IMG/VR virus record: IMGVR_UViG_3300009130_000014
Coordinates: 1-64,000 of that record
DNA length: 64,000 nucleotides
Strand: one strand, 5' to 3'
DNA from: a virus
Shown here: positions 1 to 64,000 of the stretch, in pieces
Layout of the letters: each line of letters begins with the position of its first letter
Numbering within the stretch: position 1 is the stretch's first letter
Notes under the pieces: generated by a model
What the model was told of the DNA's origin: nothing
Seen by the model: the letters and a program-made list of their open reading frames with translations, nothing else
The model's database searches: none
Position numbers and translations under genes: made by a program

Positions 1-70
1 TGTTTTATTTCGCAAGTTGTCTTTACGTCTTTTTTATCTTTGTAAATCATATCTTTATTTATTAATAGTA

Positions 71-128
71 GATAACAATCTGTATAAGCGCATTAAAACG
101 CACTATACAGTGGCGTTATGTGCAATTA
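71..128. repeat. Palindromic intergenic element, copy 1
   Basis: An ATAAC/GTTAT pair (72-76 with 115-119) encloses an inner hairpin: CTGTATA at 80-86 pairs with TATACAG at 104-110, and GCG 88-90 with CGC 99-101. The right edge is CGTTATGTGCAATTA (114-128), identical over 15 bases to 608-622. The element overlaps the stop codon of the leftward gene ending at 116. No T-tract follows the hairpin in the leftward direction, so it does not look like an ordinary terminator. Confidence 0.55.
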
Positions 129-301
129 AATAATAAGTGTCTAAGTATAGATATTTGTGCTTTTATTTCTACTTCGTTTTTATCTAAATCAGATAAAGTA
201 ACACCAATCACTTCGCCTTTACCAAATTTATCATAAAGCCTATTAACTTCTAATAATTGTTCTTCTTTAAGACTTAAAGCTTCTTTTACTTTCTTTTTCA
301 T
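116..301 (-). CDS. Small hypothetical protein, 61 aa
   Basis: A leftward frame of 61 codons. I chose the ATG at 301 because it is preceded by an A/T-rich leader typical of this phage and because the N-terminal extension available upstream (to 433) is Cys/Phe-rich, overlaps a palindromic repeat and reads like non-coding sequence. The protein begins with a Lys-rich stretch and continues as a probable helix rich in Glu, Leu and Lys. It ends in Asn-Cys-Thr, as does the gene at 610-783, because both 3' ends run into the same repeated sequence. No family is recognised. It belongs to a run of very small leftward genes at the window's left end. Confidence 0.55.
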   Translation of the reverse strand: MKKKVKEALSLKEEQLLEVNRLYDKFGKGEVIGVTLSDLDKNEVEIKAQISILRHLLFNCT

Positions 302-320
302 ATTTTTTTGTTTAAAAAGA

Positions 321-392
321 GCATAACAACGTGTCATACTCCATATTCCGCTTTGCTCCATACAGAGCATACACAAGAGTTGTATGCAATTA
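321..392. repeat. Palindromic intergenic element, copy 2
   Basis: GCATAACAAC at 321-330 pairs, with one bulged base, with GTTGTATGC at 379-387. Inside, GCTC 354-357 pairs with GAGC 364-367. The right edge is followed by AATTA, as in copy 1, and resembles that copy's GTTATGTGCAATTA with a few changes. It fills the space between two small leftward genes (ends 301 and 430). Confidence 0.45.
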
Positions 393-429
393 AAAAAAGA
401 CATACAACATTGTATAAAAAAGAATACGC

Positions 430-582
430 TCATTCAGTTAGTGCTTTATACAAAAACATTATTTCTAATGTAACGTCCTTTTCACATTTCTTACACCTAA
501 AGTTAGCTCTATCCTTTCTGTACCATTTAGCCTTACAGCATAATGTTTTGGCTTCGGCAATTTTTTTGTCTATTTCATCCAT
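430..582 (-). CDS. Small Cys-rich protein, 50 aa, possible zinc finger
   Basis: A leftward frame of 50 codons from an ATG at 582. The protein has an acidic/Lys-rich N-terminus, then C15-C16, then C30 and C33 in a CKKC arrangement inside a basic segment (WYRKDRANFRCKKC). This spacing of two cysteine pairs suggests a treble-clef or ribbon zinc site and possible nucleic-acid binding. No family is recognised. A rightward frame covering the same bases reads as hydrophobic low-information sequence and is a shadow. It sits between copy 2 of the palindromic element and the gene at 610-783, in the same direction as all neighbours. Confidence 0.55.
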   Translation of the reverse strand: MDEIDKKIAEAKTLCCKAKWYRKDRANFRCKKCEKDVTLEIMFLYKALTE

Positions 583-608
583 TCGCTTTATTCTTTTTAT
601 ACGTTACC

Positions 609-622
609 GTTATGTGCAATTA
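609..622. repeat. Partial palindromic element, copy 3
   Basis: GTTATGTGCAATTA, identical to 115-128 (15 bases identical counting the C before it). It lacks the long inner hairpin of copies 1 and 2. It overlaps the stop codon of the leftward gene ending at 610, just as copy 1 overlaps the stop at 116. Confidence 0.5.
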
Positions 623-783
623 GCTTTTAGCCAATCTCCACGCTCTTTTATTTTTTTGTCTATTTCTGCTATTTCTTCTGGATACCATTTTCGGTCTACC
701 ATTTCCTTAATTTGTATATCTGCCTTAGCTTTTATTAGGTCTTGGAAAACCTTATCTTTTAATGTAGCTTTTTTGTAATTCAT
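610..783 (-). CDS. Small hypothetical protein, 57 aa
   Basis: A leftward frame of 57 codons from the ATG at 783. The product is highly charged (many Lys, Glu and Asp) and probably helical, with a mid-protein RKWYPEEIAEIDKKI segment and the C-terminus Asn-Cys-Thr. The stop codon lies inside the 15-base repeat shared with the 3' end of the gene at 116-301. The next upstream gene ends 8 bases away, so co-transcription is likely. Function unknown. Confidence 0.6.
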   Translation of the reverse strand: MNYKKATLKDKVFQDLIKAKADIQIKEMVDRKWYPEEIAEIDKKIKERGDWLKANCT

Positions 784-790
784 AGTTAAC

Positions 791-1081
791 TCATTTTACA
801 CAAGCGTTAGCAACATTACAATCTTCAATGTTTGGTAATGTTATAAAACCTCCTTTGTAGTCAAGTATCAAAGTTTCTTCATCATCATCATACTTTAATT
901 TACCTTTCACTTTACCTGTAGGGTGATTGTACTCTATTTCAATATCAGATAAAGAACGTTTGCTAACAATATGTAAATTCAAAAGCTCTTGTTTTAGCCA
1001 TTCGATTTCACTTTCCTTTAGGTTTGTATGTCTTAATAAGTCTTCTATTTCTTTTTCCATCGCTTCAAAATTTACATTCAA
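791..1081 (-). CDS. Hypothetical protein, 96 aa
   Basis: A leftward gene. The first half is a charged amphipathic helix or coiled coil (EKEIEDLLRHTNLKESEIEW). The second half alternates hydrophobic and acidic residues like a small beta domain (KGKLKYDDDEETLILDYKGG). No family is recognised. It lies 16 bases downstream of the gene at 1098-1451 and 7 bases upstream of the gene at 610-783, consistent with a leftward operon of early accessory genes. Confidence 0.7.
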   Translation of the reverse strand: MNVNFEAMEKEIEDLLRHTNLKESEIEWLKQELLNLHIVSKRSLSDIEIEYNHPTGKVKGKLKYDDDEETLILDYKGGFITLPNIEDCNVANACVK

Positions 1082-1097
1082 CGTTATAAAGAATTAA

Positions 1098-1451
1098 CTA
1101 TCTACTAAACCTTACTTTTGAAATCTTGTGTTTTCTTTTCATAAATTCAGTTATAACCTTCTTTTGGTTTTTATCAAAATAATAATTTTTAACATCAACA
1201 AAAGCAGTGTTAATTATAAAAAAAGGCTCTGTTTCTGCTTGTGAAAAACCATACATATTATTAACCTCTTTTACTTCTTTTACTTCTACATTTAGAGTGT
1301 TTATTAATCCATTATATAAATCGTCATCTTCAACAACACAAGAATCAACTAACCAATTATAGTATTCTTTATTTTTTTCTAAATCACTTTCTATACTAGA
1401 TATTCTTTTTCTTATTAATTGTATTTCTTTTATTTTTATTATTTCGCTCAT
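1098..1451 (-). CDS. Hypothetical protein, 117 aa
   Basis: A leftward gene with an N-terminal coiled coil (residues about 5-35), a middle acidic segment and a basic C-terminus (FMKRKHKISKVRFSR). Nothing resembling a catalytic motif is visible. It is the first gene of the short cluster 116-1451. The gap upstream (1452-1542) contains no gene that I can support. Confidence 0.7.
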   Translation of the reverse strand: MSEIIKIKEIQLIRKRISSIESDLEKNKEYYNWLVDSCVVEDDDLYNGLINTLNVEVKEVKEVNNMYGFSQAETEPFFIINTAFVDVKNYYFDKNQKKVITEFMKRKHKISKVRFSR

Positions 1452-1542
1452 AATATTAAAATTTATAACATGGTAAGAGTATTAAAAAGAGCCTTTTATA
1501 ATGACTTGCTCAGGTCTACCCTACACATTATGCTTGTAAGGG

Positions 1543-1695
1543 TTAGTTTTTATGTATAAATAGATAAATATTAATTGCCATGTAAGATGATACACTACAT
1601 AATAAATGAACTATTGTTATAGGTTCATTATAATGATATGATGAATAATCTATGGTAATTAATAATATTAATATACATGTTAAAATATATTTCAT
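1543..1695 (-). CDS. Small membrane protein, 50 aa
   Basis: A leftward frame of 50 codons from the ATG at 1695. It has a hydrophobic N-terminal segment (about residues 3-15) and a second hydrophobic stretch (about 26-46), giving one or two predicted membrane passes. It lies just downstream of a terminator-like hairpin (1724-1752), so it would need read-through or its own promoter. No family is recognised. Its composition (Ile, Leu, Tyr) partly reflects the AT-rich DNA, which lowers confidence. Confidence 0.4.
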   Translation of the reverse strand: MKYILTCILILLITIDYSSYHYNEPITIVHLLCSVSSYMAINIYLFIHKN

Positions 1696-1723
1696 GTTGT
1701 AAGGTTTTTGTTAATAATATAAA

Positions 1724-1752
1724 AAAAGAAGCTACTATACTTCACTTCTTTT
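1724..1752 (-). terminator. Rho-independent terminator-like hairpin
   Basis: In the leftward direction AAAAGAAG (1752-1745) pairs with CTTCTTTT (1731-1724), followed by further T residues to 1721. It lies 22 bases after the stop of the gene at 1774-2541. The stem is low in GC, so strength is uncertain. Confidence 0.5.
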
Positions 1753-1773
1753 AATCAACATAATGTGTTTGTT

Positions 1774-2541
1774 TTATACTTCGTCTAAGAAATCATAAAG
1801 ATCTCCGTAGATAAGTTGACCGTTATAGTTCATATTATTCTCATTTAGTTTACTTATGTATTTATTATATACCTTAGATGCTGCATTTTTAATATCATCT
1901 GAAGATATACGAGCTTTATTACTAAGCTTACCTCTTAAGTAAGCCAATTCTACCATATTAATGATATCCTTTTCAGTTATATTATCAGGTAATTTTTTTA
2001 AGTTTTTCATAGTTATATTATTCTTTCTACTTTCATATCTTTCAATCCTACCACATTTCTGAATATAAGGCTCGGGCTCAACCCACACAACCTCGTTGTT
2101 TTGGAGTTTTGGAAACCAAATATCAGCAGGAAATCCAGGCCCAATTTCTTCATACTCCAACTCAACCTCTTCAGGCTGATGCCTAACATAGTATTCTATG
2201 AGTGATTTAGGGATTTGAGGTATTTTGTTCTGTACTTCATTACCTCTCATAACTCTTTGCATTCCAGCATGAAGCTTAGGATCAGTTGTAGCTATGATTT
2301 TATGATATTTTAAGTCACTACAATCAGAACTTCCTTTTACCATGCTTTCTTGTTTCTCTCTCCACTTTTTTGTATTATGTATTGGATAAGAGTAAAATGC
2401 AGACATAAACCAATCACCCTCTTTTATCTCATCATCTGAGAGTATGTAGAGGTATTTAAGGCTATCATATTTACCAGAAGTTAATTTAACTCCTGTTTTA
2501 TCCTCAGTAGGCAACATTACTATTTTATGTTTCTTTTTCAT
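1774..2541 (-). CDS. Conserved Bacteroidetes-phage hypothetical protein, 255 aa
   Basis: A leftward gene. Around residues 80-120 it has the order 'KIIATTD', then 'IPQIPKSLIEYYV', then an acidic segment 'EEVELEYEEIGPGFPADIW'. This pattern recurs in hypothetical proteins of Bacteroidetes phages and prophages, as I remember it, and no function is known to me. The C-terminal third is helical and polar (DIINMVELAYLRGKLSNKA). The gene overlaps the upstream gene (ends 2525) by 17 bases, so translational coupling is likely. A terminator-like hairpin follows at 1724-1752. Confidence 0.8.
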   Translation of the reverse strand: MKKKHKIVMLPTEDKTGVKLTSGKYDSLKYLYILSDDEIKEGDWFMSAFYSYPIHNTKKWREKQESMVKGSSDCSDLKYHKIIATTDPKLHAGMQRVMRGNEVQNKIPQIPKSLIEYYVRHQPEEVELEYEEIGPGFPADIWFPKLQNNEVVWVEPEPYIQKCGRIERYESRKNNITMKNLKKLPDNITEKDIINMVELAYLRGKLSNKARISSDDIKNAASKVYNKYISKLNENNMNYNGQLIYGDLYDFLDEV

Positions 2542-2812
2542 ACTTAATTAGTTTAGTGTTAGACCAAGCAGTTTCTCTAGTTGGCATAGTTCTTTCTATT
2601 GTTATTTTAGGCTTATCTCTTCTTAATGAGTCAACAAGATTTTGTATTCCATCTTTAGATATATCATCTATAGAAGGCATAGAAGAAGGTGTTATTATAG
2701 TTGAGTCTAGATCAAGAGTCGCTAACATACTTTGAATCATTTTAATAATAGCATTGGCTCCTGTATTACTAGGAGCTAACACTTCTATTTGTATTCTATT
2801 GTTCTTTTTCAT
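2525..2812 (-). CDS. Hypothetical protein, 95 aa
   Basis: A leftward gene of 95 codons overlapping both neighbours by 17 bases, at its 5' end (gene at 2796-3308) and its 3' end (gene at 1774-2541). The N-terminus has a beta-alpha pattern (IQIEVLAPSNTGANAIIKMI) reminiscent of many small phage proteins, but no diagnostic motif is visible. The overlaps on both sides support a real, translationally coupled gene. Confidence 0.75.
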   Translation of the reverse strand: MKKNNRIQIEVLAPSNTGANAIIKMIQSMLATLDLDSTIITPSSMPSIDDISKDGIQNLVDSLRRDKPKITIERTMPTRETAWSNTKLIKYEKET

Positions 2813-3308
2813 TATTAATCATTTTTAATGCTTTTAATAATCCAGCTTCAAGAGCCTGTTCGTAGGTGTCCCACCAACTCATAATGGAAAAAGAATCTTT
2901 CTTTTCATTAAAATCCCAAGAATCCTTCTTTCTTCCTTTTTCACAATTAGTGGTTATATCCCATATGTAGGCGTATTCAGAGTCGTCTATACAAGTGTAA
3001 TGAATACATAGCTTAATCTCATGAACCTCTCTCAACCATCTTTGTAGTAATGATTGGGTTGTAACTGTATAAGCCTCAAAATACTTAGGGTTATTTTGAC
3101 AACCAAAACATCCTCCACCATTTTTAGTAAATACCAAGTCTTTCTTATTCCAGTTTTCTTTACTAGCTAAATCATATCCATCATAACCATTAGGCTCGTC
3201 TTCATTTTTATGAAATTTATCACCAATGTATGCTGTATAAGTAGGAATATCAAATCCCTTCTCCTTAGCTAACTTAGCTGTTTCAAATGATATTAGTTCT
3301 TCTTTCAT
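2796..3308 (-). CDS. Conserved phage hypothetical protein, 170 aa ('ETAKLAKEKGF' family)
   Basis: A leftward gene. The N-terminus ISFETAKLAKEKGFDIPTY, the central TTQSLLQRWLREVHEIKLCI and the C-terminal WDTYEQALEAGLLKALKMI form a pattern that I recognise from uncharacterised proteins common in Bacteroidetes phages and mobile elements. The C-terminal 'TYEQALEAGLxxAL' is the most conserved part in memory. There is a CxxC at GGCFGCQNN near residue 67. Function unknown. It begins a three-gene overlapping operon (2812, 2541) and is preceded by a long leader containing the strong hairpin 3339-3392. Confidence 0.8.
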   Translation of the reverse strand: MKEELISFETAKLAKEKGFDIPTYTAYIGDKFHKNEDEPNGYDGYDLASKENWNKKDLVFTKNGGGCFGCQNNPKYFEAYTVTTQSLLQRWLREVHEIKLCIHYTCIDDSEYAYIWDITTNCEKGRKKDSWDFNEKKDSFSIMSWWDTYEQALEAGLLKALKMINNEKEQ

Positions 3309-3338
3309 TTTAGTTTTGTTTAATGTTTAATAGATTAC

Positions 3339-3392
3339 AGTTTAGTAAGGTATCAAAGGTTTCTCACACCTTATCAACCTTACTAATTAACT
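3339..3392 (-). promoter_or_regulatory. Long leader hairpin
   Basis: AGTTTAGTAAGGT on the left pairs with ACCTTACTAATTAACT on the right (three extra bases bulged), and an inner AGGT 3357-3360 pairs with ACCT 3368-3371 around a 7-base loop. It lies about 30 bases upstream of the start codon at 3308. It may be the terminator or processing site of the upstream RNA, or a leader control element. No T-tract follows. Confidence 0.5.
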
Positions 3393-3488
3393 GGATACAA
3401 GGCCCTTTGGCATATTATAACTACTTATTGAGAAGTAAGTAATTAAGCCCTAACATCGTAACCTTAGTATCATATGCATCCGCCTTCG

Positions 3489-3571
3489 TAACCCAGACAT
3501 GAATCGAACATGTGACACACGTTCTGCCTTTCGACAGTCATTACGCTGCTCTACCACTGAGCTACTGGGTT
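3489..3571 (-). tRNA. tRNA-like gene with abnormal anticodon arm
   Basis: Read leftwards from 3571: acceptor AACCCAG/CTGGGTT (7 perfect pairs), U8-A9, D arm GCTC-AGTGGTA-GAGC, T arm ACATG-TTCGATT-CATGT, discriminator A, and no encoded CCA. These parts are all canonical. The segment between the D and T stems is 34 bases instead of about 23. It does not give a 5-bp stem with a 7-base loop. It folds best as GCGT/ACGT around CTGTC-GAAA-GGCAG (3524-3537), a GNRA-capped hairpin, so no anticodon can be assigned. Alternatives are an 11-base insertion in the loop (a GAC anticodon would then be possible) or a decayed or decoy tRNA. The only tRNA-like sequence I found in the window. Confidence 0.7.
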
Positions 3572-3670
3572 ATGGGCTAGGTCTTTTAAAGAGTTCCCAA
3601 CCTTTTCTCCACTAGTCTTTCCGAGTAGTCAAGAGATAACTTCCCTAGTGCCTCTTACACTGTATCCCTA

Positions 3671-3847
3671 CTAACTAGTATTCGGAATATACACAATTTG
3701 AGCTTCATTGATAGGCTTGTGTGGAATTTGCAAAGAGTTTAATTGTCCCCAACAAGGTTGTAATCCTTGTAACCATACACTAAGGCACATGTATTCATTT
3801 ATACACACTTTATCTTTATCTTCGATGTTATTATACAATATGGGCAT
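3671..3847 (-). CDS. Candidate small protein, 58 aa
   Basis: A leftward open frame of 58 codons from the ATG at 3847 to TAG. The peptide has varied, protein-like composition (for example CLSVWLQGLQ, GQLNSLQIPHKPINEA, QIVYIPNTS), with three Cys and three Trp/Tyr-rich patches. The start codon falls in the 23-base loop of a perfect 10-bp hairpin (3827-3836 with 3860-3869). A second stem, 3771-3785 with 3873-3887, pairs the leader with codons about 21-26. Further hairpins lie inside the frame (3752-3770, 3790-3805), so it may instead be a structured non-coding RNA. No family is confidently recognised. Confidence 0.45.
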   Translation of the reverse strand: MPILYNNIEDKDKVCINEYMCLSVWLQGLQPCWGQLNSLQIPHKPINEAQIVYIPNTS

Positions 3848-4137
3848 TTACGCTTGACAGTATAATAACACTCCTTAGTGTATAGTTAGTTATTAAAGCC
3901 TCTAACGTTTTAGACAATACTGAATATAATTTAATCAGCGTAAATCACTTATGCAAGCAGCTCGTTAGTGGCGATAATCCTACAATTGGATTAGGGAAAT
4001 ATTTTATATTAAGGTTTTACAAGGTTATAATAGATTGTTAATTAAGGTGAAGGTGAAGTAGGATAAAATGAATAAAAAGCTATATTAGTTATGACTTAAT
4101 AAAACTTGATGATGAAGGAGACTCTCGAAAAGAAGGG
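3848..4137 (-). ncRNA. ATG-free structured leader or non-coding RNA region
   Basis: About 290 bases containing no ATG at all on the leftward strand and no usable rightward frame. It includes the hairpin AATCC-TACAATT-GGATT around 3977-3993. Right of the small frame's start it carries the 5' arms of two long stems that pair with that frame (3860-3869 and 3873-3887). It lies between a terminator-like hairpin and the candidate gene at 3671-3847. I see no match to a known RNA family. Confidence 0.35.
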
Positions 4138-4161
4138 AAGGAGTAGTGAATACTACTCCTT
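4138..4161 (-). terminator. Perfect 10-bp hairpin after the 4175-4444 gene
   Basis: AAGGAGTAGT (4138-4147) and ACTACTCCTT (4152-4161) pair perfectly around a 4-base loop, 13 bases after the leftward stop at 4175. The following leftward sequence is pyrimidine-rich (CCCTTCTTTTC) but not a clean T-tract. Probably a transcription terminator or RNA-stabilising 3' end. Confidence 0.6.
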
Positions 4162-4174
4162 AACTCCCTGAGAA

Positions 4175-4444
4175 TCAACCCTTATAGCTTACTAACCACT
4201 TATTAGTGTAAGTATTAACTACTCCGGTATCTTGATCTACTACTTCCTTTTCGGATTCGCGTATAACCCATTGCTTAGGGTTAAAGTTAGCTAATAGTTC
4301 TTCTGCAATAGGCTCTGGTGTTTCAATAGAGAAGTAATCTCTAACTGTTACATTTCCTAATGGAGTAGATTCTACAGCATTGTACTCAATAGTAGATAAG
4401 ATAGTGTTTCTTTCAGTTTCGAATGTTCTTGTGATCTTTGTCAT
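4175..4444 (-). CDS. Hypothetical protein, 89 aa, first leftward gene
   Basis: The first gene left of the divergent control region. It is compact and looks beta-rich (FETERNTILSTIEYNAVEST near the N-terminus, TGVVNTYTNKWLVSYKG at the C-terminus), with no membrane segment or catalytic motif. Its position next to the divergent promoter region, with its own terminator-like hairpin directly after it (4138-4161), suggests strong early expression as a single-gene unit. Function unknown. Confidence 0.7.
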   Translation of the reverse strand: MTKITRTFETERNTILSTIEYNAVESTPLGNVTVRDYFSIETPEPIAEELLANFNPKQWVIRESEKEVVDQDTGVVNTYTNKWLVSYKG

Positions 4445-4576
4445 AATTATATTGTATAGGTTTAAGAGGGGTATACCACAACTCCTCAGTATCTAGGGGG
4501 AGGTTTGAATAGGGTGCACACCGATTTTAATCACGCATAAAATTTTTCAAAAAATTAATAATGAAAATTAGGGGGG

Positions 4577-4710
4577 GGATAATATAAACCACACCCATGT
4601 TTTTAAAAAGGATAATATAAGATCATATATAAATGTTATAATTATTATCACGGGATAAGTGAATAATAATTAATATTATAAAATAATAAAGTTAACCATA
4701 GATAATATAA
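4577..4710 (+). repeat. GATAATATAA direct repeats (three copies)
   Basis: GATAATATAA occurs at 4578-4587, 4611-4620 and 4701-4710. The first two copies are also preceded by GG and are 33 bases apart. They resemble A/T-rich promoter -10 elements or regulator sites. Which strand they act on is not determined. Confidence 0.45.
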
Positions 4711-4799
4711 GAAGGGATAGTAAATAAGATATGGGTGAAATCTAGCTTTACACTATCAAAAACAAAGATTTTAAGGTATTTTCCCTTTCCTCTATATAA

Positions 4800-4835
4800 T
4801 CACACCGAGTATATAATATACTCACACCGAGTATA
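4800..4835. promoter_or_regulatory. Paired TCACACCGAGTATA operator-like repeats
   Basis: TCACACCGAGTATA is present at 4800-4813 and 4822-4835, exactly 22 bases apart (two helical turns). Between them GAGTATAT-A-ATATACTC (4807-4823) is a perfect palindrome around one base. A third CACACCGA lies at 4517-4524. The arrangement, about 90 bases before the first rightward gene, looks like a cooperative dimer-binding operator or a phage promoter. Confidence 0.5.
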
Positions 4836-4858
4836 AAAGTTATTCGTATGATGAAATA

Positions 4859-4878
4859 TTTACACCAAAAGGTGTAAA
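4859..4878. promoter_or_regulatory. Perfect TTTACACC-AAAA-GGTGTAAA hairpin
   Basis: An 8-bp perfect inverted repeat with a 4-A loop, ending 48 bases before the first rightward start codon. It shares ACACC with the operator-like repeats upstream. It could be an operator half-site pair, or a hairpin promoter used by a virion RNA polymerase by analogy with phage N4; that analogy is inference only. Confidence 0.45.
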
Positions 4879-4926
4879 GTTTATAATTTTTTTATATATT
4901 AGCATATAAATCAAAAACAATAAATT

Positions 4927-5121
4927 ATGAATGTGCAAACATTGAAGGCTATCTTAAATAAGAATGTAAGTGGCCAAGCAGGAGTAAAAATCATATTTAA
5001 AAACAAAGAATATGATTTATTAAGTGTAGTTAAAGGAGCTGAATCTATCGGTATTGTAGTTAATACTGGAGAAATTGAAGAACCTGAAGTAAAAGTAAAA
5101 ACAGAAGAAGGAGATGAGTAA
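4927..5121 (+). CDS. Hypothetical protein, 64 aa, first rightward gene
   Basis: A small protein with a Lys/Gly-rich N-terminal half (beta-like, GVKIIFKNKEYDLLSVVKGA) and an acidic tail (EIEEPEVKVKTEEGDE). The start is preceded by an A-rich leader (AACAATAAATT) with no Shine-Dalgarno sequence, as usual for Bacteroidetes hosts. Its 3' end overlaps the GroES-like gene by 8 bases, so the two are probably translated together. No family is recognised. Confidence 0.75.
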   Translation: MNVQTLKAILNKNVSGQAGVKIIFKNKEYDLLSVVKGAESIGIVVNTGEIEEPEVKVKTEEGDE

Positions 5122-5413
5122 TATAGGATTTATACCACATGGAACATACTTACTAGTACAGGTTCCGAATGAGTATTATGAAGGTAAAGCTGATATTGTA
5201 GTTAATGAAGCTACAAGAAAAGCTCAAAGAAGAGAATACATTGAAAGAGGGGATAAGATGAAAGTTGCAGCAATCGGGGAAGACTGTAAATTTGTTGAAG
5301 TTAATGATTATGTAGCAATACACGCCAGAGGTATGATGGAGGTAGAGCTAGATGATTTTGATGAACCCTTCATCTTAGTAAGAGAAAGTGAGATATTAGG
5401 TAAATTCGCTTAA
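5114..5413 (+). CDS. GroES-like co-chaperonin, 99 aa
   Basis: The length (99 aa) matches GroES/Cpn10 (about 97 aa), and the order of elements fits: an N-terminal strand GTYLLVQVP, a polar segment where the GroES mobile loop would be (residues about 24-45), then KVAAIGED, a 'VEVNDYVAIHA' strand corresponding to the 'VKVGDxVLF' stretch, and a C-terminus PFILVRESEILGKF corresponding to 'YLIMREDDILA'. Phage co-chaperonins such as T4 gp31 pair with host GroEL to fold the major capsid protein, and the same role is inferred here. Divergent, so a structure prediction is needed for certainty. Its stop overlaps the next start (TAATG). Confidence 0.65.
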   Translation: MSNIGFIPHGTYLLVQVPNEYYEGKADIVVNEATRKAQRREYIERGDKMKVAAIGEDCKFVEVNDYVAIHARGMMEVELDDFDEPFILVRESEILGKFA

Positions 5414-5532
5414 TGGAAGCTTTAGAGTTTTTTGCTTACAACTTCCTCCACTTTCGTGTGGAGGGAGATACCTTATTAGTAAACGAGGGAGGAATTTGGC
5501 TCCCTGTGCAATCATTAGAAGGAACAGAATGA
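5413..5532 (+). CDS. Small protein, 39 aa, coupled to both neighbours
   Basis: The start ATG (5413) overlaps the TAA of the GroES-like gene, and its TGA overlaps the next ATG (ATGA at 5529-5532). This double overlap is strong evidence for translation. The peptide has an aromatic N-terminus (FFAYNFLHF) and an acidic C-terminus. No function can be assigned. Confidence 0.6.
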   Translation: MEALEFFAYNFLHFRVEGDTLLVNEGGIWLPVQSLEGTE

Positions 5533-5834
5533 ATAATTTTATAAAACTATTGAGATATCACTTCCTTAAGAGGAATGGCTTATTGATAAATATTATAGGA
5601 ATTTCTACTATCGTGTTATTATGGAATGTGTCTTTTGCAATAAATATATTTCTAGCATTAATAGGTGTGATGTTACTTGTTTTTCTCTTCGTATCGTTCA
5701 ATCAAATAGAAGATATTAAAAAAGGAGCTAAATTAGAAAAAGTAAATAAGGATAGCTTAAATACAATGTTAAAATATCCTACTACTTATCACTACGAATT
5801 AAAATATTTATATGAACTTGCAAGAAGCTTATAA
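5529..5834 (+). CDS. Small inner-membrane protein, 101 aa
   Basis: I chose the ATG at 5529 rather than a start further upstream because it overlaps the stop of the 39-residue gene. There are two adjacent hydrophobic segments (about residues 19-35 and 36-57) and a positively charged N-terminus (RYHFLKRN), suggesting both ends in the cytoplasm, followed by a polar tail of about 40 residues. No family is recognised. Its location far from the lysis genes argues against it being the main holin. A role in host takeover at the membrane is possible but unsupported. Confidence 0.65.
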   Translation: MNNFIKLLRYHFLKRNGLLINIIGISTIVLLWNVSFAINIFLALIGVMLLVFLFVSFNQIEDIKKGAKLEKVNKDSLNTMLKYPTTYHYELKYLYELARSL

Positions 5835-6081
5835 TATAACAATCAAAAAGGAATTGACAGAACAAGAATCTTTGGATTTGGTTAAATTTTATATTAAAAC
5901 TTTAAAAAATAAAAATATAGAAGCAAAAATTCCATCAACTTATATCACAAATTCTCCTGCGTCTATGTTTATTTATAGAAGAGAAATGGAGTATTTATTA
6001 AGAATGGCGCATTATGCTAGAATATTTATTAAAGCTTTATATGAAGAACCGGAGAACATTACCGTAAAAACTTATGGGTAA
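5812..6081 (+). CDS. Hypothetical protein, 89 aa
   Basis: A helical, mixed-charge protein with no membrane segment or metal-binding motif. It overlaps the upstream membrane-protein gene by 23 bases and the RepL-like gene by 8 bases, placing it inside the same coupled block. The middle (KNKNIEAKIPSTYITNS) and C-terminus (RIFIKALYEEPENI) give no recognisable family. Function unknown. Confidence 0.7.
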   Translation: MNLQEAYNITIKKELTEQESLDLVKFYIKTLKNKNIEAKIPSTYITNSPASMFIYRREMEYLLRMAHYARIFIKALYEEPENITVKTYG

Positions 6082-6523
6082 ATTACAACATATTGAAGAA
6101 GCTATAGATAAAAGATCCGGAGAGGTCATTATAACAAAAAAGACATTTGCTGTAAAGAGTAAGAATAAGCAAGAGTTTTTTATGGTATTTCTTTCAGGAC
6201 TAAATGCTATATGCGAACTTACTAGGCCTAGTGATATAAAGATATTAGCTTGTATGTGTGAAAGAGCTGAATATAACACAGGAGCAGTAAGGTTAACTTC
6301 AGAGGATAGAAAACAATTAGTAGATAAATTAAAAATAACATCTCAAGCATTTTCTAATTCGTTATCAAGATTAAAAGATACAGGATTAGTAACTGGTGAA
6401 AGAGGTATGTATGAGGTAAATCCTCAACATTTTTGGAAAGGTGAGACTAACGAAAGAGAAAGATTATTGAAAGCAAAGACAATGAATCTTTTAATAAAAT
6501 ACGACGAAGATGAAGAAAAATGA
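6074..6523 (+). CDS. RepL-like replication initiator, winged helix
   Basis: A 149-residue protein with a winged helix-turn-helix in the order expected for the RepL plasmid replication family: a helix around FFMVFLSGLNAICEL, then RPSDIKILACMCE, a recognition region 'KLKITSQAFSNSLSRLKDTG', and the wing ending in GMYEVNPQHFWKG, which corresponds closely to the 'GVYxINPxxFWKG' signature of RepL. Such proteins bind an origin and recruit host replication factors, and related proteins occur in Bacteroides phages and phage-plasmids. It overlaps the phosphoesterase gene by 14 bases. A plain transcription regulator is the main alternative. Confidence 0.7.
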   Translation: MGKLQHIEEAIDKRSGEVIITKKTFAVKSKNKQEFFMVFLSGLNAICELTRPSDIKILACMCERAEYNTGAVRLTSEDRKQLVDKLKITSQAFSNSLSRLKDTGLVTGERGMYEVNPQHFWKGETNERERLLKAKTMNLLIKYDEDEEK

Positions 6524-7214
6524 TAATATATTAGTAATCAGTGACTTACATGCTCCTTATCATCATAAGGATGCAATAGCCTTTCTGGCTCATATAAAAA
6601 AGAAGTATAAGCCTACCAGAATTGTAAATGTAGGAGACGAAGTAGATTATCATGCTTTATCTTTTCATGCATCTGATCCAGACTTAGATTCTGCAGGGGT
6701 AGAATTAGAAAGAGCAGCATTTACTATGCAGCAATTAGAAAAATTATTTCCTGAAATGGACTTAGTTCATTCTAATCATGGAAGTATGGTGTATAGAAAG
6801 GCTAAGGTAAATGGAATGCCTCGTCATGCTCTAAAAGGATATAATGAAATATTAGGAGTAGGGGAAGGATGGAAATGGCACTCTGAAATTAAAATAGAAA
6901 TTAAAGGGTGTAAACCTATTTATGTATGTCACGGAAAGAAGAAAAATAGCGAAACATATGCAAGATCTCTCGGGTGTAATGTAATTCAAGGACATTATCA
7001 TGAAGATTTTAGAATAGGTTATGTTAATACACCAGGAGGTATAATATGGGGAATGAATGTAGGGTGCTTAATTGACGATGAAGAGCTTGCTTTTGAGTAT
7101 AATAAAATTAATCCTAATAAACCTATGTTAGGTGCCGCTATGATTATCAAAGGGAAGCCTCAATTAATTCCGATGATTTTAGACGATAAAGGAAACTGGG
7201 ATGGAAAGATCTAA
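6510..7214 (+). CDS. Calcineurin-like metallophosphoesterase
   Basis: A 234-residue single-domain enzyme with the full motif set of the superfamily: SDLH (D12, H14), GDEVD (42-46), the SNHG motif corresponding to GNHE (N89, H90), H141 in CHGKK, and GHYH (H162, H164). These residues bind two metal ions and cleave phosphoester bonds. Phage members are often annotated as DNA repair exonuclease-like or as nucleotide/RNA phosphatases. The substrate here cannot be told from sequence. Its place next to a RepL-like initiator makes a nucleic-acid role plausible. Confidence 0.85.
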   Translation: MKKNDNILVISDLHAPYHHKDAIAFLAHIKKKYKPTRIVNVGDEVDYHALSFHASDPDLDSAGVELERAAFTMQQLEKLFPEMDLVHSNHGSMVYRKAKVNGMPRHALKGYNEILGVGEGWKWHSEIKIEIKGCKPIYVCHGKKKNSETYARSLGCNVIQGHYHEDFRIGYVNTPGGIIWGMNVGCLIDDEELAFEYNKINPNKPMLGAAMIIKGKPQLIPMILDDKGNWDGKI

Positions 7215-7365
7215 TAGCGTAAAGTACATGTTTTATGATATAGATGATTTATTCACAGATACTTACGCTATTAAAAGAGAATACGAAAAAGAAAATGTAT
7301 ATTTGTCACATGATATATACTTTCTAGAAAATGGTAATTATATGACTATATTTAAAATATTATAA
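7201..7365 (+). CDS. Small hypothetical protein, 54 aa
   Basis: A frame of 54 codons overlapping the end of the phosphoesterase gene by 14 bases and ending one base before the next ATG. The peptide is acidic-aromatic (FYDIDDLFTDTY, DIYFLENGNY), typical of many small phage proteins. The tight packing supports translation. No family is recognised. Confidence 0.55.
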   Translation: MERSNSVKYMFYDIDDLFTDTYAIKREYEKENVYLSHDIYFLENGNYMTIFKIL

Positions 7366-7366
7366 T

Positions 7367-7723
7367 ATGAACCTAACTACCAAAGTAACAAGAATAACAC
7401 ATATTAAATATTGGATAAAATTATGGAATGGTAATTTAAACCTAACTAATAAGGAAGAAGAGCTGTTATCTGAAATATTATATAGAATTATGGAATTAAA
7501 AGATAATGGTCTTGAAGAACCTTATATTTCAGATTTAGCATTTAGTATTAAATCCATGGGAGAAATTAAAGATAAACTCAATTTATCTAAACAATCTTTG
7601 TTTAATTATAAAAAGGGACTAATAAATAAAGGTGTGTTAATTAAAACAGAAACTGGGATAAAAATATCTCAAAAAATGATTCCTTGTAAAACTGTAACAT
7701 TTAAATTTGATTATGGAGAATGA
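7367..7723 (+). CDS. Winged-helix DNA-binding protein, 118 aa
   Basis: The second half holds a helix-turn-helix-like stretch (IKDKLNLSKQSLFNYKKGLI) followed by a probable wing (KGVLIKTETGIKIS), a pattern seen in replication or transcription regulators. The N-terminal half is helical and basic. A role as a middle-gene regulator or replication accessory is inferred from the fold and its closeness to the RepL-like gene. No specific family is assigned. Confidence 0.6.
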   Translation: MNLTTKVTRITHIKYWIKLWNGNLNLTNKEEELLSEILYRIMELKDNGLEEPYISDLAFSIKSMGEIKDKLNLSKQSLFNYKKGLINKGVLIKTETGIKISQKMIPCKTVTFKFDYGE

Positions 7724-7979
7724 AATAAGTAATTTAAAACCTGTATCACCACAAGAACTCAATAGAAGTGATAGAAGAAAGAAATTAAAGTTTTTAAAAG
7801 AAGAACTTAAAAAACATAATAAGAAAAAACCTTCTGTAGATATTGAAGAGGTGGATGAGGATAAACAAGAAGCTCGTATTATGGAAATACAAAGATGGGC
7901 TACACATACAGGAGTTTTAATGCGTAAAATACAAGAATTAGATGAGTTTAAAAGGAATAATAAAAGGAGCAACAAATAG
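7713..7979 (+). CDS. Basic, coiled-coil hypothetical protein, 88 aa
   Basis: The ATG at 7713 is used, giving an 11-base overlap with the upstream gene. The first half is strongly basic (RSDRRKKLKFLKEELKKHNK), the second half helical with alternating charge and a basic end (FKRNNKRSNK). It may bind nucleic acid. It overlaps the zinc-binding gene downstream by 38 bases, an unusually long overlap. No family is recognised. Confidence 0.65.
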   Translation: MENEISNLKPVSPQELNRSDRRKKLKFLKEELKKHNKKKPSVDIEEVDEDKQEARIMEIQRWATHTGVLMRKIQELDEFKRNNKRSNK

Positions 7980-8172
7980 AGCTCTTAAGGAAGTAGGGGC
8001 TCTAGGTAAAGATATAATTGAAACAGGTAATGAAAGAATGAAGATATGTACAGAATGTGATATCTTTGACCCTGAATTAATTAAATGTGATTCTCGTAAA
8101 GGGGGATGTGGTTGTTATATGAAAACTAAAGTATTAGTTAAAGAAGCTAAATGTCCAAAAAGTAAATGGTAA
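7942..8172 (+). CDS. Small zinc-ribbon-like protein, 76 aa
   Basis: The C-terminal half has six Cys in the pattern ICTEC, then IKC, then GCGCYMKTK, then AKCP, and ends in PKSKW. This CxxC...C...CGC...C arrangement is shared by small uncharacterised proteins of Bacteroidetes and their phages that end in 'CPxxKW', and points to a bound zinc ion. The N-terminus is a basic helix. It overlaps the previous gene by 38 bases. The function is unknown; a nucleic-acid or protein-binding accessory role is plausible. Confidence 0.7.
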   Translation: MSLKGIIKGATNRALKEVGALGKDIIETGNERMKICTECDIFDPELIKCDSRKGGCGCYMKTKVLVKEAKCPKSKW

Positions 8173-8173
8173 T

Positions 8174-8488
8174 ATGGAAAAGATTAACAAAATCCCTTTT
8201 ATAATAGAAACATCAGCAGGCCTTATGTATTCAGAGCAAAGAGGTTTTACTCATGCAGAATATTATTCTAGAATGGAACATTATAATTCAAAATACAATC
8301 TTAGAAGAGAAAGCGACCCTAAAGAAGAAAATGAATTGTACCCTAAAATATATAGTAATATACGTGGATATAATGTCATTAAAGAAAAAGGGGGTGAATA
8401 TGAATACATGACGTACGAAGAATTTGACAAAGAGTTTCCTGGTTTTATAAAATATGAGAGAAATGGTAAGAAATCAACAGAAAGTTAG
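8174..8488 (+). CDS. Hypothetical protein, 104 aa
   Basis: A soluble protein, Tyr/Glu-rich, with no catalytic motif that I can identify (for example FTHAEYYSRMEHYNSKYN, EYMTYEEFDKEFPGF). It starts one base after the zinc-ribbon gene and overlaps the small Cys-rich gene at 8463 by 26 bases. Function unknown. Confidence 0.7.
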   Translation: MEKINKIPFIIETSAGLMYSEQRGFTHAEYYSRMEHYNSKYNLRRESDPKEENELYPKIYSNIRGYNVIKEKGGEYEYMTYEEFDKEFPGFIKYERNGKKSTES

Positions 8489-8594
8489 ATTCTGCGAAAT
8501 CAGACCAAAAGTTTGCGATGGAGAATGTGAAATATGCAAAGATAGAAGACCTGCCAAAAGAACAAGAGGTAAAAGAACAAAAAATGAAAGATAA
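8463..8594 (+). CDS. Small Cys-rich basic protein, 43 aa
   Basis: A frame from the ATG at 8463 to TAA at 8594 encodes C11, C18, C22 and C25 (FCEIRPKVCDGECEICKDRR), followed by a very basic tail (PAKRTRGKRTKNER). Four closely spaced Cys suggest a zinc knuckle, and the tail suggests RNA or DNA binding. It overlaps the upstream gene by 26 bases and the first paralogue by 11 bases. This explains the bases that would otherwise form an odd, low-complexity N-terminal extension of the first paralogue. Confidence 0.5.
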   Translation: MVRNQQKVRFCEIRPKVCDGECEICKDRRPAKRTRGKRTKNER

Positions 8595-8988
8595 ATATTA
8601 CACACCAGAAGCAAAAGAACTGCATATTGATTTTGAGTTTGAGTACAGTAGGAATGGAGTATGGTATGAAGAAGTAATAAACGACTTATACGATGCTTAT
8701 GATGTATGGAAAGATCATGAAGCAGGCAGACATCCTATCAGAGTCAAATACTTAGATCATGCGGATATAGAAAGCTTAGGATTTGAAATCTATGATTATG
8801 ATGATATGGATTCTTTTTCTAATGGTAATATTACGATAGAAGTAAATGGTTACACTAATGAGTTAATAGTTGAGATATGGACCAGAGCAAATACAATAGA
8901 TAAAAGTCCTGAAATGGTTTTTAAAGGTACTATCAAGAACAAAAGTGAACTTAAGAAAATATTAAAGCAGATAGGTTATGGAGGATAA
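8584..8988 (+). CDS. Tandem paralogue 1, 134 aa
   Basis: The start at 8584 (MKDKYYTPEAKELH) is chosen because the two following paralogues begin with the same KYYTP motif. A start at 8518 would add 22 residues translated from bases better explained by the 8463-8594 gene. Shared blocks are KYYTP...FHxxFEYE at the N-terminus, 'RVKYLDxxDIESLGFE' in the middle and 'KNKSELKKILKQI' at the C-terminus. Proteins of this type recur in Bacteroidetes phages without known function. The fold looks like a small alpha-beta domain. Confidence 0.7.
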   Translation: MKDKYYTPEAKELHIDFEFEYSRNGVWYEEVINDLYDAYDVWKDHEAGRHPIRVKYLDHADIESLGFEIYDYDDMDSFSNGNITIEVNGYTNELIVEIWTRANTIDKSPEMVFKGTIKNKSELKKILKQIGYGG

Positions 8989-9430
8989 GTATTACACACC
9001 TACTATTGATGAATTTCATGTAGGATTTGAGTATGAACTTTATGATGATCACGCATGTGAAGGTATGTCTGATTATTATGAGGGAGAAGTTAGAACTTGG
9101 TCTAAAGAAGTATTCTATCGTTTACTACACCCTAATCATAAAGGAAATGGTGGCCATGTGGCTTGGAAAATGGATAACCTATTATCTTCTATTGAAAAAG
9201 GGGACATTAGAGTAAAATACCTAGACAGAGAAGACATTGAAAGTTTAGGGTTTGATCTTCGTTCAGAGGATGAGTTTTATTCTAAAGATAATAAGTATAA
9301 CATCTACACAGGTAATAAAAACATAGAGATTTATTCAGAAGGAGTATGTTTTATAGGAAGAATTAAAAACAAATCAGAATTAAAGAGGATACTTAAACAA
9401 ATTAAAGATGAAGAAGTACTATACACCTGA
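8978..9430 (+). CDS. Tandem paralogue 2, 150 aa
   Basis: The second member of the three-gene family. It has EDKYYTPTIDEFHVGFEYE at the N-terminus, RVKYLDREDIESLGFDL in the middle and IKNKSELKRILKQI at the end. Compared with paralogues 1 and 3 it carries a longer insert after residue 25 with several His and Trp (HPNHKGNGGHVAWKM). It overlaps its neighbours by 11 and 23 bases, so the three are probably co-translated. Function unknown. Confidence 0.8.
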   Translation: MEDKYYTPTIDEFHVGFEYELYDDHACEGMSDYYEGEVRTWSKEVFYRLLHPNHKGNGGHVAWKMDNLLSSIEKGDIRVKYLDREDIESLGFDLRSEDEFYSKDNKYNIYTGNKNIEIYSEGVCFIGRIKNKSELKRILKQIKDEEVLYT

Positions 9431-9815
9431 ATTAGAAGAATTCCATGAAGGATTTGAGTATGAGAAACTAATTCTAGGAACACGTTGGAATGAAGAAATT
9501 TGGGATGCTATATCTAGTTTTGATTATTCTGAGTTATACGACTTTGATGTTAAAGATTGTAGAGTCAAATACTTAGACAGAGAAGATATTGAAAGCTTAG
9601 GTTTTGAGTTGTACATATCTAAAAGTGACTACACTATTTACAAAGGTAAAGGGAAATGTTCTTTATTTAAAAACGTGTACTTAGACTTAGAAGAAGGTAT
9701 GACTGTTGAAATTCATAATAACGAAGATTTTGAAGACCATGCAACTGCTTTCTATGGAACCATCAAAAACAAAAGCGAATTAAAGAGAGTTTTAAAAATG
9801 ATAACTTATGAGTAA
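9408..9815 (+). CDS. Tandem paralogue 3, 135 aa
   Basis: The third member of the family: KKYYTPELEEFHEGFEYE, RVKYLDREDIESLGFEL and IKNKSELKRVLKMI. The nearly identical REDIESLGF block in paralogues 2 and 3 points to a fairly recent duplication, with the region between the blocks free to diverge. It overlaps the next gene by 8 bases. Function unknown. Confidence 0.8.
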   Translation: MKKYYTPELEEFHEGFEYEKLILGTRWNEEIWDAISSFDYSELYDFDVKDCRVKYLDREDIESLGFELYISKSDYTIYKGKGKCSLFKNVYLDLEEGMTVEIHNNEDFEDHATAFYGTIKNKSELKRVLKMITYE

Positions 9816-10374
9816 TTTTAACGTAGATGATAATTTTTGGAATATTCACCCTGAATTAAAAATAGCAGGGGAATTTAAATCTTTATATACTTCAGATAAA
9901 AGTAGGAATAAGGCTAATTCTAGTAAGTTAGCATGGGCAATACTACTTATATGGGATAGAGAAAGTAGATATTATAATCTCCCGGAAGAAGGAGAAGATA
10001 ACAAAATAGATTTAATCTTTGATGAACATTATGGAGATGTAACATATTATAAGAAAAATAAAGAGAAGGTATTAAGCTTACGTGATTACTACTTAAAGAT
10101 TACGGAAACGATAGCCCAAAGAACACTCAGGGGGATAGAAGAGAAATTAAGCGAGAGACATAGATTTCTTAGAAAGACTCCTTATGATGACGGAGACCCT
10201 ATTACTGATGTAGGAGAGTGGGCTAAAAGAATTGATACTATAGATAAGATGATGGAAAGAACTGAGAAGATATATAATTTATACGAAAAAGCAAGAAAAG
10301 TTGTAGAGCAAGAGCAACAAACGAATGTTATGGGAGACGCTCAAGAATCATTAAGCGATGGAGGTGAAATATGA
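9808..10374 (+). CDS. Candidate small terminase or packaging accessory, 188 aa
   Basis: A largely helical protein with a charged C-terminal half (RGIEEKLSERHRFLRK, then EKIYNLYEKARKVVEQEQQ), located two genes upstream of terL with 4-base overlap to the IHF-like gene. Its size, helical nature and position suit a small terminase subunit, but no sequence motif proves it, and crAss-like small terminases are poorly defined. Alternatively it is a conserved crAss protein of other function. Confidence 0.45.
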   Translation: MSNFNVDDNFWNIHPELKIAGEFKSLYTSDKSRNKANSSKLAWAILLIWDRESRYYNLPEEGEDNKIDLIFDEHYGDVTYYKKNKEKVLSLRDYYLKITETIAQRTLRGIEEKLSERHRFLRKTPYDDGDPITDVGEWAKRIDTIDKMMERTEKIYNLYEKARKVVEQEQQTNVMGDAQESLSDGGEI

Positions 10375-10604
10375 AAGAGTTTTATAGAGAATTATCTGAA
10401 AAATATAATAAACCTGTTGAAGAGATCAGAAAGATATGTGAGTCTCAATTTGAATTTACTAAAGAAGTCATTCAATCAGGTGAAGATAAGCAAGTCAGGC
10501 TACAGTATTTAGGTTTATTTCAGGTAAAGCCTGGACGTAGAGAAACTGTAAGAAAGAGAAGAGAAAGGATTAAATTATATAGAGATGGAGCCAAAAAGGC
10601 ATGA
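10371..10604 (+). CDS. IHF/HU-like DNA-bending protein, 77 aa
   Basis: The stretch KQVRLQYLGLFQVKPGRRE followed by a basic arm (TVRKRRERIK) matches the central 'vrxxgFGxFxvrxR' strand of the HU/IHF family, preceded by two helices. crAss-like phages commonly carry IHF subunit genes beside the packaging genes. The protein probably bends DNA during packaging or at promoters. It overlaps the terL start by 20 bases and the upstream gene by 4. At 77 residues it is shorter than typical HU (about 90). Confidence 0.65.
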   Translation: MKEFYRELSEKYNKPVEEIRKICESQFEFTKEVIQSGEDKQVRLQYLGLFQVKPGRRETVRKRRERIKLYRDGAKKA

Positions 10605-12855
10605 TAAAATAGTAAAAAATGCTAACTTCATACACGATATAGAAAAGTATCATCCTTTATCACTTAAGTATAAAAGATACTGGAAAATGATGAAGAGAAG
10701 GTGCATAGAGGGTTATTGGAGTGAAGGTAAGTGGATGCCGGGTCAGCTTTACTATTATATCAACTTTGGAAGAATATTAATGCATGTTAAAGGGTCTAAG
10801 ACTAAAACAGTAGGTAGGCCCTTTTTACGTGATGTAGAATGGGAAAAGGCTTATGTATATATAGAAGCAAAAGGATTTTCAGGCTTTAAAGAAAGTGACA
10901 TAACATGTTCTAGATGGGTTGAAGAAATAAATAACTTAGCAGGAGAAGAGGCTAAATCTCATCTAGAAGATCTTATATCAAGAGGTAAGATAACTGAAAC
11001 AGAAGTACTTAACCCTGAACAATTTCCTGATAATCCTAAGCTTAAACCTTTTGAAGCCGCAAGAACTTTTTTAAGGAAAATACATCATACTGATTTAGGT
11101 AAGCCTTTATATAAAAATACTGCTAAGAATGTAGTGGATTTAGAGTGCAGAAGAATAGGAAAAAGTTATTTCGCAGGAAACGGTCTTATTAATCATAACT
11201 TTTTATTTGATGGGGCAACAGATTATGATGTATACCTAGATGCTATAAAACAAGGATTGCCTTTTTCTAGTGAGACTTTAGTAGGAGCTATAGATGCAAA
11301 ATATACTAAAGATTTATTATCTAAATGTCAATTAGGTTTAGATAATTTACCTGGGTCTATGACAGTAGGGGGTTCTTATTATCCTAGTCCTTTATCTAAA
11401 AAATGGAGAGGCTCGTTTGCTCCTTCTAAATACATAGAATCTGCGTATGATGTAAAGGTGAGCGGAGGATGGATCACTAAAGGGTCAAGATCTAAGGTTC
11501 ATAATAGATCATTTGCTGATAATCCGTTAGCAGGTAATGGTACAGGGCCTAACTTAGTAATACTTGAGGAATATGGATTCATGACAAACCTTATTGATTC
11601 TTTAGGTGCAATGAAAGATGCTACTTATGAAGGATCTGATAAATTCGGGGTTATATGGATGACAGGTACGGGGGGAGAAGGAGATTCTGCTGCTATCTCA
11701 GATGCAAAAGAAGTATTCTATGATCCCCATAACTATGACTGCCTTGCTTTTGAAGATATATGGGAAGAATCTGGAGATATAAGTTATTTTGTACCTTATC
11801 AAATGAGACTTGATGAATACAGAAACGATGAAGGCGTTATTGATCAAGATAGAGCCCTTAAGCAAATATCTAAGAAAAGAGATAAGCTTAAAAGTGGTAA
11901 GTCTAAAAAAGCATTGTATAGTGAAATGCAAAACAATCCACTTACCCCTAGTGAAGCCTTTATGATAGATGATACTAATATATTCCCTGTAGCAGAGTTA
12001 AAGGAACATAAAAACTGGTTAAGATCTGCTAGTGAAACCGATTCTTTTGTTAAGGGTCAATGCGGTGAGTTAGTATGGGTGCAAGGAGAGAAGGAATCAG
12101 AACTTCAATGGAAACCTGATTTAAATAATAACTTAACTCCTACATCTTTTCCTGTACGAAAAGGAGATAAAATAAATGGATGTATTCAAATATGGGAACA
12201 TCCTCAGAAAATAGGAGATAACATACCTCATGGATTATATATAGCAGGTACTGACCCTTATGATCAAGATCAGGCTGCTAATTCTGCTTCATTAGGTTCA
12301 ACATTTATTTATAAAACATTTCATACAAGTGATGGGATATATGACTGGCCTGTAGCAGAATACACAGGAAGACCTGCTACTGTATCTGAACATCATGAAA
12401 ATATAAGAAAGTTATTATTATACTATAACGCTCGTGATTTATATGAAAATGAGAGAAATAGTTTAAAGATGCACTTTGAACATAAAAATTCTTTATATTT
12501 GCTTAGTAAGACTCCAACTATACTTAAAGCAACAGAAGGTTCTAAAGTTCAAAGACAATACGGTATACATATGACGAAACATATTAAAACAGAGTTAGAA
12601 ATATATTTAAGAGATTGGTTAATAGAAGACAGAGGAGATGGTAAGTTAAATTTACATACAATCTATAGCCCTGCTTTACTAGAAGAATTAATTAGATATA
12701 ATGATACAGGGAACTTTGATAGAGTTATTGCATTTATGTTAGTAATTTTACACAGGTTACAAAATCATAAAATAAAAGTAACCGAAGTCAAAAAAGAAAA
12801 GGAGCAGGATCCGTTCTTAATTAGAGCGTTTAAAGGTAAGTTTTATGGAAAGTAG
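10585..12855 (+). CDS. terL: Terminase large subunit (TerL)
   Basis: A 756-residue packaging motor and headful nuclease. ATPase domain: Walker A-like CRRIGKS (residues 188-194), Walker B LVILEE (324-329) with the catalytic Glu. Nuclease (RNase H-like) domain: IAGTDPYDQD with D557, E632 in MHFEH and D712 in NFDRVIAF as the likely acidic metal ligands. crAss TerL proteins are similarly long and have the same motif order. It docks on the portal encoded directly downstream, whose gene overlaps by 11 bases. The protein cuts concatemers and drives DNA into the prohead. Confidence 0.93.
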   Translation: MEPKRHDKIVKNANFIHDIEKYHPLSLKYKRYWKMMKRRCIEGYWSEGKWMPGQLYYYINFGRILMHVKGSKTKTVGRPFLRDVEWEKAYVYIEAKGFSGFKESDITCSRWVEEINNLAGEEAKSHLEDLISRGKITETEVLNPEQFPDNPKLKPFEAARTFLRKIHHTDLGKPLYKNTAKNVVDLECRRIGKSYFAGNGLINHNFLFDGATDYDVYLDAIKQGLPFSSETLVGAIDAKYTKDLLSKCQLGLDNLPGSMTVGGSYYPSPLSKKWRGSFAPSKYIESAYDVKVSGGWITKGSRSKVHNRSFADNPLAGNGTGPNLVILEEYGFMTNLIDSLGAMKDATYEGSDKFGVIWMTGTGGEGDSAAISDAKEVFYDPHNYDCLAFEDIWEESGDISYFVPYQMRLDEYRNDEGVIDQDRALKQISKKRDKLKSGKSKKALYSEMQNNPLTPSEAFMIDDTNIFPVAELKEHKNWLRSASETDSFVKGQCGELVWVQGEKESELQWKPDLNNNLTPTSFPVRKGDKINGCIQIWEHPQKIGDNIPHGLYIAGTDPYDQDQAANSASLGSTFIYKTFHTSDGIYDWPVAEYTGRPATVSEHHENIRKLLLYYNARDLYENERNSLKMHFEHKNSLYLLSKTPTILKATEGSKVQRQYGIHMTKHIKTELEIYLRDWLIEDRGDGKLNLHTIYSPALLEELIRYNDTGNFDRVIAFMLVILHRLQNHKIKVTEVKKEKEQDPFLIRAFKGKFYGK

Positions 12856-15286
12856 ATATTTAAAAAATGAATTAAGTGCTGTTTTGCCCGCACAAAAAAT
12901 ATCATTAGCAAAGAAGACTAAGAAATGGAGAGAGGATTGTGTAGAAGCTATTTCTAATATGGGTAATGACACTCTTCGTAATGATAGAACTTCACGTCAG
13001 TTAAAGCAGGTTAATTATGATTTAGTTAATTCTATATATGACGAACAAGACTTTAAGCATGTTACAGATCCCTATGGCTTAAATCAAGTAGGGAATCAAC
13101 CTGCAAGATTACACGATTATAATATAATAACAAATAAGATAAATCTGCTTAAAGGAGAGGAAATGTCTCGTCCATTTAACTGGACTGTAATGTCTGTTAA
13201 TGGGGATGCTATATCCGAAAAAGAACAGCAAAAAAAGGATTTATTATTATATCTTACTAAAAGCGAACTAGCTCATAAGCTAGGAATTGACTTAGAAGTA
13301 GAGCCTCCAGAAGGTGAGGATTTACCGCAATCATTTCGCGAAGTAGATGAGTATCTTAAGTATTCTTTAAAGGATATAAGAGAAGATTGGGCTTCTGATA
13401 TATTAACATACCTTAAAGAAAGAGAAAAGCTTGAACTAAAGTTTAATCAAGGGTGGGAGCACGGAATGGTGTCCACAGAAGAAGTTTATTATATAGGTAT
13501 TTCTAACAACGAGCCTAAGCTACGTGTAGTTAACCCTTTAAATTGTGACTTTGATAGGAATCCAGATAACCCTAATATAGAAGACGGAGACTGGTTTAAA
13601 GAAGAAAGATGGATGACTTCAGGTCAAATATTAGACGAATATGGAGAATATTTAAAAGAAGGAGAAATTGAAAAATTAGACAGAGGTGAATTAAGAAGAA
13701 GTCTTACTAACCAAATGTATCCTGGGTTTGCTTATTCGTCTTCGGATATACACGAAAAAGAAAAAAGAGGAGGAGGTGCTGATGCTACACATTACTTAGT
13801 AACAGAAGTATGCTGGAAAAGTATGAAGAAGATAGGCTTTGTTACTTATCCAGACGAAATGGGTGAAACTCAAGAAGGTATAGTAGATGAATCATTTAAG
13901 TTAGATGATGAAATGAAAGTGTTAGGCTATACCTTAGAATGGAGATGGATACCTGAAATATGGAAAGGTACTAAAATAGCCGAAGACTTTTACGTAAGCA
14001 TCGAGCCTATGCCTAATCAATATAGAAATATGGATAACCCTGCTGAGGTAAAATTACCTTACATAGGCTTTATCTATAACTGTACTAATACAGCTCCTAC
14101 AAGTATTGTTGATTTATTAAAACCTTATCAGTATTTATATAATATAGTATGGTTTAGATTAGAAGCTGAATTAGCAAAAGCGAAAGGTAAGAAGTTCGTA
14201 ATGGATTTAGCCCAAGTTCCTAAGAGTGAAGGGATGGACCTAGATAAATGGATGTATATGTTCGATAATGTAGGTATAGCATTTATTAACTCTTTTGAAG
14301 AAGGTAAAGATCAGTTTCAAGGACAGACTAGTCAGTTTAATCAATTCACTCAAATTGACATGACTCTTTCTCAGAGTATTGGACAGTATATTTCTATATT
14401 AGCTAAAATAGAACAAATAGCGGATAAAATAGTAGGTATAACACCTCAACGCGAGGGTAATATAGCACAACATGAGACAGTAGGAGGTGTGGATAGATCT
14501 ATCACGCAATCGAGTTATGTAACAGAGCCATGGTTTTATATGCATAACGAGGTTAAAAAGAAAGTGATGACTCACTTACTTGAGATGGCTAAATTTGCAT
14601 ATCCTGAATCTAAAAAGATTAATTATATAGTAGATGATACTCAAAGAGTTAACGTTACTATAGATATGGATAAATTCTCTGATTCAGAGTACGGAGTGTT
14701 TGTTACTAACTCAAGTAAAGAACATGCTACTTTCCAAAAGTTAGAAGGATTAGCTCAACAAGCTTTATCGAGTGGTCAAGCTAAGCTATCTGATATTATA
14801 TCAGTTTATAAAGCAACTAGTGTTGCTGAATTAAGTTCTGCTATAAAAGAATCGGAAGAAAGAACATTACAGCAAGAACAGGCTCAGGCAGAGCAAGCTC
14901 AGCAAATGCAGCAACAGCAATTACAGGCTCAAGCTCAAGAGAAAGAAGCGGATAGAATGTTTGAAGCAGAGCAGAATCAACTTGACAGAGATGTTGATAT
15001 CAGAAAGGCTGTTATTCAGAGTATGGGATTTGATCAAGATATTCAAAATAACAATCAGAATGATATGATAGAATATGGAAAACTTAGTTTAGCTGAAATG
15101 GAAGCTAGACGAAAGAGCGAAAATGAAAGTGCTAAGTTAGATAATGAGAAGAATAAAATAGAAAAAGAAGCAGAGTCTAAGGAAAAGGATAGAGCGTTAA
15201 AACGAGAAGAAATTGCTTCTAAAGAAAGAATAGAAAAACTTAAAGCCAGAACTGCCTTAAAGAATAAGGTGGCTGGAGAAAAATAA
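12845..15286 (+). CDS. Portal protein
   Basis: An 813-residue protein directly downstream of terL, the usual portal position. Its length is like that of crAss portals. It has an N-terminal wing domain, a central helical stem region (LSQSIGQYISILAKIEQIAD) and a 'GVDRSITQSSYV' motif, and a long C-terminal Gln/Ala/Glu-rich coiled coil (residues about 675-810) that probably forms the barrel inside the head. Twelve copies form the DNA channel and terminase docking site. It ends with ATAATGA, overlapping the next start. Confidence 0.88.
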   Translation: MESRYLKNELSAVLPAQKISLAKKTKKWREDCVEAISNMGNDTLRNDRTSRQLKQVNYDLVNSIYDEQDFKHVTDPYGLNQVGNQPARLHDYNIITNKINLLKGEEMSRPFNWTVMSVNGDAISEKEQQKKDLLLYLTKSELAHKLGIDLEVEPPEGEDLPQSFREVDEYLKYSLKDIREDWASDILTYLKEREKLELKFNQGWEHGMVSTEEVYYIGISNNEPKLRVVNPLNCDFDRNPDNPNIEDGDWFKEERWMTSGQILDEYGEYLKEGEIEKLDRGELRRSLTNQMYPGFAYSSSDIHEKEKRGGGADATHYLVTEVCWKSMKKIGFVTYPDEMGETQEGIVDESFKLDDEMKVLGYTLEWRWIPEIWKGTKIAEDFYVSIEPMPNQYRNMDNPAEVKLPYIGFIYNCTNTAPTSIVDLLKPYQYLYNIVWFRLEAELAKAKGKKFVMDLAQVPKSEGMDLDKWMYMFDNVGIAFINSFEEGKDQFQGQTSQFNQFTQIDMTLSQSIGQYISILAKIEQIADKIVGITPQREGNIAQHETVGGVDRSITQSSYVTEPWFYMHNEVKKKVMTHLLEMAKFAYPESKKINYIVDDTQRVNVTIDMDKFSDSEYGVFVTNSSKEHATFQKLEGLAQQALSSGQAKLSDIISVYKATSVAELSSAIKESEERTLQQEQAQAEQAQQMQQQQLQAQAQEKEADRMFEAEQNQLDRDVDIRKAVIQSMGFDQDIQNNNQNDMIEYGKLSLAEMEARRKSENESAKLDNEKNKIEKEAESKEKDRALKREEIASKERIEKLKARTALKNKVAGEK

Positions 15287-15648
15287 TGAAAAAGAGAACT
15301 AAAAAAATATATTCTAAAGGGTTGGGTAAAGACCCTTTAGGATTAATCAATGATGTATTAGAAATAGGTAAAGTATATGGTGCCAACAGAGGAGGTTCTG
15401 AAGGAAAGAAAGCCATTGACACTTCTACTAAAATACAAGCAGGTATAGGAGCTGCTCAATCGTTAGCTTCTAGTGTAGGATCTTCTAAGAAATATGATAT
15501 GGGAGAGAAGGCTAAATCCATTCCACAACCTACGGTTAATAAAGGAGAGTCTGTAAATATCCCAGGAGCAGGATTGAATTGGAAACCCGGAAAGTTCAAA
15601 TATGGACTAAAGGGAAAAAGAAAACGTTCATGTAAGTCTAAAAAATAA
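15286..15648 (+). CDS. Small basic structural protein, 120 aa
   Basis: Located between portal and scaffold, with its start overlapping the portal stop. It has a Lys-rich N-terminus, a small-residue-rich middle (GAAQSLASSVGSSKK) and a strongly basic end (KGKRKRSCKSKK). It may be an internal head protein or DNA-contacting factor, since crAss-like phages often have a small gene here. An 80-base AT-rich gap follows without visible hairpin. Confidence 0.65.
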   Translation: MKKRTKKIYSKGLGKDPLGLINDVLEIGKVYGANRGGSEGKKAIDTSTKIQAGIGAAQSLASSVGSSKKYDMGEKAKSIPQPTVNKGESVNIPGAGLNWKPGKFKYGLKGKRKRSCKSKK

Positions 15649-15728
15649 AAAGCTCGACGGTTAAGAGTTGTTATTTAAAAAGTACATGAACTTCATTGAT
15701 TTGTAATATAAACTAAATAAATTTAACT

Positions 15729-16847
15729 ATGAATAACGGGGAAGAACAACAAATTATTGATATCTGGGACTTGGATACTTCTAAGTACAGAGAAGAAACT
15801 GCTTCAGACGAAGAACATGTCGAAGAGGTAGTTGTAGAAGTAGAGGCTGATGGAGCTGATAAGGTAGATCAAACTCCTGAAGAACCGAAACAAGGGGAAG
15901 AGCCTGAACAAAAAGTCGATGAGAAACAGGACGAGGAAGAGGAGATAGTAGAGGAAGATGCCTCATCAGTTCAGGAATTAGAGCCTAGTGAAGAGTTATA
16001 TCAAGATTTAATGCAAGGCTTTGTAGACGACGGAGTTTTAGATTTTGGAGAGGATGAGGAGAAAGAAGTTGACTTTAACAAAAATGGACTTAAAGGGATG
16101 CTTGAAGAAACTATTCAAAAAAGAAGTAGTGAAGCAGTAGCATCTTTTAAAGAAGAATTAGGAGATAAAGGTAAGCAATTGCTTTCTGTCCTAGAAAAAG
16201 GTGGAAGTGTAGATGACTTTGTTAAAATGGAACAACAGGTAGACTTTAAAGAGATACCTTTAGTAGGAGAAAACGGGAAAGAGTTCGTTCAAAATCAAAG
16301 ATATTTAGTAGAAGATTGGATGGAAATTCAAGGATATGAGAAAGAGGAAATTCAAGAGCTCATAGGTGAATATCAGAATAATAACATGCTTAAGAAACAA
16401 GCTGAACTTGCTCAGAAAAAATTGGCGAAATGGCAGTCGGATAAAAATCAAGCTTTAATGGAGCAAAAAGAATCTGAAAAAGCAGAGCAAGCAAAGGCCG
16501 AAGCTGAGCAAGCCGAAGCTTTCCGTGATCAAGTGATTAATACACGCGAAATTGCAGGATTTAATATACCTGAAAAGAAAGCTAAAAAGTTATATGATTT
16601 TATAACTAAAACTGATAAAGAAGGAAAGTCTGAATTTGCTAAAGCGGATACAGCAGAAAATAGACTTTTATACGCATATTTTGCTATGGAAGGATTTAAT
16701 AAAGATGCTTTAAGTAAAGAGATTGCGAGTAAGCAAGCTCGTAAGCTTAAAAGAACACTATCTCGTCAAAAAGATAGTAAAGTAGAACAAAAAGGTAAAC
16801 AAATAAGAAACACCGGTGGATCTCCTAAGATTCATTGGGAAATTTAA
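15729..16847 (+). CDS. Capsid scaffold-like protein
   Basis: A 372-residue protein immediately upstream of the major capsid gene. The first 120 residues are extremely acidic (Glu-rich runs such as EEPEQKVDEKQDEEEEIVEE), followed by a long helical region with a Lys/Glu/Ala/Gln coiled coil (residues about 215-265) and a basic C-terminus (QARKLKRTLSRQKD). Acidic, helical, coiled-coil proteins in this position act as internal scaffolds for head assembly. The role is inferred from position and composition, not from sequence identity. Confidence 0.75.
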   Translation: MNNGEEQQIIDIWDLDTSKYREETASDEEHVEEVVVEVEADGADKVDQTPEEPKQGEEPEQKVDEKQDEEEEIVEEDASSVQELEPSEELYQDLMQGFVDDGVLDFGEDEEKEVDFNKNGLKGMLEETIQKRSSEAVASFKEELGDKGKQLLSVLEKGGSVDDFVKMEQQVDFKEIPLVGENGKEFVQNQRYLVEDWMEIQGYEKEEIQELIGEYQNNNMLKKQAELAQKKLAKWQSDKNQALMEQKESEKAEQAKAEAEQAEAFRDQVINTREIAGFNIPEKKAKKLYDFITKTDKEGKSEFAKADTAENRLLYAYFAMEGFNKDALSKEIASKQARKLKRTLSRQKDSKVEQKGKQIRNTGGSPKIHWEI

Positions 16848-16865
16848 TTTTAATAAATAATAATT

Positions 16866-18332
16866 ATGGCAAGTACTACAAGAGTATCACCGTTACAAGT
16901 ATATCCTACTAGGGATTTTAACGGGTTGATAGAATCCAATCACTTGAGTAACGCATACCTAACAGAGCCGGAAAAAGTGGGTTCTGTCTTAGCATATGCT
17001 TTTGGTATTCAAGAGAACAACGTTCTATCAATGTTAACAGGAGGTATTGGAAATACCTTATATGTTACAAACAGAGAATATGAATGGGATTTACATTCAC
17101 AATCAGAAAGAGCTATCGAGGTTCAAACTGATTCTACAGGAGGTAATCCTACTCCAGGTTATAGTAACCAACCTTTCCAGTTAATCTTAGCAGAAAAATG
17201 GTTCGAGTCTTCAGATAACTTAGTTGCAGATGATGCAATAACTCAAGTTCACGTTATCGGAGAGCCTTATCAGTCAGGTTCAGGATGGGTTTATACAGTT
17301 CAGTTAACAGATCCTTCTCATGAAGCTTTCGTCAACCCTGAGTTTTTAAAGCCTGGAGCTAGATGGTCTAAAGAATGGAGTTCTGTGGAAGAATACTCTG
17401 TTAAAGGTGGAGGACACGGTTATGCAACTCCTTATAAATTACGTAATCAATTAACTACTTTACGTAAAACTTATAAAGTTACTAGAGATGCAGCAATGCA
17501 AGTTATGGTAATTGAGTTATATGATCCAGCAGATCCTTCTAAGAAAACTAAATTATGGACTAAGCTAGCAGAGTGGACTGCTATGGCTAAATGGTATAGA
17601 GAGATTGATAGATCTTTCATCTACTCAAAGTATAATAAAAATAGTTCTGGACAAGTTACTCTTCAAGGAGAAAACAAAAGACCTATTTATCACGGGGCAG
17701 GTTTCAGAGAGCAAATTTCTCCTGCAAACAAACGTTATTACACTAAACTATCATATGAGATCTTAGATGAACTTTTATTAGATTTATCATATGCAGCTTC
17801 TAAATGGGGCGGAGATCATAAATTTGTAGCATTAACCGGTAAAATGGGTATGCGTGAATTTGATCGTGCAATGAAAGAATATAATAAAGGTAATAATATC
17901 ACTATTGACGATCATGGAACATTTATTACAGGGAAAGGTTCTGAGTTAGTAGTAGATGGTTACTTTAAGACAGTGAAGTTTATGAACGGGATTGAATTAA
18001 CTGTTAAAGAGTTTGAGCCTTATGATGATATTGTAAGAAACAGAGCTAAGCATCCTATTACAGGTAAACCTTTAGAATCTTATAGATTCACTATCTTAAA
18101 CTTCGGTAGAAAGAATGGTAAATCAAATATTCGTAAGGTAGCTATGAAAGATTCTGATATGGCTATGTGGCATGTTAATGGATCTACAGATCCTTACGGA
18201 GGAGTAGCTAAGAGTATTAGTACACAAAGATCTACAGGTATTGACGGATATGAAGTTCACTTCCTATCTCAATGTGGAATTATGGTTGAAGATCCAACTA
18301 GCTGCGGAGAGTTAATACTTCGAGTATGTTAA
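16866..18332 (+). CDS. Major capsid protein (HK97 fold)
   Basis: A 488-residue protein that fits the crAss major capsid protein by order (after the scaffold), length, and features such as the N-terminal YLTEPEKVGSVLAYAFGIQE and the mixed alpha-beta body (for example FVALTGKMGMREFDRAM). It should form the icosahedral shell by the HK97 fold. The gene stands apart from its neighbours, with an AT-rich leader (ATAATAATT) before the ATG and a strong terminator right after it, consistent with very high expression. Codon choice looks more regular than in neighbouring genes. Confidence 0.9.
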   Translation: MASTTRVSPLQVYPTRDFNGLIESNHLSNAYLTEPEKVGSVLAYAFGIQENNVLSMLTGGIGNTLYVTNREYEWDLHSQSERAIEVQTDSTGGNPTPGYSNQPFQLILAEKWFESSDNLVADDAITQVHVIGEPYQSGSGWVYTVQLTDPSHEAFVNPEFLKPGARWSKEWSSVEEYSVKGGGHGYATPYKLRNQLTTLRKTYKVTRDAAMQVMVIELYDPADPSKKTKLWTKLAEWTAMAKWYREIDRSFIYSKYNKNSSGQVTLQGENKRPIYHGAGFREQISPANKRYYTKLSYEILDELLLDLSYAASKWGGDHKFVALTGKMGMREFDRAMKEYNKGNNITIDDHGTFITGKGSELVVDGYFKTVKFMNGIELTVKEFEPYDDIVRNRAKHPITGKPLESYRFTILNFGRKNGKSNIRKVAMKDSDMAMWHVNGSTDPYGGVAKSISTQRSTGIDGYEVHFLSQCGIMVEDPTSCGELILRVC

Positions 18333-18343
18333 AATAATTCATT

Positions 18344-18375
18344 AATAGGTAGGTCTTAGGACCTGCCTATTTTTT
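18344..18375 (+). terminator. Rho-independent terminator after the capsid gene
   Basis: AATAGGTAGGTC (18344-18355) pairs with GACCTGCCTATT (18360-18371) with one G-U pair, a TTAG loop and a T-tract to 18375. It is one of the best terminators in the window and isolates the capsid transcript. Confidence 0.9.
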
Positions 18376-18413
18376 AATTATATTCACAAAAAAAATAAAA
18401 AATATTACTAATA

Positions 18414-19226
18414 ATGGGGACTACAAAAATAAAAAAATTAGAAAAAACTATTAATTGGGGAGCCAAGAATAGAGAAGGAAAGTTAATGACTTTCTACGAT
18501 AACTGTGAAGATAAAATAGTTCCAGGTCTTGATAAGAAAACTGGAATTTTAAAAACAGGACTTACTCAAAAAGAAGAAACAGCTTTAGAAACGAAGTTAG
18601 GAATGGAAAAAGGAACTCTTTCTAAATCTAGTGAATATTGGAATAGATTCTATATCAGTATTCCACAAGATGGGAGAACTTTTAATACAGAAAATCCTAA
18701 TGATGAATTAATGATAGCAGTGTTGAATGCCGATCCTACAGTGGCTAAGTCATTAGAAGAGGTGAGAACAAATCCTATAGCGGAATATGTTATGACTTCT
18801 GATTCGGCAGAAGCTAAAGCTAAGAATAATAAAAGGAATACTATCGCTAAAGCATACGCTACTTTTGCTAAATTATCTCAGGCAGATACTGTTGATGCTT
18901 TATTTATTTTAGGAAAAGATCCTAGCGATCTAGACTTTGAAGTAGCACAAGATAGGTTAGGAGAATTTGTAGAATCTAAACCTGCTAAATTCTTAGAAGT
19001 AGTCGGGGATAAATTATTTAAGGATAAAGTATTTTTCATTAAATTAATTAAAGCCGGTATAGTAAAGAAACATGGTACAGGTACGGGTACAAATATGCCT
19101 TTATATTATGAAGATATAATGTTAGGTTCTAATTTAGAAGAAGCTATTGCATTTATTAAAGCTAAGGAAAATCAACAAATTGCTTTAGCTATAAAAGGTG
19201 CATATAAAATAGAAGCAAGTAAATAA
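18414..19226 (+). CDS. Conserved structural protein after the capsid gene, 270 aa
   Basis: It starts after an AT-rich leader (ATTACTAATA). The protein has an N-terminal beta-like domain (TINWGAKNREGKLMTFYDNC), a middle segment, and a helical C-terminal half with a 'DALFILGKDPSDLDFEVAQDRLG' stretch resembling 'length of lifetime' regions found in several crAss-like structural proteins. It is located between the capsid and connector genes in crAss-like phages. Probably a virion protein, exact part unknown. Confidence 0.65.
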   Translation: MGTTKIKKLEKTINWGAKNREGKLMTFYDNCEDKIVPGLDKKTGILKTGLTQKEETALETKLGMEKGTLSKSSEYWNRFYISIPQDGRTFNTENPNDELMIAVLNADPTVAKSLEEVRTNPIAEYVMTSDSAEAKAKNNKRNTIAKAYATFAKLSQADTVDALFILGKDPSDLDFEVAQDRLGEFVESKPAKFLEVVGDKLFKDKVFFIKLIKAGIVKKHGTGTGTNMPLYYEDIMLGSNLEEAIAFIKAKENQQIALAIKGAYKIEASK

Positions 19227-19939
19227 TGACTATAGAACAATTCCATATTGAATTTAAAGTCTTTTTTGATAAAACAGACAGTTCTGCTTATCCTGAGTTT
19301 TTAGATGGTGAAATAGATATCTACTTAAATGAGGCTCAGGATAGGTTAGTCAAAAGAAGATATGGGAAAAATAATATATACAGGGCAGGTTTTGAGGAAA
19401 TGCAAAAAAGAACAGAAGATCTTAAAAACTTAGTAGTAACTAGGTTTGCTTCTGTCTCTGCTGATAATATATATTCTTTGAGTGGTCAAAACATATATAG
19501 AGCTAACTTACAGGATCTAACAGACGGTGAGAATCCTGTAACAGATGAATATCAGTTTTATTTAAAATCTATGGCTCAAGTATGTAAATCAGAATGTTGT
19601 AATTGGAGCGGAGTAAAGCTTGTGCAACATGATGATGTTTTAACTGTAGCAAAAGATCCTTTTAATAGACCCAGACAAGGTAGACCTTTGATTTTCTTTG
19701 AAGACGGAGATATCTTTGTATGGACAGCCGAAGGATTTAGTGTAGATAATTTTCAAGTAACTTTCTTAAGAAAGGCTCTTCCTGTTAATTTAGGGACTTA
19801 TGGAGCAACAAAACAAGAATGCGAGCTTAGTGAACACCTACATAAAGAAATACTTCAAGAAGCTATTCAGATAGCTATTGAAAACATTCAGTCACCTAGA
19901 GTTCAGACTCAAAGACTGAATACACAAACAATGGAATAA
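19226..19939 (+). CDS. Head-tail connector / ring protein (P22 gp4-like position)
   Basis: A 237-residue protein with an N-terminal helical segment 'EFLDGEIDIYLNEAQDRLVK' typical of connector proteins that pack on the portal. The rest is mixed alpha-beta, and the C-terminus is helical (CELSEHLHKEILQEAIQIAI). Its gene starts in the stop of the previous gene (TAATG). In crAss-like virions such proteins form rings below the portal. Assigned by pattern and gene order. Confidence 0.65.
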   Translation: MTIEQFHIEFKVFFDKTDSSAYPEFLDGEIDIYLNEAQDRLVKRRYGKNNIYRAGFEEMQKRTEDLKNLVVTRFASVSADNIYSLSGQNIYRANLQDLTDGENPVTDEYQFYLKSMAQVCKSECCNWSGVKLVQHDDVLTVAKDPFNRPRQGRPLIFFEDGDIFVWTAEGFSVDNFQVTFLRKALPVNLGTYGATKQECELSEHLHKEILQEAIQIAIENIQSPRVQTQRLNTQTME

Positions 19940-19968
19940 TTAATGTTTAATGTAATAAATAGAGAGAA

Positions 19969-21225
19969 ATGTCTAATTACAACAATGTAAACCGAGTTTT
20001 AGTCGGTGATGGAGCGAATAGCGGAACGATCACATCGTTACCTACTATTCAAAAAGGTGATTTAATCCTTTTAGATGAAAAAGGAAATGTAATAAGTACT
20101 AATACGGCTGCTGCAGCTTTACCTAAATTTGAAAAAGTAAAAATTGCAGTAGGTATTGGCCCAGGAAAAGCAATCTTGTCTTCCCCAATTCAAGGTAATA
20201 CTGTATCTGCATATGAGGGGTCGGGATTCCGTGCCCCTGCAGAACAGGTTTCTTTTTTAGGGTTTAACGGTACAGCAGGTACTGGACTAGTAGTCTCAGC
20301 TACTAATGAATATCGTTTAAGAATCGAAATCTTAGATGACCACAGATTTAATGGTCAAAGACAGACATTCTCGGACTTTCATTATTCGGCAGGAGATAGT
20401 GCTACTGCAGGAGATGCGGTTACTAATATCGTATGCATGTATGATCAAAAGGATTATGTAGACGCTTACATGCAAGATAAAGTTAAATTAGAAATCTTAA
20501 CTGACGGTACTTTATCAGCATTTGCCGAAGATGCAACAGTAGTTACAGGTAACCCTGTAGTTAGTTTTGCAGGTAATGTTACTGTAGCTTCTAATAGCTG
20601 GGTAAGAATCCAAGGTGTTGATTACCAAGTTAAAAAAGGTGTATCGGGAGGAACTAGTATCACATTATTTAATACTTATAAAGGTGTTAGTGAAACTATC
20701 GCTTCTGGAGGTACTGCAGGTACATTAAGTACTCCTACAGAATTTGGATTTAAAATGACTGCTATTCCTCAAGATGCTTTATTAAGCAGAAATGCTAATG
20801 AGCCTTGGGATCAGTATGAATGGGTTGTATTTAAAGCATACTTTAGTGAGTCAGACGATAGATCTTTTGATTCTATGGCTGTCTACACAGAAGATACAAA
20901 GGTTGATCCAGGTAATGGATTCTGGAAACAAGTAGCTGAAAGAGAAGAAGAAGCTAAAGGTTATTTAGGAGATACTTCGAAAAGACGATTCCATGATACA
21001 AGAATTGATTCAAATGTTGTAGCAGGAACTTCTTATGATTCTATTGTGATCACACATGCTGATGTACATAGAGGAGATTTCCAAGGTCTTTATAATGCTC
21101 CTTTACAAACTGAGATTTATATCCCGGATGGAGCAGATCAAGGATTAGGGACAGGAAATAATTTTGTACATATCTTAAACGGATTCTTCGGTACTAAATT
21201 AGGTTTCTCTACTATTTCGCTATAG
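19969..21225 (+). CDS. Virion structural protein with beta-rich domains, 418 aa
   Basis: Rich in Gly, Thr, Ser and Val with repeated short beta motifs, for example 'VVSFAGNVTVASNSWVRIQG' in the middle, which resembles an immunoglobulin-like or head-decoration domain. The N-terminus (NVNRVLVGDGANSGTITSLP) is typical of tail or head-decoration proteins. It is followed directly by a terminator, again suggesting abundant expression. It could be the major head-decoration protein or a tail component. Confidence 0.6.
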   Translation: MSNYNNVNRVLVGDGANSGTITSLPTIQKGDLILLDEKGNVISTNTAAAALPKFEKVKIAVGIGPGKAILSSPIQGNTVSAYEGSGFRAPAEQVSFLGFNGTAGTGLVVSATNEYRLRIEILDDHRFNGQRQTFSDFHYSAGDSATAGDAVTNIVCMYDQKDYVDAYMQDKVKLEILTDGTLSAFAEDATVVTGNPVVSFAGNVTVASNSWVRIQGVDYQVKKGVSGGTSITLFNTYKGVSETIASGGTAGTLSTPTEFGFKMTAIPQDALLSRNANEPWDQYEWVVFKAYFSESDDRSFDSMAVYTEDTKVDPGNGFWKQVAEREEEAKGYLGDTSKRRFHDTRIDSNVVAGTSYDSIVITHADVHRGDFQGLYNAPLQTEIYIPDGADQGLGTGNNFVHILNGFFGTKLGFSTISL

Positions 21226-21252
21226 TATAAGATCAATAATTTTTTAAACAAC

Positions 21253-21284
21253 AAAGGAGGTTGCATTTTGCGCCTCCTTTTTTT
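21253..21284 (+). terminator. Rho-independent terminator
   Basis: AAAGGAGG (21253-21260) pairs with CCTCCTTT (21273-21280) around a 12-base loop, followed by T residues. It ends the transcript of the gene at 19969-21225 and overlaps any upstream extension of the next gene, so that gene must start downstream (21297). Confidence 0.88.
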
Positions 21285-21296
21285 ATATTTAATACT

Positions 21297-21506
21297 ATGA
21301 ATACTGACCAATACTTATCTATATACACAGGCTGGGAACTAAAAGGTAATAACAGAAAAAGATTTGAATATGACAGTAATAAAAATATCACTCATATTTA
21401 CTTAGAAGAATTGCAAAAAGACGGGACCTGGAAAGTTGTAAGACAACAAGAATTAATTTATGATTCTAATTCTTGTTTATTAACCATTACATGTAAAACA
21501 TTATAA
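21297..21506 (+). CDS. Small hypothetical protein, 69 aa
   Basis: The ATG at 21297 is used. A longer frame beginning at a TTG at 21261 would run through the terminator hairpin and is rejected. The peptide is polar (NNRKRFEYDSNKNITHIYLE) with a beta-hairpin look. It begins the spike module transcript, one base before the next gene. Function unknown. Confidence 0.6.
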   Translation: MNTDQYLSIYTGWELKGNNRKRFEYDSNKNITHIYLEELQKDGTWKVVRQQELIYDSNSCLLTITCKTL

Positions 21507-21507
21507 T

Positions 21508-22122
21508 ATGGGGAATTACATATACAATCCGCTACGATCATCTAATTTAGACTATGCTCAAAAAGAATTAGAATATAAAGAAATAGGTAGAAACCTTATT
21601 GGATGGCAGGATTTTGCAGATTCTAATACAAGTGAAGCAAGTCCTTTAATTCAACCCAACATTAATGGAGGAGAGGTGCAGTTAACTAATAACAATAATG
21701 ACACCTTAACTGATGGTAACACTAATGTTAATTCTGAGACTACAGTTGCAGGACTTAATGATACGTGGGACACTACCACAAATACTTTTATCTTTAAAGA
21801 CACAGGCTTAGAAAAGAATGACAGATTTGTAATAAGGTTTAACTTAAATATTAGTGCTGACATTATAAGTCAAGATTTTAAAATAAGAATTGATTTTTTC
21901 GATCAACCAGGAGGACTAGGCAATAACGTTTTTTCATTAACTAAAAAAATAGGTAGTATAACCAAAAGTGCTGGGGTATTTGAAGAGGATAATCCTGAAG
22001 TAAGAGGGTTTATAGGAGAATCTATACTTAACGGAAGTGCCAAAGCTTATGTTTATGGTACTAAGTCTTTTAAAGTTGAAAACATAGGTCATAATATTGA
22101 ATTTTTTAAAATAGCTAGATAA
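21508..22122 (+). CDS. Fibre or decoration-like protein, 204 aa
   Basis: Beta-rich with Asn/Thr-rich loops (LTNNNNDTLTDGNTNVNSET) and a pattern 'TWDTTTNTFIFKDTGLEKND' followed by alternating strands, resembling a jelly-roll fibre head or C-terminal fibre domain. It is coupled to the spike gene, whose ATG overlaps its stop (TAATG). It may be an adaptor or co-fibre of that spike. Assignment rests on composition and context. Confidence 0.55.
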   Translation: MGNYIYNPLRSSNLDYAQKELEYKEIGRNLIGWQDFADSNTSEASPLIQPNINGGEVQLTNNNNDTLTDGNTNVNSETTVAGLNDTWDTTTNTFIFKDTGLEKNDRFVIRFNLNISADIISQDFKIRIDFFDQPGGLGNNVFSLTKKIGSITKSAGVFEEDNPEVRGFIGESILNGSAKAYVYGTKSFKVENIGHNIEFFKIAR

Positions 22123-25100
22123 TGTCAAACAAGATAAGAATAATAAAAGATGTTGCAGGAACTACAGCAAAAGTAGAAGGAATAGATGTAAAGCCTTTAC
22201 CGTTAAACTCTTATTTATGTAGTGTTACTGCAGGTAACGGGGGTATAACTATCTTCAATCCAGAATCTTTAAATGACACAGGTAGTCCTACAAAAGTATT
22301 TAGTAACGTACCTTATACGGAATTTGTTAAGGCAGATGGCTCTGTGCCTACTTCAGCAAATGACTTAAAGGCTGATATAGATGCTCAGTTAGAACAATCT
22401 GCACCGACAGATGTTAACGTAGGGTACAAAAGTGTATATCATGCAAACACTAATGTCCCTGACATTATCGCAGATATAAATGACTACAAAAACGGTGATT
22501 GGTTTTTTGTAGAAACAACTACAGACGACTTTACAGTGGATTTAGGGACAGGTAATGTGACGGTTAAAACTAATGACCAAGTAAAGTTAAGCGTTATACT
22601 TGATAGTGGTGGTGTTGAAACTAATAGATATTGGACAGTCTTAAAGGACAACTCTGCTAAAGTAGAAGATATTACAAATAGTACGTTAGATAGGTTTGAT
22701 ATACATGTTGATGGAGACTATACAGGCTCTATACAAACAGGTTCAAGTATGCAACCGTTTAGTAGTATATCAGCTGCATTAGCAGCTTCTAGCCCTAACG
22801 ACTCTATATTACTTAAAGGTGACTTAAGGGAGCCTAACACTACTAGCGACTTATATACACTACCTCACAGTTTAAATATATATGCAACTGAAGATTGTAT
22901 AACAGGTTACAACTCTTATAGCCCAACTAACGGTAATGCATGGAAATGGGAAGGTACTGACTATACTGCAGAGTTTAAGTTTTATGATGTAAAAGTTAGA
23001 AATGCAGGTAAGTACGGGATACACTTAATCAAAGGTGCTAAATGGGAAGGTAGAAGGTTAGATGTTCAATTCTGTGGATGGGACGGAAACTTGAGTGTAT
23101 TTAACCCATACGTGCCTACTACTATCTCTGGTGCCACATACGGTTCAGATTCTACTGACCTTACTGGATTTTACCCTAGTGTTCATACTTCTAATGGTGG
23201 TGCTATTAGAATAGAAGAATTTACAAGAGTGCTAGATGTTGCACATACAATTACAAACAACCTTAGAGCATTAAGGCTTCAAGACTGTGGTGTAGGAGGT
23301 AACGGCTTCCAAACTCGTAATAGAATATACGGTAACATTGAAAGTGGTTTATACTATGCATTAGGTACAACTTTTTATGGATGTCAAAATATGACTTCTA
23401 TGAAGAACTATATAGCTTACAATGCCAATAATGGTGGATTAGTAGTTGGTGGTATTAATAACAAATTCGGAGCAAACGAAATACATTCTAACTGGAATGC
23501 TGGTGTGTGTAACTTTGCAGGTGCTAATGTTACTGTTAGAGATGCAGGTATTTACAATAATAACAGAAGTGCTAAGAATGGTATCGGTAATAATGGTGAT
23601 GCTATGGCCAGCATTCAATATAATGATGCCTATAGCTATCTGGCTACTACGTTTAGTGTTAATCCAGATAGAAGATTTTTAATGTCTGTAACTAACACAC
23701 AAATACATAATACAGGACTTGGTAAAAACACAGAAACAACTGGTGTATTCTTTGATGTAGAATTAAGTAATTTACCTGCATCGGATAAAAACATTATTTC
23801 TATAGATAATGTTGAGTTTATAGGACAAGATGTTGCTATAGACATGAGTGCGATAGACACTACTAACTTGACTATTGTAAAAGGGGATAATTCATACATA
23901 AATGTTAAGAATAAAGTTAAAGAACCTTTAGAGGGTTATTATTATGAATTACCTTTCAGTAATCATGTAACAAGTTTAGAGGAGGCAGATTTTTCAGTAA
24001 CAAGCACTGGAAATATTATCATTAAAGATGGTGTGGGTGGCACCCCTTTAAACCCTTACTTTGTAAATGAATTACAAGCAATAGCTAAAGGTTCGGATGT
24101 AGCTATTATTCTCAAAGGAACTAAAAAAATACAGTTTACAGTACCTGTTTCAGGATGCTCTATTGTAGATTCAGGAGGGGTATCCCACATGGTTAATTCT
24201 GTATTATCCTTAGCATTAGTACAATTAAATGATTTATTTACTAATACAGTAGGTTTTTCTAGTAGTGGTAATCCTGTTACAGATTTTGATCTAAGTGGAA
24301 ATGACCTGACAATTACTTTACAAGATGGAACAAGTTACACTGCTGATGTTACAACTTTAGGAGTAGATGAGAATAAGTTTGTAGAAGACTTTGAATTAGT
24401 TGGCAGTAACTTAGTGTTGACTATGAATGACGGTGTTACAACACATACTGTTAGTGTATTGAATATGATTAATGGTTCTGCTCTACCTGCTAGATCTAAT
24501 GACTGGTTCATAGCTTATGGTAATAACGCAGGAGACGAAATAGAAGCAGCTAGTATTGTAGCAAGTTATGAAAATCAACAACCTTTTTATAATGGTGACT
24601 TCCTAGAAAAAGGTGAAGAGTATGTTTGGACTCATGATAATAATGGTACATATATTTTAGGTGTTTATAGTGGAGCAGAAGAAACAAGTGACGAATTAGA
24701 AATTACCTATAATGCTAAATGGTCTCAAAACTTTAAGTTCTCTAGACCTGAAGGTGTTGTTAGAGAAACATCTGTGGGTGTTGATGTAGCAAGTAGATAC
24801 GGTTCGGGATATGCTATTACAAATAATACTGTATTTGCTTTAGCTTATGATTCTGACAATTACTTAAAACTATATGATATATCAGGTGATTCTAGAGTTC
24901 TTATAGGTCAATCAAACGTAGCTTTAGTTGGCGATTCAGTTACTATATCTATGGGAGGTGAAAATCAACCAAATGCTAAGTTTCCTATAATGGTTAAGAG
25001 ATATGCTGAATGGACTTTAGCACATGATTTTGATAATTCAGAGACAAGTATTATAGATGGATTAGAAGAGGATTCTGTAATTAAATCTAACATATCTATT

Positions 25101-26579
25101 GAAGCAGGAGAGAAGTTCATGGTTAACTTTAACTTTCAAGGTAGGGGGTCAAGATTTGGTATTGGATATAATAGTACATCCAGTGGAGTTACAAATGCTC
25201 ATTATGATATAGATTTCAATATTATATACAGTACTGCTGAACAGTTTACTGCTAATGATCCTAATACTGAATGGACATTTAATCCTAATAACACCTACTA
25301 CCAATCAAGCCTTAGTGGATGGTGGTGGAGAGGTGGCGGAAACGCTGGAATGATCTCTTTAAGATACAATTCTGATAATTCATTAGAGTTGTGGTCAGAA
25401 GATGATTCAGAATTAATTGCCACTAAAGACGTTGATTTAGATGGTGGTCCTATTCATTTCTACTTTGGAGTAAATGAAAATACAACACCTGAATACATAC
25501 CTAGTATCTCTAAACAAACTATTGGAGCAGGTTCACAACCTATAACTAATTTTGCTCCCGACATTAGTAATCAATCTTTTGATATAACAGAGGGAACAGC
25601 TTTTAATGTTCAAATAGCTTTAGATGCTAATAGTGACATTGTTAATCAATATGGTGAAGAGGATGCACCTAGTTGGGCGGTATTGAATCAAGCTACAGGT
25701 GTATTTAATGGTACAGCACCTTCTTATAATGGTTCTAATGATTCTTACGTGATTAACTGCAAAGCCGCTAATGCTATAGGTGGTATAACAAATTTTCAAA
25801 TTACTTTAAATGTTCAAGAGGTTGTTTATACTAATACTAAATCTTTGTTTTTTGAAGATGGTGTAAGTAGCTACTTAGGAGGTAATGCTGCATTAATTAC
25901 TTCTTTAGAAAGGTCGGGCAATGGTAGTGGAAGTGCAGATGCATATAGCATTAGTTTATGGTGGAAAGGATCTACAGCTAATAGTGGGCAAACAGTAGTC
26001 TACTTTGGTAATAATGATGTTGTTAATAATGGCTATATTGAACTTAGACAAACTAATCATAATGGCTTAAAGCGTTTAAGACTGAGGGTAGGTTCTAATA
26101 ATAATTATATACAATGGACTACACCGAGCGGTTCAATAGATCCTACTAAATTTCAACATATACTTATTACAAGTAATGGAGGTCAAACTGGGGCAAGTTC
26201 AGGTTCTATGTCAACTTATTATGCTACTCACAGTATTGCGATAGATGGTGTAGTACAAACAACAAGTAACACTCATTCTAACTTTGGATATACTGGTTCT
26301 ATAGTAGGTCAAAACTTTAGGTTTGGAAGATTCTCAAGCGGAACTTACGCTAAGGATATGACTTATAACCAAATGGCTATATGGGATAGTGACCAAAGCT
26401 CTAATTTATCAGATATTTACAAAGTAGGAAATACACAGGATTTGCGTTTATTAGCTGAACCTCCTGTTAATTATTACGAGATTGAAACTAGCGTTTCAAC
26501 TATCCAAGATTTAATAGGTAATGCACATTTAGTCGGTTATAATTTTAATAGTTCTGACTTAGTAAATGATGCACCATAA
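22122..26579 (+). CDS. Large tailspike: beta-helix, Ig-like and LamG domains
   Basis: A 1,485-residue protein. Residues about 190-600 form a pectin-lyase-type right-handed beta-helix, opening with the signature-like IHVDGDYTGSIQTGSSMQPF...AALAASSPNDSILLKG and continuing through Asn/Gly-rich rungs. About 725-790 hold two 'DxxLSGNDLTITLQDG' fibre-like repeats. Around 1143-1230 is a cadherin/Ig-like domain (FAPDISNQSFDITEGTAFNV). From about 1242 a LamG/concanavalin-like lectin domain. Beta-helix spikes bind and often cut surface polysaccharide. It lies between two groups of ring genes, with terminators upstream. Confidence 0.8.
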   Translation: MSNKIRIIKDVAGTTAKVEGIDVKPLPLNSYLCSVTAGNGGITIFNPESLNDTGSPTKVFSNVPYTEFVKADGSVPTSANDLKADIDAQLEQSAPTDVNVGYKSVYHANTNVPDIIADINDYKNGDWFFVETTTDDFTVDLGTGNVTVKTNDQVKLSVILDSGGVETNRYWTVLKDNSAKVEDITNSTLDRFDIHVDGDYTGSIQTGSSMQPFSSISAALAASSPNDSILLKGDLREPNTTSDLYTLPHSLNIYATEDCITGYNSYSPTNGNAWKWEGTDYTAEFKFYDVKVRNAGKYGIHLIKGAKWEGRRLDVQFCGWDGNLSVFNPYVPTTISGATYGSDSTDLTGFYPSVHTSNGGAIRIEEFTRVLDVAHTITNNLRALRLQDCGVGGNGFQTRNRIYGNIESGLYYALGTTFYGCQNMTSMKNYIAYNANNGGLVVGGINNKFGANEIHSNWNAGVCNFAGANVTVRDAGIYNNNRSAKNGIGNNGDAMASIQYNDAYSYLATTFSVNPDRRFLMSVTNTQIHNTGLGKNTETTGVFFDVELSNLPASDKNIISIDNVEFIGQDVAIDMSAIDTTNLTIVKGDNSYINVKNKVKEPLEGYYYELPFSNHVTSLEEADFSVTSTGNIIIKDGVGGTPLNPYFVNELQAIAKGSDVAIILKGTKKIQFTVPVSGCSIVDSGGVSHMVNSVLSLALVQLNDLFTNTVGFSSSGNPVTDFDLSGNDLTITLQDGTSYTADVTTLGVDENKFVEDFELVGSNLVLTMNDGVTTHTVSVLNMINGSALPARSNDWFIAYGNNAGDEIEAASIVASYENQQPFYNGDFLEKGEEYVWTHDNNGTYILGVYSGAEETSDELEITYNAKWSQNFKFSRPEGVVRETSVGVDVASRYGSGYAITNNTVFALAYDSDNYLKLYDISGDSRVLIGQSNVALVGDSVTISMGGENQPNAKFPIMVKRYAEWTLAHDFDNSETSIIDGLEEDSVIKSNISIEAGEKFMVNFNFQGRGSRFGIGYNSTSSGVTNAHYDIDFNIIYSTAEQFTANDPNTEWTFNPNNTYYQSSLSGWWWRGGGNAGMISLRYNSDNSLELWSEDDSELIATKDVDLDGGPIHFYFGVNENTTPEYIPSISKQTIGAGSQPITNFAPDISNQSFDITEGTAFNVQIALDANSDIVNQYGEEDAPSWAVLNQATGVFNGTAPSYNGSNDSYVINCKAANAIGGITNFQITLNVQEVVYTNTKSLFFEDGVSSYLGGNAALITSLERSGNGSGSADAYSISLWWKGSTANSGQTVVYFGNNDVVNNGYIELRQTNHNGLKRLRLRVGSNNNYIQWTTPSGSIDPTKFQHILITSNGGQTGASSGSMSTYYATHSIAIDGVVQTTSNTHSNFGYTGSIVGQNFRFGRFSSGTYAKDMTYNQMAIWDSDQSSNLSDIYKVGNTQDLRLLAEPPVNYYEIETSVSTIQDLIGNAHLVGYNFNSSDLVNDAP

Positions 26580-26631
26580 AGTAATTAAGGATAGCGTTTG
26601 AATAATAAAATATAATTAACTAATTTTAATA

Positions 26632-27327
26632 ATGCTTTTATCAGAAATAGTATATAACATTAAAAACTTAATAGCCGGGGGTATAGAATCCGATGATGAA
26701 AATCTATCTGACTTACAAGTGGCTTTTATAATCGGCTATTATAGAGCTAAGTTAGTCAAACAAGATAAAGAAAAAGGTAGGTTTAATAAAGACACTTTAA
26801 TACAAAATTTAGGAAGAGTACCTTTAATCAGAGCAGATAAAAACGAATGCTGTGATATAGAAGATTGTATTCTTCGTACTCAATTTAAAATACCTACTCC
26901 TATGGAAATTCCAGGTACTTTAAATTTAACTTTTGTAGGAAATACTGATGGTACTCCTTATCAAATGAAAACGCATAATTCTGCATTTTGGAGCAAACAT
27001 TCAAAGTATGATAAAAGTACAAAATGGTATTACCAGAATGGATATTTATATATTATGAATCCTCCAAGTTTACTCTTAGATGCTATTAATATACAAGGTA
27101 TTTTCTCAGATCCTTCTATTGCTGAATCTTTTAGGACATGTGATTGTGACAATAACACTACCTGTTTAGATACAGAAGAATTAGACTTTGAATATCCTAT
27201 GCCTGTACATTACGTAGATTTAATAGTAAAAATGGTGGCGGAAACAGAATTAAGGATTCTTAATGCAATGCCTTCTGATATAAGTAATGATAGTTTAGAT
27301 CAAGTTAATCAAGTAGTAAATGGCTAA
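26632..27327 (+). CDS. Tail ring / tubular protein, 231 aa
   Basis: The N-terminal helix pattern (LSEIVYNIKNLIAGGIESDD, AFIIGYYRAKLVKQD) resembles P22 gp4-like and crAss ring proteins. The middle is beta-rich, with a Cys cluster (NECCDIEDC and later CDCDNNTTC). It has an AT-rich leader (TAATTTTAATA) and no hairpin upstream, restarting the tail gene order after the spike module. It probably stacks between the portal connector and the tail hub. It overlaps the next gene by 8 bases. Confidence 0.65.
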   Translation: MLLSEIVYNIKNLIAGGIESDDENLSDLQVAFIIGYYRAKLVKQDKEKGRFNKDTLIQNLGRVPLIRADKNECCDIEDCILRTQFKIPTPMEIPGTLNLTFVGNTDGTPYQMKTHNSAFWSKHSKYDKSTKWYYQNGYLYIMNPPSLLLDAINIQGIFSDPSIAESFRTCDCDNNTTCLDTEELDFEYPMPVHYVDLIVKMVAETELRILNAMPSDISNDSLDQVNQVVNG

Positions 27328-27739
27328 AGGATACACATTAAGCGACGCATATAAGTTTTATAAAAATAAAACACAGTCAAGTATAGATAAAGATACATAT
27401 AGAAATATATGCTATGATTATAATAAGAACTTAACAGCTTCTATATTAGAAGGTAAGTTTATGAAATTACCTCATCGTTTAGGGGATTTATGGATTAAAA
27501 AATACAAAATAGATCCTGAAAAACCTCCTGTAGATTTGAATGAAAGTAGAAAAGCAGGTAAGACTGTATATCATTTGAATTTTCATAGTGACGGTTATAT
27601 GGCTAGATGGAGTTGGAGCAAGAAAAATAATTTAGTAACTAATTTAATATACTACTCTTTTCACGCAACAAGAGCTAATTCAAGAGCTTTATCTGCTATA
27701 ATGAAAAAGGAAAATGGACATAAAAAATATTTCTCATGA
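27320..27739 (+). CDS. Small basic protein between ring genes, 139 aa
   Basis: A basic protein with 'LEGKFMKLPHRLGDLWIKKYK' in the middle and a Lys-rich C-terminus (AIMKKENGHKKYF). No family is assigned. The pattern of a helical N-terminus (SDAYKFYKNK) and conserved Pro-His-Arg suggests a conserved crAss-like gene at this spot. It overlaps both neighbours by a few bases. It may be a tail assembly factor rather than a virion protein. Confidence 0.65.
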   Translation: MAKGYTLSDAYKFYKNKTQSSIDKDTYRNICYDYNKNLTASILEGKFMKLPHRLGDLWIKKYKIDPEKPPVDLNESRKAGKTVYHLNFHSDGYMARWSWSKKNNLVTNLIYYSFHATRANSRALSAIMKKENGHKKYFS

Positions 27740-28581
27740 TTTATAAAATGGAAACTCTGGACAGAGTTATAGATAAAATAGTTAGAGATTTAGGTTTACA
27801 AGATGACATACCTTTTGGAGATTTTGTAGAATGGTTTGCAGACGCACTTCTTCATATAGGTTCATATCCTCAATTTGAAGAGAAAAGCTGTGCTATTATA
27901 ATAGATGATTATGAAGGAATGTTGCCAAGTGATCTTTATAAAGTGATAAGAGTATTAAAAGGTTCTTCTTTTTCTCAGAGTGTGTCCGGAGGATTTTATG
28001 ATGGTACTTTCATGAAAGCGTTAACTCCCGAACAAATAAAATCTTTAGATCCTTATGATAAATATAAGAATTTAGTTGCTGGAATTTCTAAAATAGATAA
28101 TAATTTAAACTATAGAGATCTGTTAAATATACTTTCTTATAATGGAAATTTGATAGGTAATCCTGAAAATACAAAATTTACAGAAGGAGATTATAATATA
28201 AACTTTAATAAAGTTACTACAGGTTTCAGGTATGGAATTATAGAATTACAATATCTTGCTTTTCCTGTAGACGAAAGAGGGTGGCCGTTAGTACCCGATG
28301 ATGTTAGTTTCAGAGACGCTCTTTTCTGGAAAGTAGCATATCATATGAGCATGAGAGATCCTTCTAAGCTTAAAAATCCTAGGATGCAGGATATGGAATA
28401 CTGTCGTCAAATGTGGAATAAATACTGCACTCAAGCGAGAACTTCTGCTATTATGCCTGATATGGCTCAAATAGAAAGATTAAAAAATAACTGGCTAAGA
28501 CTACATAATACATTAGACGATAATGTTAATCAATATAGAGACTTAGGAAAACAACAAAGAATTAACCTTGACGGAAGATAA
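27736..28581 (+). CDS. Tail ring / adaptor protein, 281 aa
   Basis: The N-terminus 'LDRVIDKIVRDLGLQDDIPF' followed by EWFADALLHIGSY resembles crAss ring proteins adjoining the muzzle. The middle is beta-rich (GFRYGIIELQYLAFPVDERG) and the C-terminus helical (AQIERLKNNWLRLHNTLDDN). It ends with ATAATGG, the last A of its stop being the first base of the tail stabilisation gene. Probably the ring that docks the muzzle. Confidence 0.65.
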   Translation: MIYKMETLDRVIDKIVRDLGLQDDIPFGDFVEWFADALLHIGSYPQFEEKSCAIIIDDYEGMLPSDLYKVIRVLKGSSFSQSVSGGFYDGTFMKALTPEQIKSLDPYDKYKNLVAGISKIDNNLNYRDLLNILSYNGNLIGNPENTKFTEGDYNINFNKVTTGFRYGIIELQYLAFPVDERGWPLVPDDVSFRDALFWKVAYHMSMRDPSKLKNPRMQDMEYCRQMWNKYCTQARTSAIMPDMAQIERLKNNWLRLHNTLDDNVNQYRDLGKQQRINLDGR

Positions 28582-31500
28582 TGGAAAATTTAAACAGATT
28601 AAAAAAGGGCATAAATCAAGATGTTCATCCTTCTGAGCAACCAGAAGAAACATATAGAAATGCTGTAAACTTTGTAAGTTTAAGCATGGACGGTAATGCG
28701 TATTCTTTAGTCAATGAAGATGGGACATTATTATTAGAAACTGTAAAGTTTCCTATAGGGAAACAAGTAATAGGTCATTGTGTATTAAACAATGATATCA
28801 TTGTAGTATTAGCAGGAGAAGACGGAACAAGTCAAATAGGTTATATTAGAGAAGATTCTTCTAATATAGATCCTGACTATGGCTATTATCATCCTGTTGC
28901 TCCGTATAATCCTTCAGGGGCTACTATACGAGATCAATATCCGGAAAATAATTCTGAATTTGGTTTTAAACTAACTCATGGGGTAGACTGTCAAGCTAGA
29001 AAATTAATTAACGGGAATAGGGTTTTGTATTATACAGATAACTTAAATCCTTTCGGTAGAATTGAGTTAGAAAATCCTCCTGAAGTAGGAAATGTTTCAG
29101 AGCAATCACAGTTAATATTTAATCAGCAAGTTCCTACTATTTCATTAAAAGAAATTAGAGAAGATGTCCCTAGTAATATACAGCCTGGGGTATATCAATT
29201 TGTACCTAGATATGTAACAGAAAATGGAGGTACTACTACATTCGGAATACCTTCTAATTTAATAAGCATGGTTCCTGCAAATAAGGACCTGGGTGTAAAT
29301 CAATATAGCGGAGAGTTTTTTGAAAACGGGACTATATCTAAAAACATAATAATAGATATAGAAAACATTGATCAGAACTACCAAGAACTTGAACTGATAG
29401 TAGCTTATTATCAGGAATCAGGAGTTTTTCAGGCAAAGTCTTTAGGTCGTTTTCCTATTACAGGAGAAACTTTAGAGTATACATTTACAGGACCTGTTAC
29501 CGGAGAGGAGATAGGAATAACTAGAGAAGAGCTACAACAAACTCCCATAACCTATAAAAGAGCAAAAGCTATTGAGCAAAAAGATAATACTTTATTTCTA
29601 AGTAATTTATCAGATGATACAATAGATGATGCTGCCATGCAAGAAGTAGCTAATCATATTTCTGTTCAATATCAAATAGAGGAAATACCTTATTCAGGAA
29701 GAGAGGGTACTTTAGATACTTCTATAAATACAAATATATTTACTGAAACAGCTATTGAAATAACCGGGTTAAACACCATAGAAGTTACTTTTTCAGACGA
29801 AATAGATTTGGACGGAAGTGCGTCAGGTAATAATAACATAGTATTTGATCCGATAAGTCAAACCACTTCTGCAAATTATGGATTTAATGATCACTTTATA
29901 ACTAGATCAGGAGAATCCAGTTTTGCTAATATAAATACATCTACTGTCACGTTAGGCGATACAATGTTAGTAGACTCTATCACTTTCACTGCTGTAGCCA
30001 CAGTAGCAAATACGTCTACAGAATATCTTATAGGAGGCGATCAAGAAGAAACTACAGAGAACTTAGCAAGGGCTATTAATACAGATCCAGGAGGAACTCG
30101 TAATTTTATAGCAGTTCCTTTTTTAGATGGTAGCATTTTAAAAATTAAATTAATATGGAAAGGAAACGATAACACAAAAGTTATTGCATATACCGGAACA
30201 ATTACAGGAGATCTTATATTTTCAGGAGGAACTTCTGCATCGGATATTATTAATGTCACTAATATAGAAAAAGTATCAGATAATATATTAGAGTATACTT
30301 TTGGCTCTATAGACAGGATAAGTTTAATAGATCAATTTACATCTATAGATGCTACAAAGTTTATAGTAGGCCCTCAAGAAAGTATAACCGTTACAGGAAC
30401 TCCTACTTTAACAGAAGACACAACTACTGCTACTATAGATGCAACTCAAGAAGGATTTACTGATTTCTTATCAGAAAAGGTAGGATTTGAGAAAAAAGGT
30501 TACCGCAGAGGCGAGGTTTATTCATTAGGCATTATGTTATTGTTCAAAGATGGGAGCACCAGCCTTGTTTATCATATACCGGGTAACGATAAACTTACTA
30601 CGACACTAGGTAAAAATTACCCTAGTGTAGCTAATTATAGAGTAGGTAATACTTTCGGTAATACAGGTACTTATCTATCTAATTTAGAATATCCTTTGGA
30701 TCAATTTTTCCCAGGGAATGACACAGGTGATGATGATTTTGGAAATACTTCAAGTACTTCTCGTAATATTAGACATCATGTTATGCCTAATTTAACTCAA
30801 GAACCTCATTTTAGAAAGCTAAATGATGGTACTACAGTTATAAGAAATATAGGTTTAAAGTTCACACTAAATTCTTCGTTTGATATTCCTGCTGATATAC
30901 TAACTAATGTACAAGAAATAATATTAGTTCGAGAAAGACGTAACATAAGAATAAACAGATCTGTATTAGCTCAGGGTTTAATTAACAGACTTGTTGAAAC
31001 AGCAGATACGTATACCCTTGATGGTCAAGTAGATGGCTCTGTGTCTAATGGGGTTCGGTCTAATTACCATCTTCAAGAAATACCGTTCTTTAATAATTTA
31101 GAAAGCATTGATATAAGGGGAGATGAATATAGAGAAAAAAGAGGTCATTCAAGAAGAGGTGTATGTTATCCCGGAGCATCTGCGGCAGAATCTACATTCG
31201 GAGCAGGAGCGGGTACCTTTTCTAATGGAGAAAAAATGAACACTCTAATACGAGGTAATAGAGCATTTTTTCATTGTCCTGAATCTATTCTTGCATATGA
31301 TTCCAAGATAGATCCTGATAATTTACAAGGACTTAAAATGAGACCTTGGATGTTAATGGAAGGCGAATCCTTTACTACAAGTGCTGAACCTAATGCGTAC
31401 AGAGGTACTAAAGGAAATGACTATGCTGATTGGTATGGATACCATGATGCTATAGGAAATTATCAAGATTATGATAACACTTATTTACCAGATTCTACTC

Positions 31501-33674
31501 CTGTAGGTACTACAAGAACTATAGGAGATTCAAAAGATCAATCGGCAGGAGTAACTAGAAATAAAGAAGTAGGCTTTGATACAGCATCGAGACCTAACAT
31601 AACTAGTACGAGATGGACTCAAGGAGGTTGGGAAATCATAGTAACAAATACTGACGGTACAGGAGTCACAGCTTACGATCCGGCAAATCCCACTTCTGAT
31701 TCAGATCATTATTTCCCAGATCCCGGAGGAACTAAGTTTAAAGTGGATCATGAAGTTCATGTATTCGATAAAGCAGTTACGTGTACAGGATTAAATGGGT
31801 CATGTTATAATTCCGCTAAAGGAGGTTATGTGGAAACTACTTCAGGTGCACGACAAACACCTGGGTCTAAGTCTGTTATAAAAAATCATTTATATAACTT
31901 AGAAGAAGATAACCCTTCTCAATATGGAAATTTAGCTCAATCTTCATTTATCATAGCAGGAAGATTTGTACCCAAAACTGCAGGATCTTCCTATTCGGCT
32001 TACGGAGGAGATACTTATATTACTAAGTTTAGTTTTAATACAGGAGGTATATTAACGTATTATCCTTATGACAGATACAAAGATAGCTCTCAGCAGAAAG
32101 TAGCTGATACTAATTCTAGGAGAGGATATGGTCATATTAAAAGCGGACCAGGAGGAACTAAAGCTGTAGGGTATGATTTTAGAGCGTGTCACTATTACTT
32201 TGTAGAATCTAATATAAATACATATTACAGACATACTCCAGAAGAAGAGACAAAACAGGATTATTTTCCTAACCAGGCTAACCCTTCTTCATTATTATCA
32301 AATTTCTTTGCGTATTTAGGAAACGTAAGATCTTATAATGGATTATATAGTTATGAAAATAACTTAAAAGAATATTTCATGAAAGGGTCTACTCAGCAAA
32401 TAGTATCTTCTTTTGAAAACAGAACTATTTATTCAGAACAGGCAAGTTCAGATAGCGTTGTAGATTCTTATAGAAACTTTTTAGTTAGTAATTATCATGA
32501 CATACCTAGTCACACAGGTCCTATATGGGATTCTTTTGTTCATGCTAATAATTTATATTTACATACACCTAAGAGTTGCTGGAAAACTTTTGCAGAACCT
32601 GCTGCTACTTTATCTGCTCAAAATATAACGGATGTGGTATTAGGTACTGGATCTTTATTTGCTAGACCAAGTTATGAAGTGTTAACTACAGACGGAGGTT
32701 TTGCAGGTAGTATATCCCAATTTGGAGGAATAGATACTCAGATGGGCTATATGTTCCCTGATGTTTTACAAGGTAAAATCTTCTTACTAGGCGCAGGAGG
32801 AAGTGGGCCTCTTCTAAAGGAACTTTCCTTAGAGGGTCTACATACATTTTCTCATAAAAATATGGGCACCGGAATTATAAAAACTGGTAATTCTATAGAT
32901 TTAAAAAATGTTACTACTTCTAATGCTCACTTAATAGATAATCCTTATTCAGGGATAGGTTATACTGGAGGGTATGATTATAAATTAAAAAGAGCATGGA
33001 TATGCAAACAAGGAAGTCTGGGCTTTACTCTAAGTTATTCAGGTTTAATGCAATCGTGGAATAGCTTTCATTCATATTCTCCGAATACTATTATCCCTTT
33101 TGATAATAGAGTGTTCTTTATTAACAATAATGAAGTAAGCGATACTACATCGTTGAATTTTTGGGAAATGAACAAAGGAGCGAAAGGAAGTTATTTTGGA
33201 ACCGTATATGATTCTGAATTAGAACTTTCAGTTCCTACTAGAGATTCGGTTGTATTTAATAATCAAATGATGTATTTGGATATTTATAATTCTGCTAATT
33301 TAAAAATAAGAGATGACTTCTTTAGTAAAATTCAAGTAACTTCCGATAATCAAAATACAGGATTATTAAATTTTGTACAAGGTAATACATTTGCCCCTAC
33401 CAAAACAGATTCTGATATCTTTTATAAATTTAGAAATGATGAATATCAATTAGCAATACCTAGGGATTCTGTATTTGATAATTCTAAAGATATATTTGAT
33501 CTAGATAATATATATCAACCACAAGGAGGTACAGTCCCTACCGATACTGCGTATATAACAAGAAAGAGAATAAAAGGAGATTACGCCACATTTAAGTATA
33601 ACTACGATAACACAAAAGATAACAGCTTTGTTTTGAGAGAAATAAAGACTATATTTGATAAGAACTATAGGTAA
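28581..33674 (+). CDS. Tail stabilisation / muzzle protein (P22 gp10-like), very large
   Basis: A 1,697-residue protein. It opens with NLNRLKKGINQDVHPSEQPE...YRNAVNF, the GxNxDxxP-type start shared by crAss tail stabilisation proteins, followed by beta-propeller-like repeats with many Gly-Asn-Asp turns and 'GxLExP' segments, for example NPFGRIELENPP. It probably forms the end of the short tail and gates DNA release. Much longer than P22 gp10 (about 470 aa), in line with crAss muzzle proteins. Small insertion-like domains (about residues 370-630) account for part of the size. Confidence 0.8.
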   Translation: MENLNRLKKGINQDVHPSEQPEETYRNAVNFVSLSMDGNAYSLVNEDGTLLLETVKFPIGKQVIGHCVLNNDIIVVLAGEDGTSQIGYIREDSSNIDPDYGYYHPVAPYNPSGATIRDQYPENNSEFGFKLTHGVDCQARKLINGNRVLYYTDNLNPFGRIELENPPEVGNVSEQSQLIFNQQVPTISLKEIREDVPSNIQPGVYQFVPRYVTENGGTTTFGIPSNLISMVPANKDLGVNQYSGEFFENGTISKNIIIDIENIDQNYQELELIVAYYQESGVFQAKSLGRFPITGETLEYTFTGPVTGEEIGITREELQQTPITYKRAKAIEQKDNTLFLSNLSDDTIDDAAMQEVANHISVQYQIEEIPYSGREGTLDTSINTNIFTETAIEITGLNTIEVTFSDEIDLDGSASGNNNIVFDPISQTTSANYGFNDHFITRSGESSFANINTSTVTLGDTMLVDSITFTAVATVANTSTEYLIGGDQEETTENLARAINTDPGGTRNFIAVPFLDGSILKIKLIWKGNDNTKVIAYTGTITGDLIFSGGTSASDIINVTNIEKVSDNILEYTFGSIDRISLIDQFTSIDATKFIVGPQESITVTGTPTLTEDTTTATIDATQEGFTDFLSEKVGFEKKGYRRGEVYSLGIMLLFKDGSTSLVYHIPGNDKLTTTLGKNYPSVANYRVGNTFGNTGTYLSNLEYPLDQFFPGNDTGDDDFGNTSSTSRNIRHHVMPNLTQEPHFRKLNDGTTVIRNIGLKFTLNSSFDIPADILTNVQEIILVRERRNIRINRSVLAQGLINRLVETADTYTLDGQVDGSVSNGVRSNYHLQEIPFFNNLESIDIRGDEYREKRGHSRRGVCYPGASAAESTFGAGAGTFSNGEKMNTLIRGNRAFFHCPESILAYDSKIDPDNLQGLKMRPWMLMEGESFTTSAEPNAYRGTKGNDYADWYGYHDAIGNYQDYDNTYLPDSTPVGTTRTIGDSKDQSAGVTRNKEVGFDTASRPNITSTRWTQGGWEIIVTNTDGTGVTAYDPANPTSDSDHYFPDPGGTKFKVDHEVHVFDKAVTCTGLNGSCYNSAKGGYVETTSGARQTPGSKSVIKNHLYNLEEDNPSQYGNLAQSSFIIAGRFVPKTAGSSYSAYGGDTYITKFSFNTGGILTYYPYDRYKDSSQQKVADTNSRRGYGHIKSGPGGTKAVGYDFRACHYYFVESNINTYYRHTPEEETKQDYFPNQANPSSLLSNFFAYLGNVRSYNGLYSYENNLKEYFMKGSTQQIVSSFENRTIYSEQASSDSVVDSYRNFLVSNYHDIPSHTGPIWDSFVHANNLYLHTPKSCWKTFAEPAATLSAQNITDVVLGTGSLFARPSYEVLTTDGGFAGSISQFGGIDTQMGYMFPDVLQGKIFLLGAGGSGPLLKELSLEGLHTFSHKNMGTGIIKTGNSIDLKNVTTSNAHLIDNPYSGIGYTGGYDYKLKRAWICKQGSLGFTLSYSGLMQSWNSFHSYSPNTIIPFDNRVFFINNNEVSDTTSLNFWEMNKGAKGSYFGTVYDSELELSVPTRDSVVFNNQMMYLDIYNSANLKIRDDFFSKIQVTSDNQNTGLLNFVQGNTFAPTKTDSDIFYKFRNDEYQLAIPRDSVFDNSKDIFDLDNIYQPQGGTVPTDTAYITRKRIKGDYATFKYNYDNTKDNSFVLREIKTIFDKNYR

Positions 33675-35677
33675 TGAGAGATAATATATATGGTATACAG
33701 AAAGTAGAACCTACTGAGGTTCGAAATAATAAGCAAATTGCAAGTGCTACAGGAACGAGTGCTTTGCAAGGAGTTCAGGCAGGGTCAAAGTATGGTAAGG
33801 CAGGAGCTATAGCAGGAGGGGTATTATATGGAGGGGCTGCATTATTAGGTCAAAAAGGAGCTCAGCAAGATGAAAAGAAAATGAGATTGAACGATGAATC
33901 TTATAATAAGTTCATTGATAACCTAGAAGGTAGAACCATGAGGAATGATAGATATGTAATGGGGCAGGCTAAAAACGGAAGAGGTTCTGGTAGTAGTCCT
34001 GATAAATCAGTAGAGCTAGAAGGAGGTCCTGGAGGAGGTGAGATTTATGGTACACCTAAATATAGAGATGGCAAGCTTTATGCTTTTCATATTAAAGGTG
34101 ATACTGCAGGCGAACCTTCACACGAAGAAGGGGGAGTAGATATACCTACTACAAGATCTAAGAAATCTAATTCTAAATATGATTCTATTAATCTAGAAAA
34201 AGATGTGATAATAGATACTCAAAAAGATCCTGAATATAATGCTAAAGTGAAAAAATTAATTTCTAGTGCTAATATGGGAAATTCTATTGATGCTAAAAAG
34301 CTAGATAAAATAATAAAAGCCTTACCCACAGAAGAAGATTATACTGATATGAAAGCAGAAGATGGATTGAATAATACAGATGCTAAGACATTCTTAAAGA
34401 ATAATTATAAATCTCTGGGCATTAGTAAGTATAAAATAAATAAAATGACACCTGAGTCTGCAAAGGCTTATTTAGAAACTAGGAAGAACGAAGCGTTTAT
34501 AAAGGAGAATTATAAAAGTCCTATTGAAGAAGTCACGGAAGGAGTTGAGGGAATAGATGATTTTAGTAATGTAGAAGCACCCGAAGAAAAAACTTTACAT
34601 GAGGTGGTTCAAGATATAAGACAAAGTAACGGAGAAAAAAATCCTTCAAAATCCGAATGGAACGCTCTTTTAGATAAAGGCTTGAAAGATACAGGGTATA
34701 GTAAGAAGGACGTATATAACTATATGAAATCTACAGGTTTCGATGTAGGATCTGATTATACTCCTGACTTCTTTGGTAAACTCAGTACTGAAGCAGCTAA
34801 CAGTATATGGAAATATACTCCTGAGCAAGCGGCACGTCCCGAAAATACAGTATTACCTGACTTCACAAAAGATGAAATTATATCTAACGATAATAAAGTA
34901 TCTACTGATACACCGATAACAGAAAGTAATTTACCTCCTAGCACACAAAGTTTTATTATACAAAGTAATGCAGAAAATAATCCTAATTATGTAAATCCTT
35001 TAAAGTATGCCTCTGTTTATAATAACTTACAGGCTGCTAATAGTCCTATAGATAGGGTAGAAAGAAATTATTTTATTCCTGACACATTAGAATATCAAGA
35101 TAGAAGTGATTCTTTAAGAGAAGCCAATTTGGAAAATAGAAACTTCATGTCCAGGGCTTCTCAAAATACTACTAACAGAACAGGGTTTACCGGACAGCAA
35201 CGTCAAATAGGTGCAGGTTATATGAGACAGGCCGAAACTATAAATGAAAGAGAAGCCGCAAGAGCTGATCAAATAGATCAATATAACACTACTGCAATGA
35301 ATGAAGCTCGTAGATATAATATTGATAAAGCAGATATGTATAATTCTCAAGACGATCAAGCTGAAGCAGTAAGAAGAGGATATAGAGATATTGCATATTC
35401 GGAAATTTCTCAGTTAGCTCAATTAAATGAACAAGCTAAGTATATGAGAAATAGAAATGCTAAACAAGACGCTATGCAAAAAGCAACATTACCTTTAATA
35501 GGCACTTCGGATATGAATGCAGAACAAAGACCTGATGGTTCTCTTGAGGTAAAGCATAGAGGGAATCAACAAATAGATTCCAAAATAGAAAGAGGTTACT
35601 CCGATTATGAAGATCGCGGATTTCAAGGTTATTCGGGTAAAAGATATAAACACAGAAACACAAGATATAGATCATGA
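33674..35677 (+). CDS. Internal virion (ejection) protein, 667 aa
   Basis: The N-terminus has a Gly/Ala-rich hydrophobic segment (about residues 36-62, AIAGGVLYGGAALLG), as in proteins that cross or insert in membranes. At about 147-160 it has GEPSHEEGGVDIPTTRS, a His-x-x-Gly-Gly-Val/Ile motif recurring in large phage internal proteins. The rest is polar and helical with a Tyr/Arg-rich end (SDYEDRGFQGYSGKRY). It is the first of five large genes that probably encode cargo released with DNA. It starts in the stop of the muzzle gene. Confidence 0.6.
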   Translation: MRDNIYGIQKVEPTEVRNNKQIASATGTSALQGVQAGSKYGKAGAIAGGVLYGGAALLGQKGAQQDEKKMRLNDESYNKFIDNLEGRTMRNDRYVMGQAKNGRGSGSSPDKSVELEGGPGGGEIYGTPKYRDGKLYAFHIKGDTAGEPSHEEGGVDIPTTRSKKSNSKYDSINLEKDVIIDTQKDPEYNAKVKKLISSANMGNSIDAKKLDKIIKALPTEEDYTDMKAEDGLNNTDAKTFLKNNYKSLGISKYKINKMTPESAKAYLETRKNEAFIKENYKSPIEEVTEGVEGIDDFSNVEAPEEKTLHEVVQDIRQSNGEKNPSKSEWNALLDKGLKDTGYSKKDVYNYMKSTGFDVGSDYTPDFFGKLSTEAANSIWKYTPEQAARPENTVLPDFTKDEIISNDNKVSTDTPITESNLPPSTQSFIIQSNAENNPNYVNPLKYASVYNNLQAANSPIDRVERNYFIPDTLEYQDRSDSLREANLENRNFMSRASQNTTNRTGFTGQQRQIGAGYMRQAETINEREAARADQIDQYNTTAMNEARRYNIDKADMYNSQDDQAEAVRRGYRDIAYSEISQLAQLNEQAKYMRNRNAKQDAMQKATLPLIGTSDMNAEQRPDGSLEVKHRGNQQIDSKIERGYSDYEDRGFQGYSGKRYKHRNTRYRS

Positions 35678-38223
35678 GTGGTATAAATAGATTTATGAGT
35701 CCTGTAAAGACTCAGTATCAGCAAACATATGTAGATCAATTCGTTCCTATGCCTTTTGAGCTTATGCAAAGAAGAGCTGAGACAGAACAAAAAAGATTTG
35801 ATGAAGTAAGTGATTACTGGGATAAATTACAATCTCAGTTAAAGGCTAAAGTAGACGCTATAGATGATCCTATGAATCAAGAACAGATTCATGCATTACA
35901 ATCTCAAGTAGAAGATGCTCTAGGTACAGCTAATGGAGATTGGAGAAAACTAGATAATGTAGTAAAGAATGCATCAAAGTCATGGAATAACTATATAAAT
36001 TCAGAACACGGAGCCTTAGCTACATCTAACAAAACGGCTATGGATGCTAATTCTAAACGTATTATAGATAGCAAGATGTCAGGAGAAATGAAAGATTTAT
36101 ATTCTCAAGCAGCATTAATAAATTACAGAAGAACAGGAGGAGCCTTGACTGGAGCCACTTATGAAAACTTTGAACCTTCTAAAGATATAGATCATCTATT
36201 TCAAAAAGTTGCAGATAATTTATACAAGCTTACTCCTGATAAAATTGCAGCGGCCAACTATGCTTATGAAGATAAAGGAAAGACTTTATTGAACTTTAAA
36301 ACTATCAATGAGAATCTATCAGTATCAGATATAAGAAAAATGTCTGAATCTACTGTATATGCAGATGAAGCATGGAGGGATAAAACTACTAAAGATTTAA
36401 AAGTATTAAAAACATTAGGGTATATTCCTGAAATGACTTTAGATGAATATAGAAAAGCTGTATACGAAAGAGACTTTTTAGGAAAATTTGATGCCATAGC
36501 CTTTAACAAACATGATGAAACTCTTAATGCTAAACAAACTAAAGCAGGAGAGTTAAGTGATGAAGAAAACTTTAGATCACCTATTGTTGATTTTTCATTT
36601 AAAAATAGATTTAATACAGGTGATAAAGGACTAAGTGAATTATCCAATGCAGGCAATGACGGTAATAAAGTTTTAGAATCTCAATCTCAAGCTATAGTAG
36701 GTTCTACTTTAAATACTGTTATGGGGAAACTTAACTTAAAACCTCAGCAGTTCAATGAATTAATGAGAGACAAAGGATATGGAACTATAAAGGATGGCAT
36801 CTTTGAATCTTCTTTAGCTCAACAAAAAGATTTCTTAAATGCTCTTATTTCTAACCCAGAATCAATAGGATTGGATTTAAGTAAATCTATGTATAAAGAA
36901 CTTAGCAATACCGCTAGACTTACTAGAAAGCAGCTAAACGATAATGAAAATTTACAGTTAGAGATACTTGAAGAAATAGTAGAAATAGGTGATGCTGTAG
37001 ACGGGGTAACACTTTCTAAAGAAGAATTTGAAGCATATGAAAAATCTGTTAAAGATAGACAAAAGGGTATCGAAGAACTATCTAATATAATAGCAGATCC
37101 GGAAAGGTCTAAGGAAGAAATAGATGCTGCAAAAGCCCTTTTAAATTATGATGATTTAGGATCAACGAGCCCTAAAGAAACGGACAAGTTACTTAATATT
37201 CTAAAAGGTAATAATCCAACATTTTATAATATAGTGAAAGCTGGATTCTTAGGAACTTCCAATACCTCTGCGGCTGCCATTCATAGTGCGAATAACTATG
37301 ATCCTTCTGATATAGAAAATTTAACACCTGCTCAGAAAATAGCATACAAGGCTAACAAGATTAAAAATTCAAATAAGTTTGGTAAAACATTATCTAATAG
37401 GGCAGAAGACGTAAAAAATGCTCAATCCATGAGACAGTTTAGAGGCAAGTTTTATATATATGATCAACAGGGCAAAATAGATGAAACTGCTACTAATAGA
37501 TTAACTAAAGATATCAATCAAGCATTTAAAGATAAAAGAGAAAATTTCTTAAATGTGAATGTAACTCGTAAAGAGGGTAAAGAGAATGTTACTATGCCTT
37601 TACGTGAAGCTATAAAAACAGATGTTTCATTAGACTATCCTGACATACAACCTGATGAATTAGCGAAAAGAGTAGAGAAAAGAATAGATGAGATTTTTGA
37701 TTCAAAACAACCTTTGTCTTTTGGAAGCACAGATTTTAATGAAATGAGCATAGGAGGGAAATATCTTCTTAAGTCAGGAAAAAACGAAGACTTTCAATCT
37801 ACCATGGATGAATTAATTCCTTCGGAGACCAAGGCCATCATACATAAAAATAGTATTATATCAAGAGCAGTTGAAAGTATACATGGCAAATCCTATATTA
37901 CACCTGAAGTAACATTAAGGACTAATAAATTAGGAGTTGGAGAAAAACCCGGAAGTGTATCGGATCAAGTTGCTAGTGGAGGTAATTATGAAATAGTTAT
38001 TGATTATTCAGCTTTACCTGAAGGTCACTCATATAAAAAATTAGGTAGAGATTTAGTTCTTGGTAAAGAAGAAAGTAATAAACTCCTTAATAAAATATCT
38101 ACTATGAAAGCTGATGCTGATTCTATGAAAGGTTATTATAAAACACCTTCAGGAGATTATATTCCTGTAGAAGATGCTATAAAAGAGTATGTTAAATTAT
38201 ATACTGAAGATATTACAAAATAA
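35674..38223 (+). CDS. Internal virion (cargo) protein, 849 aa
   Basis: A helical, highly charged protein. It opens with a 'FMSPVKTQYQQTYVDQFVPM' segment seen in crAss cargo proteins and continues with predicted coiled coils (residues about 40-115, 410-485). No enzymatic motif is visible. It overlaps the previous gene by 4 bases (ATGA). By gene order it corresponds to one of the cargo proteins packed in crAss heads or tails and ejected with the DNA. Confidence 0.65.
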   Translation: MSGINRFMSPVKTQYQQTYVDQFVPMPFELMQRRAETEQKRFDEVSDYWDKLQSQLKAKVDAIDDPMNQEQIHALQSQVEDALGTANGDWRKLDNVVKNASKSWNNYINSEHGALATSNKTAMDANSKRIIDSKMSGEMKDLYSQAALINYRRTGGALTGATYENFEPSKDIDHLFQKVADNLYKLTPDKIAAANYAYEDKGKTLLNFKTINENLSVSDIRKMSESTVYADEAWRDKTTKDLKVLKTLGYIPEMTLDEYRKAVYERDFLGKFDAIAFNKHDETLNAKQTKAGELSDEENFRSPIVDFSFKNRFNTGDKGLSELSNAGNDGNKVLESQSQAIVGSTLNTVMGKLNLKPQQFNELMRDKGYGTIKDGIFESSLAQQKDFLNALISNPESIGLDLSKSMYKELSNTARLTRKQLNDNENLQLEILEEIVEIGDAVDGVTLSKEEFEAYEKSVKDRQKGIEELSNIIADPERSKEEIDAAKALLNYDDLGSTSPKETDKLLNILKGNNPTFYNIVKAGFLGTSNTSAAAIHSANNYDPSDIENLTPAQKIAYKANKIKNSNKFGKTLSNRAEDVKNAQSMRQFRGKFYIYDQQGKIDETATNRLTKDINQAFKDKRENFLNVNVTRKEGKENVTMPLREAIKTDVSLDYPDIQPDELAKRVEKRIDEIFDSKQPLSFGSTDFNEMSIGGKYLLKSGKNEDFQSTMDELIPSETKAIIHKNSIISRAVESIHGKSYITPEVTLRTNKLGVGEKPGSVSDQVASGGNYEIVIDYSALPEGHSYKKLGRDLVLGKEESNKLLNKISTMKADADSMKGYYKTPSGDYIPVEDAIKEYVKLYTEDITK

Positions 38224-38228
38224 TAATT

Positions 38229-41200
38229 ATGCCGGGAGATAATAATTTAGAAGCATGGGATTCACATATACAATCTCAGCATGCAAATACTAAAAATACT
38301 AGTAATGAAGAAGCTGTCGCGTCCATTATGGACCAAAAAGATTTTTCTAGAGTATCCTATTCAGATAATCAATTAAGTGAAATAGCAGATAAGGGAATAG
38401 ATCCTTTTGATGCTTACCAAAATAACTTTGATTTAAACAAAGAACTGTATGAAAGACAATCTGGACGTGAAGCTTTAACCAGAGCAGTAACTAACGGATT
38501 ACATAAAGGATTATACTCTGTTGCTGAAAATACAGGTTATATGTTAGATATACCTCAATGGTTTCAGAACTTTGATAAATTCGACAACGATACTTCAAAT
38601 TGGCTATCGGAATGGGCTGCAGAACAAAAGCAAGAAATATCAGATGAAGCTCCTATATATTCCGAGGATATGTGGGATTTTGGATTTTGGGCTCAGATGA
38701 CAGAATCTACAGTAGATAGCGGATTAGGATTTGCACTGCCTGGAGCAGGAGCTGGTAAGCTTATAGGGACTGCAGGTAAAGCTGTCGCTAAAATACTACA
38801 AGCCAAAAAGGGAATAGATGCAGCTAGAGCTATGAATATAACTTCTAGGGTAGCTACTTCCATGCTTACTAATTACGCAGAATCTCAAATGATGGGGCAG
38901 GAATTATATAAGAATATATATAATGAGGCCATAAAAAAAGGAGTAGATGCTGAAGAGGCTAAAAGAGTAGCTAATGAAGAAAAGCATAACTTTAGAATGT
39001 CTAATCTTTTTAATGTTGCTACAGATTATATTACATTAGGTAGAGCATTGGGGCCTAAAGCGGCTCTTACAGGAGGTGCTCAGAAAGGTAAGCTTGGTCT
39101 AGGTAAAGAGTTAGCTAAGCAAATGTCCGGAGAAGCTTTTGAAGAAGTTACAGGAGATTTCTTACAAAAAGAAGCTGAAAGAAGAGGGGGTATTAAATTA
39201 GGAACTAAAAAGAAAGACGATAGTTCTTTTTTAGGAAGAGCTTTTCAATTTGCAGTTTCAGATGAAGGTATTACTTCTGCAGTAGGAGGTTTAATGGGAG
39301 GCCCTGCTCAATCTTTAATGACAGGGGGTGCTTCTAAATTAGCCAAAGCTAGTTATGATAAAATGGGCTGGTCCGAATTAGAAAAGGAATTAGGTGAATA
39401 TAAAGGTAATGCTCCCACTTTAGATGAACATGGATTAACGTCTGAAGATTTACAAACAATGGATCCTAAATTAACACTAAAGGATCATCTATTAACTATT
39501 AAACCTGAATTAAAAAATGACCCTGTTAAATTAAGTAAGGCGCTAGACGATCACAAAACAGCTTATGCTAAATATTCTCAGGATTATGATAAATTAAAAT
39601 CAGAAAGGGAAGGTAAATCTCACCAAGTAAAGAAGTACAAAGAAGCTTTAAAACGTCATGAGGGGAATAAAAAAGCTCATGATGATGAAAGAGACCGTAT
39701 AAAAAAAGATAACGAAAAAAGATTACAGGCTCGTAATACAGGTAAGATAGAGCAGACAAAAAGAGATGTCTCTAATTTCATTTCTCAGGATGTAGCATTT
39801 GAAGCAGAATATCTTGATGCATTAGAAAATGCGGATGTAGAAAAGATGAAAGCGGTAGAAAGTGAAAGATTCGAAAATATGTTTATAAGATATGCTAACA
39901 AACAAGCTGTCTTTCAGGAACATAAAGGAGATGGTTCTCTAGAAACTAGATTATTAGCGTATGCGGAGGACGAAAATGCCACAGAAGAGCAAAGAAAAAA
40001 TGCAACAAAAGCTTTATCCAAGCTAGAAGATTTAAGTGATCAGTATTATGATTTATTTAAAAGACATTCAGATAAGCCTCAAACAATGCAAAGAGCTTGG
40101 GAAACAAGATCTAGAATTAACGCATTAGAAGAAGTTTCTGAACAAATTAATAACAAAGAAGAAAAAATCACTTCTGATATAATTAAAAGTATTGAAAAAA
40201 CTGGTGGTGAAATTTCAACTTCTGATATGGAAGCTGTAAAATTAACTAGAGAAATAAAAGGTCTTAGTAAAGCATTAGAGGTTGAATCCAGGTTAGAAGG
40301 TGTTAAAAATAGATTAAACAATAGAAAAAAAGAACTAGAGTCTAAACTATCTAAAATAGAAACCCCTAATACTAAATTAATATTACAATCAGAGAAGTTG
40401 GATTCTTTATATGATCTTTTATCTAAGAAACAAGATGTATTAAACACTAAAGATTTTTATTCTGAGTACTATAAAAGGTTTACTAAAGAAGGTTCAAAAG
40501 AACTATTAAAAGAAAATAAAAATTTAATTCAGAATACCATATTAAAAACTTCTTTGGAGCATATGGATATAATCCCTACTATCATAAGCAGTAGAGATTT
40601 AAATCCAAAAGATAGAGAATTTCTATTAGATGTTTATAGTAAAAGAAAGGAGTTTCTAGAAAGGCAAGAAGTTAAAAATAAAGAAACATTAGAAAGAGCT
40701 AAGATTAGAAGAAAAGCCGCTTCTCAGTTAAAACAACAACTTGTTTCTCTTCGAGATATAGAGAATAAAGGAGAAGATAACAGAAAGGCTGACATAGAAC
40801 AACAAGAAGCGATTATCCAAGAACAGGACGAAATCATAAAAGAACTAGATTCTGAATTTAATATTGAAAGTGAGATAGTAGATGATGCTATATTAGAATT
40901 TGATAGGAAATTAGAGGAAGGGCTTACTCCTACAGTATCAGATACATCTGAGTTATCCAAAGAGACTGACAATGAAGAAGTTAGAAATGCGGCATTGAAT
41001 GCAGTAGCGGATAATAATGTAAACGAGCCTATAAAAGAGCCTTCTATCGCTCCTCGTCATTTACCTGATGGAGATAATCAACTTTCTATATCCCCTACTA
41101 TTAATGATGCAAATGACAGCAACAAAGAGGCTAGCGATTTATCATTGGCTTATATATCCGGAACTGATAACGATCCTTATTGGATTAACAATAGCGATTC

Positions 41201-42542
41201 TGCTATAGCAGATTGGGTAGAAAATCCTGCCGTCAATGGAGTAGGACATTCTATGAGTATAGAAGTTGATCCAGAGTTTGATAGCAAAGATCCTAACCAA
41301 AGAGGTTACCGTTATTATGTTTTAAATAAAGAAGGAAATAAAATAAAATTAGGAGGTAAATATGTGTATGGATGGCTCCGAGTACCTAAAGGAGATTCCC
41401 CTTCCGATAAAGCATTAAAATCATATAGGTCTAAATTAGATAAAGAATTGAAACAAGGGACTTTAGATAAAAATAGACCTAAGATTGATTATATAAGTAA
41501 TGGGGTTTTAATGCAAGAAAAAGGTCTTAGAAATAATATTCTTGAAAAACTAAATAAAGAAGGAAAAGATCTTACTCTTACTATAAAGCAAGGTGTAGAA
41601 TACATAGAAAGCCTTTCAGACGAAGGAGGTGTTTCTTTTACTAAAGAAGACGGTAAAACATTAACATCTAAAAATGAAAAAGGAGAAGGGTTTCTTCATG
41701 CTATGATTAAAACTGCAAGCGGAAAAGATTTCCCTTTAAGAATGAACTCTAGAAAGTTAAATGAATCTGAAGTAGACGCTATTTATAATATATATAAAGA
41801 TTTCTTTAAAGGAGCTTCATCTAAAAGTCGAATTAACAGTAAACATATAAAAGGTAATATATCATATAAAGAAGCTTTAGATTTATTGATATTTGAAGGA
41901 CCTAAATCAATAGCTACAGACTATCCTATTTTCTTTGAGTTTAAGGATAAAAAAGCAAAAACCCCGTCTAGATTAATATTAGGAGATAATCTAGATTCTC
42001 CAATAACAGATATTGTAGCAGAGGAACAACGTGTTAAGGACTATTTATCTAAGATGTGGAGAACTCATCAGATGGATATGATCAACAAGGACATGCAAGT
42101 TAAAGGTGAGATAGAATGGTTCGATTCTAAAATTAACTCCTCTACTCATTATAATGAATTTCTATTTAACGAAGGAGCCGCTTCTACTAATGCTGTTATC
42201 CCACAAGGTATATTCTTTACGAGACCTATAATAAGATTAAATGATTCAAGTGAATGGGGATTTAGCAAAGGTTCTAAAAGCAAAGTTAAAGTGACAGTCC
42301 CTTCTGAGAATGCAGCATTTACTGAATCAGACGGAGGTCCTGTCCTAGATTTTAATAAGATAGTAAAAAGTAAATCTGAAACACAGCAACCTTCATCTAG
42401 TGTTGAAGTTAAAAAAGTAGATTCTTTTAAAGAACAACAACCTGAAAGCGAACCTGCCAGAAGGAGGAGGTCTCCAGGATTAAAAAAGACATTTAATTCT
42501 GATAGTACAGAGGAAGCAATGACAGAAGAAAATTGCGAATAA
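38229..42542 (+). CDS. Giant internal virion protein, 1,437 aa
   Basis: Polar N-terminus, then two Gly/Ala-rich hydrophobic segments (about residues 157-190, SGLGFALPGAGAGKLIG; and 347-367, GITSAVGGLMGGPAQ) that could insert into the host membrane, then a long Lys/Glu coiled coil (about 455-940), and a C-terminal mixed domain ending in Pro/Ser/Arg-rich low complexity (ESEPARRRRSPGLKK). It is in the giant-protein block next to the RNA polymerase. Likely a channel or cargo protein ejected at infection. Confidence 0.65.
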   Translation: MPGDNNLEAWDSHIQSQHANTKNTSNEEAVASIMDQKDFSRVSYSDNQLSEIADKGIDPFDAYQNNFDLNKELYERQSGREALTRAVTNGLHKGLYSVAENTGYMLDIPQWFQNFDKFDNDTSNWLSEWAAEQKQEISDEAPIYSEDMWDFGFWAQMTESTVDSGLGFALPGAGAGKLIGTAGKAVAKILQAKKGIDAARAMNITSRVATSMLTNYAESQMMGQELYKNIYNEAIKKGVDAEEAKRVANEEKHNFRMSNLFNVATDYITLGRALGPKAALTGGAQKGKLGLGKELAKQMSGEAFEEVTGDFLQKEAERRGGIKLGTKKKDDSSFLGRAFQFAVSDEGITSAVGGLMGGPAQSLMTGGASKLAKASYDKMGWSELEKELGEYKGNAPTLDEHGLTSEDLQTMDPKLTLKDHLLTIKPELKNDPVKLSKALDDHKTAYAKYSQDYDKLKSEREGKSHQVKKYKEALKRHEGNKKAHDDERDRIKKDNEKRLQARNTGKIEQTKRDVSNFISQDVAFEAEYLDALENADVEKMKAVESERFENMFIRYANKQAVFQEHKGDGSLETRLLAYAEDENATEEQRKNATKALSKLEDLSDQYYDLFKRHSDKPQTMQRAWETRSRINALEEVSEQINNKEEKITSDIIKSIEKTGGEISTSDMEAVKLTREIKGLSKALEVESRLEGVKNRLNNRKKELESKLSKIETPNTKLILQSEKLDSLYDLLSKKQDVLNTKDFYSEYYKRFTKEGSKELLKENKNLIQNTILKTSLEHMDIIPTIISSRDLNPKDREFLLDVYSKRKEFLERQEVKNKETLERAKIRRKAASQLKQQLVSLRDIENKGEDNRKADIEQQEAIIQEQDEIIKELDSEFNIESEIVDDAILEFDRKLEEGLTPTVSDTSELSKETDNEEVRNAALNAVADNNVNEPIKEPSIAPRHLPDGDNQLSISPTINDANDSNKEASDLSLAYISGTDNDPYWINNSDSAIADWVENPAVNGVGHSMSIEVDPEFDSKDPNQRGYRYYVLNKEGNKIKLGGKYVYGWLRVPKGDSPSDKALKSYRSKLDKELKQGTLDKNRPKIDYISNGVLMQEKGLRNNILEKLNKEGKDLTLTIKQGVEYIESLSDEGGVSFTKEDGKTLTSKNEKGEGFLHAMIKTASGKDFPLRMNSRKLNESEVDAIYNIYKDFFKGASSKSRINSKHIKGNISYKEALDLLIFEGPKSIATDYPIFFEFKDKKAKTPSRLILGDNLDSPITDIVAEEQRVKDYLSKMWRTHQMDMINKDMQVKGEIEWFDSKINSSTHYNEFLFNEGAASTNAVIPQGIFFTRPIIRLNDSSEWGFSKGSKSKVKVTVPSENAAFTESDGGPVLDFNKIVKSKSETQQPSSSVEVKKVDSFKEQQPESEPARRRRSPGLKKTFNSDSTEEAMTEENCE

Positions 42543-42577
42543 CTTTAATTTTACTTAATTTTATAAAAAGATAAAGA

Positions 42578-45500
42578 ATGGCTTGTACATATAATTATAA
42601 AGGAACTCAGTATACTCAAGAAGAATATATCGAACTACTAAAAGAAAGTAATAAAACTTTAAATGATGAAATTTCTCATATAAAAGAATTACTACCGAAT
42701 GCCCCTGTTAATATCGTTAACGGATTGTTACAAATCCCAGGTGGTTTTGCAGAAGGAGTGTTTGATAAAAACATGATTATACTAAGTGATGAGGCAGAAA
42801 GTGGAACTGCTTATCATGAAGCGTTCCATTATGTTTCTCAACTTTATTTAAGCCCAGAAGGAAGAAGAAAGCTATATGATTCTTTTAAAGGATCTGTTAA
42901 TATATCAGATGCTCAAGTAGAAGAATTACTTGCTGATCAATTTTCAGATTATATGAAAGGTAGAGTAAGCACTAAGCTTCATCCTGTAGTAGAATATTTC
43001 TATAACCTGTTACAAGATTTCCTTAACTTATTTAGAAATGAAAAAAATAAAATATTTAATAACATATCTAGAGGGAAATATTCATATAAACCTACAAGTC
43101 ATTCAGAATCAGTTCTTTATAAAAAATCAGAAAATTTAAAAGGTTTATCTGAAGAATGGGTAAATGACATGGTTCAGTATATGAGTATGTCTATGGTAGA
43201 ATATTCAGGGATCATAGCCGATGCAAGTGAAGGGGTAAATGATTTAGAAATAATATCCGATCAAATATATAATGATATATTTGACGCATATGAAAAGGCA
43301 AAAGCCGACGGTAATTCTGATATAGCAGGTCACTTATACATAGCCACACAAGAAGGTAAATTTGAAGATTTAATAGATTTAGCTAAAAAAAGATTATCTC
43401 AGTTTAAGATAGCAGAGGAAATTAAAAAGAAAGAATCACTAAACGAAGAGGCAAAAGAAGAAAACCTTTCTGGAGATCTTGGTTTAACTAGTTCTTTGAA
43501 TATATCCGCAAAAAATAATGCAAGGGCGGAGACAAGAATGATGTTAACATTCTTACAAGATTCTAGCTATGATTCTAAATTCTTTGGAGATTATATAAAA
43601 GCACCTTTAGATTTTTCTAAAAACTGGAACATATTAAGCAAGGAGTTATCAGGAATAGTAAGTACTAATGAAGAGACAGAAGGTCAGTTAATGTTAAAAA
43701 AGGTTAAGTCTTTATCAAAAACTCACCCTCAGTTTAAAACATTATATTCTATGTTAACTAGTGATGAGGTATTAGATTCTACTAAAACTAAATTCTATTC
43801 TTCTTTCTCTAATGGTAGGATAGATTATATAGGAGGTATTATACAACATCATAAGTCTAAAGCAGGTAAGGACACTAGTATTTATAAGCAGACTACAGGA
43901 GATGAACAAAGTGTTTCTAAAACGTTGATAAAAGAAGGCGTTAGTTCTTTTATAGATATATATGGAGAGAAACCTGATTTGGAAAGAATGACTGCTGCAG
44001 CAAAAGCTTTACACCAAATATCAAAAGCGGTAGATGATTCTTTTAATACTAACGATAAAGAAATACCTAACGAGTTAATAGATCAGATTATATATAAAAC
44101 ATTGCCTAGTTTTTTCAATAGGCTAGGTCTAAACATATCAGGGAATGCTATAGCAGATTATGCAAATACTAAAAGTTCAGATAAAAGCATCCAATTAAAG
44201 AAGCTTATGAAAGAGCTTTCTTATGCTATATATCCTAAAACAGGACATAAGGATTTTTCTAAATTAAGAACTACTAAGTACGACGGAGAAACATTATATG
44301 GATCTCATGTTAAAGGATTTGATGCGGATAAGAATTTCATTAATAATACTTCAATAATGAAAAACTTATTTAAACATCAAGCTACTTATAGTGATTTACC
44401 AGGAGACAATTCTGTTTTAGGTCCTGACGGGAATATGTATTATAAGGAAACGCAAAATAGTATGGCTGTTAAAACTCTTCAGCGTTTTAAAAACGGAGAG
44501 CTTTTTGATCAAATGTTAAACAGCAGATACCATAGATATTCTGAACTACTTAAAAAGGTAGCAAAAGATTATGAAGCTTCTAAAAATAACCCAAATGCCT
44601 TTTCTTTAAACTTAAGAACTTTCTTATTTAATAAGACAGAAGGAGAGGCTGGATCGGAAGCTACAGGAAAGGATATATTAAGTTTGGACGAACAGCTTGA
44701 TAGAATGAATAAAGTACTAAGAGGATCTGTCGCTAAGGGTAAGTCTATATACACTATCCTTACCATGGCTGATAAAAGTACTATACATCATTTAGCAGGA
44801 GCAGGGTTTGAGCGTTTTTCATATAATGAAGATAATACAACAGCGGTTGATAAATTTTATAATTATGCTCTTGCTGAGATAGAACGAATATCAATGAGTC
44901 TCAGAGATGACTCTGTTTCCACCATAGATTTTTATGGCACAAAAGATAATAATTTAAAATCTTTCTGGTTTCCAGAACTTTCTAAAGATGGAAATTTAGC
45001 AAAAGAAATAAACTTATATAACGAAGACGGTACCGCTAATACTCTAGCGTCAGCAGAACGTATAAAAGACTATATAGAGTCAGTATTAGATGAAAGAATT
45101 AAAGCAGAAGAGTCTTACATATCAGACGCATTACGTGATGAAGATGGATATATTAAAGGTATAGACAGAGACATACAAAATGAATATAGGATACTAGAAG
45201 GCGATAAACTTGTAAAAGACTCTGAGGATGGTTATACATATAAAGACGGTATGTCGGATCTTATTTCAGATTACGCACTTAATTCAATAATTAAAAATAT
45301 TGAGTTTACTATGTTATTTACAGGAGACCCTGCATTTTATAAAGATTTATCAAAACGTACCCCTGCTACTATCGCTACAGGGTATGATTTAATATTGGAT
45401 AATATAAGAAGAAAGTTCAAAGTAGCAGTAGGGTCTGATATAGAACTACAATCATCTTTGTATGACGAATATAAAAAATACTTTGAAGATAATAACTTAG

Positions 45501-48500
45501 ACCCTGATGTATTAGCTCCTTATGATAAAAATGAGGATCTTGGTAGAGACGGAGTAAATCAAGCAGATGCTCAAGGATATATAACACCTGAAAGGTTTAA
45601 AGAAATAGCCATCGGATTAGGGAAATGGGAAAAGACTAAGCATGATAAAATATTCAAAGCTTTAAACGAAGGAAGTACTGATCGAGATTACCTTCTTGAA
45701 ATTCAAAAACTAATAACTGAAATGGGAGTTCCTGAAGGTCAACCTCTTAAAGGAATGCATTTTGAATTAGTTAAAGACGGAGATGTTATGAGACCTGTTT
45801 ATTTAAAATACTCTCAGGCAGTATTATGGCCGGGTGTTATAAAAGGTACTAAACTAGTAAAGTTAGCTTCTGCTATGAAATCTAGTAAGACTGACGAATT
45901 TGTATTTAAAAGTGGAGTTAAGGTAGGTTCAAAAGATGTTTCAACTATAGATTTTAATAATATAAAACTATCTCCTTTTGAACTAGATAATTTTTATTGG
46001 AAACTTCAACAAGATCTCCCTTCTAAATATCATAAAAAAGGAAGAGCTCTTGTAGGTTCACAGCCTAAAAAAAATATCATAGCTAATATAACAGATAGGA
46101 TGATTGGAGACAGAGAAGGTCGTGAGGTAGCGCAAGATGTACATAGAATAGAAGGAATGCTTTCTGATATAGAAAAGGATATTCTAGATTCTAAATGGGG
46201 AGTAAGGAATAATAAAGCAAACAAAGATTATATCTTAAAAGATTTAATAGAAGGGTTTAGAGAAGAAGATATCCCTGAAAATATTATAGAAATGGCTGAG
46301 GCAGGTGTTCCTTTAGACATGATCTTACAGAGATCTACTCAGATTGATTCCATGCTTCATTCTAAAATAACTAAAGCAGTAGTTAAGTTAAAGAGTCCGG
46401 GAGGAGCTTTTGTCCAAATGTCTAATGCAGGTTTTTCTAAAATGACAGGAATCTCAGATCTTACCGACTTACCTTTAGATGATTTAAATGGGGTAATTCA
46501 CTTAAAGAATGTAGACGAATTAAAAGGTCCTAGAAAAGTAAATGGAGTTACGGTTCCGGGAGATGTTTATCTGCCCCATAGTGTTATTTCTGATTTATTT
46601 GAAGCAAAGCCCGAGTTAAACGATAAGCTAAAAGCAGGAACTTTAAAAGGTAGTGATGTAGCTGAATATTTAGGCGATACCATAGAGAATCTTATAGGAT
46701 ATCGTATTCCTAACCAAGGGATGTCGTCTATTGATGTATTAAATATTGCAGGTATACTACCTCCTCATATGGGCGATACTATAGTAACCTATACAGAAAT
46801 TACAGCTAAAACAGGTTCCGATTTTGATATTGATAAAATGTATGTAATGATGCCACATACAAAATATAATAAAAAAACCGGATTGATGGAAGTTATAGAT
46901 ATGGATTCAGATGAACTATATTTTCAGATACACGATTTAAAAAAGAAATTAAAAGAAGGTAGGGGCGAAGTAGGAAATAAAAAACTTCAACAAGCTATAT
47001 CTTCTAAAACAGAACTATTAAAAAAGGCTTTAGAGAACGAAAGAATCAAAATATGGGGAGAAATTCTATTAGCAGACGCTACATATGGAGATTTAGTTAC
47101 CCCTCTTGATTCAGAGTTTTTAAAAGACGATGCATATTATATCTCATTCTTAGAAGAAATAAGAAAAAACCCAGGAGAAGTTTCTGGTATATTAGATATG
47201 AGAATCGAAGATGTATTAAAGAGTTCTAATAGAATGGAACTTTCTAAAAAATATTTTAAGAATAAACCTGTTAAGGCTTTAGAATTTGCAAGTCCTTCTT
47301 ATCAATTAGAGGTTAAGAAAAGAAACATGGCAGGTAAAGCAGGTGTAGGTCAAACAGCCAATCACCTTACTCATCATGCACTAGCTCAAGAAGCAGAACT
47401 TTACTTGAAGTATAGTTTAGGGGTAGGTAACCAAGTGAGTAACCAAGATGGTAACCTAGTGGATTTGAGCGGTACCGATGTAGAAGAAAATGCTAATACT
47501 CAACCAAAAAGAACTATAACAGGAGTTATATCGGCTTGGTTAAATGCCTATGTAGATAATGCAAAAGATCCTTATATCAGTTTAATTAATAATAATACAA
47601 AGACTGCCAATACTGTATTTCTTATGTTACGTGCAGGAGTTAGTCCTGAATTTGTTAATAGATTTATAAGCCAGCCTCTTATTAAAGAATATATTGAAAC
47701 TGAATTTGAATCAGATAATAATGCGGTAGATACTATTTTTAAAGTAGGTAAAACTAATAAGGTTGTTGAAGGAGTTGTATCTTCTGTAGATAGCGGTACA
47801 GAAACATCTTTTCAAAAAGTTACTAATAATTCTGAAGATACAAGTGTAGCAGATTTAAGATCTTTTGATATAATAAGCTTAGAGGATCAAATTTTAAACT
47901 ACGATGAAGCAAGTCCTACTCAAATTAGTCTATTAAATAAATTCTTAGAAATTCAAGATGCTGCAAATAAACTTAACGAAGCAGTAAAAGCTAGTAAAGC
48001 AGATACAGAGGGAACTTACGGGAACAGTGCCGGTAACTTTATAGCACGTCAGAGAAAGAAATCAGTTGAATCAGAAGGGTTTGTAGGAAACTTTAGTAAA
48101 TTATTTGATGGGACTATGTTAGGTGTATTTCATGATAATAGTGTAGAAAATGCTAAAAATGTATTAAGTGGACTCACTATATTAAAAACACCTTTTGCAG
48201 AAAAATCAGTAAAAGATATTGCTTATATAACAGGTTTAAATAAAGATGGATTTGTAACTAATGAGAAATTAGTCAATAAAGTATATTCGGGGTTGAAAAC
48301 TTACATGTACGGTAAGTATGCGGGTTTTGATATTAACGATGCTACAAGAAGGGTTATATTAAAGCGAACTCCTGAATTTTTAATGCAGTTAAAACAATCA
48401 CATCCTAATAATCCTCTTGTGAAAGCACTGACTCCTGTTCAAACTAAAGAAGGACTTAAGATATCTCTTCGATCTAAAGTTAAATCAGGATATGAATCTG

Positions 48501-49351
48501 ATGTATTATCGGGAGCATGGTTAGATTTACTTTTACATGAAGATCCTTCTATTAAAGGATGGGCTGAAACTTTAATTAAATATTCATTTTTAACTTCAGG
48601 ATTCTCCAAAGGACTAAATACATTTTTTGATATAATCCCTTCAGATTATTTATTAAAAAGTGATATGAAATCACACATTAATGAATTTATAAGAGGGTCT
48701 GAAGTTAGAGAAAATACAGAATTTGTTGATCAGTTTATGAGAAATAACTGGGATGATACAAGTCTTGTTCCAAGATTTAAAAAATTAGAAGATATGGGAG
48801 CTAAGATAATATCTGTTAAAACTAATGCGGCTCATGGATTTTACATTGAAAAGGATGATGTGTCTTCACGTATGATGAAAAACGACATAATGCACTCTTA
48901 TGTAACATATGATACAGGATCTGAAATTAGAATGTATCAATATATGGGAAGGCAAGATGATCGTCATATTTATAATAGGGTTTCTAAATTATCTAAATCA
49001 GATAAAGGATTCAAAGAAATAAATTATGGTAATACATTAAATCCTTTGAATGAAGATCTTAAAACATTATCTTTAAATGATTTAAAAGGATCTAATCGTA
49101 TAAATGATTTAAGAGTATCTAAACATATACATAAGAAGGATATTGGAACAATGGATATTAAAGGAGACACTTTTACATTTTCTGATATTCCTGGAAAGTT
49201 TAATATAAAGGGGAATACTCTTAATTATAATAATAAACCCGTGATGGATCTGTATTCAGATACACAAGAAGAGTTAATTAAAGAAGCAGAATTTTCCTTA
49301 AGGTCTATAGGATTAGATATAATTCAAACTTATATAAATAATAATTGTTAA
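42578..49351 (+). CDS. Virion RNA polymerase (two-barrel) with N-terminal zincin domain
   Basis: A 2,257-residue protein. HEAFH at residues 80-84 is an HExxH zinc-protease motif (zincin). 'YLKYSQAVLWPGVIKGT' near residue 1075 resembles the lysine-bearing first double-psi barrel. 'YRIPNQGMSSIDVLNIAG' precedes 'TAKTGSDFDIDKMYVMMP', where D1415, D1417 and D1419 form the DxDxD catalytic loop that binds Mg. The same DFDID loop is found in phi14:2 gp66, a virion RNA polymerase of similar length that is injected with the DNA to transcribe early genes. The zincin part may process itself or cargo proteins. Confidence 0.88.
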   Translation: MACTYNYKGTQYTQEEYIELLKESNKTLNDEISHIKELLPNAPVNIVNGLLQIPGGFAEGVFDKNMIILSDEAESGTAYHEAFHYVSQLYLSPEGRRKLYDSFKGSVNISDAQVEELLADQFSDYMKGRVSTKLHPVVEYFYNLLQDFLNLFRNEKNKIFNNISRGKYSYKPTSHSESVLYKKSENLKGLSEEWVNDMVQYMSMSMVEYSGIIADASEGVNDLEIISDQIYNDIFDAYEKAKADGNSDIAGHLYIATQEGKFEDLIDLAKKRLSQFKIAEEIKKKESLNEEAKEENLSGDLGLTSSLNISAKNNARAETRMMLTFLQDSSYDSKFFGDYIKAPLDFSKNWNILSKELSGIVSTNEETEGQLMLKKVKSLSKTHPQFKTLYSMLTSDEVLDSTKTKFYSSFSNGRIDYIGGIIQHHKSKAGKDTSIYKQTTGDEQSVSKTLIKEGVSSFIDIYGEKPDLERMTAAAKALHQISKAVDDSFNTNDKEIPNELIDQIIYKTLPSFFNRLGLNISGNAIADYANTKSSDKSIQLKKLMKELSYAIYPKTGHKDFSKLRTTKYDGETLYGSHVKGFDADKNFINNTSIMKNLFKHQATYSDLPGDNSVLGPDGNMYYKETQNSMAVKTLQRFKNGELFDQMLNSRYHRYSELLKKVAKDYEASKNNPNAFSLNLRTFLFNKTEGEAGSEATGKDILSLDEQLDRMNKVLRGSVAKGKSIYTILTMADKSTIHHLAGAGFERFSYNEDNTTAVDKFYNYALAEIERISMSLRDDSVSTIDFYGTKDNNLKSFWFPELSKDGNLAKEINLYNEDGTANTLASAERIKDYIESVLDERIKAEESYISDALRDEDGYIKGIDRDIQNEYRILEGDKLVKDSEDGYTYKDGMSDLISDYALNSIIKNIEFTMLFTGDPAFYKDLSKRTPATIATGYDLILDNIRRKFKVAVGSDIELQSSLYDEYKKYFEDNNLDPDVLAPYDKNEDLGRDGVNQADAQGYITPERFKEIAIGLGKWEKTKHDKIFKALNEGSTDRDYLLEIQKLITEMGVPEGQPLKGMHFELVKDGDVMRPVYLKYSQAVLWPGVIKGTKLVKLASAMKSSKTDEFVFKSGVKVGSKDVSTIDFNNIKLSPFELDNFYWKLQQDLPSKYHKKGRALVGSQPKKNIIANITDRMIGDREGREVAQDVHRIEGMLSDIEKDILDSKWGVRNNKANKDYILKDLIEGFREEDIPENIIEMAEAGVPLDMILQRSTQIDSMLHSKITKAVVKLKSPGGAFVQMSNAGFSKMTGISDLTDLPLDDLNGVIHLKNVDELKGPRKVNGVTVPGDVYLPHSVISDLFEAKPELNDKLKAGTLKGSDVAEYLGDTIENLIGYRIPNQGMSSIDVLNIAGILPPHMGDTIVTYTEITAKTGSDFDIDKMYVMMPHTKYNKKTGLMEVIDMDSDELYFQIHDLKKKLKEGRGEVGNKKLQQAISSKTELLKKALENERIKIWGEILLADATYGDLVTPLDSEFLKDDAYYISFLEEIRKNPGEVSGILDMRIEDVLKSSNRMELSKKYFKNKPVKALEFASPSYQLEVKKRNMAGKAGVGQTANHLTHHALAQEAELYLKYSLGVGNQVSNQDGNLVDLSGTDVEENANTQPKRTITGVISAWLNAYVDNAKDPYISLINNNTKTANTVFLMLRAGVSPEFVNRFISQPLIKEYIETEFESDNNAVDTIFKVGKTNKVVEGVVSSVDSGTETSFQKVTNNSEDTSVADLRSFDIISLEDQILNYDEASPTQISLLNKFLEIQDAANKLNEAVKASKADTEGTYGNSAGNFIARQRKKSVESEGFVGNFSKLFDGTMLGVFHDNSVENAKNVLSGLTILKTPFAEKSVKDIAYITGLNKDGFVTNEKLVNKVYSGLKTYMYGKYAGFDINDATRRVILKRTPEFLMQLKQSHPNNPLVKALTPVQTKEGLKISLRSKVKSGYESDVLSGAWLDLLLHEDPSIKGWAETLIKYSFLTSGFSKGLNTFFDIIPSDYLLKSDMKSHINEFIRGSEVRENTEFVDQFMRNNWDDTSLVPRFKKLEDMGAKIISVKTNAAHGFYIEKDDVSSRMMKNDIMHSYVTYDTGSEIRMYQYMGRQDDRHIYNRVSKLSKSDKGFKEINYGNTLNPLNEDLKTLSLNDLKGSNRINDLRVSKHIHKKDIGTMDIKGDTFTFSDIPGKFNIKGNTLNYNNKPVMDLYSDTQEELIKEAEFSLRSIGLDIIQTYINNNC

Positions 49352-49352
49352 T

Positions 49353-52300
49353 ATGGCTGCATGTCCTAATAAAAATAGTGAAGAGTGGAAAGAATTAGTA
49401 GATAAAGTAGGTAGTGAAATAGAAGCTACTTACTTATTTATTAAAAATAATTACGAAATACCTTCAGATCCTGATGAGGTAAGAACGACAGAAGGATATG
49501 ATTTTTCATCTTCTGCAAGAGAAGAAGTCTTTGAATTTAATAAGATAGTGAATGTTAGAGATCAGCTTCTTCAAGCATTGGGTGCAAAATATAATGCACA
49601 TAAAGGAACAGATAATAAGCAATACCTGACAGATTTAAAGAAACTTATTGAAGATTTTAAGAAAGCAGATATTGAAGCAGGTATGCATATATTTTTAAAT
49701 AATGCTCATTCTAAATTAGAATCGTTAGATAAGAAAATGTCTGCTCAAAACAATGACTTAGGAGTTCTGCATACTATGAATAGCTTTGCGGGAACTTTTG
49801 GATTAATAGATCAAATAACCCCGTATTTAGATAATCCTATATTAGAGTTTGATGAAGAAACTAAAAAGAGTATTACAAGCATTAATGGTAAAGTAAAAAG
49901 ATTACATTCTAAATATATAGGATATGCTAGAAAAACATTAGTTCATAGGTTAGCAGCAGAAAGTACTATTGAAAGAACTAAGAGAAAAGAAAAATTAAAA
50001 AAAGATTTTGTTAAAAATAACCCTAGAAAAGATTCAGGGTTAAATGAATCAGATTACATAAAAGCTCAAACTGATTATGTAGAAAAGGCATTAAATGATC
50101 TAGCTAATGATATACGACAGGCTGAAATAGAGCGTATTAGAGAATTACTTGTTTTGGCTCCAGATGATATTGATACTATTACAAAGAATATAATGGATCC
50201 GAGAGGAGTAAATGAATCTATTATACAGTTAACTGTAAAAATGTTAGATAAAGCAGACTTTGATGCCAAAGAATCTTTTATAAACAGCAGAAGATCAGCA
50301 TTATCTGTATGGGAAAAGTTCAAGGATTCTAGAAATGCAGGAGGGGTTATTACAGATCAAAAGAAATTATACGAAGATATAATAGAAAAGATCGACGGAA
50401 AAGAAACTCAATATTATACAAGACCTTTATTTTCAACTTATTATATAGCAAAAGATGAGATGTGGGAAGAATATAATAAATTGAAAGATGAAGGTAAGAA
50501 GAAAGAAGCTAAAAAGGTTTTAAAAGATTGGAAAAATAAATATCTTATTGACAAGAAAGGGAAGTTCATACCTTCTAATACAAAACCTGAATTTCATAAT
50601 CCTCAGTATAAAACTATATATTCAGACTCTACTAAAAAGGAAATGTATAATTTTTTAGTAGCATTTAATAACGAATCTGATTCTATGGTTAGAGGGAAAA
50701 ATAAATTAGAATATAAATTACCTTCTATCTCACAAAGAACAGCAGAGAAAATAATAGACTCCGAAGGAGGTATTATTGAAGTAGGAAAAGAATGGTGGAA
50801 AGATTCTGTTCAAGGGAGAATAGATGATGAACAATTCGGTAATATAGAACAGAATGAAGACGGCACTATTAAAGTATTAACTGATCAATTTGGAAAACCT
50901 CTTAAGAGAATAGCAGTTCCTTTTAGAGGTGATATTGAAATAACAAATCAATCTTATGATTTAATGGGAATGAGTCTTACTAATAGATATGCTTCTTTAA
51001 ATTTTAAAGAAAAAGATGCTATTAAGAAAGACCTAGAAGTGCTTTCTGATGTGGTTTCAGAAAGAGATGTTCGAAAGACATCTGGTGATAAAGTCATAAT
51101 GAAAACACTTAGCTCGATACCGGGAATATCAACAGAAGAAATAAACGACGTGGTAGATACTATTCCCGGAAGAGATTCTAACACTTTTGAATTACTTACT
51201 AGCTTGTTGGAAGATCGTTTATATGGAAAACATCGAGCAGCTATATCTGAAATGGATATTAAATTAGATAAACTTTCAGATAAAGCAATACAAGCTTCTT
51301 CTCATATGATGCTGATAGCCAATCTGTTAGGAGGAACTTCCAATTTAATTGCAGGTAAAACTATGAACTTTCTGGAATCTACCAGATCTATTCATTTTAA
51401 TACTAAGAATTTAGCTAAGGCTGAGGAATTATATTGGGGTGATATAGGAGGAATAGTGAGGGATATGGGAAGCCTTGCTCCTTCTTCTATGACAGGAATG
51501 TTAATAGAAAAATTTATAGATACCTCTATGGACTTCAGCCCTCTCTCTAATCATCTGACTAAAGATACAAAATTCAAAAGGCTTTTTAATATGGGAACCT
51601 TGCATGGAATTAATAGCAGTGCTGAGCATTATATTCAAGGTTCTTTAATGTTTAGTGCCTTAGATAATATTAAGGTAGTAGATAAAGAGACTGGTAAGTA
51701 TGTAACCTCTAAAGGTCAACTTACTGATAATAGAGACGAAGCTGCGGGAATGTATTACGGATACACTTCTGAAAACGGATTAAAATGGAATCACTCATAT
51801 ACTATCGAAGGTCAGAAAGAAGTAACTCCAGAAGTAGAGCAATATGTCAATTCTAAAACAAAAGATATAATTGCGGATTTACAAGGTATGTACGACGGTA
51901 CTAATAAATCTATGATAGAAAGAGAATGGTATGGAAAACTAGCATTCTATTTACGAAAATGGATGGTTCGAGGTACGTTAAGAAGATGGAGGGGGATACA
52001 GCACGCTTCTAAAGAATTAGATGAATTAGAAGATCATCAAAGATTTTACTCTGAGTCTACTCAGGATTTTAAAGAAGGAACGTATACTAGTTTAGCTAGA
52101 TTCTTTATAAACACTCAGTCTAGAATTAGAAAGATGCAGTGGGAATTAATGAGGCAGGATTGGGATTCTCTTTCTGATATGGAAAAGGGTAATATCAAAG
52201 CAGCAGCTACAGAAATAGCTGTCATGGTAGGCTCTCTCATAGCCTCTAACTTTCTAGCAGGTTTAGCTAAAAAAGAGCCAGATGAAGAGGATAAGGAATT

Positions 52301-52631
52301 ACTGTATACATATGCATATCTTTTACTTAGAACTTCAGATGAATTAAGAATGTACACAGGTACTGACATTCCTGAAATGTCAAGAGTTATGAGATCGCCT
52401 ACTGCTACATTAAATACACTTGAACAAAGTTGGAGATCCCTTAGTCAAATATCCGAAGACTTTTTCTATAGAATACCTACAGGAGAAGGGCTAGAAGAAT
52501 ATGAAGGAGGACGTCATAAAGGAGAGTCAAAAAGCTGGGTTCAAGTTAATAGGATGATTAATCCTTTCTATAAAAATTGGTACGATAAAAACGCTCAGAA
52601 GTCATATGACTTTCTTAAAAACCCTAGATAA
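49353..52631 (+). CDS. Giant internal virion protein, 1,092 aa
   Basis: It starts one base after the RNA polymerase stop, so the two are co-expressed. The N-terminus is helical with many Lys/Glu (for example KKLIEDFKKADIEAGMHIF). A hydrophobic stretch lies near residues 948-972 (EIAVMVGSLIASNFLAGLA), and the C-terminus has NRMINPFYKNWYDKN. Its size and place after the polymerase match the third member of the crAss ejected-protein set. No enzyme motif is visible. It may anchor the polymerase or form the trans-envelope conduit. Confidence 0.65.
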   Translation: MAACPNKNSEEWKELVDKVGSEIEATYLFIKNNYEIPSDPDEVRTTEGYDFSSSAREEVFEFNKIVNVRDQLLQALGAKYNAHKGTDNKQYLTDLKKLIEDFKKADIEAGMHIFLNNAHSKLESLDKKMSAQNNDLGVLHTMNSFAGTFGLIDQITPYLDNPILEFDEETKKSITSINGKVKRLHSKYIGYARKTLVHRLAAESTIERTKRKEKLKKDFVKNNPRKDSGLNESDYIKAQTDYVEKALNDLANDIRQAEIERIRELLVLAPDDIDTITKNIMDPRGVNESIIQLTVKMLDKADFDAKESFINSRRSALSVWEKFKDSRNAGGVITDQKKLYEDIIEKIDGKETQYYTRPLFSTYYIAKDEMWEEYNKLKDEGKKKEAKKVLKDWKNKYLIDKKGKFIPSNTKPEFHNPQYKTIYSDSTKKEMYNFLVAFNNESDSMVRGKNKLEYKLPSISQRTAEKIIDSEGGIIEVGKEWWKDSVQGRIDDEQFGNIEQNEDGTIKVLTDQFGKPLKRIAVPFRGDIEITNQSYDLMGMSLTNRYASLNFKEKDAIKKDLEVLSDVVSERDVRKTSGDKVIMKTLSSIPGISTEEINDVVDTIPGRDSNTFELLTSLLEDRLYGKHRAAISEMDIKLDKLSDKAIQASSHMMLIANLLGGTSNLIAGKTMNFLESTRSIHFNTKNLAKAEELYWGDIGGIVRDMGSLAPSSMTGMLIEKFIDTSMDFSPLSNHLTKDTKFKRLFNMGTLHGINSSAEHYIQGSLMFSALDNIKVVDKETGKYVTSKGQLTDNRDEAAGMYYGYTSENGLKWNHSYTIEGQKEVTPEVEQYVNSKTKDIIADLQGMYDGTNKSMIEREWYGKLAFYLRKWMVRGTLRRWRGIQHASKELDELEDHQRFYSESTQDFKEGTYTSLARFFINTQSRIRKMQWELMRQDWDSLSDMEKGNIKAAATEIAVMVGSLIASNFLAGLAKKEPDEEDKELLYTYAYLLLRTSDELRMYTGTDIPEMSRVMRSPTATLNTLEQSWRSLSQISEDFFYRIPTGEGLEEYEGGRHKGESKSWVQVNRMINPFYKNWYDKNAQKSYDFLKNPR

Positions 52632-52668
52632 CTAATCGGGATCTTGTATATTAATTATATATTTGTAT

Positions 52669-53802
52669 ATGAAATTCCCGAAATTGACAAATTTAGAATT
52701 AATAAAAGTATTAGAAAGTGCTACTGAACTTTTTAGGAATAAAATCTATTACAATAGAGATTATGTAGAAAAGTACATAGGACTTAATATACATTCTTCT
52801 GGATTTTATGGTCAAAAAATAGGCGACGAGCTTGTAGCTCTTTCTAGAAATAAGACTACTTTCGATGATGATAAGGATATAAATATATTTATTCAAGGTC
52901 AAGTAGATTTAATAAGAGAGCCTATAAATAGCGGAACAGGAGAGATTACTTACTCAGGTTATGGTTATTTAATAGTCGATGATGTTATAATTTTTGATGG
53001 GAGAACAGGAAAAGGAAAGGGAAGGTCTGATATATATGTAGAATCTCTTACCGGGGAATTTGTAGAACAGTCAGTAGAAGGAATTTCTGTAGGTAACTCA
53101 ATTGATCATAGGATTGAAATGAGAAGCGGGAAGCCTCATCTTATTATAGGAGATCCTTATCAAGTTCCTTCATTTACTTCCTTCTTTATAACTTCTCAAC
53201 CTACTCTTATCGAAGCGGGAGATTTTATAGTAGGAGGGCCACGGACCTTTACTTGGACTACTAATAATAGTTCTAATGTAACGTCTGATGATATTACCAT
53301 AACAGACGTGGATGCAGCTACTGATTTAATTACAGGATCATCTAATGACGGTACTGAAACAATTGATATAGGAGGTACTATTCAATTATTAGCTGGAGAT
53401 ACACAAACATATAGAATTACTTCAAGTCAATTGCAAGGAGCAGATATATCAAGAGTATTTACAGTAGTAGCTAATTGGGCTGTTTTCTCAGGAAATAATT
53501 CATTAACGAGCCTTACAGAAGCTGATGTAGAAGCATTGGCTAATAAAGAATTAAGAAGTAATTTCATTAAAACGTTTAATCTTTCAGCAGGAGGGTATAA
53601 ATGGATATGTTATCCTACAGATTTTGGGACAGCTACTTCATTTACAGACACAGCTACTAATTTTCCTGTAGCCATGGAACCTTTCGGGGGATTAAATTAT
53701 GAATTAATAAGTATAACAAATGCTTTCGGTCAAACAATAGATTATAAATGTCATAGGACTTTAAATCAATTAGGAAGTAATATAAACATTGCAGTATCAT
53801 GA
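52669..53802 (+). CDS. Tail-associated fibre/baseplate protein, 379 aa
   Basis: The ATG at 52669 is used (a TTG two codons earlier is less likely). The N-terminus is helical (LELIKVLESATELFRNK), the middle is Thr/Asn-rich with a beta-sandwich look (residues about 180-265), and the C-terminus contains 'LSAGGYKWICYPTDFG' and 'NAFGQTIDYKCHRTLNQLGS', a domain found at the ends of flavobacterial phage structural proteins. Probably connects fibres to the tail. It overlaps the next gene by 4 bases. Confidence 0.6.
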   Translation: MKFPKLTNLELIKVLESATELFRNKIYYNRDYVEKYIGLNIHSSGFYGQKIGDELVALSRNKTTFDDDKDINIFIQGQVDLIREPINSGTGEITYSGYGYLIVDDVIIFDGRTGKGKGRSDIYVESLTGEFVEQSVEGISVGNSIDHRIEMRSGKPHLIIGDPYQVPSFTSFFITSQPTLIEAGDFIVGGPRTFTWTTNNSSNVTSDDITITDVDAATDLITGSSNDGTETIDIGGTIQLLAGDTQTYRITSSQLQGADISRVFTVVANWAVFSGNNSLTSLTEADVEALANKELRSNFIKTFNLSAGGYKWICYPTDFGTATSFTDTATNFPVAMEPFGGLNYELISITNAFGQTIDYKCHRTLNQLGSNINIAVS

Positions 53803-54056
53803 TAAAAAAACAATTATTAAAATTAATAGCTAAATACACTTTATCTATGTTAAAGTCTTTAAATGACAAAACAGAGGATGAGAAAAAAGAAATACTAGAT
53901 ACTTGTAATAAAATCTCAGAAGTGTCTTGGATTCTAGCAAGTCATGTTAAAGGTAAAGAGTTTTCCGATTATAATAAAAAAATTATAGCAGATCAGCTAA
54001 AGAGATGGTCAAAAGGAGAACCAACACTTAAGGACTTTAAAAGCTTATATAGATAA
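53799..54056 (+). CDS. Small helical protein, 85 aa
   Basis: An all-helical, charged protein (LNDKTEDEKKEILDTCNK, KIIADQLKRWSKGEPT) nested between two fibre genes with ATGA-type overlaps at both ends. It could be a fibre assembly chaperone or minor virion protein. No motif is recognised. Confidence 0.6.
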   Translation: MIKKQLLKLIAKYTLSMLKSLNDKTEDEKKEILDTCNKISEVSWILASHVKGKEFSDYNKKIIADQLKRWSKGEPTLKDFKSLYR

Positions 54057-55483
54057 TGAGTAGTTTTAATAAACCAATACCGGAAATACAAGTCGGTGTT
54101 ACGGGGTTTATAACTACTACAGATAGTAGTGATACATTCGCTGTAACGCACCCTTTTTATTCAGCAGGAGGCTTTAAATATTCTGATGATATAGTAGAAA
54201 GGGACGCTATATTACCTAGTCGTCGTATACCTGAAATTACAGTAGTGTATGTGGACTCTGTAGATACGTGGTTTCAGTTACAAGGAGGGATTACTAATAC
54301 AGATTGGGTTAGTTTAGGGTCAGAGCCTTTTAATGAAACCCTTACAGGATCCGAAATTAAATCCTTATATGAAGCAGAACTTGATACTAATGCTTTTACA
54401 GATGCTGAAAAATCTAAGTTATCAGGATTGGAATCTTCTAAGTTTCTAGGATCATATATCTCTTTAGCGGCATTACAAGGAGCACATACTACTGCTTCTC
54501 CTGGTAATTATGCAGATGTTGATACAGGAGTAGGAAATGATGTACTTAGATATATTTGGGATGATGATGATAGCGAATGGGTAGAGCAAGGAGCCGGGAC
54601 AACTCTCACGGCTGCTCAAGTAAAAGTTCTATACGAAAGTAATTCAGACACTAACGCATTTACTGATTCGGACGAGACTAAGTTAAATGGGATAGAAGCA
54701 GGAGCAGAGGTTAATGTTCAGGCAGATTGGAATGAAACGGATAACACAAGTGATTCTTTCATTAAAAACAAGCCTGCTATTTCAGTTACAGATCAAGGAT
54801 ATACACCTGTAACCGATATAACAGAATTAAATGCTGCTATCGTAGATACATCTATAACTAATGTAGTTGTACAAAATATTATAACAGGATCTCTTGTAGC
54901 GAACACTTCATCTACTACTAAAGTAGTAGGTCTTCCTTTAAACTTGACATCTAGTCAAATATCAGGTACAGGTACTGTAGAGTTTTATAATGATGTAACG
55001 GCTGCTACTATGACTCTGTCTACTCCGGCTAGCGCAAAGTATAGAAATATTATAGGGGCAGTAGCGTTAACAAATACAGGAACTTTTTTATATGAGTATG
55101 CAGATTCTACTATAACTACTTCGGGTGTAGCACCTATACAGACTTATTGGGATAATACCATTAAATCAGTAGTCCCTACATTAACCGAATATGTTAGTTT
55201 ATCTGCTTCAACTGATTCTCCTGTAAGTAAGTTTAGTAGAGTATTTAAAGGTCCTGTTACAGTAGATACAGTATCTTTATCATTTAATGCAGATATATCC
55301 TCAGTTTCATTTGAAGCAAGAGAAGGTAATGGATCAGTTATAGGTTTAGCAGATCTTGCTGACTTAAGTACTTGGATAGGAGGTAACATAGCAACTAATG
55401 ATATTTGGCAAATAAGAGCGATAATAGTATTTAACGCATCCTATGTAGGTGATGGCGAATGCACATTTAAAATAGATTTATAA
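54056..55483 (+). CDS. Tail fibre protein, 475 aa
   Basis: It contains typical fibre repeats: LYEAELDTNAFTDAEKSKLS (about residues 102-121) and LYESNSDTNAFTDSDETKLN (182-201), followed by GIEAGAEVNVQADWNETDNT and SFIKNKP, a widely shared tail-fibre hinge motif. The C-terminal 200 residues are beta-rich and probably form the receptor-binding tip. The two repeats of 'DTNAFTDxxxxKL' indicate internal duplication. It starts in the overlap with the previous gene (TAATG). Confidence 0.8.
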   Translation: MSSFNKPIPEIQVGVTGFITTTDSSDTFAVTHPFYSAGGFKYSDDIVERDAILPSRRIPEITVVYVDSVDTWFQLQGGITNTDWVSLGSEPFNETLTGSEIKSLYEAELDTNAFTDAEKSKLSGLESSKFLGSYISLAALQGAHTTASPGNYADVDTGVGNDVLRYIWDDDDSEWVEQGAGTTLTAAQVKVLYESNSDTNAFTDSDETKLNGIEAGAEVNVQADWNETDNTSDSFIKNKPAISVTDQGYTPVTDITELNAAIVDTSITNVVVQNIITGSLVANTSSTTKVVGLPLNLTSSQISGTGTVEFYNDVTAATMTLSTPASAKYRNIIGAVALTNTGTFLYEYADSTITTSGVAPIQTYWDNTIKSVVPTLTEYVSLSASTDSPVSKFSRVFKGPVTVDTVSLSFNADISSVSFEAREGNGSVIGLADLADLSTWIGGNIATNDIWQIRAIIVFNASYVGDGECTFKIDL

Positions 55484-56106
55484 TGAGTAAGATTACAGTC
55501 AGAGGAATAGAGTATACAGCTACTTTTGGACTAGAAGAAAATAAAATAGAGTTTACAGAAAATAATGTAAACAAAGTATATAATTTAGAATTTATAGGGA
55601 TAAGTATCCCCCGTAAAAGTAAGGATTCTAATGGAAGTACAGGTAATGTTAAGCCTGGTTCTATAACAGCAGAATATAATTTAGAAACTTATTTTGAAGA
55701 TCAATATAACGTTCCTAAAAAAGGTGTTGTAAAATCAGATTCGGGAAGTTATGAAAAATATTATAACTCATTTAAAGGAGAAACTGGACCTAACATTCAT
55801 AAAGCAGGAATTAATTCTGTAGCTAGAGCAGAGATAGGAAAAACAGATGACCAAGCTATGTTCTTTAATCCAATTAAAGGATTTGATCCTGTACAGCCTA
55901 TTATATATGATTTAGATATCAGAGTAAACACAGTAACTATTAATGTTATCGACAAGCCTGAAGGAGATTTAAAGTATTCATTAGATGGCTTTATTACCTC
56001 TTTTGATCTTCCTCAATCTTTAAATTTACCTTCAGGGACTTATACCATGGGCATTATGCATCCGGATGACGAATTACCTTTTTATAAAGCCATAACTATA
56101 CTATAA
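55483..56106 (+). CDS. Fibre-associated protein, 207 aa
   Basis: A soluble, beta-rich protein with a collagen-like-free, Gly/Ser/Asn-rich linker (SKDSNGSTGNVKPGS) and a C-terminal domain resembling carbohydrate-binding or Ig-like folds (LKYSLDGFITSFDLPQSLNL). It begins in the stop of the fibre gene and ends in the start of the LamG protein gene. Probably part of the receptor-binding complex. No family is recognised. Confidence 0.55.
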   Translation: MSKITVRGIEYTATFGLEENKIEFTENNVNKVYNLEFIGISIPRKSKDSNGSTGNVKPGSITAEYNLETYFEDQYNVPKKGVVKSDSGSYEKYYNSFKGETGPNIHKAGINSVARAEIGKTDDQAMFFNPIKGFDPVQPIIYDLDIRVNTVTINVIDKPEGDLKYSLDGFITSFDLPQSLNLPSGTYTMGIMHPDDELPFYKAITIL

Positions 56107-58334
56107 TGGAAAGAAAGTCTATCGATAGATACAATGATGATTTTTATTTAGACTTCGACGGGTCAAATTATCTTCAGGGATCAACTGACGTTAGTGGGTC
56201 GTTAGACGGAAGTAATAGTTGGTCTGTATCTTGGTTAGACTTATTAGATAGATCTGCTTCTGTAGGTGTTACTTCATTAGATCAATCTTCTCATACAGTA
56301 TTTACTAATGTAGCAGGTACTAATGGTATTAGTATTACTCATAGGGTAATAACAATAACTAGAGCTGATATTCTTGTTGTAATGATAAATAATGGATCGG
56401 CAGTCATAAGGTTTTTTAATGATGTAAGATTAAGAACAGATAATGTAACAGTCGAACATTTAGTATTAAATTATGACCACACTACAAATACAGGATCATT
56501 ATATGTAGATGGAAGATTACATCAAAGCTTATCTAATTTTGCTCCATCAAACTTTGCATCTACTCAAGGAATTAGATTAGGTGCTGACTTTACACCTAAC
56601 AGGTTAAGAGTAGGTAGTTTAAGAGATGTTATGATATTTGATAAAGCATTATCAGAAAATGAGATTGAATATATTTATACCACTGCAACACCTCCAAATA
56701 CGGCTTATTCTAATTTACAACATTATTACCCATTAAATCAAATGCCGTATGAAAATGGAGGTAATTATTTTGTAGACGGTGTTGCTCATTTATATAATCA
56801 ATCAGCATCAGTAGAATCTTTAGAATTAAATGGATGGGCTTCTGATGAAATAGGTGTTTCTAATGTGACTCAAATTAGTGCATTTAGGGACTTTAAAACT
56901 AAAGGGAGATATTTTGGAATAGGGCTAGATTATAAAGAAAACGCACAATATGGAGCAACTTATAATACAGTAAACGGTTCTGATTTTAATAACGGATATA
57001 CTGTAATTATTAAATGTATTCCTGACACTCTGGGAAGTCCAAAGGGAGATATTATGTTTATGGATTCAACCATAGGTACAGGACAAAATAACTACTTTTT
57101 TATTGATAGTGCTGGCTTTAATGCTAAATTTGACGATCCTCAACCAGGACCTCCTACAGGAAATGAGATGATCTCAAGTAATTACAATCCTACAAAAGAT
57201 AATGTTTTTGTGGTAACGGCATCTCCTACTTCATCGGGAACATTTGAACTATTTATAAATGGAAGAAAAGATCAAAGCTCAGACGATGGGTGGGTTTATA
57301 ATGCTCCTGATACATCTCTTTATATAGGGTCTAATCCTCCTAGTAGTATTAAAGGAATTTTTTATGTAGCAGTTTTTAATTCCGTACTCACAGATAATCA
57401 AATTTCTACTTATAGCGAATCTGATAATTGGTTAGAATTAAACCCTTATATGATGTGGTGTAGTGAAAATGATGGGACTAAATTGATAGATATAAGCGGA
57501 AACGGAAGAGATGCTATAATACAAAATTCTACAGCGTTTAACAATAATCAAACTTACATAAGTTATAAAGGAGGTAATTCTAATTATAAAAAAGGTTTGA
57601 ATTTTGATAGTGCTAAGGGGCAGTATCTAGAAGTAACAGGCTTAGAAGCATTTGGAAACTCTGGAGGATATACTTTTCTTGTAGGAGTAGAATCTGATGC
57701 TATCAGTAATCAACAAAACGTCTTTGGATTTTTCGGAGATGAAGGAGTTTTTAGAGGATTTGAGATCATTAAACCTTCTAGTACTACAACTAGATATGAT
57801 TTTATATCTCCTAATATAACCGGACGTTCTTTACTTTCTCTTAATGGAGTAGATGTTTCTAAAGATAATTTTCTATCTTACTATACAGGAGACAACAGCT
57901 ATATAAGTCCTTATAGTTCATCACCTTTAAGCAAAATAGCAGATGTAAATGTATCTCAAAATTACTCTTCAGGTATAGATAGTAATCCTTTAGGACTAGG
58001 TTTTGATGAAATAACCAATCCTATATTTAATATAGGGGCTAGATCATCTAGTCAACACTATCTTAATGGAAAAATTACTTTCTTTTGTATTATTAAAGAG
58101 TCTATAACAAAGGAACAAGAAAAAACAATATTTAATAATGGCAATTATAGATCACCATACGAAGTAATAGAAGATAGATCTAGGATTATCCTAGATGTAG
58201 ATTTTCAAAATCCATTTGATGTTGGAGGTACTATAAAGTTTAAAGATAGGAGTGGTAATTGTGAAATAATAGCTAACCAAAATACAGGTACAGATTGGGA
58301 TACATTAGCAGGAGTACAAGCAAGTATAGATTAA
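56106..58334 (+). CDS. Receptor-binding protein with LamG-like lectin domains
   Basis: A 742-residue protein with three likely LamG/concanavalin A-like jelly rolls: residues about 10-190 (HLVLNYDHTTNTGSLYVDGR, ending in IFDKALSENEIEYIYTT), about 270-440 (ASPTSSGTFELFINGRKDQS, VAVFNSVLTDNQISTY) and about 490-680 (FDSAKGQYLEVTGLEAF, ending in KITFFCIIKESITKEQE). Each ends with the characteristic segment naming the sandwich edge before a helix (xLSxxEI). Such domains bind carbohydrates on the host surface. Confidence 0.75.
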   Translation: MERKSIDRYNDDFYLDFDGSNYLQGSTDVSGSLDGSNSWSVSWLDLLDRSASVGVTSLDQSSHTVFTNVAGTNGISITHRVITITRADILVVMINNGSAVIRFFNDVRLRTDNVTVEHLVLNYDHTTNTGSLYVDGRLHQSLSNFAPSNFASTQGIRLGADFTPNRLRVGSLRDVMIFDKALSENEIEYIYTTATPPNTAYSNLQHYYPLNQMPYENGGNYFVDGVAHLYNQSASVESLELNGWASDEIGVSNVTQISAFRDFKTKGRYFGIGLDYKENAQYGATYNTVNGSDFNNGYTVIIKCIPDTLGSPKGDIMFMDSTIGTGQNNYFFIDSAGFNAKFDDPQPGPPTGNEMISSNYNPTKDNVFVVTASPTSSGTFELFINGRKDQSSDDGWVYNAPDTSLYIGSNPPSSIKGIFYVAVFNSVLTDNQISTYSESDNWLELNPYMMWCSENDGTKLIDISGNGRDAIIQNSTAFNNNQTYISYKGGNSNYKKGLNFDSAKGQYLEVTGLEAFGNSGGYTFLVGVESDAISNQQNVFGFFGDEGVFRGFEIIKPSSTTTRYDFISPNITGRSLLSLNGVDVSKDNFLSYYTGDNSYISPYSSSPLSKIADVNVSQNYSSGIDSNPLGLGFDEITNPIFNIGARSSSQHYLNGKITFFCIIKESITKEQEKTIFNNGNYRSPYEVIEDRSRIILDVDFQNPFDVGGTIKFKDRSGNCEIIANQNTGTDWDTLAGVQASID

Positions 58335-58335
58335 A

Positions 58336-58689
58336 ATGAGAAGAAATATTTACATAAGATATGTAGGTGGCCATAACAATAAATATTGGGTTACTACAAA
58401 AAATACAGAAGTTACTTTAAGTAATGGAGACAATATAGTCATCCCTAAAGGATTTTTATGGGATTTATCTTCAGTACCTAAGTTTTTATGGGGTATTTTT
58501 CCTCCTTTTGGGGATTTTCTTATAGCCTCTTTAGTACATGATTATTTATATGTAAACAAGCAATATTCAAGAGCTTTTGCGGATAAAGAAATGTTATACT
58601 TTAGCAATAAATATAATTCTAATAAGATAGATAATTATCTTAGATATGTAGCAGTTAGATTATTTGGTTTTACTTATTGGAATAAATAA
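58336..58689 (+). CDS. DUF1353-family phage protein, 117 aa
   Basis: It matches the DUF1353 pattern: 'IPKGFLWDLSSVPKFLWGIFPPFGDFLIASLVHDYLY' (residues about 37-73) is the family core with its conserved Asp-Leu-Ser-Ser-Val-Pro, PPFG and HDYLY stretches. The family is widespread in phages near lysis and tail genes. The His-Asp and preceding Asp suggest a possible hydrolase, but no activity is established. It starts one base after the LamG gene and precedes the endolysin. Confidence 0.85.
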   Translation: MRRNIYIRYVGGHNNKYWVTTKNTEVTLSNGDNIVIPKGFLWDLSSVPKFLWGIFPPFGDFLIASLVHDYLYVNKQYSRAFADKEMLYFSNKYNSNKIDNYLRYVAVRLFGFTYWNK

Positions 58690-58701
58690 TAAATAAAAGA
58701 T

Positions 58702-59331
58702 ATGAAATATACAATATTATTAGATAATGGACATGGAGGTATGGTAGATGGTAAGTATTCCACTTGTCCAGACTGGACAGATAACCCTAAAACATGGCAT
58801 AAAATGCATGTCCATGAAGGTGTGCCTTTATACGAAGGTGTTTTTAACAGAGACGTAGTAGACGAAATTGCTGCTGAATTATGGAAAAGGGACATTAAAT
58901 ATGTATTAATAAATCCGGAAAGTAAAGATATCAGTTTAAAGGAAAGGGTGAAAAGAGCTAACGATTTCTATAAAGATAATAAAAATTGTATATTTGTTAG
59001 TATACATGGTAATGCATTTAACACCTCGGCTAAAGGGTTTGAAATCTTTACAAGTAAAGGAGATACTCCTGCTGATCCTATAGCAGAATCTATATCTATT
59101 GAAATGAGCAAGGCATTTCCTAGTAGAGTAATGAGATGGGATTTATCAGACGGAGATAGAGATAAAGAGGCTAATTTTTATGTTTTAAAACATACAGACA
59201 TGCCTGCAATACTATCTGAGAATTTCTTTTTTGATAATCCTAGCGATGCGAAGTTAATGATGTCGGAAAGAGGGATAGAAAAAATCGCATTAGCTCATGT
59301 AGAAGGAATAATTAAAGCTTTAAAAAACTAA
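58702..59331 (+). CDS. N-acetylmuramoyl-L-alanine amidase endolysin (Amidase_3)
   Basis: A 209-residue single-domain zinc amidase. H11 (LLDNGHGG), E45 (YEGVFNRD), H102 (VSIHGN) and E173 (AILSENFFF) match the three zinc ligands and catalytic Glu of the Amidase_3 family. It cuts the bond between muramic acid and the stem peptide, breaking the host wall. No signal peptide or binding domain is visible, so export depends on the holin candidates directly downstream. It has an AT-rich leader (AATAAAAGAT). Confidence 0.92.
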   Translation: MKYTILLDNGHGGMVDGKYSTCPDWTDNPKTWHKMHVHEGVPLYEGVFNRDVVDEIAAELWKRDIKYVLINPESKDISLKERVKRANDFYKDNKNCIFVSIHGNAFNTSAKGFEIFTSKGDTPADPIAESISIEMSKAFPSRVMRWDLSDGDRDKEANFYVLKHTDMPAILSENFFFDNPSDAKLMMSERGIEKIALAHVEGIIKALKN

Positions 59332-59335
59332 TGAA

Positions 59336-59569
59336 ATGGAAGAAGGTCTGATTAAAAATCTCATAACATATTTGATAGTAGGGGCAACTATGCTATTAGA
59401 AGAGTTTATAAAACATCCTATAGGTAGCATTGCTGCCATATTAGGTATATTATATACATATGAAAGAATAAAGACTCAGCGTTTAATTAGTAAAAGAGAG
59501 AAAATAGGTTTAGAAAACGATAAAAAAAGATATAATGGAAGCACTATTAAAGGTACTAAAAAGGGTTAA
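59336..59569 (+). CDS. Holin-like membrane protein, 77 aa
   Basis: Two hydrophobic segments (residues about 7-22 and 28-42) with a short connecting loop and a strongly basic C-terminal tail, the layout of a small class II holin. It starts four bases after the endolysin stop and overlaps the second membrane gene by 35 bases. Either this or the next gene could be the holin, the other an antiholin. Not confirmed by a sequence family. Confidence 0.6.
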   Translation: MEEGLIKNLITYLIVGATMLLEEFIKHPIGSIAAILGILYTYERIKTQRLISKREKIGLENDKKRYNGSTIKGTKKG

Positions 59570-59762
59570 ATCAGGACCTAAGACCACATTTGGAGGAGCG
59601 GCATTAACTTTATTTGCTCTATATTTAATATACTCTTCTGAAGCCACTTTAACATGGGTTTCTTTAGAAGCAGGATTATTTATAATAGGAATAATTTTAT
59701 TTTTCAGTAACGATATAACACCTTCTAAAGAAGAAAACGATGAAGAAACTACTAATAAGTAA
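59535..59762 (+). CDS. Second holin-like membrane protein, 75 aa
   Basis: Two hydrophobic segments (residues about 19-33 and 42-58) after a basic N-terminus (KVLKRVKSGPK) and an acidic tail (EENDEETTNK). It overlaps the first membrane gene by 35 bases and the next by 23 bases. Paired small membrane proteins after an endolysin often act as holin and antiholin. Which is which cannot be told here. Confidence 0.6.
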   Translation: MEALLKVLKRVKSGPKTTFGGAALTLFALYLIYSSEATLTWVSLEAGLFIIGIILFFSNDITPSKEENDEETTNK

Positions 59763-60051
59763 TCTTATAATTTTATTTATAACTATATTTTTTGTAATAT
59801 TAAACTTTAAAGATTCATCTTATATGGAAAAAAGTAAAGTTAATATAGATTCCTTAATTTTAGCACATGATGCCGCATTAAAAGATATGTTAAAAACTAC
59901 AGATTCCTTAAAAAGAAAAAAGAAGTTAAATGACATAGAAATAGATTCGACATTATCTGATCTTATTAACAATACTAATATTCAAGTAACAGATGGTACA
60001 ATAACAGAAGCATTATTATGGATAGAAGATTACAACGATTCTTTGCAGTAG
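59740..60051 (+). CDS. Inner-membrane spanin-like protein, 103 aa
   Basis: One N-terminal membrane segment (residues about 4-22) followed by a charged, helical periplasmic part (LKDMLKTTDSLKRKKKLNDI). This is the layout of an i-spanin. The next gene overlaps it by 34 bases in another frame, the classic arrangement of spanin pairs that fuse inner and outer membranes in the last lysis step. Assignment is by architecture only. Confidence 0.55.
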   Translation: MKKLLISNLIILFITIFFVILNFKDSSYMEKSKVNIDSLILAHDAALKDMLKTTDSLKRKKKLNDIEIDSTLSDLINNTNIQVTDGTITEALLWIEDYNDSLQ

Positions 60052-60485
60052 CATTATTATTAATAGTAAACATAACATATTCTCAATGTAAGGATGGAAT
60101 AAAAATTGTTAATGATACTATAAAAACTAAAAGGCAAGTTTATATATGCAAGAATGTGAAAATGAGCCCTGCTAAATTTAGTTATTACTACCAAGTAGAT
60201 AAGCAATTTAAAATTTTAAAAGATTCGTTGCCTGAATTAGAAAAGTTAATACATAAAAATAGACAAACTAATGATTCGCTTATATCTAATTTAGAGTTAC
60301 ATATAAAAACTATAAAAGAACAAAAGGGTGAAACTATAGAGTCTCTTAAAGAAATTGAAGATTTAAATACACTATTAGAAGTAGAAAATCTTCAATTAAC
60401 TTTATCCAATAAATCAAATAAAAAGATTTATGGAATAGGAGGTATTATAATAGGGACTTTAATAGCAATAATAATAAGGAGATAA
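60018..60485 (+). CDS. Outer or unimolecular spanin-like protein, 155 aa
   Basis: It has an N-terminal signal sequence (hydrophobic residues about 9-20, then YSQC with C24), a long helical/coiled-coil middle (SLISNLELHIKTIKEQKGE), and a C-terminal membrane segment (YGIGGIIIGTLIAIII followed by RR). A secreted N-terminus plus C-terminal anchor fits a unimolecular spanin. The Cys is not in a canonical lipobox, so lipid attachment is uncertain. The overlap with the i-spanin-like gene also fits an o-spanin. Confidence 0.55.
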   Translation: MDRRLQRFFAVALLLIVNITYSQCKDGIKIVNDTIKTKRQVYICKNVKMSPAKFSYYYQVDKQFKILKDSLPELEKLIHKNRQTNDSLISNLELHIKTIKEQKGETIESLKEIEDLNTLLEVENLQLTLSNKSNKKIYGIGGIIIGTLIAIIIRR

Positions 60486-61951
60486 TGGAGTTAACAATAA
60501 ATACACTAGATGCTTTAACGGGAAATGCTTTAACTGTAGATGCTATAGTAATAGGAGTTAATATTTTCTCTAATACAAATACAGCTACAGCTACTGTCGA
60601 GGACAATAATGCAGAATCTATTACAGTAGGTTTGGCAGGCTACCATACATATAATATGGACATATCTAATGTTTATATAGACGATAAGACTATATATATT
60701 AATATGGTTCCTGATGTAACAAATATCAATGATCCTAATTATAATAAACCTTTTCCGATGCACTTCTTTTTTCAAGATCCGTGCAGCTTTAATGTAGATT
60801 ATTATAACGCATCAAATTATCCTGGAGAAATAACATGGTACATTAACAATCAAGAATTAAGTACAAGTAATACTAAAGGTGTAGCAGAATTTTGTTCTCC
60901 GGGAAATTATCAATTAAAAGTTAGAGGTACTGTAAGTTTAACTTTAGGTGATGTGTGTCCTGTGACATCTAATACTTGGGATAGACAATGGGCTACTACA
61001 AGTAATGCGGCTTTCTTACTTCCGGGTCAAGAAGTAGGGGCAGGAGAAACAGGTAATATTGTAGCAGGGCATATTGCTCCTATAGATACTTATTTGGCAA
61101 TAGATGTTATAACAAACTTAAAAGAAGATGAATTTAGACCTGAGTTGGTTATTAATACAAATTCTATCTCGCAATTAGATGAATGCTGTTTTGTTAAAGA
61201 TGAAGAAATAACAATAACGCCAAGCGTAACTATAAATAAAGGTACTGCAGATGATTATAATGTTATTTGGGAAATAGTTAATCCATTAGGGTTAGTTATT
61301 TTATCTCAGACTACTAGTATTGCTACTTCGTCTGCTATCAACTTAACCGAACTAGGATCTTATATTTTAAATTTAAAAGTTCGTCAGTTAAGTACCGGTA
61401 TAGAAGTATCTCAAACTAAGATGATAGAAACTTGTAACTTTATTACATTTGATTATGTAAGTTGCAATAATTATAAAATACATAATAGAAGTTTAGATAA
61501 TACAGTTACTGTGAATATACAAAGTATTGATAGTCAACAGTTTGATGATTTCGATCTTGAACCTCAGACTAGTAAAGATATAACTTTCACAGAATCTAAT
61601 CTTTATAAAGTAGATATTTTAAATGATTCAGTAACAGAGACATATATTATATCAAATTACTGTAATATTGAAAAGTGCTTATCTGATTATATATTAAATA
61701 TCCTATGTCCAGGTGATACTTCAGGTATATGTCCTGATACCGTAGAATTAAACCAACTATTAATGTTACATTATAGTTATTTTATGGAATTACATAAAGA
61801 GTATGGTATAAATAATTTCTACACAGGATTAGATGATAGTCAACTTGAAAGACTTGGAAATATAAAACAAATAATGGATAGAATATTAATGGTCTGCGAA
61901 AGAAAATCATGTAATACTTTATTTAATTCGAATTGTCCTACTTGTAAATAA
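60485..61951 (+). CDS. Cys-containing structural protein, 488 aa
   Basis: Beta-rich, with segments like Ig/PKD domains (PGEITWYINNQELSTS, YNVIWEIVNPLGLVIL) and Cys scattered throughout, ending with CERKSCNTLFNSNCPTC (a knot-like Cys-rich tail). A YGINNFYTGLDDSQLERLGN helix lies near the C-terminus. It starts in the stop of the spanin-like gene and is followed by another Cys-rich gene. Probably a tail or surface structural protein stabilised by metal or disulphides. Function not assigned. Confidence 0.55.
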   Translation: MELTINTLDALTGNALTVDAIVIGVNIFSNTNTATATVEDNNAESITVGLAGYHTYNMDISNVYIDDKTIYINMVPDVTNINDPNYNKPFPMHFFFQDPCSFNVDYYNASNYPGEITWYINNQELSTSNTKGVAEFCSPGNYQLKVRGTVSLTLGDVCPVTSNTWDRQWATTSNAAFLLPGQEVGAGETGNIVAGHIAPIDTYLAIDVITNLKEDEFRPELVINTNSISQLDECCFVKDEEITITPSVTINKGTADDYNVIWEIVNPLGLVILSQTTSIATSSAINLTELGSYILNLKVRQLSTGIEVSQTKMIETCNFITFDYVSCNNYKIHNRSLDNTVTVNIQSIDSQQFDDFDLEPQTSKDITFTESNLYKVDILNDSVTETYIISNYCNIEKCLSDYILNILCPGDTSGICPDTVELNQLLMLHYSYFMELHKEYGINNFYTGLDDSQLERLGNIKQIMDRILMVCERKSCNTLFNSNCPTCK

Positions 61952-62553
61952 TGAGTGTCTTAAATACATATCTTGAAGGATTGAGATATCCTACTAAATT
62001 TAAAGCTCAATATAATGAGCAAGAAGAATTGTACGCTCTCGCTTGGGATATAGTGAGAGATGAAGTATTTCGTCTTCAGGAATTAGGAATATCTTATGAT
62101 AAAAGGGGTAAAAAAGAATTAGCAGGGAAATATTATAAAGCAGCTAATATATATGTTTATATAATTCACTATGCTTTAATAATAAGAAATGAATTTGAAA
62201 GACAGAATAAAATAAATACATGTTTTACTTATTCTGATTTTTCTATAGACTGTGTAATAGGTAATCTACCTTGTCTTTCTAAAGAATATGGGACAGATTA
62301 TGTAAATACATTTTCGCAAATATTAACTTTATTTGGAATAGATAGACAGCTATCTGAATGTTCAGATTGTTGTTTAGGAATATCTCAAATGATAATAAAT
62401 GATTCAGACGACTGTTCTGGATTTATAATAGGAGATTGTGGTGAAAATACCGAAATTACGTTAACATCTTCGGGAGAATTTGAACTTTGCGAATTTGCAG
62501 TAAACGAATTTACACAAGCTACAGGTAATAACTTATACGATAATTGTAATTAA
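61951..62553 (+). CDS. Cys-rich structural protein, 200 aa
   Basis: The N-terminal half is helical (EELYALAWDIVRDEVFRLQE, AGKYYKAANIYVYII). The second half carries many Cys (CFTYSDFSIDC, CSDCCLGIS, DDCSGFIIGDC). It is co-expressed with the previous Cys-rich gene (TAATGA overlap). The two may form a complex, perhaps with bound metal. No family is recognised. Confidence 0.55.
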   Translation: MSVLNTYLEGLRYPTKFKAQYNEQEELYALAWDIVRDEVFRLQELGISYDKRGKKELAGKYYKAANIYVYIIHYALIIRNEFERQNKINTCFTYSDFSIDCVIGNLPCLSKEYGTDYVNTFSQILTLFGIDRQLSECSDCCLGISQMIINDSDDCSGFIIGDCGENTEITLTSSGEFELCEFAVNEFTQATGNNLYDNCN

Positions 62554-62555
62554 AA

Positions 62556-63263
62556 ATGGGAAATATATTTACAGATAAAGAAAGCTTAATTGCTAAAATA
62601 AAAGAAAGAGTTTTTAAAAATGATACTTTTTCTACTACATCATTAGATATCCAGTCTAACGATGTAGATATAGTAGAATCTTTATGGGACAGAGGATGTT
62701 CGGAAAAAGAATTTACAGCAACGGGGACCTTTTTAAACGGAACTGTAAAACGTACTATATGTGGTCCTAATGTGACTATAGTGGCTAAAATTAACTTCTT
62801 AAGTAACTTTAACGGAGTAGACTTTACAGGAGAATCTATTTCATTTAATGAAATCATACCTCTCAATCAAAGCGGTGCTCAATGGTTTAAATTAGAAACT
62901 ATAGGGACTGTTATAAATGATATTACTACAGGAGGAGGGGATTTTGGATTTTTTAAATTAAATGACCTTTCTACCTATACAGGAGCTACAGTAAATTCTG
63001 GAGATGAAACTAAGTTATTTATTCCGGGAGTTAGTAAAGGAACCAATCATTCTTGGTCCAGTGAGCTAGGAGATGTTTTCGCAGGAGGTTATGATAATGA
63101 TTTTGGAACAAGTACTAATAATTATGAGATAGATTCTCCTAAAGACATAACAGTCTCTCCTTTGAATCTCATAGTAGAAAATAATACTCTAGGAACAGGT
63201 AATTCTAATTTTTCTACTAATCAGGGTTCTGTTACTATTTATATGAAAGGGACTTTATTATAA
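62556..63263 (+). CDS. Structural protein, 235 aa
   Basis: A short helical N-terminus (DKESLIAKIKERVFKND) followed by an all-beta, Gly/Thr/Asn-rich body (FNGVDFTGESISFNEIIPLN, GTSTNNYEIDSPKDITVS) resembling fibre or jelly-roll proteins. It starts two bases after the previous gene. The last A of its stop is the first base of the glycosyltransferase ATG (TAATGA). Probably a virion protein. Part and role are unknown. Confidence 0.55.
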   Translation: MGNIFTDKESLIAKIKERVFKNDTFSTTSLDIQSNDVDIVESLWDRGCSEKEFTATGTFLNGTVKRTICGPNVTIVAKINFLSNFNGVDFTGESISFNEIIPLNQSGAQWFKLETIGTVINDITTGGGDFGFFKLNDLSTYTGATVNSGDETKLFIPGVSKGTNHSWSSELGDVFAGGYDNDFGTSTNNYEIDSPKDITVSPLNLIVENNTLGTGNSNFSTNQGSVTIYMKGTLL

Positions 63264-63844
63264 TGAAAGTATATGTAATAAATTTACCCGAAGCTGAGGA
63301 AAGAAGAAATTCTATCATAAAAGAAATGAAAAAAACTAACCTTAGCTATGAATTTATTATACCCGAACCTTCTGAAAACATAGAATCTGATAATCCGGGA
63401 TGGACAAAAGGTGCTAATTCCTTACGTTTAACTACTATCAAGTTAATAGAACAAGCAATTAAAAATAACGAAGATAGTATATGGATATGGGAAGATGATA
63501 GTATTATCAATAAAGATCACTTTTATACATTTGTTGAAGATTTATCATTAATTGATGATTTTGATTTCATTCATTTAAATTGGAAAATAGGAGGGGTTAG
63601 TAGTATCAGATCAATAGGGTGTATGAGAAAAACACTAAGTGGGACTTTTTGTTGTCAGTCATACATTATAAATAAAAATATATTCGAGGAATATTTAAAA
63701 GAACTTAAAGTAGAACGTCCTATAGATGCGACTACAAAGTTATTACATAAAAAGAATAAAAATTCGTATCTTGTAGAACCTCCTGTAGTATCACATATTC
63801 CAGGAAATTATTCATATATACGAAAAGAAAAAGTAACATATTAA
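63263..63844 (+). CDS. GT25-like glycosyltransferase, 193 aa
   Basis: It opens with VYVINLPEAEERRNSI, matching the 'IxxINLxxxxxRR' start of family 25 (LPS glycosyltransferases), and has WIWEDDSII with E77-D78-D79 as the EDD metal/nucleotide-sugar site, then SYIINKNIFEEYLKEL and a PIDATTKLL region, as in that family's acceptor half. It lies within the structural gene block, so it may modify a virion protein or fibre, or the host surface. The gene starts in the stop of its neighbour. Acceptor and sugar are unknown. Confidence 0.75.
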   Translation: MKVYVINLPEAEERRNSIIKEMKKTNLSYEFIIPEPSENIESDNPGWTKGANSLRLTTIKLIEQAIKNNEDSIWIWEDDSIINKDHFYTFVEDLSLIDDFDFIHLNWKIGGVSSIRSIGCMRKTLSGTFCCQSYIINKNIFEEYLKELKVERPIDATTKLLHKKNKNSYLVEPPVVSHIPGNYSYIRKEKVTY

Positions 63845-63845
63845 A

Positions 63846-64000
63846 ATGGGAAATTTAAGATCAAAAAGCTGGTTTTTCACCATAACAGAAACAGCTACTA
63901 AAAGAGGAACTAGGTTTAGAAATGGTGATAGGCCTACTCAAAGTACATTTGATGATTTGATTACATCTTCTGTTTTTAAGTCGGACGTAAACGATAGGGC
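63846..64000 (+). CDS. Partial tail-fibre-like gene, truncated by window end
   Basis: It starts at the ATG at 63846, one base after the glycosyltransferase stop; only 51 codons are present. The peptide runs GNLRSKSWFFTITETATKR, then RFRNGDRPTQSTFDDL and VFKSDVNDRA. The 'RPTQxTFxDLxxSxxFKxDxxDRA' pattern is typical of N-terminal anchoring regions of phage tail-fibre proteins. The rest lies beyond the window. Confidence 0.65.
   Translation, partial: MGNLRSKSWFFTITETATKRGTRFRNGDRPTQSTFDDLITSSVFKSDVNDR

What the first reader, a model, noticed from the sequence alone, without database searches (positions are those of the whole stretch)
3489..3571. tRNA-like RNA without a normal anticodon loop
Acceptor, D and T arms are canonical and perfectly paired, but the anticodon arm is 11 bases too long and folds as an extended hairpin capped by a GAAA tetraloop (3524-3537). 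Such an RNA could be charged or processed like tRNA yet could not read codons. It might be a decoy for tRNA-targeting host defences, a processing signal (RNase P/Z), a tRNA with a tiny insertion, or a decaying gene. It is the only tRNA-like gene found, which argues against a codon-supply role.
Basis: partly seen in the sequence, partly recalled or inferred. Interest (0 to 1): 0.75.

Follow-up and report, generated by a model that had tools for sequence, protein, structure and literature searches.

The report
Phage tRNA-like RNA without decoding arm
A crAss-like phage encodes an RNA with a complete tRNA body whose codon-reading arm is replaced by another hairpin; database scans show that many phages, including the laboratory phage phiC31, carry such non-decoding tRNA look-alikes, a group for which I found no description.

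Summary
On the minus strand (3571 to 3489) lies an 83-nt RNA gene that Rfam scores as tRNA (48.2 bits) and ARAGORN rejects. Acceptor, D and T arms and the tertiary-contact bases are intact. The anticodon arm is 28 nt instead of 17 and folds as 4 bp, an asymmetric loop, 5 bp and a GAAA tetraloop. It is the only tRNA hit in the 89.6-kb crAss-like record.

It is not a lone oddity. The same scan of cellular genomes returned mainly archaeal intron-bearing tRNAs (67 of 95). Streptomyces phages related to phiC31 carry one, mostly unannotated: the body is 98-100% identical between phages, while the replaced arm changes with compensatory pair changes and tetraloop swaps. That shows a selected structure, not decay, in that family.

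For the window copy no direct homologue was found, so its own arm is untested by covariation. Best reading: a non-decoding tRNA-shaped RNA that keeps the part read by tRNA-processing enzymes. What it then does is inferred.

The parts
3489..3571 (-). tRNA-like RNA gene (5' end 3571, discriminator A at 3489)
   Evidence: Rfam tRNA 48.2 bits; not called by ARAGORN
3565..3571 (-). acceptor stem, 5' strand AACCCAG
   Evidence: pairs 7/7 with 3490-3496
3490..3496 (-). acceptor stem, 3' strand CTGGGTT
3548..3562 (-). D arm GCTC AGTGGTA GAGC, canonical
   Evidence: sequence
3519..3546 (-). replaced anticodon arm GCGT-AATGA-CTGTC-GAAA-GGCAG-A-ACGT (28 nt instead of 17)
   Evidence: sequence; no 5-7-5 arm (1 of 5 pairs)
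3524..3537 (-). hairpin CTGTC GAAA GGCAG inside the arm
3497..3513 (-). T arm ACATG TTCGATT CATGT, canonical
   Evidence: sequence
3309..4174 (-). 866-nt gap without an ORF of 60 aa or more, the largest in the record, that contains the tRNA-like RNA; folds better than shuffles on the minus strand (z -3.9)
3770..3888 (-). 119-nt element closed by a 16-bp stem, candidate small structured RNA upstream of the tRNA-like RNA

Best explanation
It is a phage gene for a non-decoding, tRNA-shaped RNA, one of a widespread set in phages. SHOWN (sequence): acceptor and elbow (D and T loops) are kept as in a working tRNA, and the arm that reads codons is replaced by a structured hairpin. SHOWN in the phiC31 family: the body is nearly invariant, while the arm changes sequence but keeps its pairing. 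INFERRED: the minus-strand transcript is cut by host RNase P and RNase Z/exonucleases and receives CCA, because these enzymes read the acceptor stem and elbow and not the anticodon. The product is a stable tRNA-sized RNA that cannot decode, so it acts by offering a tRNA body, with a free choice of arm, to tRNA-binding factors. In effect it is a natural tRNA scaffold or mimic: a sponge or decoy for enzymes that act on the acceptor or elbow, or a carrier for the hairpin in the arm.
For: tRNA body intact, Rfam 48.2 bits. 102 tRNA-shaped hits in IMG/VR with over-long middles, 87 (84 distinct) without a normal or intron-type arm; acceptor pairing was not part of the pattern, yet most pair 7/7 with many different sequences. 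Cellular-genome control gives mainly intron-bearing archaeal tRNAs: 67 of 95, against 10 of 102 in viruses. 26 of 50 records checked have no other tRNA (23 with one match, 3 with none). phiC31 family: two-sided pair changes in acceptor (6 of 7 pairs), T stem (2), lower arm (2) and upper arm (2), 97.7% of cells paired, 0/500 shuffles as good, slid controls 25-51%; body mean 99.4% identical, arm 69%, flanks 72-76%; tetraloops GAAA/GCAA/GTAA/UUCG interchange. Relatives carry differently altered versions: L367 (121 nt), L033 (104 nt), L041 (56 nt), L042 (two of 42 nt).
Against: No direct homologue of the window copy, so its arm has no covariation support, and its arm stability is not significant on its own. 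No conserved neighbouring gene points to a partner. No expression data. Some of the 87 may be ordinary tRNAs with unusual variable regions (e.g. L153; L076/L116).
Confidence: 0.5

Rival explanations
1. Processing punctuation: the tRNA-like fold only marks where RNase P and RNase Z cut a long non-coding leader, freeing small structured RNAs upstream (3770-3888) and separating the leader from the gene starting at 3308. The released 83-mer is a by-product.
For: It sits in an 866-nt structured non-coding gap, the largest in the record. L041 and L042 carry acceptor+T-arm modules without an anticodon arm, on the strand equivalent to window minus, directly beside stem-closed RNAs; the two L042 copies differ by compensatory pairs; shuffled DNA gave 1 such hit in 5 replicates over 1.46 Mb.
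Against: Across the wider set, sequence within 120 nt upstream or downstream is no more structured than around normal tRNAs. L367 sits between tightly packed ORFs. Punctuation does not explain selection on the arm in the phiC31 family.
Confidence: 0.25
2. A decaying tRNA, or a normal tRNA-Val(GAC)-like gene with a recent 11-nt insertion in its anticodon arm.
For: Removing CGAAAGGCAGA gives GCGTA-ATGACTG-TACGT, a 5-bp stem with U33. It is the only copy and no homologue shares it.
Against: The loop so obtained would have U37, where tRNAs have a purine, and an A32/G38 combination. Every other position of the tRNA is intact, which undirected decay would not give. Many phages carry analogous RNAs, with covariation in one family.
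Confidence: 0.15
3. A tRNA-like domain of a single large structured phage RNA of about 700-850 nt, in the manner of GOLLD and ROOL, rather than a free RNA.
For: The 865-nt minus strand folds better than shuffles (z -3.9) and the predicted fold encloses the tRNA-like domain. GOLLD RNAs sometimes hold phage tRNAs in their linker (PMC12286853). Relative L047 has a non-coding stretch sharing a CAAGGATTRCAACCTTG hairpin.
Against: No Rfam large-RNA family matches. L047 lacks the tRNA-like part. Most other members do not lie in large gaps. Only 20 shuffles, and 200-nt windows around the tRNA-like RNA are unremarkable.
Confidence: 0.1

Closest known systems
Canonical class I tRNA (Rfam RF00005)
   Same: Acceptor, D arm, T arm, 5-nt variable loop and tertiary-contact bases
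   Different: No 5-bp/7-nt anticodon arm; ARAGORN gives no anticodon
Phage tRNAs with altered anticodon loops that escape tRNA-cutting defences (van den Berg 2023, PMC10264068; retron evasion, PMC11555353)
   Same: Phage-encoded tRNA body, possibly relevant to tRNA-targeting defences
   Different: Those are described as tRNAs that replace cleaved host tRNAs; this one cannot decode
Bacillus cereus tRNA-Other pseudo-tRNA (PMC3399842)
   Same: tRNA-shaped RNA that does not function in translation but has a cellular effect
   Different: Chromosomal, at a genomic island; no relation to this sequence was tested
Murine gammaherpesvirus 68 tRNA-like RNAs (own knowledge; cited in PMC6409571)
   Same: Viral tRNA-like RNAs, processed by tRNA enzymes, not used for decoding
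   Different: Animal virus; linked to hairpins outside the tRNA rather than within the anticodon arm
GOLLD/ROOL ornate phage RNAs (PMC12286853)
   Same: Phage non-coding region with covalently linked tRNAs in some GOLLD members
   Different: No Rfam match; not the usual setting of the wider set
Archaeal intron-containing tRNAs
   Same: Over-long middle between canonical D and T arms
   Different: Those restore a 5-bp stem with U33 when the insert is removed and make up most of the cellular control set; few of the viral ones do

Membership tests
Canonical tRNA | 7-bp acceptor, D arm, T arm, tertiary-contact bases | tested here: met
Canonical tRNA | 5-bp anticodon stem with 7-nt loop and U33 | tested here: not met
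   1 of 5 pairs in the 5-7-5 register; ARAGORN none
Intron-containing tRNA (archaeal type) | 27-31 pairs with 39-43 across the insert, U33, purine 37 | tested here: not met
   4 of 5 pairs with an A31-A39 mismatch; best 11-nt removal leaves U37; splicing enzyme not expected in a bacterial host (own knowledge)
Class II tRNA (Leu/Ser/Tyr) | normal anticodon arm plus long variable arm | tested here: not met
   variable loop is GTGTC, 5 nt; the extra bases lie before it
tmRNA | tRNA-like domain with tag reading frame, degenerate D arm | tested here: not met
   ARAGORN finds no tmRNA; full D stem present
tRNA pseudogene | changes spread over all arms, or intact copies in relatives at the same place | tested here: not met
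   only the anticodon arm departs; no tRNA at the equivalent place in relatives, but many records are fragments
GOLLD/ROOL large RNAs | match to the family covariance model | tested here: not met
Phage non-decoding tRNA-like RNAs (set described here) | canonical body, replaced anticodon arm | tested here: met
Phage non-decoding tRNA-like RNAs (set described here) | covariation of the replaced arm among direct homologues | tested here: inconclusive
   met in the phiC31 family; no homologues of the window copy found
Processed tRNA-like RNA | RNase P/RNase Z cleavage and CCA addition | not testable with these tools
   needs small-RNA sequencing

The most novel reading that the evidence does not exclude
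Phages across several groups use a natural 'tRNA scaffold': the tRNA body is kept for processing, stability and binding by host tRNA factors, while the anticodon arm is an exchangeable slot for functional hairpins that act in phage-host conflict or gene control. The crAss-like copy and the phiC31 copy are two cases of one broad, overlooked class.
Probability: 0.35. Interest if true: 0.85.

Novelty: new variant of a known kind. Interest (0 to 1): 0.7.

Why it matters
tRNA finders skip or mislabel these RNAs ('tRNA-Gly', 'tRNA-OTHER', or nothing), so a large set of phage RNAs appears to be invisible to annotation. If functional, they would be tRNA-shaped RNAs selected for something other than decoding, which bears on the open question of why phages carry tRNA genes. 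One lies between genes 13 and 14 of phiC31, a domesticated laboratory phage, so the question can be tested now.

Tried and rejected
DNA pattern search for the exact arm: three unrelated hits. Pattern with the window's own acceptor: none. Search for the 83-mer in isolated phages: best listed matches cover only 24-31 nt, mostly of ordinary tRNA genes. DNA of the surrounding gap against relatives: nothing convincing. Neighbouring genes of the wider set: no shared family; scattered homing endonuclease, antirepressor, terminase and integrase hits. Structured flanks as a general feature: no. Sigma-70 promoter scan: no more sites than shuffles; a Bacteroidetes-type motif TAnnTTTG occurs only once, on the other strand. 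Weak abiF RNA hit at 3691-3722 below its cut-off, treated as chance. Ten literature searches found no description of phage tRNA-like RNAs with replaced anticodon arms; the library lacks most subscription papers.

Full report
What is there. The tRNA-like sequence is on the minus strand, 3571 to 3489, scored by Rfam's tRNA model at 48.2 bits and ignored by ARAGORN. Written 5' to 3': AACCCAG TA GCTC AGTGGTA GAGC A [GCGT AATGA CTGTC GAAA GGCAG A ACGT] GTGTC ACATG TTCGATT CATGT CTGGGTT A. Every helix outside the brackets is fully paired and the bases that build the tRNA elbow are present. The bracketed arm is 28 nt, 11 more than normal. A normal 5-7-5 arm forms 1 of 5 pairs. No CCA is encoded. It is the only tRNA match in the 89.6-kb record.

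Which phage. The portal protein is about 36% identical to those of crAss-like phages. Major-capsid relatives at 67-86% identity exist in IMG/VR. None of these, nor more distant ones, has a tRNA match at the equivalent place, though many records are fragments. So the gene is not conserved in its own clade, and the arm cannot be tested by direct comparison.

Is it alone? I searched IMG/VR with the canonical D arm followed by a middle at least 6 nt too long and a canonical T loop. Of the hits, 102 have a paired acceptor (6-7 of 7) and T stem (4-5 of 5), although acceptor pairing was not in the pattern and the acceptor sequences differ widely. 87 of them (84 distinct) have neither a normal arm nor an arm that closes across an insert. 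A few of these are probably ordinary tRNAs with odd variable regions (L153; L076/L116). The same pattern in GTDB genomes gave 95 tRNA-shaped hits, of which 67 have the 5-bp stem across an insert and U33, mostly archaeal intron-bearing tRNAs; in viruses only 10 of 102 do. With the window's exact D arm and a middle of 35-40 nt, the complete IMG/VR count is 32 stretches; L313 and L290 show the same arm plan as the window, two stems with a 5' bulge and a 4-nt loop.

Are they working genes? In 50 records, 23 hold only one tRNA match and 3 hold none above threshold, so in 26 there is no other tRNA. As a group the replaced arms are slightly more stable than shuffles (median z -0.52, Wilcoxon p 2e-5), but the window arm alone is not (p about 0.15).

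The strongest evidence comes from cultivated phages. L134 matches phiC31 and L073 matches Streptomyces phage Vash; homologues lie between genes 13 and 14 in phiC31 and at the matching place in Lilbooboo, Euratis and Samora, with more distant ones in Sebastisaurus, RemusLoopin, Heather and AbbeyMikolon. Most are unannotated; Lilbooboo's is called tRNA-Gly and AbbeyMikolon's tRNA-OTHER. In an 11-sequence alignment, 97.7% of cells pair, 12 pairs have changes on both sides (6 acceptor, 2 T stem, 2 lower arm, 2 upper arm), no shuffle of 500 does as well, and slid structures pair only 25-51%. The apical loop swaps among GAAA, GCAA, GTAA and UUCG. Across phiC31, phiBT1, Vash, Lilbooboo, Euratis and Samora the body is on average 99.4% identical, the arm 69% and the flanks 72-76%; phiBT1 has the identical body with an entirely different arm. 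So in this family the tRNA body is under strong constraint and the arm is a structured, exchangeable part.

The neighbourhood in the window. The gene lies in an 866-nt stretch with no ORF of 60 aa or more, the largest in the record, whose minus strand folds better than shuffles (z -3.9, 20 shuffles) and contains a 119-nt element closed by a 16-bp stem. Several relatives have gaps of similar size; L047 shares a hairpin with the window but lacks the tRNA-like part. A scan of 1.46 Mb of relatives, both strands, for a perfect acceptor with T arm found only the window, L041 (56 nt, one hairpin between acceptor and T arm) and L042 (two 42-nt acceptor+T-arm modules with compensatory differences); shuffles gave one hit in five replicates. 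The L041 and L042 modules lie next to small stem-closed RNAs. Two further phages carry enlarged tRNA-like RNAs: L367 (121 nt; crAss-like by capsid) and L033 (104 nt; record linked through the gene next to the window's copy).

How it probably works. What varies or disappears is always the anticodon side; what stays is the acceptor and the elbow. RNase P, RNase Z, the CCA-adding enzyme and EF-Tu read that half (own knowledge). I therefore think the RNA is matured like a tRNA and then acts as a tRNA-shaped body that cannot decode: a sponge or decoy for factors that bind the acceptor or elbow, or a scaffold for the hairpin it carries. A pure processing-signal role is the main rival for this phage group, but flanking structure is not a general property of the wider set. 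Decay or an 11-nt insertion cannot be excluded for this single copy.

Prior knowledge. Ten searches of a 5.4-million-paper open-access library found no description of phage tRNA-like RNAs with replaced anticodon arms. Known neighbours are phage tRNAs that replace cleaved host tRNAs (PMC10264068, PMC11555353), a bacterial pseudo-tRNA (PMC3399842), viral tRNA-like RNAs of a mouse herpesvirus (cited in PMC6409571), and tRNAs linked to GOLLD RNAs (PMC12286853). The library lacks most subscription journals, so an existing report may have been missed.

Noticed in passing
window 3309-4174: Largest ORF-free gap of the record, with elevated GC at 3400-3700 and strong minus-strand folding; may hold one or more unknown structured RNAs besides the tRNA-like one.
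   Followed up: partly
L042 10690-10731 and 10829-10870: Two 42-nt acceptor+T-arm minihelices without D or anticodon arms, differing by compensatory pairs, each after a T run and next to a stem-closed RNA of about 110 nt.
   Followed up: partly
L041 12944-12999: 56-nt armless tRNA-like element (acceptor, one hairpin, T arm), followed by a structured stretch and a terminator-like hairpin; missed by Rfam.
   Followed up: partly
L395 (phiC31 NC_001978.3) 250-336: Unannotated non-decoding tRNA-like RNA between genes 13 and 14 of phage phiC31; phiBT1 has the same body with another arm.
   Followed up: yes
L395, L397, L400 arms: The internal loop of the phiC31-family arm holds different 6-nt palindromes (CCCGGG, TCCGGA, CCATGG), which might allow two RNA molecules to pair; only three variants seen.
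   Followed up: no
L143, L162, L302: Three tRNA-like RNAs share the arm motif AGGGnACA..TTGCGT..nCCC with compensatory change in the stem and a conserved loop.
   Followed up: partly
L051, L095, L165: Three tRNA-like RNAs share an arm core GGTGAAGGnCCnAAAnGC in otherwise different sequences.
   Followed up: no
L081, L098, L300, L303, L313: GACG tetraloops recur on the replaced arms, more often than other tetraloops.
   Followed up: no
window 8518-9815: Three consecutive ORFs (8518-8988, 8978-9430, 9408-9815) hit the same stretches of relatives, so they look like tandem copies of one gene.
   Followed up: no
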